DNA of 20,175 bases. Origin: a virus. Below, one piece after another: positions 1 through 20,175 of this stretch. The stretch is from positions 1-20,175 of IMG/VR virus record IMGVR_UViG_3300013306_000064. One strand, 5' to 3'. Numbering within the stretch: position 1 is the first letter of the stretch; every line of letters begins with the position of its first letter. The notes beneath the pieces were generated by a model. The model worked only from the letters and a program-made list of their open reading frames with translations, did no database searches and was not told the origin of the DNA. The position numbers were made by a program, and so were the translations under genes.

Positions 1-32
1 AAAATTAAGAATTAATAATGAAGGGGATAATC

Positions 33-60
33 TACAAGCCGTGCATATTCACGACTTGTA
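33..60. repeat. Imperfect hairpin next to tmRNA-like end
   Basis: TACAAG (33-38) pairs with CTTGTA (55-60) and CGTG (40-43) with CACG (50-53), leaving one C/A mismatch and a 6-nt loop. On the minus strand it lies directly downstream of the sequence that resembles the 3' end of tmRNA. It could therefore be the native transcription terminator of ssrA on the host side, although it has no good U tract. It could equally be an integrase-related inverted repeat. Confidence 0.5.
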
Positions 61-63
61 AAT

Positions 64-85
64 TAGTGGAGCTGCAGGGACTGAA
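64..85 (-). other. Possible attachment site: tmRNA 3'-end remnant
   Basis: Read on the minus strand this is TTCAGTCCCTGCAGCTCCACTA. CAGCTCC followed by AC is the 3' acceptor strand typical of tmRNA (ssrA), and CCCTG before it fits the 3' half of a T stem. The rest of a tmRNA is absent upstream (positions above 90), so this is only the distal tip. A short 3'-end duplicate is what remains at the far end of an element integrated into the 3' end of ssrA; the intact gene and the integrase would then lie beyond the right edge of the window. This is inference from sequence resemblance, without seeing the partner site. Confidence 0.45.
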
Positions 86-91
86 ATTCAC

Positions 92-109
92 TAAAAATGG
101 CCATTTTAG
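92..109. repeat. Palindrome beside the putative att site
   Basis: AAAATGGCCATTTT (94-107) is a perfect 14-bp palindrome. Allowing one extra A, the dyad extends to CTAAAA...TTTTAG. It lies between the tmRNA-like core and the C-rich tract. It could be a protein-binding site, for example for recombinase accessory proteins, or a weak transcript end. No loop is available for a normal hairpin. Confidence 0.4.
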
Positions 110-137
110 GTATTGATTTCCAGTATAAACGTGTTTT

Positions 138-203
138 CCCTTCCCCTATTTCTTCCCCTTTTTACCCCTTATTCCCCCAAATCCCTTCCCCCATTTTACC
201 CCC
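138..203 (-). other. Tract of eight G-runs (possible G-quadruplexes)
   Basis: The plus strand has no G between 134 and 216 and carries C-runs at 138-140, 143-146, 155-158, 165-168, 174-178, 183-185, 188-192 and 199-203. On the transcribed minus strand these are eight runs of 3-5 G separated by 2-8 nt, enough for two adjacent quadruplexes. The tract begins inside the stop codon of the 77-aa gene and forms the 3' untranslated end of the lysis operon. Confidence 0.7.
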
Positions 204-436
204 TAATAATCCAATAGGAATTTTATTACTGCTTTGGTGAAGTCTTTCCAGGTCGCAAACTCGAACACCCTCACTTTATTATCATCATAATACATGATGA
301 TGAATGCAACTTCCTTTGATCGGTGAAAATTGAACACTTCAACCTTCATATCAAATGCAGTACCGTTAACAGTGAAGAAGTTCCATTTCTGTTCCTCGGC
401 CTCTTTGATAATATCTTTCACCAGGTTTTTATCCAT
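203..436 (-). CDS. Small protein of unknown function
   Basis: Encodes 77 residues; I do not recognise the family. It starts 4 nt after the endolysin stop codon, so it is probably translationally coupled to it and is the last gene of the lysis unit. The protein has a charged amphipathic N-terminus (about residues 1-18), then short beta-like hydrophobic stretches (VEVFNF, VAFIIMYY, KVRVFEF) and a final helix. No signal peptide or membrane segment is visible, so there is no reason to call it a spanin. The stop codon merges into the G-run tract. A role in lysis is suggested only by position. Confidence 0.65.
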   Translation of the reverse strand: MDKNLVKDIIKEAEEQKWNFFTVNGTAFDMKVEVFNFHRSKEVAFIIMYYDDNKVRVFEFATWKDFTKAVIKFLLDY

Positions 437-440
437 GTGC

Positions 441-899
441 TTAAATAATTACATATCCAGCTTCATCAACCTTCCCTTCATTCTTAAGCTTCAATAATTG
501 CTGCCAGGTATAACCAAAGGTTTTCTGAACATGGGGATAATCCTTAATTGAATGCCAATCACCACCCCATTCCCATCCTCTGGATGTAAAGCAATGGATC
601 ATCTTCATCCAATTATCATCCACAACCCAGGATTCTTTTCCATCAATGACCAATACCAGATCAATGGCCAAACCGTAATTATGTAATGATGAACCACCTG
701 GTGAATTGGTAACAATGGAACCAGGGGTTGTTCTCCCTTGTTGATATAGCTTATCTGATTCCTGGAACGTTCTCAGGGTTTGGGTAAGAACAGGATGAAC
801 ACCTTTGGGTGTAATCCTAACAGCTTCCTGGTATGCTTCCAGGGCTGAATTTCTCAGTTTTGGGTGTAATAGTGCAATCCTTTCAATTGATGCTTCCAT
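441..899 (-). CDS. Endolysin, M15-type peptidase
   Basis: A 152-residue peptidoglycan hydrolase of the M15 zinc peptidase group (compare T5 Lys, an L-alanyl-D-glutamate peptidase), which cuts peptide cross-links of the wall at the end of infection. The zinc-site signature is visible: SLHNYGLAID with H73 and D80 as ligands, then GGDW (D114, the likely catalytic acid) and DYPHVQ (H123 as third ligand). Length matches single-domain M15 endolysins; no wall-binding domain or signal peptide is seen, so export needs the holin encoded about 1 kb upstream. The holin and endolysin are separated by an opposite-strand gene. The start codon lies in a perfect hairpin (896-915) directly after a copy of the recurring ATACTAA element, suggesting control of timing. 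The cut bond within the peptide stem is inferred from the family. Confidence 0.9.
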   Translation of the reverse strand: MEASIERIALLHPKLRNSALEAYQEAVRITPKGVHPVLTQTLRTFQESDKLYQQGRTTPGSIVTNSPGGSSLHNYGLAIDLVLVIDGKESWVVDDNWMKMIHCFTSRGWEWGGDWHSIKDYPHVQKTFGYTWQQLLKLKNEGKVDEAGYVII

Positions 900-915
900 G
901 AAATTTCTTTCATGG
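896..915 (-). promoter_or_regulatory. Hairpin enclosing the endolysin start codon
   Basis: On the minus strand CCATGAAA, loop GAAA, TTTCATGG gives a perfect 8-bp stem with a 4-nt loop, and the ATG at 899-897 is inside the 3' arm. Any transcript carrying both arms would hide the start codon. The 5' arm begins immediately after the ATACTAA element. Confidence 0.6.
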
Positions 916-925
916 TTAGTATTCC
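916..925 (-). promoter_or_regulatory. ATACTAA element, endolysin copy (variant)
   Basis: Minus strand GGAATACTAA, a shortened form of the element seen at 5729, 8078, 10412, 11041, 14576 and 19079. Sixteen nt separate it from the ATG, within the 16-19 nt range of the other copies. The upstream dyad half (ATGCT) is missing, so this is the weakest member. Confidence 0.45.
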
Positions 926-970
926 TTTAGGGGGGAAAGAATTATCTTACATCACCTTAATAACTGATTT

Positions 971-1870
971 ATGTGGAAACCTTCTTTACTCTCATTAAAA
1001 GATAACTTTAAGCAAAGAGCAACAAACCCATTCCTGGGAACTTATATCCTGGTATGGGCTATAAGGAACTGGAAATTGCTTTACACTGTATTCAATTTTG
1101 ATAAGAATACAACCCTGGATGGTAAGGTGAAATTCATTTCAGAATATTATGGGAAGGGTGATTTCTTACTTAATCTTTGGCAGAACGTTTATATCTCTTT
1201 CATTGTTCTAACAATAACCTATGTTTTAATTGCAGTTTCCAGATTCATTATTGATTTCTTTGAGAAAAGAATCACACCATGGATTGCCAGATTCAATGAT
1301 AAAAGTTCAATTGTTCTTAAGACTACTTATTTAGAATTGCTATCTGAAAGGGATGAACTGGAAGAAAAGATTGCGAAGGAACGTGAATCAAAATCAAAAC
1401 TTGAATCAAAAATAAAAAATCTGGAAGATGATGTTGTTGAAGCAAGAAAAGCAACTGAAACTCAAATGGTGAAGGAATTAAAAGATAAAATTCAAGAGGC
1501 TGAAAGAAAGCATGAAAACTTACAAACCACAAAACAAGCTTTGGAATTAAGGTTAAATAATTTAGAACAGCATGTGGGTCGTCCAGGAACTTTAATTATA
1601 AATCCCTTACAAGAAATCTACAATCAACTTAATGAGGACAAATTAATAGATGAATTTAAACACATTGCACGTGACATAAGATTAGGCAGGGAAATAAATC
1701 GAGGGAACCAATACGTAAGTAAGTTCAAGGAACTTGACTTAATTAGGACAACATCCAAAGGTGATGCGATTAAAGTTCCGTATGAACTTACAAATTATGG
1801 GAAAGAATTAGTCAAAATAATTGAAGATATTGAAGAAGTTCAGAAAGCCGATTTTCCACACACAGTTTAA
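971..1870 (+). CDS. Membrane, coiled-coil, winged-helix-like accessory protein
   Basis: Encodes 299 residues on the strand opposite to all structural genes, between holin and endolysin. The N-terminus has the pattern RATNPFLGTYILVWAIRNW, which I recall from a widespread unnamed family of bacterial membrane proteins. Two membrane segments are likely at about 23-42 and 70-94. Residues about 122-200 form a highly charged coiled coil. The C-terminal 80 residues (about 214-290), with helices followed by LTNYGKELV, resemble a winged helix. The stop codon overlaps that of the convergent holin gene by 4 bp. Position and orientation suggest a moron, expressed separately from the late genes, perhaps in the lysogen. 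A defence or superinfection-exclusion role is possible but unproven. Confidence 0.75.
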   Translation: MWKPSLLSLKDNFKQRATNPFLGTYILVWAIRNWKLLYTVFNFDKNTTLDGKVKFISEYYGKGDFLLNLWQNVYISFIVLTITYVLIAVSRFIIDFFEKRITPWIARFNDKSSIVLKTTYLELLSERDELEEKIAKERESKSKLESKIKNLEDDVVEARKATETQMVKELKDKIQEAERKHENLQTTKQALELRLNNLEQHVGRPGTLIINPLQEIYNQLNEDKLIDEFKHIARDIRLGREINRGNQYVSKFKELDLIRTTSKGDAIKVPYELTNYGKELVKIIEDIEEVQKADFPHTV

Positions 1871-2412
1871 TCCTTCTTTTCAACTTTGGATTTCACATTA
1901 GTGATAGCATCACCAATATCATCCATCTTATCCTCCAACTTAGCAACCGTTTTATCCTGCATTTTTTTAAATAGTCCTGGAAGAACTGAAATGAATTTAA
2001 TATCTGGCCTTATAGATTGAATGTTTTCCATGATTGATGATAGTTCATAGGTCGCTATAAGGAAGGTTATAAAACCGCTCAAATAGAATGTATCAAAGTG
2101 AACAACAGATTTCAGGATTATATCCAGGAAGAACACTGAAATCAACATCATCATGTATAACAATGTTTTTTCCAGCAATCCCTTTCTGAATTCTCTGGAT
2201 GAGATTTTTTCACCACGTTTCATTGCAGCGTAAACACCAGATAAAACATCAATCATGGTTAATACTGCTATGCATCCCAGGTAAAGATGTATTCCTTGGA
2301 AGAATAAAACAACAGCTGATATTCCTTTAATCAACCAACCGTTCTTATTGAATAAACCCAGGAAGGTATTTCCCAGCTTCTTCATTATCTCAATTGTATA
2401 ATCTGTATTCAT
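1867..2412 (-). CDS. Phage holin (Phage_holin_4 type)
   Basis: A 181-residue inner-membrane protein that would let the endolysin reach the wall. Hydrophobic segments lie at about 28-62, 82-101 and 106-125. The stretch MIDVLSGVYAAMKRGEKISSRE followed by GLLEK matches the D-x-x-x-G-x-x-x-A...S signature of the toxin-secretion/phage-lysis holin family (PF05105). The C-terminus is a long charged helix (about 145-181) likely to be cytoplasmic. It starts 3 nt after the tail-terminator stop, so it is probably translationally coupled to the end of the connector-fibre operon. Its stop codon overlaps that of the plus-strand gene at 971-1870. Confidence 0.85.
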   Translation of the reverse strand: MNTDYTIEIMKKLGNTFLGLFNKNGWLIKGISAVVLFFQGIHLYLGCIAVLTMIDVLSGVYAAMKRGEKISSREFRKGLLEKTLLYMMMLISVFFLDIILKSVVHFDTFYLSGFITFLIATYELSSIMENIQSIRPDIKFISVLPGLFKKMQDKTVAKLEDKMDDIGDAITNVKSKVEKKD

Positions 2413-2415
2413 TTG

Positions 2416-2901
2416 TTAAATTGAAGTAATTATATCACCGCCTCCAAGCCCTTCAGCTGGTGGTTCTGTTATTTTGGTTGGAGTTGCACATGTGTTCTGG
2501 CTCCTTACAACTGAAAGGGTAATTCTGAAAACAATCCCTGCAACCCTATCACCTGTATCATCAGTGAACTTTTGAATGCTGGTTGATTTATTGAACACCC
2601 ATCCTTCTTCCCTTTGCAGATAAGCAAAGAAATCTTCAGCAACCAGGATGGAATCAGAATAAACATCATCAACCTGGTGTGGTTGGTTTGGATCAGTCAT
2701 ATCACCAATGCTCACTTTGAAATTATAATTCAGATATGTGTTGTTGATTGCAGCATCCAGGAATTCAATGTTCGTTACTGGATAGGATAAGTTCCTTTCA
2801 GCATTGAAACTGAAATCATCTTCATATCTCACATCATTGATCTGGGCATGTTCTGCAAACCATGCTTTCAACTTTATCTTTATAGCGTTTAATGTTAACA
2901 T
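2416..2901 (-). CDS. Tail terminator / tail completion protein
   Basis: A 161-residue protein resembling a group common in Bacteroidota phages, in which a conserved YPV motif is followed by a central SD(S) and D-F-F-A-L pattern, a DxTGDxVAG segment and a C-terminal Cys-x-x-P. Here: SYPVTNIEF, YSDSILVAEDFFAYL, TDDTGDRVAGIVF and NTCATPTK. Such proteins are thought to cap the tail tube at the head-proximal end, though this assignment rests on family memory and on the position after the connector. It begins 2 nt after the stop of the connector-fibre gene and is followed 3 nt later by the holin, so all three are likely coupled. Confidence 0.65.
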   Translation of the reverse strand: MLTLNAIKIKLKAWFAEHAQINDVRYEDDFSFNAERNLSYPVTNIEFLDAAINNTYLNYNFKVSIGDMTDPNQPHQVDDVYSDSILVAEDFFAYLQREEGWVFNKSTSIQKFTDDTGDRVAGIVFRITLSVVRSQNTCATPTKITEPPAEGLGGGDIITSI

Positions 2902-2903
2902 GA

Positions 2904-5711
2904 TTAAATATTTTGTTTTCTAATAAAAAACTGTTCTTCAACAAATAATTGTCTGACTGTTGAACCAGCTGATTTTATTATTGATGCAGCACCTGTTGCA
3001 GTACTGTTACCTGAAGTTTGATTTAATAATATTAGATTTCCACCGCTTGGTGTGATAGTTCCAACAGAAACACCATCAACATAAAATGAATAATTGCTGT
3101 TTGCAACACTTCCAACAATAACCAATGAATGAAGTTTTGTTGTATCAACAGTAACTGTACTATTTAAAGTTGATAAAACGTTTCCTACACTTCTATAATT
3201 AGCGACCCATTTGCCCGAATTAGTTCCATGTGTATAGGTGAAAAACGCCCCACCACCTGTTCCACTGGTATTTCCAACACATCCAACATAAACTGTGAAT
3301 GTATTTGTTGCATCAGAAAGTATTGGAATGTTAACCCTTCCACACCATATGAATTTCTTTAAGTTGTAGCCAGGATAATGGAATGTTGTTCCCTGTTGGT
3401 TTATTATACCAGCCCAATTTGATGTTCCTGTTCCAGTATCTAAATTGATACCTGTTGCAATGGTTGCAGTTCCTGACATCCTTGATGATGTTCCACCAAA
3501 AGAACTGTTCGCAAACATGGAACCAGTTAAACCATCAGTGAAGTTTTCCCAATAATCAATATTTGCTGGAACCTGCCAAACCCACATTTCACCATCATAA
3601 ACATACATTCCTTCTAACTCATCTGTTTGATAAAATTGCTGACCAGTTGAAGGTGCTGAAATTCCAACCCTTGTTAATCTTGTTCCAGATGTTGGAACAA
3701 TTGTCCAGCTTCTATTTGCACTCAAATCATAAGTTGTTCCATTGATGGTGATTGTTCTGGCATTGGTAACAGGTGTATAACCTAAAGCTGTTGTTATCAT
3801 TGAAGATGTAACAGCTGAAATATATCCATTTGGATTGGTCGCATTGTATGGAGTATAACCTAATGCTGATAATATCATTGAAGATGTTATTCCATTAATG
3901 TATCCATTTGGATTGGTCGCATTGTATGGAGTATATCCCAGCGCACTGGTAACATCAGAACTTAATAATGTGATTGCACCTGTTCTGTTGTTGAATGTAA
4001 TAATCGCATCTGTATTGTCCACCTTTTTCCAGGCTGTTCCAATTGAGATAATCCAATCCCCCAGGTTCCAATCTGTAATTCCGCTTTCATTTGTTGAACC
4101 TGCAACAGTTACAATAAAATACCAACCTTCATTCAATGATGATGAAGCTGGTATTGATGAACCATTAATGGTTAAATCAGATGATGTGATTGTGTTGGCT
4201 GAAGCATTCCAGAACCCTTTGAATTTGGTTGCTCCCAAAACAGCATCAGGAAGAAATGATTCATCAACCTTACCAGATGAATTCAATGGTGTATATCCAT
4301 TAGCAATTCCTTTATTAGATATTTCTTCAAATGGTGTGTAATCAATTCCATCAACCAGTCCATCAACTTCTGTTTTGGTATAATAATTACCTTTCTCTGA
4401 ATTCCAAACTGGATCAGTTTCTTCAATCGCATCAATCAAACCATCAACCTCAGTTTTCTGATAATAGTTTTCCTTTTCTGATTCCCAAACTGGATCAGTT
4501 TCAGTTATATCCACGCCAGCAATCAAATCATCAACCTCTGGTTTGGTGTAATAATCACCCTTTTCATCTTCCCAAATTGGATCAGATTCAGTTGATGGTG
4601 GAACCAGGGATGAACTGTTTGCAACAAAATGTGAATGACCACCCAGGAACCAACCAATGGATGTTGATGTTGTATCATCATCACCAACACCAAATTTGTT
4701 TGCTCTCAGATAATCAATGAGATTCTTTTTATAGGTGATGGAATCATTTTCATATTCCTTTCTCACCGCTTCCAATTCCTGGGATGAAAGATTTGAAGCT
4801 GAATTATCATTCAGCTTCATCAATCCTTTGTTGGTGATTTTGTAATTGTTTATCACCAGGTATTTTGAAACCACCCTGTTAACCAGGAACGGTTTGATGT
4901 AGTTGTTGATTAAATCAGTATAAAGGCTGTTTATTGGCACACTGTTAACCTGGAACTGATAAACAGCTTCCAATACCTTAACATATAAATTAAGGCCCAG
5001 GATTGCTTTTAAATCAATATCCTGAACAGCTTGTATTGTTTTGGATAAAACCTTTGCATCCACATTGGTTTCAATGTTGGTTTCAGTCTTAACCTGTTGC
5101 TCACTCACCAACAGAACCTTCCTTAATGTTCCATCAAATGTTTGAACTGGTGTTGATACATCCGCTGAAGAAGGTAAGGAAGAAACAATGTTTTCCTTTT
5201 TCTTAGTTGGATATTTACCCAGGAACCATCCAATGGATACTGATGTTGTATCTGTATCTGATTTGGAAGTTAAAAGGTTATTAGCTCTTAAGAATTCAAT
5301 CAATGCTTCCTTATAGGTGACCGCATAATTGTCATAATAATTCTTCAGATATTCCAGTTCATCACTGGAAACATTTGTTGCAGAATTATCACCCAGCTTC
5401 ATTGTTCCTTTGTTGGTGATTTTGTAGTTGTTCACCACCAGGAAATGAGAAACTGATTTATATAAAAGGAATGGTTTTACATAACCATGCAATAATTCTG
5501 AATAAAGGGATGAAAGGGTTGAACCGCTCACCACATTATCATGAACAGCATCAACCAACCCATTGTATAATTCCAGGCCCAGGATTGCTTTTAAATCTGT
5601 TTCCTGAACCGTTTGAATGGTTTTAGATAAAACCTTTGCATCCACATTGGATTCAATGTTGCTTTCATTTTTAAGCTGTTCTTCTGATATGAATAAAACC
5701 TTACTTCCCAT
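2904..5711 (-). CDS. Fusion of two connector domains to a fibre
   Basis: About 935 residues from ATG 5711. An upstream in-frame ATG at 5744 lies inside the ATACTAA element and is rejected because all other copies sit 16-19 nt before the start. Two homologous domains occupy about residues 3-162 and 196-359. Each has NVDAKVLSKTIQ, LKAILGL, Y(V/I)KPFL, NKG(T/L)MKL, SS(D/Q)ELE and SIGWFLG, and each resembles the DUF6712/gp6-type head-tail connector of Bacteroidota phages. Next come three repeats of about 28 residues with the pattern DP(V/I)W-EK-YY-K-EVD-L, a KGFWNAS fibre segment, GYTPYNATNPNGYI repeats, and a C-terminal beta-rich domain of about 220 residues that may be a jelly-roll lectin-like receptor-binding head. 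It is preceded by a terminator and element and is coupled to the tail terminator. A neck fibre is the best reading. Confidence 0.8.
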   Translation of the reverse strand: MGSKVLFISEEQLKNESNIESNVDAKVLSKTIQTVQETDLKAILGLELYNGLVDAVHDNVVSGSTLSSLYSELLHGYVKPFLLYKSVSHFLVVNNYKITNKGTMKLGDNSATNVSSDELEYLKNYYDNYAVTYKEALIEFLRANNLLTSKSDTDTTSVSIGWFLGKYPTKKKENIVSSLPSSADVSTPVQTFDGTLRKVLLVSEQQVKTETNIETNVDAKVLSKTIQAVQDIDLKAILGLNLYVKVLEAVYQFQVNSVPINSLYTDLINNYIKPFLVNRVVSKYLVINNYKITNKGLMKLNDNSASNLSSQELEAVRKEYENDSITYKKNLIDYLRANKFGVGDDDTTSTSIGWFLGGHSHFVANSSSLVPPSTESDPIWEDEKGDYYTKPEVDDLIAGVDITETDPVWESEKENYYQKTEVDGLIDAIEETDPVWNSEKGNYYTKTEVDGLVDGIDYTPFEEISNKGIANGYTPLNSSGKVDESFLPDAVLGATKFKGFWNASANTITSSDLTINGSSIPASSSLNEGWYFIVTVAGSTNESGITDWNLGDWIISIGTAWKKVDNTDAIITFNNRTGAITLLSSDVTSALGYTPYNATNPNGYINGITSSMILSALGYTPYNATNPNGYISAVTSSMITTALGYTPVTNARTITINGTTYDLSANRSWTIVPTSGTRLTRVGISAPSTGQQFYQTDELEGMYVYDGEMWVWQVPANIDYWENFTDGLTGSMFANSSFGGTSSRMSGTATIATGINLDTGTGTSNWAGIINQQGTTFHYPGYNLKKFIWCGRVNIPILSDATNTFTVYVGCVGNTSGTGGGAFFTYTHGTNSGKWVANYRSVGNVLSTLNSTVTVDTTKLHSLVIVGSVANSNYSFYVDGVSVGTITPSGGNLILLNQTSGNSTATGAASIIKSAGSTVRQLFVEEQFFIRKQNI
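3823..3935 (-). repeat. 26-residue coding repeat in the fibre
   Basis: The same 35-bp stretch occurs at 3823-3857 and 3901-3935, exactly 78 bp apart. It encodes two consecutive 26-residue units of the form ALGYTPYNATNPNGYI plus a spacer; a third, partial unit (ALGYTPV) follows. The near-identical DNA suggests recent duplication or gene conversion in the fibre shaft. Confidence 0.85.
4341..4592 (-). repeat. Three 28-residue DPVW repeats in the fibre
   Basis: Three consecutive units of 27-29 residues, each with DP(V/I)W, then EK, then YY and K.EVD.L. They are divergent at DNA level but clearly related. They link the second connector domain to the fibre shaft and probably form a trimeric or elongated stalk. 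Confidence 0.8.
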
Positions 5712-5728
5712 GTAACTTCTTTCCTTTG

Positions 5729-5744
5729 TTAGTATGCGGAGCAT
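5729..5744 (-). promoter_or_regulatory. ATACTAA element, connector-fibre copy
   Basis: Minus strand ATGCTCCGCATACTAA, identical to the copy at 19079-19094. It contains the short dyad ATGC/GCAT. The A of ACTAA is 17 nt from the ATG at 5711. A terminator lies just upstream (5768-5794), so a new transcript is expected to start near here. Confidence 0.6.
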
Positions 5745-5767
5745 CCTTTAAGGTATTCACCAGGGGA

Positions 5768-5794
5768 AATAAAAAACCCCAGGAACCTGGGGTT
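5768..5794 (-). terminator. Intrinsic terminator after the portal gene
   Basis: On the minus strand AACCCCAGG and CCTGGGGTT form a stem of 8-9 bp and are followed by TTTTTTATTT. It begins 5 nt after the portal stop codon. The stem and U tract are nearly the same as those of the terminator at 8101-8134. Confidence 0.9.
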
Positions 5795-5799
5795 GAATG

Positions 5800-7656
5800 T
5801 TATTGTTTCTTTCTCTTTACTGAATAAGCTTTCCAGGTGTGTCTGCAATATGGGGTTGTTTCATTGGTATCTGGGTTATGGTAAAAACCCCCAGCATAAG
5901 CATAAACATCATATCCAAATATGGAACCCATTGTTTGAATCTCGGCCCTGGTATATAACCTGTCATTTTCAATCAGCTTAACACAAAAGCTTCTGGATGT
6001 TGAAAGAATATCAGCACCGTTCACATCTGGCCTTTTCTCATATTTATACATGGTGAAAATCCCATTGTTCTTTGGTTCATCAGCTGTTTCATTGGGTTGA
6101 ATTTGAACACCCTTCTTTTCATCAATCTTAACATCAACAACACCAGCTTCAGTTAATTTGGATAATACATCCTTCAGATCAGATTCAGTTAACTTCAAAT
6201 TCAAATCCTTTTCAATCTTTGAATTGAGTTCTTCCAGACTCAAACCATTCACATCATTTTCCAATAGGTAATTGGCAATATCTGATTCCTTATCAAAGTG
6301 AAGATGGTGTTCATGCTTGGCTTCACCCAGGATTTCAAATTCTTCAGAAGATAAACCCAGGTGTTTCACCTGTTCATAATCTTCTTCAGTTAACTTTCTC
6401 TTTACTGGTTCAGGCTTTTTTTTTACATCTTCCTGAATGGTAGGTTGAGCAACAACATCAGCTTTTGGTTCACTCACCTTTGGAACCTCACTGATTAACC
6501 TATCACCATTTTTTAATGCTGGCAATCCAGCTTCAGCCCTCAATTCATTTATGGTTAATACCTTTTCTTTAAGTGATTCAGATAACTGAGAATTGAATAA
6601 TGGTTTATCAGCAAACTTCACTGGTGATGTAACACCTGGGAAATTGGAAAACAGTTGGTTCAATGCTGATTCAACTTCATCCCTTTTAACTCTGATATAT
6701 GTGTTCTTAAATATCTCATATGCTGTTTCCAGTTCTGTTGCTCCGCCCAATTGACCTTCAGTCTTAATACCCATCAACATTGGTGATGTAACCTGGTGGC
6801 CTTTTAGAATATCATCAGATGTATCTTTTCTGAGAACTTCATATGCTTCACTCCAATCATTTGCACTCAATGATGAAACTTCAGCTGGTTTACCATCCTG
6901 GTTCTGGAAATCAACAATGATTTTCTTTCCATTCTCACCTGTATAGCTGGCCTTTAAATCTGCAATAACCTGTTCCTTTACTTCTTCAGGAACGTTTGAA
7001 CCCTGGAAGAATGTGATGATATTGGAAACACTGAAGTGATTCTTAATATTGTTAAGGTTGAAATCTCTGATTGCAATATCTGTTGCAATTGCTTTAATGG
7101 CTCCTGAATATTCTGGTTTGGAATAAACATTGTTTACTGTTGGAAAGTAACCATCAAAGAAGAATATTTTGGATGTTGAATCTTTTTTGTTGGGTGACCA
7201 TCTGTCATATGTGACATGCTTCCTGGATAACCTCCAATCATCATTGAACCAGAACTTTGTTTTGCTTTTGTTGGTTCTTATCTTATGTGCTGGAACATGG
7301 TGATATTCCACTGGTTCCCCAAACACATTATAAACAACCTCAACCCCCACATAATTGAAGATTAAATAATCTTTGATAACCTTATCAACAAACTCTTTGA
7401 TGTTATCAGATGCATTCACTTTGAAGTTCAGTTCAGAACCGTTCTTATATTTCAAACCATCCCCAATGATGTAAGTTGTTTTGGTGTTGATGATTGCTGA
7501 ATGAATCGGTGATTCATTATATAATTCCAGCAAATAGTTTGGATATAAGTTGTTGGAACCGTAATTCACCAGCTTTGTATCACTCACTTCCTTACTCTCG
7601 TATGGTACAGGAATGTTATCCTTTTCAAATTTTATTACTTTTAAATGTTCAGCCAT
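5800..7656 (-). CDS. Portal protein with extra C-terminal domains
   Basis: A 618-residue protein forming the ring at the capsid vertex through which DNA passes. Residues 1-390 look like a Bacteroidota-phage portal: VNYGSNNLYPNYLLELYNESP near the N-terminus, TYIIGDGL, and a C-terminal core with KGHQVTSPMLMGI and TINELRAEAGLP, the usual portal end. The last 230 residues are additional: a charged linker, a compact helical segment (about 450-517) that reads like a winged helix, and a final segment (about 553-610) with SRSFCVKLI, TRAEI and TPYCRHTW. That last segment resembles the Cys/His motif of MuF-type minor head proteins. No separate MuF gene is present, so portal and minor head functions may be fused. 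It is followed by a terminator. Confidence 0.85.
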   Translation of the reverse strand: MAEHLKVIKFEKDNIPVPYESKEVSDTKLVNYGSNNLYPNYLLELYNESPIHSAIINTKTTYIIGDGLKYKNGSELNFKVNASDNIKEFVDKVIKDYLIFNYVGVEVVYNVFGEPVEYHHVPAHKIRTNKSKTKFWFNDDWRLSRKHVTYDRWSPNKKDSTSKIFFFDGYFPTVNNVYSKPEYSGAIKAIATDIAIRDFNLNNIKNHFSVSNIITFFQGSNVPEEVKEQVIADLKASYTGENGKKIIVDFQNQDGKPAEVSSLSANDWSEAYEVLRKDTSDDILKGHQVTSPMLMGIKTEGQLGGATELETAYEIFKNTYIRVKRDEVESALNQLFSNFPGVTSPVKFADKPLFNSQLSESLKEKVLTINELRAEAGLPALKNGDRLISEVPKVSEPKADVVAQPTIQEDVKKKPEPVKRKLTEEDYEQVKHLGLSSEEFEILGEAKHEHHLHFDKESDIANYLLENDVNGLSLEELNSKIEKDLNLKLTESDLKDVLSKLTEAGVVDVKIDEKKGVQIQPNETADEPKNNGIFTMYKYEKRPDVNGADILSTSRSFCVKLIENDRLYTRAEIQTMGSIFGYDVYAYAGGFYHNPDTNETTPYCRHTWKAYSVKRKKQ

Positions 7657-7686
7657 TAAATATTTCTTTTCAGCACCATCATTATT

Positions 7687-8061
7687 TTATTCACCGTTAT
7701 AAACAATGAAATCATCATCAGTTTCTTCAGGCTCTATTGATATGTATTGTTCAGCAATCTGTTCTTCCTGGGTTTGAATCTTATCAACCACCATCAGAAT
7801 CCCTTCTTCAATAACATCATCACCATTGAGAATTTTATAATTCATCTTTCCTGGTTTGCAGTTCGCGAACAGTGATGTTTCCAGGGTGAATTCATCATAT
7901 CTCTCAGGGTATTCAGAAGAATTATCAGCCAGGGTGAACTGGAATGTTTGGCTTGAATAAGGTGAAAAGATATTCAGGGTGAATTCTGTTGCATCTGGTG
8001 CAACCTCAGTCAACGTTAAAATGAACCTGGTTTGTTCTTTCTCCTTATCAATAATTAACAT
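7687..8061 (-). CDS. Small beta-rich virion-associated protein
   Basis: Encodes 124 residues, mostly alternating hydrophobic strands (RFILTLTEV, FTLNIFS, TFQFTLAD, MNYKILNG, EEGILMVV), consistent with an immunoglobulin-like or beta-sandwich fold, followed by an acidic tail of about 30 residues. I do not recognise a named family. It is the first gene of the unit that contains the portal, led by an ATACTAA element and located 30 bp before the portal start. A capsid decoration or neck role is possible; the sequence does not decide. Confidence 0.7.
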   Translation of the reverse strand: MLIIDKEKEQTRFILTLTEVAPDATEFTLNIFSPYSSQTFQFTLADNSSEYPERYDEFTLETSLFANCKPGKMNYKILNGDDVIEEGILMVVDKIQTQEEQIAEQYISIEPEETDDDFIVYNGE

Positions 8062-8077
8062 GTATAATGTTTCTTAT

Positions 8078-8094
8078 TTAGTATGCATTAGCAT
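8078..8094 (-). promoter_or_regulatory. ATACTAA element, 124-aa gene copy
   Basis: Minus strand ATGCTAATGCATACTAA. Sixteen nt separate it from the ATG at 8061. It lies 6 nt downstream of the U tract of the terminator at 8101-8134, so the tail-tube transcript ends and a new one probably begins here. Confidence 0.6.
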
Positions 8095-8100
8095 CCTGTG

Positions 8101-8134
8101 AAATAAAAAACCCCAGGATATAAATCCCAGGGTT
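8101..8134 (-). terminator. Intrinsic terminator after the tail-tube gene
   Basis: On the minus strand AACCCTGGGA pairs with TCCTGGGGTT (10 bp with two G-U pairs in RNA), loop of 6 nt, followed by TTTTTTATTT. It lies about 32 nt downstream of the tail-tube stop codon and shares the sequence AATAAAAAACCCCAGGA (plus strand) with the terminator after the portal. Confidence 0.88.
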
Positions 8135-8165
8135 TCATGAAATGAATATTAAGAACCATTATTAA

Positions 8166-8711
8166 TTACTCTGAAGCAATTATATCAGTGATGATTGTAT
8201 CATCAACCTGTGGAACCAGTTTGGTATCAATACCAGAAAATGTTAAGGAGTAACCCATTAAATCACCTTCAGCTGTACCAGTACCGCTTTCCAATGCTGA
8301 CAATTCAAACTGACCATTCAAACCAGCAACAAAGAATTTTCCAGTTCTGGATTTAACCAGGACTGCAACAGGCTGATCCATTACAGATTCAACCCATGTT
8401 CTGTTGGTTGTTGTTATGTTTGATAATACCAGGGTAAATGTTTGAGTTAAAAAAGATGTACCAGTTTGGTTATTCTTTGTTAACGCCTCTTTTAGGCCAG
8501 CTGTTGATTTTAGTAAACCAACTTCAACAAATGTTTTACCGCTCTGTAAACCAACTTCATTAACAATACCATCAGTTGAAACTGAATAAACTTCAGTTGA
8601 ACCTGAAACTGGTGCTAAATCTTGGAATGCTATCATGTAAAGCTTTTCCAAACCACCCACAACACCTTCACCACACGCTCTTGGTAATGAAGTTAAAGAA
8701 GAACAAGCCAT
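8166..8711 (-). CDS. Probable tail tube protein
   Basis: Encodes 181 residues beginning MACSSLTSLPRACGEG, an N-terminus with Cys and CG that I associate with tail-tube-like proteins of Bacteroidota phages. The body is rich in beta strands and ends with a domain in which strands such as FVAGLNGQFEL and DLMGYSLTFSG alternate, as expected for a tube subunit. It lies directly after the capsid gene, separated by 59 bp that hold a hairpin, and ends with a strong terminator. No second tube-like or sheath gene is present. The assignment is by resemblance and context; a capsid accessory protein is the alternative. Confidence 0.65.
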   Translation of the reverse strand: MACSSLTSLPRACGEGVVGGLEKLYMIAFQDLAPVSGSTEVYSVSTDGIVNEVGLQSGKTFVEVGLLKSTAGLKEALTKNNQTGTSFLTQTFTLVLSNITTTNRTWVESVMDQPVAVLVKSRTGKFFVAGLNGQFELSALESGTGTAEGDLMGYSLTFSGIDTKLVPQVDDTIITDIIASE

Positions 8712-8732
8712 ATTATATTGTATTTATTTGAA

Positions 8733-8754
8733 GGGTTGGTTGTTACCCCAACCC
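8733..8754. repeat. Hairpin between capsid and tail tube genes
   Basis: GGGTTGG (8733-8739) pairs with CCAACCC (8748-8754) around an 8-nt loop. On the minus strand it lies just after the capsid stop codon and has no strong U tract, so it may protect the capsid mRNA or attenuate read-through. On the plus strand it is followed by CGTTTTATTATTTT and would look like a terminator, although no plus-strand gene lies nearby. Confidence 0.65.
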
Positions 8755-8770
8755 CGTTTTATTATTTTAA

Positions 8771-9673
8771 TTATAGAGATGCAACGTATGCTTCAGTTGG
8801 ATCAACAACAGTTACACCAACAGCGAATGCAAAATCCAAATACCACTGTTTAGTTTCATTGCTGTATTCCATTGATGCTTTAGTTGAATCAGCTTCACCA
8901 TCCATACCCAATTGAAGATTTGATAATCTCATTGCATACACATCACCAGATTCATTCAAACCGCTCACTGGTTCCAACTTTGCAGTTGTACCGTAAAGGG
9001 TGAAATCATCAGTTGGCTTGAAGATGTTGTTATTAGCTAATGCAATTAGATATGAATCATAATCATCTTCACCCAGGAACATTTTAAAATCAGCTGATTT
9101 TCTGATTGCAACAGGTATTTGAGAATAAATGTTCTGAAGTTTTGCAATTATATCAGAACCAGTTGCAGTTAAGGTTGAACCTGTTGATGCAGCCATTTGT
9201 TTAACAATACCATCAATTTTATCCAGGTTTGCATCACTTGAATCAGTATCACCATTCCATAAAAGGTTTTCAACACCAGCTGCAATTGCAACCGCTCTAT
9301 CATCTGTGATTGCTGAAGCAAATTCAGTGATTAATGTTTCTTCAGGATTTTGGCCCTTAGAAATCATATCAGCAAAATATGTGTTCCATAAAGTTGCTGG
9401 ACAAATGTTGCTGTTCTCAGCAATCGGTGCAACAACAATTTTTGCAGCACTTAATTTGGTTGAACCATTTGCAGTTCTACCGCAAGATGAAGCATCAGTG
9501 AATGCTATATCCTGACTCATTTTCTTAACAGCTGCTGAACCTTTAACACCAGCCTGAAAGTTTTTGCTATCAATCAGCATTTTTGCTGTCTTAGCAGATG
9601 CAACAGCTTTAGTTGCTATTGCAGTTGAGTTATTTTGAACGTACTCTGATAAACCAGTTGTATCAAATCCCAT
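8771..9673 (-). CDS. Major capsid protein
   Basis: A 300-residue protein, probably the shell subunit with an HK97-like fold. It sits in the classical position, directly after the protease and scaffold genes and before the tail tube. The N-terminal 70 residues are helical and Lys/Ala-rich, and are followed by a long Cys-containing segment (SSCGRTANG and ENSNICPATLW) and helix-strand alternation with GVENLLWNGD, a motif common in capsid proteins (an N-G-D turn after a long helix), then FLGEDDYDSY. Length fits Bacteroidota phage capsid proteins. No ATACTAA element lies at the normal distance; a degenerate TACTAAG occurs 33 nt upstream. Confidence 0.85.
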   Translation of the reverse strand: MGFDTTGLSEYVQNNSTAIATKAVASAKTAKMLIDSKNFQAGVKGSAAVKKMSQDIAFTDASSCGRTANGSTKLSAAKIVVAPIAENSNICPATLWNTYFADMISKGQNPEETLITEFASAITDDRAVAIAAGVENLLWNGDTDSSDANLDKIDGIVKQMAASTGSTLTATGSDIIAKLQNIYSQIPVAIRKSADFKMFLGEDDYDSYLIALANNNIFKPTDDFTLYGTTAKLEPVSGLNESGDVYAMRLSNLQLGMDGEADSTKASMEYSNETKQWYLDFAFAVGVTVVDPTEAYVASL

Positions 9674-9723
9674 TGTTATAAATTTTTTGTTTTGTTATTT
9701 ATTTTCTTAGTAGGAAATCAGTG

Positions 9724-10392
9724 TTACTTTTTTCCCATTATTCTTGCCAGCTGAAGAAGTTTATCTTCTTTGCTTTCTTTTACAGTATTGTTTTGAGTTG
9801 TTTTGCTGAATTCAACAGGAACTTTTGCCAGTTGTTTAATGGTTGCATGTAGATCAGAAACTTCTTTGCTGAATGAATCAACATCTTCTTTGGTTGCTGC
9901 AACAGGTGCTGTTTTCAATCCTTCAATCACCGCTTGCATATCAGCAACGGTTTGTTCCAGGGTGATAACCCTTTCTTCCAATGCTTCAAAATCTGGTGTT
10001 TCTGTTTTTTCTTCTTCAGGTGTTTCTTCCTTTGCTGGTGTATCAACATTATCTGTTGCAGCCTGGGTTAATCCACCTGGGTTTTCCTCAACTACGCCAC
10101 CTTTGGATTTATCACCTTCATTTGCTGGTTGGCCCGAAGCTCCCTGTTCTGGTGCTTCACCTTCAATAACTGAAATCATGGAATCTTTAACTGTGAATGA
10201 AAAACCATTATCCATTACATAATCACCATCAGGTGCATCAGTAAGGGAACCATCTGGATTAACTATCTCAACCTTTCCACCAACAGCTTGTTCACTTATT
10301 TTTATTTCATCTGAACTCCAAACCTTTTCAGATGCATAATGACCTATAATAGATTTGAGTGATTTGAGAATCTCAACTTTGATTTTATTCAT
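9724..10392 (-). CDS. Capsid scaffold-like protein
   Basis: A 222-residue acidic protein placed between protease and capsid genes, where scaffolds normally lie. Residues about 35-80 form a small beta-rich module (VNPDGSLTDAPDGDYV, then GFSFTVKDSMISVIEGE), then a long low-complexity Glu/Pro/Thr/Ala region (about 80-132), a coiled coil (about 133-162, FEALEERVITLEQTV), a second helix (about 168-190), and a basic C-terminus. This composition suits an internal scaffold that is later degraded by the neighbouring protease. An ATACTAA element lies 19 nt before the start, inside the 3' end of the protease gene. Confidence 0.75.
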   Translation of the reverse strand: MNKIKVEILKSLKSIIGHYASEKVWSSDEIKISEQAVGGKVEIVNPDGSLTDAPDGDYVMDNGFSFTVKDSMISVIEGEAPEQGASGQPANEGDKSKGGVVEENPGGLTQAATDNVDTPAKEETPEEEKTETPDFEALEERVITLEQTVADMQAVIEGLKTAPVAATKEDVDSFSKEVSDLHATIKQLAKVPVEFSKTTQNNTVKESKEDKLLQLARIMGKK

Positions 10393-10404
10393 GTGATAAA
10401 CTTT

Positions 10405-11022
10405 TTATTTCTTAGTATGCTTTAGCATGTTGTTCAACAGCTGAAGGGATTGAAGGATTTCCTCATCCTGTTTTGATTCATCAACACTTTGGAATTTTTG
10501 GGTTTCAAAGAATTCAAACATTCCTTCAATGCTGAATCCTTTCTGGTTTCCACCTTTGATTGAATTCCAAACATTCTTATCCTGAACCTTCACACCAATA
10601 ACCCAGGAACCATCTGGAAGATTTAAACCTTTTGGTGAATTGATTCCTTTGCTCTGATCCACAATGAAGGATTGAAACACAAATGATTTGGCTGTGGTTT
10701 CGGTGTGGTCCAAATTCAGATTCATCTGGAACCCCTTTTTGAAGAACACCTGGGAAATTGTTCTAATGGTTTCTTTGGTGAAATACACTTCATATTCTTC
10801 ACCGCTCTCATCATCCCTTCTGTATATTCTCATATTGGGAATCATTGCAGCTCCCAACAATTCCATCTTGGAATCATCAGTTGCAAACCTTACTTCCTTT
10901 TCCATCTTTGCGAATGCCAGGAAATCAGATTCAATTGCTGGTTCATCCACCAGTGCAATTGCATCAACTACAAAATCAGAATCTTCATTAATCCTTAGTT
11001 CATAAACAGGTAATCTATCCAT
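10405..11022 (-). CDS. XkdF-like prohead protease
   Basis: A 205-residue protein resembling the XkdF-type putative phage serine protease, which processes scaffold and capsid during maturation. Motifs visible: N-terminal IALVDEPAIESDFLAF, typical of the family; LNLDHT with H106 as the likely catalytic His; and KGFSIEGMFE with S164 as the likely nucleophile. It is first in a unit followed by scaffold and capsid. The start codon (11022) lies in a long inverted repeat and 18 nt downstream of an ATACTAA element. Its last codons carry the element for the scaffold gene. The family name is recalled from motifs. Confidence 0.85.
   Translation of the reverse strand: MDRLPVYELRINEDSDFVVDAIALVDEPAIESDFLAFAKMEKEVRFATDDSKMELLGAAMIPNMRIYRRDDESGEEYEVYFTKETIRTISQVFFKKGFQMNLNLDHTETTAKSFVFQSFIVDQSKGINSPKGLNLPDGSWVIGVKVQDKNVWNSIKGGNQKGFSIEGMFEFFETQKFQSVDESKQDEEILQSLQLLNNMLKHTKK
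10412..10428 (-). promoter_or_regulatory. ATACTAA element, scaffold copy
   Basis: Minus strand ATGCTAAAGCATACTAA, with a 5-bp dyad ATGCT/AGCAT. Nineteen nt separate it from the scaffold ATG at 10392. It is part of the coding sequence of the protease C-terminus (MLKHTKK and stop), so DNA that codes for protein has been shaped to keep the element. Confidence 0.6.
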
Positions 11023-11078
11023 TGAATTTCACTTTCCTTCTTAGTATGCTAAAGCCATAGAGATGGGTGAAATCAATG
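11020..11078 (-). promoter_or_regulatory. Inverted repeat enclosing the protease start codon
   Basis: On the minus strand CATTGATTTCAC (11078-11067) is complementary to GTGAAATTCAATG (11032-11020), with a single 1-nt bulge. The start codon ATG at 11022 is in the 3' arm and the ATACTAA element lies in the loop. A transcript starting upstream of 11078 would hide the start; one starting inside the loop would not. Confidence 0.5.
11041..11058 (-). promoter_or_regulatory. ATACTAA element, protease copy
   Basis: Minus strand ATGGCTTTAGCATACTAA. Eighteen nt separate it from the ATG at 11022. The dyad half is modified to GCTTTAGC. It lies in the divergent region between the protease and the plus-strand gene starting at 11162. 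Confidence 0.58.
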
Positions 11079-11098
11079 TGTTATAAGCTTTTCAACAA

Positions 11099-11136
11099 TG
11101 TGTGCATATTAAGTGTTGGAAATACACACACTGTTT
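11099..11136 (+). terminator. Leader hairpin with U tract (possible attenuator)
   Basis: TGTGTG-CA-TATT (11099-11110) pairs with AATACACACA (11121-11130), a 10-bp stem with a 2-nt bulge and a 10-nt loop, followed by CTGTTTTTT. It lies 25 nt upstream of the start of the plus-strand gene at 11162, so it would be in its leader, where it could act as an attenuator. If the promoter lies downstream of it the hairpin has no such role. Confidence 0.45.
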
Positions 11137-11141
11137 TTTAC

Positions 11142-11158
11142 CTTCAATTAAATTGAAG
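11142..11158. promoter_or_regulatory. Dyad before the plus-strand gene pair
   Basis: CTTCAATTAAATTGAAG is a perfect dyad of two 8-bp halves around a central A. It ends 3 nt before the ATG at 11162. It may be an operator for a repressor, perhaps one of the winged-helix-like proteins encoded next, or an RNA hairpin with no loop. Its closeness to the start codon means bound protein or structure would affect expression. Confidence 0.5.
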
Positions 11159-11161
11159 AAT

Positions 11162-11644
11162 ATGAATTTTAATAATGCGAAAAAGGAAGTCTTGGAGTAT
11201 CTATTTGAAGGATATCTTGCCAATGGTGGAACTCATCGATTCTATATTCAACACATCACCGAGAAATATGGAATTGATTCTGATAAATTGGGTGAAATGT
11301 TAGTTCAGGATGGGTTAGTTAAGAACCAGAATTATGGTCTTCCTGGAGGTTTCATGGGCCAGATAACCATGGCTGGAATTGCAAATGTTAAACCCCAGCA
11401 TCTTTTGGATAATCTTTCAACTGTTCTTTCAGTTTTAGGTGAAAGTGGAAATCAGTTAACAGGATTAATGGATATACTTATACTTGAAACAAAGGATTAT
11501 CAAATTGCACATGATTTTGGCCATTACCTGTATAGCAGAGGAATTATTGAAGAACCCATATTCGTACATGATGTTTATGTAAAACTGAATTTAAGAGGAA
11601 TGCAGATGTTCGAGGAAATCAAGCCACGTTTCATGCAACTCTAA
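11162..11644 (+). CDS. Winged-helix-like protein, paralogue 1
   Basis: A 160-residue protein starting at ATG 11162; an in-frame GTG at 11102 is rejected because it lies in the hairpin and would add residues absent from the paralogue. It aligns along its full length with the next gene: HITEKYGI/HITDRYKL, L(V)QDGLV/LVKDGLV, the I-x-G-I-x-x-(V/I) wing, then GLMDIL/GIMEML and a C-terminal KLNLRGMQMFEEIKP/KLNRNGLEAFQETKP. Each half has helix-turn-helix character ending in a (I/L)-x-x-x-G-x-x-x-F/V strand, so there may be two winged helices per protein. I do not recognise the family; DNA binding is inferred. It forms an opposite-strand island inside the structural genes. Confidence 0.75.
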   Translation: MNFNNAKKEVLEYLFEGYLANGGTHRFYIQHITEKYGIDSDKLGEMLVQDGLVKNQNYGLPGGFMGQITMAGIANVKPQHLLDNLSTVLSVLGESGNQLTGLMDILILETKDYQIAHDFGHYLYSRGIIEEPIFVHDVYVKLNLRGMQMFEEIKPRFMQL

Positions 11645-11654
11645 ATTATCAGAA

Positions 11655-12164
11655 ATGATTTATCTTCAGAAAGAAGAAGACAGGATAACCTTAGCTAAAA
11701 TTGAAGCACTCAGAACGCTGTTTACTTTATATCAAACATGTGGCGCAAATGGAATGCTATCCCTAAAGCATATAACAGATAGATATAAATTGAATCCAGG
11801 TGATTTTGGAAGGTTATTAGTAAAAGATGGTTTGGTAAGGAAACAAATATTTTCCACTAAAGATTTTCATGCAACAATTTCAATCAAAGGAATTGAAATT
11901 GTTCAACCAGATTATTTACCAGGTCATACTTCAACTATCATTAGAATATTGGGGAATAAGAATGAACCCACTGGCATCATGGAAATGTTAGGTTTGAATC
12001 CTAAAGCATACAGATTAGCCTGTGATTTAGCTGATTACTTTCGCAAAAAAAAGAAGATAATTGAACTTCCAATCTATAAAATAGATGATGTATTAATTAA
12101 GCTAAATAGAAATGGTTTGGAAGCTTTCCAGGAAACCAAACCATTCTTTTATCATCTTAAATAG
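11655..12164 (+). CDS. Winged-helix-like protein, paralogue 2
   Basis: A 169-residue paralogue of the preceding protein, starting 10 nt after its stop codon, so the pair is one operon. The N-terminus has about 10 extra residues. The two share the same order of motifs over about 150 residues, implying an old tandem duplication, since DNA identity is low. The basic run FRKKKKIIE (about 131-139) is specific to this copy. Its end overlaps the end of the convergent tape-measure gene by 8 bp, both stop codons lying within 12157-12164. As an isolated opposite-strand pair it fits a moron that is expressed in the lysogen or acts on another replicon; no function can be read directly. Confidence 0.75.
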   Translation: MIYLQKEEDRITLAKIEALRTLFTLYQTCGANGMLSLKHITDRYKLNPGDFGRLLVKDGLVRKQIFSTKDFHATISIKGIEIVQPDYLPGHTSTIIRILGNKNEPTGIMEMLGLNPKAYRLACDLADYFRKKKKIIELPIYKIDDVLIKLNRNGLEAFQETKPFFYHLK

Positions 12165-14556
12165 TTCCCAGTTTATTCAGGAAGTTTGACCTGTCTTCAT
12201 TGCTGTTCAATTCCCTTTGTGATATATAGGCCCTAACAACCTGGTTCCCTGGGTTGGTAACCCTTACATCCTGAACAGGTGTTGATGGATTCAATTGGGT
12301 TGAATTTATGGTTGGTGCTGATGTTGGGGATGGAACTTGTCCACCTGAACCACCCCCCTTCCCTGGAACCTGAACAGCCAAAATTTTCTTCACATTAGCA
12401 ACACCAGTTGCAACCGCTGCTGCTGCTGCAACAACACCCGCTGCAATTCCCCAGGGGCCTGGAATAGCTTTAACCATTCCTTTATATGCTGACATTGCTG
12501 CTTCATAAGTTTGGATGGTTGTGGATGCGACCGCCATTGCTTTACCAGCAACGGTGTGTTTCCCTGCCAATGTGGATGCAGCTTCCAATGCTGAACCAAC
12601 AGCATCCAACATTTTCATTTTGGATTCCTTTTCAGCTTCATGAAGTTCCTTTCGTGCTTCAGTATGAGCTTTTTCATCCTCAGTTACTTCCAGGTTATGT
12701 TTGGCCTTAAGGTTTGCAATCTCTTCCTGGTTGTTTCCTAAAGCTTCCAGTTCCTGTTGGAACTTTGCTTGCTTCCAACTTTTTTCAGCAACCCAAACAG
12801 CTTCCAATTTCTCAATCCTTTGTGCTGGTGTATCAGTTTCATTAATCTCATTTTTCTTCTGAACATCAACCAGGGTTGTTTCAGTGTTGATTGTGTTCTT
12901 CCTTAAGGTTTCGGTTTTATCCAGCTTTGCCAGCTGTTCATCCTTAAGCTTCTGAAGAAGTTCTTTTTGCTTATCATCAGCAATCTTTATTTTTTCATCA
13001 AAATCATCAATTAGCTTTTGTCTGGATTTCTGATATTCAGATTCCTGGTAACCATTGATGAAATCAGAAATGAGTTTGTTATATTTCTTTTCTGTTTCAA
13101 GTTTCTTTTCACCCTTCTCAGCTTCTAATGCAACAATTGCATCCTCACTCTTTTGATCCAGTTGCTTAACCTTCCCATTGAATTGTTCCTGGGTAATGGC
13201 TTTTCTTTTCAGTTCATCTTTGAGAACCTTTAAATCCTCATCATAGTTTTCCTGAACCTTCTTTCTCTTTTCATTGAATGAATCATCAATATCAAACAGC
13301 TCTTTTTGTCTATCATCCAGCTTTGCTTTTGCAACCTCTTTGATGGATTCATCAGTTATTTGAAGAACTTCTTCAGCATGTTTTTTCAGCTGTTCAGTTT
13401 CTTTATCTAACAGTGCTTTAGCCTTTTCCAGTTCCTGTTTCTTCTTTGCTTCAGCTTCCTTTGCTTTCTTTTCCGCTTCTTCCTTTTGCTTGTTCTGAAA
13501 CTCTAAATCAGATTTTGTTCTTTCATCTTTTGATTTATTGATTTCTTCATTTGATTTGTTGATTGATTCCTGTAACTCCTTAAGCCCTTCATCAGTTAAT
13601 GTGATTTCATGGTTTAAGAATTTCTTATATCTGTCATTCTTAACATTAAATTCAGTTTGTAATAAACTCAACCTTTCTTCCTGGCCCTTCTTCTGTCTGT
13701 CGAATATTTCTTGTTCTGTTTTTCCAGCCAGTTTCAACCTTGCAACATCCAGTTCTTCCCTTCTTTTGGAAGCATCAACATTTGTTTTCAATGCCAGTTC
13801 ACCATACTTTTCAGCCAGTTCAAAAGCTTTGCTTTCCTTCTCCGCTGCTTTTTCAGCTGCATCAGCTAAATCTTTGAAATATGAAACAGCTTCAGCAATA
13901 ACCACCACCAGCAAACCAATTCCTGTTGCTGCAATCGCTCCTTTTAAATTTTTGAATGATTTGGATGTTGTATCAACAGAACCACCAAAGAGTTTCATCA
14001 CTGTTGATGCTGCAATGGTTGCAGCTGTATTTGCTTTCTGGAAGATGGTGGATGCTTGAACAACTTTGGAAATGTTTCCCCATCCTTTATATAATTCCTT
14101 TAAATCACCAATAGCATTGCTAAAGGCCATTAATCCCTGAAGCTTCTTTATGGTTTCTTCAGCTTTTTCACTCTCAACACCAATGAACGCCATTGCACCT
14201 GAAACACCTTCCAATGCTCCAATTGCTCCTCTGGAAACTGAAACCAGGGCCTGAAGTTTGTTATCTGGGTTGAACGCTGCAACAGATTTATTCAAATCAT
14301 TGAATTCATCTTTCAGTTTTGCTGTATGTGATAATGCATTTGCATATTCTTTGGAATTGGTTCCAAACTGTTCACCCAATCTTTTTGCTTCATTGATACT
14401 TTCTTTAATTTCCTGTCTAAAGGATTTGAAAGGTTTATCAATGTGTGTATTATTAAGATTATCCAGCTTTCCCTGAACATCATCAATACCCTGGGATGCT
14501 TCTGATCCATCAACCTTAACACTTAGAATTATATCTTTCCTGGTTTCATCAGCCAT
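12157..14556 (-). CDS. Tail tape measure protein
   Basis: A 799-residue protein that sets tail length and is probably ejected into the cell. The N-terminal 190 residues are helical. A hydrophobic segment lies at about 205-224 (IAATGIGLLVVVIAEAV). Residues about 230-660 are a very long Lys/Glu-rich coiled coil. The C-terminus has a second hydrophobic stretch (about 665-735) with the pattern ASTTIQTYEAAMSAYKGM and Ala-rich runs, common at tape-measure ends, then a Gly/Pro/Ser linker and a short tail. Its start codon lies in a perfect 9-bp inverted repeat with the ATACTAA element. No chaperone or frameshift gene is seen upstream; the gene before it is a tail-tip protein. Confidence 0.92.
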   Translation of the reverse strand: MADETRKDIILSVKVDGSEASQGIDDVQGKLDNLNNTHIDKPFKSFRQEIKESINEAKRLGEQFGTNSKEYANALSHTAKLKDEFNDLNKSVAAFNPDNKLQALVSVSRGAIGALEGVSGAMAFIGVESEKAEETIKKLQGLMAFSNAIGDLKELYKGWGNISKVVQASTIFQKANTAATIAASTVMKLFGGSVDTTSKSFKNLKGAIAATGIGLLVVVIAEAVSYFKDLADAAEKAAEKESKAFELAEKYGELALKTNVDASKRREELDVARLKLAGKTEQEIFDRQKKGQEERLSLLQTEFNVKNDRYKKFLNHEITLTDEGLKELQESINKSNEEINKSKDERTKSDLEFQNKQKEEAEKKAKEAEAKKKQELEKAKALLDKETEQLKKHAEEVLQITDESIKEVAKAKLDDRQKELFDIDDSFNEKRKKVQENYDEDLKVLKDELKRKAITQEQFNGKVKQLDQKSEDAIVALEAEKGEKKLETEKKYNKLISDFINGYQESEYQKSRQKLIDDFDEKIKIADDKQKELLQKLKDEQLAKLDKTETLRKNTINTETTLVDVQKKNEINETDTPAQRIEKLEAVWVAEKSWKQAKFQQELEALGNNQEEIANLKAKHNLEVTEDEKAHTEARKELHEAEKESKMKMLDAVGSALEAASTLAGKHTVAGKAMAVASTTIQTYEAAMSAYKGMVKAIPGPWGIAAGVVAAAAAVATGVANVKKILAVQVPGKGGGSGGQVPSPTSAPTINSTQLNPSTPVQDVRVTNPGNQVVRAYISQRELNSNEDRSNFLNKLGTI

Positions 14557-14583
14557 ACTAACTTTCTTTAAGTTGTTAGTATG
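14554..14583 (-). promoter_or_regulatory. ATACTAA element in a start-codon hairpin
   Basis: On the minus strand CATACTAAC (14583-14575) is perfectly complementary to GTTAGTATG (14562-14554), with a 12-nt A-rich loop. The 5' arm contains the recurring element, here without its upstream dyad, and the 3' arm contains the start ATG (14556) of the tape measure. Nineteen nt separate ACTAA from the ATG. Confidence 0.65.
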
Positions 14584-14597
14584 AACCAGCTGGGGAT

Positions 14598-16904
14598 TTA
14601 CCTTTCGGCTCCTATGAAGATTTTTTGCAGAATAACCCTGGATGGTTTGTTCTTATTCTCATATTCAATTGATAATACTTTACAATAGACATGGCCAAAC
14701 TCACCCAAATCAATGTAAACTGGAACCCTTAAATCCAGATTGGTAATATCCAGTTCAGTAAGAAGGAAATCACCCTGGAAGATGAAGATGTTTGGGTTTG
14801 TTAACTCAGTTATCTGGTTTGAATAATAGAACTGATATGCAGCTGCAGCATTTATATAATCAGCTGTTGGTGTGAAGTAATATTCATTTGGCCTTCCAAA
14901 ATATAAATCTTCAACTGGTTTATCATCTTCATCAAAGAGATAATTTGAAACCATTGGATATTGGGATGTGGTTAACAGTGGTGTAACTGACCAACCACCA
15001 GTGTAAATATCATTTCCAATAACATATTCATTGCAATCCTTCAATCCATAATAATATAATAACCTGATGTTGCTTTTGAAGGTCTTTTTATTACCGCTTT
15101 CAATCTGATAAATTGCTGGGTGCAATCTTCTGGTTCCAGCATATTGAACCATTGGTGATGGTGAGAATATCAATTCAACCTTCTTTGAATCTGTTACACC
15201 CCAGGAATCATTGAATTTAAATGTTCCATATACGTCACCATACTTCTTTTTATAATCAGCATTAACAAAATCTGAATCATCCTTCCAGGTGAACAGGTAA
15301 TTCTTTGGAATCTTAATGTTTGATTCCAGTTCAAAGTTTTTATAATCCAATTTAGCTGTCCAATTGATTGCATTGGCTGTGATGATGGTTGGTGATGCAT
15401 AAGCATAATAATCATCATACTGTTGAAATATCAACCGCTTATCATTGTTATTCTCAGTATAGACATACATATTGAAAAGGTTAACAATTGATTTAATGAA
15501 ATCCATTTGCTTCACCTTATCTGGGGGAACAGGTGCAACCACATCACCACCTGTTGAACTTAATTGAACATTCACTTTGAACAGTGTTTGAGCATCTTTA
15601 GGAAGTGATAGTTCAACTGTTGAAATATTATATTGTATATCATCCAAAACTGAAAACAAATCATATGCTTCAGAATGAATTCTTAATCTCAACCCCAGCT
15701 GTTTTTTTTCAACAAATGTTCTTTCACCAATGGCCAAAGTCATTGTTTTATTTGTAATGGTATCACCGTTATTAATATTGAATCTTGTATCAGCCAATAC
15801 CGTCCAATTTGAACTTGAATCATTGTTGGATTCAGCATCTCTTTCAACCAGTTCAAACATTACAGTAACAGGTGTGAAGAAAATATTATGAAGTGATGTG
15901 ATAACAATTTCAGCTTTAGCATCAGAGGTGAATGTTCTGTTCACATACAATACATTGGGATAACTTCCTTCCCTTATAACATAAGGCGCAATGGTTCCTG
16001 GTGGTGTGGTTGGAAATGAATTAAACTTTAAAAGATTAAAAGCATCATGTGGGGCATGTGCTGAATCAGCATTTGTTTGTGATGTAACAAATGTTTTATA
16101 AAACTTCAAATTGAATCCTGAAAATGTATATGAAAGAAGCTCATCAGCATTGGGAACAATGAGTGAATTGAATTTATCAACAAAGGTTTCATCACCTCTC
16201 ACTTCATAGGTGAACCCATCCAGTTCAGGTTGTTTGAATATTCTATCAAAATACTCCTTTAAAAATATTGCTGGCCTGAAGTTGAATCCATGAATTGAAT
16301 TCAAATTGCTCCATGAAGTTGTATCCTGGTAAACCACACCATAATCAGCAAAAGGATAAACATAACCGCTTCCCATCTCAAAGGTTGTATTGCTGAAGGT
16401 TTCAGAATCGGTATCAAACCTTTCTGTTTGGGTGGCCCATGTATCCTGGATAACACCAATGTTGTAATGATGTTTCAAATCTGAGAAATCCAAATCAGTT
16501 AAATATTTATCCTGGATAGCATTCTTCAATTCAATGAATCTTCCAGTGATAACCGTTTCATAAAAGATGTTTCCATCCTTCACTGATGTTTTCAAAACCC
16601 TCAGTGAACCTTTCATAATTAAATGACCATCTTCATAAACAATGCAATCAACAACCCTTAATGGTGAGTAGTTGAAGAACAGCTTATTGTTTAGATCTGA
16701 ATTGGAAACCTTATTTCCAAAGAATAAATTTCCAAAAGCATTGTTGTTAACAGCTGTTCCTTTGAATGAAATGTTCTTTGATATGTTATCTTTTCTGGAT
16801 GATACATCCTTAACATCAGCAACACTGAATGTGGTTCCCATATCCAGGGATTCACAATCCAGTTCCACATAATTCACACCATCCAATAAATATATTTTAT
16901 ACAT
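14598..16904 (-). CDS. Tail-tip / baseplate protein
   Basis: A large (768-residue) structural protein placed immediately upstream of the tape measure gene. The N-terminus (YKIYLLDG...DLDC then SSRKDNISKNISFKGT and NNNAFGNLF) reads like the hub or distal-tail proteins of Bacteroidota phages, in which an N-terminal beta domain binds the tail tube end. The rest is a long beta-rich body with many aromatic residues and no coiled coil. The C-terminus ends in strands (VYCKVLSIEYENKNKPSRVILQKIF), as in baseplate hubs. It starts 21 nt after the end of the 711-residue gene and probably forms the tail tip with it. The exact counterpart in model phages is not clear from sequence alone. Confidence 0.75.
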   Translation of the reverse strand: MYKIYLLDGVNYVELDCESLDMGTTFSVADVKDVSSRKDNISKNISFKGTAVNNNAFGNLFFGNKVSNSDLNNKLFFNYSPLRVVDCIVYEDGHLIMKGSLRVLKTSVKDGNIFYETVITGRFIELKNAIQDKYLTDLDFSDLKHHYNIGVIQDTWATQTERFDTDSETFSNTTFEMGSGYVYPFADYGVVYQDTTSWSNLNSIHGFNFRPAIFLKEYFDRIFKQPELDGFTYEVRGDETFVDKFNSLIVPNADELLSYTFSGFNLKFYKTFVTSQTNADSAHAPHDAFNLLKFNSFPTTPPGTIAPYVIREGSYPNVLYVNRTFTSDAKAEIVITSLHNIFFTPVTVMFELVERDAESNNDSSSNWTVLADTRFNINNGDTITNKTMTLAIGERTFVEKKQLGLRLRIHSEAYDLFSVLDDIQYNISTVELSLPKDAQTLFKVNVQLSSTGGDVVAPVPPDKVKQMDFIKSIVNLFNMYVYTENNNDKRLIFQQYDDYYAYASPTIITANAINWTAKLDYKNFELESNIKIPKNYLFTWKDDSDFVNADYKKKYGDVYGTFKFNDSWGVTDSKKVELIFSPSPMVQYAGTRRLHPAIYQIESGNKKTFKSNIRLLYYYGLKDCNEYVIGNDIYTGGWSVTPLLTTSQYPMVSNYLFDEDDKPVEDLYFGRPNEYYFTPTADYINAAAAYQFYYSNQITELTNPNIFIFQGDFLLTELDITNLDLRVPVYIDLGEFGHVYCKVLSIEYENKNKPSRVILQKIFIGAER

Positions 16905-16925
16905 CTTCTTTTTCTCGTTTAAATC

Positions 16926-19061
16926 TTACCATGTGTATGAAACACATTCAGAAATTAGCGGCCTAACCGCTGTAATTACAACATCAAACAAATCACCTGT
17001 TCCTTCTTCAACCTCACCATAATAATATTCTGATGATTCATCTGTTCCATCTGGGATGATTATATTGGGAATGTGATAATAAGTTCCAGTATCATCAACC
17101 AACCACCAGGAAACCCTGGCATTTGCATTCACGTTTGCTGATGCATGAGCTGTTACATAAATTTTATCTGGTGAACCAGATGTTGTTTCAATTCTTATTG
17201 TTGCTGTGATAGTGATGGTTGCAAGTGATGTGGAACATGTTCCATGTGTATTTGCATATTCCTGGCCATTTGCAGCAATATCAGCCAGGGCCAAATCATT
17301 TGCTTCTCCCAGTGTTAAGGCCCAATATGTATCAGCTGGAACGATGTATGTAACAGCTGAACCACATGGTGTTGTTGAAATATCACAATCATCCCTAATG
17401 AAATCCTGGGTTTGTTCCTCGTTTCCAACACCAGTTAAACATTCACCATTATCATTTGCATATTCCTGTTTATTCAATTCCAGGTATTCCAATGCAGCTG
17501 CATTTGCTTCAGCCAATGTTTCCCTATAAAATGTATCAGGTGAAACAACCATTGTTACCTCTGATCCAACAAACCCATCACCACAATCATTCTTCCTGGC
17601 TGTTGCTGTTTGTTCCTCATTACCCACACCAATTGAACAGGTTCCATGATGGTCACCATAAACTGGCCCATGCCCTGCCACATCATCATCAGCCAATGCA
17701 TTTGCATCATCCAAACTGAGGTATGAAAAATAGGTATGTGGTTCAACAACATATTCAATTGGTACTGCATACCATCCAGTTGGACATGTATGGGATGAGA
17801 ACCAACCGCTTCTTCTTTCATTCCAGAATTTGGTGTTCAGGATGTAAGAGATATTCCCAGATGATAATGAAGGAATAATATCTTCAGGAAAGGTGAATTC
17901 AAAGTTCATTTGATTCAGCTGGCCCTGTTGATATTTGGTTCTCTGGAATTGGTAACTGTCATTCTTAAGAGTTATTGGAATCAATGTTCCAGTGGTTAGT
18001 TCAACATAGAGTTGTTTTGAATTAACCATTTCACATAACCATCCAACTTCCTTATCATTAATAACCCTGGTATAGGCTTTAACACTCAGCTGGGATTTTG
18101 AATCATATATTTCTTCAGTTGAATTGAATATCCCATTGCTGAAATCTGTATATGTTCCAGCTTCCATTTTAAAAGGATTCCTTTTGATGCTGGCTCTGGC
18201 AACTGCCATTGATTCCTGGGGTTGAATAAATTGATAACAATCCAAACCACCCAGGGAATTCACCCACAACACATTCATCACTTCCAGGTTGCATTCTGTT
18301 TCTTTATAGTCATATCTTTTAACCTCAGTTAAAATGTTTCCGCTCTCATCCTTCAGATGAACAGTGTAATATGTAACACCTGTGAAACTCACTTCCAGGG
18401 AATCAATCAGCTTCTTTGGTGAAACCTGAATCCTGAACATTTTATAATCATCCAGATCAGTGATTTCCTCATTGTAGGTGTTCAACAATGCATTGGAAGA
18501 ATCAAATGTTTTAATCACCGCATAAACTTCATCCTGGTTTGAGTTAATGAAATACAACTGTTCAGTTGAAAAATCATTCACATAGCTGTTTGGTTTAAGG
18601 GTTAAGAAGTTTGATTTAACCGTATCATTCAACACATGTTTGTTCTGGTTGTAAGAATGGAATGATAATCTGTCAAACTCACCGTTCCAGGTATAATATG
18701 TTGTGGCTCCTGTGATGGTGGATGATAATGGCTCCAGGGTTGTTGAACCTGTTGTAACACCCATTTCAGTTATGTTCAGTTTATAACCAAATATGGATTT
18801 GCTTATCCCTTTGGAAAACACATTTGAATTATCCACCTCTTTTGAAACCAGGTTGGAAAGAATCTTTGAAAGATTGATATGTGAACCAACAGAATAATCT
18901 GGTGAAGCATATATATCATAGTTCCCAACTGTTGAACTGGAAACAGCTTCCAGGATTTCAATGTTGAAATAAACCAAAGCTGAGTTATCAGATTCCACCT
19001 GGAACCCATTTGGGTTCCCAGCTGGTGAATAATCTGATGGTGTATGAATGAATGAAATCAT
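16926..19061 (-). CDS. Tail-tip protein with DUF5977-like repeats
   Basis: About 711 residues from ATG 19061. Upstream in-frame ATGs at 19094 and 19076 are rejected because 19094 is inside the ATACTAA element and the 17-nt spacing fits 19061. The first 400 residues are beta-rich, with HTPSDYSPAGNPNGFQVES at the start, typical of tail proteins of this phage group. Residues about 416-610 hold three repeats of about 60 residues, each with a Cys (NDC or DDC), a T(Y/F) segment, a LxxANxLA helix, a Y(A/G)(N/D).(H/N)G-C end, and VGNEEQT between units, which matches the DUF5977 type. A C-terminal beta domain of about 90 residues ends the protein. A role in host contact is likely from the repeats and location; the receptor is unknown. 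Confidence 0.78.
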   Translation of the reverse strand: MISFIHTPSDYSPAGNPNGFQVESDNSALVYFNIEILEAVSSSTVGNYDIYASPDYSVGSHINLSKILSNLVSKEVDNSNVFSKGISKSIFGYKLNITEMGVTTGSTTLEPLSSTITGATTYYTWNGEFDRLSFHSYNQNKHVLNDTVKSNFLTLKPNSYVNDFSTEQLYFINSNQDEVYAVIKTFDSSNALLNTYNEEITDLDDYKMFRIQVSPKKLIDSLEVSFTGVTYYTVHLKDESGNILTEVKRYDYKETECNLEVMNVLWVNSLGGLDCYQFIQPQESMAVARASIKRNPFKMEAGTYTDFSNGIFNSTEEIYDSKSQLSVKAYTRVINDKEVGWLCEMVNSKQLYVELTTGTLIPITLKNDSYQFQRTKYQQGQLNQMNFEFTFPEDIIPSLSSGNISYILNTKFWNERRSGWFSSHTCPTGWYAVPIEYVVEPHTYFSYLSLDDANALADDDVAGHGPVYGDHHGTCSIGVGNEEQTATARKNDCGDGFVGSEVTMVVSPDTFYRETLAEANAAALEYLELNKQEYANDNGECLTGVGNEEQTQDFIRDDCDISTTPCGSAVTYIVPADTYWALTLGEANDLALADIAANGQEYANTHGTCSTSLATITITATIRIETTSGSPDKIYVTAHASANVNANARVSWWLVDDTGTYYHIPNIIIPDGTDESSEYYYGEVEEGTGDLFDVVITAVRPLISECVSYTW

Positions 19062-19078
19062 TAAAATATCTTTCATTC
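19050..19078 (-). promoter_or_regulatory. Hairpin around the tail-tip start codon
   Basis: On the minus strand GAATGAAA (19078-19071) pairs with TTTCATTC (19057-19050), an 8-bp stem whose 13-nt loop holds the start ATG (19061). The 5' arm begins directly after the ATACTAA element. Unlike the endolysin and tape-measure cases the start codon is in the loop, not in the stem. Confidence 0.45.
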
Positions 19079-19094
19079 TTAGTATGCGGAGCAT
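19079..19094 (-). promoter_or_regulatory. ATACTAA element, tail-tip copy
   Basis: Minus strand ATGCTCCGCATACTAA, identical over 16 nt to the copy at 5729-5744, 13 kb away. Seventeen nt separate it from the start at 19061. Upstream lie four ACCTTAAG boxes. This is the first copy in the direction of transcription. Confidence 0.62.
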
Positions 19095-19106
19095 CCAGAT
19101 TATTTT

Positions 19107-19209
19107 ACCTTAAGGGAATCCTGGGTTGGAATGTACCTTAAGTAAGAAATCATGTGTTATTTTTTACCTTAAGTAAGAAATCATGTGCTGATTAATGACC
19201 TTAAGGAGG
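19107..19209. repeat. Four ACCTTAAG boxes (iteron-like array)
   Basis: ACCTTAAG occurs at 19107-19114, 19135-19142, 19166-19173 and 19198-19205, spaced 28, 31 and 32 bp. Copies two and three share a longer sequence, TACCTTAAGTAAGAAATCATGTG. Copy four continues as GAGGAAAT. The spacing is close to three turns of DNA, so proteins would bind on one face. The array lies just upstream of the ATACTAA element and is likely an operator, activator or packaging-type site. Confidence 0.7.
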
Positions 19210-19685
19210 AAATTGTTTACCAGTTTTACACATTTAATTAAACATTCATTTTAGTGTTCTATGTTTGGCCCTGTTGTATTTGAGCATTGGGGGGTGGGTG
19301 TTTCTATGTTGTTTCAATACACAATAAAATTGAATAAATCTTTGAAGTATAAAGATAATTTGGGAGGTCTTTTTCAGGGTTAGTTTTACATCCAGGATGG
19401 GGAAATAATTGTTTTTAAAATATGAAAGGAATCTTTCAACATGGGGAAATTGATGGGGTTAGGGGGTGACATTTGCTCTGGCCAGGGTGGGTTTAAGCTA
19501 TTAACAGAATGTTTCAAATGGCCCTTACCCCCGTTTTTGAACAGATGCTGGATAAGGGTGGATAGCTTTGCAGGGTGAATAAGATAAAATGTTGGTAATA
19601 GAATGAAAAGAATGATAAATATTTAAACACATGGGATGGTTAATTATTTGGCCGAATTGCCAAAATAGAATTGAAACTTTGTGAA
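19210..19685. other. Non-coding stretch with G-runs and pairing arms
   Basis: I see no convincing gene here. The plus strand holds G-runs at 19289-19294 and 19296-19298, and at 19443-19446, 19454-19457, 19462-19466, 19485-19487 and 19489-19491. GGGGGT (19462-19467) and CATTTG (19470-19475) can pair with ACCCCC (19527-19532) and CAAATG (19515-19520), giving a two-part stem around a 39-nt loop. TTTGGC (19647-19652) can pair with GCCAAA (19659-19664). The stretch could be a non-coding RNA or a regulatory region; the evidence is only structural. Confidence 0.4.
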
Positions 19686-19728
19686 ATTAACCTGTGAAGT
19701 TATTAACCTGTGAAGTTTAAACTTCACA
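19686..19728. repeat. Tandem 16-bp repeat plus 20-bp palindrome
   Basis: ATTAACCTGTGAAGTT occurs twice in perfect tandem (19686-19701, 19702-19717). The second copy runs into the perfect palindrome TGTGAAGTTTAAACTTCACA (19709-19728). Weaker copies of AACCTGNGAAGTT lie just before (from about 19674) and after (from about 19735). The sequence recalls short palindromic intergenic repeats in Bacteroidota genomes, or a binding-site cluster. Confidence 0.8.
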
Positions 19729-19892
19729 AGTTTTAAACCTGATAAGTTTATGAAACAAACTTTAAAAATTATAGGTTTTTATTTGGAATCGGTTATGAAA
19801 AAACGTATATTATATTGTAGGTGGGATTCAACCCATCACCCTGGAAACTGCTTCAGGTTCACCATTTCATTAAACTTAATAAACAAATAAAC

Positions 19893-20042
19893 ATGATACC
19901 CCTTATCTTAATTTTATCGTTTCTCGTATTGCTGGTACTGGTATATAGAAAGAGAAAGTTTCTGTTGGAAATTAGCTGTTGGATATTCAAACTGAAGTTT
20001 GATGTTGACCATCCCTCCACATCAGAAGGTGATAACAAATGA
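19893..20042 (+). CDS. Small single-pass membrane protein
   Basis: A 49-residue protein from ATG 19893; the GTG at 19821 is rejected as upstream extension with no supporting features. Residues 2-17 form one hydrophobic segment (IPLILILSFLVLLVLV) followed by YRKRK, so the N-terminus is probably outside and the basic side inside. The C-terminus is hydrophilic with DHPSTSEGD. Its stop codon directly abuts the stop of the convergent zinc protein, the same arrangement as the other two plus-strand cassettes, which supports a real gene. Function is unknown; a membrane-associated moron is the simplest view. Confidence 0.5.
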   Translation: MIPLILILSFLVLLVLVYRKRKFLLEISCWIFKLKFDVDHPSTSEGDNK

Positions 20043-20175
20043 CTATTCAACCCATTTCTTCATTGGACATGAATTGGAATCACTCATTGTTTTGGCCACC
20101 AGTGGACAATAACACTTTCCGCATACCTCAACTTTCATCATAGTTGTTTTGAATTCACATTCATCACAAACCTTT
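20043..20175 (-). CDS. Small zinc-binding protein, C-terminal part
   Basis: The gene continues beyond the right edge. The visible 43 residues read VCDECEF, then VCGKCYCPLVAK and SCPMKKW, so two Cys pairs (CxxC and CxxCxC) plus a final CP..KW. This pattern is common in small Cys-rich proteins of Bacteroidota phages (DUF6171-like), often near tail genes, and probably binds zinc. It points to phage DNA continuing at least to the right edge. The function is unknown. Confidence 0.75.
   Translation of the reverse strand, partial: KVCDECEFKTTMMKVEVCGKCYCPLVAKTMSDSNSCPMKKWVE

Follow-up and report, generated by a model that had tools for sequence, protein, structure and literature searches.

Can a head-tail adaptor, regarded as a small and largely buried component of the DNA gate, carry a fibre? 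The question is raised by a long gene in IMG/VR record IMGVR_UViG_3300013306_000064, positions 1-20,175. This whole stretch of 20,175 nucleotides, a single metagenomic contig and an incomplete one, is called the window below. The initial annotation of the window had read in this gene two connector-type domains, repeats, a fibre shaft and a tip, and had proposed that its product forms neck fibres.

Layout of the fusion gene

All these parts are indeed present in one ORF of 946 codons with two Pfam domain matches (Table 1), and its likely start agrees with the boundary at 5711 given by the initial annotation. This start, the ATG at residue 12, is the most plausible one, as AAAGGAAAG is found upstream of it and the homologous single-domain proteins begin at the matching position. 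A candidate hairpin in the interval after the portal gene suggests that the portal and the fusion are transcribed separately. Similar terminator-like hairpins are observed on the (-) strand at 8107-8136 and 5775-5794, on either side of the portal transcription unit.

Table 1. Coordinates of the fusion gene, its parts and the adjacent features in the window
Feature	Coordinates	Strand	Basis and remarks
Fusion gene, 946 codons	2904..5744	-	unbroken ORF; likely translation start 5711
DUF6712 adaptor domain, copy 1 (residues 12-178)	5211..5711	-	Pfam, BLAST; AlphaFold pLDDT about 90
Linker between the DUF6712 copies (residues 179-206)	5127..5210	-	predicted disordered; pLDDT <50
DUF6712 adaptor domain, copy 2 (residues 207-370)	4635..5126	-	Pfam, BLAST; fold as in copy 1
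Linker between copy 2 and the repeats (residues 371-385)	4590..4634	-	predicted disordered; pLDDT <50
Three 28-residue repeats DPxW..EK..YY.K.EVD.L (residues 386-469)	4338..4589	-	read from the translation
Fibre shaft (residues 470-730)	3555..4337	-	phrog_13892; homology to fibre genes of related phages
C-terminal tip, LamG/concanavalin-like (residues 731-946)	2907..3554	-	Laminin_G_3, under the Pfam cut-off
Tail terminator gene, directly after the fusion	2416..2901	-	AlphaFold pLDDT 85; fold match Z up to 13.2
Portal gene, directly before the fusion	5800..7656	-	Phage_portal E 4.7e-11; PHROG portal families
Intrinsic-terminator-like hairpin, portal/fusion interval	5775..5794	-	consensus match only

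The Pfam family DUF6712 (PF20459) matches two stretches of the fusion protein (E 6.7e-33, 113.7 bits, curated cut-off 25 bits), and a DUF6712 profile built in this analysis matches both copies at about 1e-34. An alignment of 164 residues gives 59% identity between the copies (BLAST E 7e-67). Thus chance similarity is ruled out and the duplication is real. At the DNA level the identity is 68%, with dN 0.33 and dS 0.81, and the excess of dS over dN suggests that both copies are retained under constraint. The AlphaFold model gives them the same fold of four helices and a hairpin, with pLDDT around 90 in either copy, whereas the mutual placement of the two domains is not fixed by the model (pTM 0.49).

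That the second half is a fibre whose tip is of a binding type is supported as well. Residues 472-605 match phrog_13892, a minor tail protein (E 3.9e-13), and the shaft carries GYTP.NATNP.GYI repeats at about residues 603-660. The last 215 or so residues resemble Laminin_G_3, with a score of 22.6 bits (E 1.3e-4) that lies under the Pfam cut-off of 27.6. Codons 309-623 of the ORF contain no ATG, and thus no separate start codon is apparent for the fibre part.

Codon use in the fibre half agrees with that of the other structural genes. The stop codon of the fusion and the ATG of the terminator gene are separated by two bases; in two prophages of the same neck organisation, from Filimonas (L164) and Mucilaginibacter (L165), the terminator gene overlaps the DUF6712 gene. 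The uniform codon use and the close spacing make a chimeric contig unlikely, and both flanks of the gene are syntenic with those of related phages. A single miscalled stop codon cannot account for the fusion either: the single-domain proteins of two related contigs, L006 and L007, end shortly after a GW[FY]L motif, whereas the ORF of the window continues past both copies of this motif and enters linkers with a high content of Ser, Pro and Thr.

Several other genes of the window were noted. On the opposite strand, two small genes of similar appearance at 11102-12164 (+) separate the tape measure gene from the protease gene, and the first of them has codon use unlike that of the structural genes. 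The holin/endolysin interval contains an opposite-strand gene at 971-1870 (+), possibly an accessory addition, whose product is likely to be a membrane protein and has a long coiled coil. A large tail-module protein with three DUF5977 stretches is encoded at 16926-19094 (-).

DUF6712 as a candidate head-tail adaptor

In siphophages, the head-completion proteins are encoded between the portal and the terminator, with the adaptor first (PMC4362835). The fusion occupies exactly this place in the window. The product of the gene that follows it has the fold of a tail terminator (Z 13.2 with P74-26, 12.8 with Mu and 12.4 with lambda gpU), which identifies the site as a neck module.

The same place is occupied by DUF6712 genes elsewhere. 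We collected 152 DUF6712 ORFs in 163 loci plus the window from several scans, some loci overlapping on the same contig; the portal-based scan took 80 viral loci of the 594 matching. All these ORFs but that of the window are single-domain, and nearly all encode 150-250 aa. Viral DUF6712 ORFs follow the portal, in most cases immediately, and the gene behind them usually encodes a protein of 140-250 aa. The order portal, DUF6712, terminator was found in more than 50 viral loci and also in the Filimonas and Mucilaginibacter prophages, the DUF6712 proteins there being single-domain and about 170-200 aa long. The closest relatives among the matches listed are L006 and L007, with portals 51-53% identical to that of the window, and the Filimonas and Mucilaginibacter prophages, with portals 50% and 47% identical to it, respectively. 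In L007 and both prophages, the portal is followed by a single DUF6712 protein of 166-191 aa and then by the terminator, whereas L006 has one extra ORF in between. In L006, a gene (879-1655) that by eye resembles a GIY-YIG homing endonuclease also separates the major capsid gene from the structural gene next to it.

Structural comparison points in the same direction. Among the five top VIA matches there are four phage neck adaptors, namely the Bxb1 connector (Z 7.4), YqbG (7.4), the Douge connector (6.3) and the SaPI1 neck protein (6.2). Helical models can reach Z values of about 6-7 by chance, and such values are not a proof by themselves. YqbG is presumably a relative of the gp15-type adaptors, and the best structural matches of the fusion domains fall in the family of SPP1 gp15 and HK97 gp6. 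These adaptors (Ad1, 'neck 1' class 1) are likewise portal-adjacent and encoded upstream of the terminator, and they are formed by a small bundle of 4-5 helices (PMC4362835, PMC10491603), a make-up that is also predicted for the domains of the fusion. However, each Ad1 adaptor described there is a protein by itself, with a length of about 100-210 aa, and none of them has a fibre, whereas the protein of the window is doubled and fibre-bearing; the class 4 adaptor gp13 of T4, of about 310 aa, has other extra domains (PMC4362835, PMC10491603).

Other searches were less informative. The DUF6712 profile had no match among PDB sequences up to E 10, and sequence searches of PDB gave no convincing match to the adaptor, terminator or fibre part. 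Foldseek of the whole tandem model against PDB returned helical noise only, and BFVD gave matches to phage proteins of both single and double length, most of them without a name. In the literature searched, mostly outside subscription journals, no paper names DUF6712. On the other hand, the DUF6712 proteins encoded after the portal in Polaribacter phage Leef_1 and Cellulophaga phage Ingeline_1 are labelled 'adaptor' by VirFam. Taken together, the gene slot, the predicted fold matches and the VirFam label on these double-domain relatives from cultured phages make it very probable that these Bacteroidota phages use DUF6712 as their head-tail adaptor.

Thus the repeated domain is very probably a connector, as the initial annotation had it. 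Two findings could have spoken against the proposed neck fibre, a separate connector gene with the fusion placed at the tail tip, or an unrelated fold. No DUF6712 gene besides the fusion was found in the 20 kb of this incomplete contig, and the structure predicted for the domain pair is an adaptor-like helical fold with modest Z values.

Tandem adaptors and fibre fusions in related phages

The layout had been thought to be undescribed. For the tandem this did not stand: the two-copy adaptor itself is not new. Bacteroidota genomes were drawn in four sets of 395-400, with some genomes repeated (about 1,590 genome scans). Their DUF6712 proteins form two size classes, one of about 150-270 aa and one of about 310-366 aa, and many proteins of the latter class give two DUF6712 matches. 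Such free-standing double genes (L176-L195, L216:4207-5145, L217:1844-2770) are common in Bacteroidota prophages and are also present in cultured phages; where the context was read (L187, L188, L195), they adjoin a portal of another type. Three genome matches lie in longer frames of 510, 540 and 756 codons; the first corresponds to a double-domain ORF of 317 aa, and the other two have no match to our DUF6712 profile. Viral contigs scanned with a double adaptor yielded no relatives, and the plasmid scan yielded two weak matches.

Leef_1 gp7 and Ingeline_1 gp3 share with the window two DUF6712 domains per chain in the gene right after the portal. Both phages are cultured siphophages (morphology, PMC8776804), and thus a two-domain adaptor works. 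However, these double forms have no fibre, and their duplication is a different one. In a tree of 54 DUF6712 domains, the first halves of eight double forms constitute one clade (99/87) and the second halves another (97/87), so that this duplication is old and its halves have diverged. The two copies of the window are sisters (100/99) inside a single-domain group (99/92 with L006, L007 and L164); thus they were duplicated separately and recently, and not in the event that produced the double forms of the Leef_1 and Ingeline_1 type. The Leef_1 and Ingeline_1 proteins themselves are outside the tree and were matched to half-profiles instead.

No adaptor-fibre fusion besides that of the window was found in about 150 viral DUF6712 ORFs, nor among the DUF6712 genes of the Bacteroidota genome scans. 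When IMG/VR and GTDB genomes were searched with the two adaptor domains or with their alignment, no close relative of the fusion was found, only four distant single-domain relatives. The fusion sought in other Bacteroidota phages was thus observed in no other DUF6712 gene searched. Within the literature covered, to which most subscription journals do not belong, we found no described adaptor joined to a fibre.

Another neck protein of related phages is, however, fused to fibres. In four contigs (L031:4488-7055, L079:3998-7324, L088:618-3185 and L089:5992-9369), a terminator domain is in frame with a long fibre, the proteins having 855 to more than 1100 aa. Their shafts share sequence with the fibre of the window in L031/L088 and L079, with 72% identity over 50 residues for L031 and 62% over 37 for L079. 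In a Chitinophagaceae genome (L222:1653-3455), a terminator domain is followed by a triple-helix shaft of the collagen type (PF01391, E 1.5e-42) and then by a C-terminal domain. L022 has a free-standing terminator followed by a separate fibre gene. As in the window, a neck ring protein is fused to a fibre shaft in these relatives, but the protein fused is the terminator, which normally forms a hexamer, whereas in the window it is the adaptor. Given the fibre-fused terminators of the four contigs and the collagen-like one of L222, beside the adaptor fusion of the window, neck ring proteins appear to have captured fibres more than once in these phages. A gene just upstream of a window-like terminator (L223:2-1324) encodes a right-handed beta-helix with a spike-like end and is cut at its 5' side by the contig border. 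This gene may represent a second fusion of an adaptor to a spike; neither a portal nor DUF6712 was found in the L223 assembly when the missing 5' part was sought.

Candidate architecture of the neck

The reading that we consider probable is a neck ring with collar fibres, formed by the head-tail adaptor of the phage itself after a tandem duplication and the C-terminal addition of a fibre whose tip is lectin-like. The adaptor domains would bind the portal and complete the ring of 12 adaptor positions, which would place the protein at the neck of the virion. These positions would be filled most simply by six chains with two domains each, a 6 x 2 stoichiometry suggested by the counts; such a ring may also bypass a symmetry mismatch, as the initial annotation proposed. 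If the two domains take two of the twelve places, the number of chains equals that of the hexameric terminator which carries fibres in the relatives. The fibre parts would leave the ring via the flexible linkers, and their tips would presumably bind a receptor, so that the collar fibres could aid the hold on the cell surface as accessory receptor binders. The shafts of phage fibres are usually trimers; thus six chains would probably trimerise into two fibres, and the six separate neck fibres proposed initially are doubtful.

Fibres at the neck have precedents. The neck passage structure of lactococcal phages of the 936 and TP901-1 groups consists of neck fibres with carbohydrate-binding tips and a role in accessory adhesion (PMC6669499, PMC4493119). 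It is, however, a protein of its own that the phage can do without, and its N-terminal ring domain is BppU-like, whereas in the window the N-terminus is DUF6712 and the ring part is the adaptor itself. The isolated tip domain of a lactococcal collar fibre bound host cells weakly, and accessory adhesion was proposed (PMC6669499). By analogy, accessory adhesion is the likely benefit of the fibres encoded in the window. In crAss001, also a phage of Bacteroidota, tail fibres are carried by adaptor-like 12-fold rings of the proteins R1/R2, but this phage has a podovirus-like tail, and the fibres dock via separate hub proteins with no covalent fusion (PMC10172136).

The main alternative to the six-chain ring is that the two domains of each chain belong to two stacked 12-fold rings, twelve chains then forming four trimeric fibres at the neck. 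The disordered linker between the copies, about 30-40 residues long, would permit two layers, and several rings of adaptor-like proteins are piled up in crAss001 (PMC10172136). However, copies with 59% identity are better suited to equivalent positions of one ring than to different layers, and the ring proteins of crAss001 are far more diverged, with 15-31% identity (PMC10172136). We regard the stacked arrangement as unlikely.

Still less probable is a repurposed protein, in which DUF6712 merely anchors the fibre, at the neck or elsewhere, and the true adaptor gene resides in the missing part of the genome. The 20-kb contig is incomplete and indeed has no terminase. However, the fusion sits in the exact adaptor slot from portal to terminator, and the host genomes of the Filimonas and Mucilaginibacter prophages each hold one DUF6712 match, in that slot.

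It is very improbable that the protein is cut after translation and that the virion receives a free adaptor and a free fibre. Long disordered linkers in the model and a phage protease gene at 10405-11022 would fit such a cut, but the protease is of the head-maturation type and no processing site was identified in the fusion. Moreover, separate genes are usual in the relatives, and cleavage would leave the retained fusion unexplained. That the fusion is an artefact of a chimeric assembly, or a dead gene of a decaying prophage, is barely credible: it is known from one metagenomic contig, but it is open over its whole length, dN is below dS between its copies, both flanks are syntenic with those of relatives, codon use is uniform, and two bases separate its stop from the next start.

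Returning to the doubled, fibre-bearing adaptor, we tentatively suggest a broader picture, which is less secure than the reading of this locus: siphophages of Bacteroidota may repeatedly turn essential neck rings into fibre platforms, using a doubled adaptor here and the terminator in relatives, with six fibre chains per neck. Such a virion would have covalently anchored collar fibres and would need no separate collar protein.

If an adaptor and a fibre are indeed combined in one chain, the adaptor ring tolerates covalent appendages, and phages of Bacteroidota could gain collar fibres with no new docking protein. Doubled adaptors also make the 12-to-6 step at the neck testable, as their copy number should be six if a double chain takes two positions. 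Finally, DUF6712, a family of unknown function, gains a supported function.
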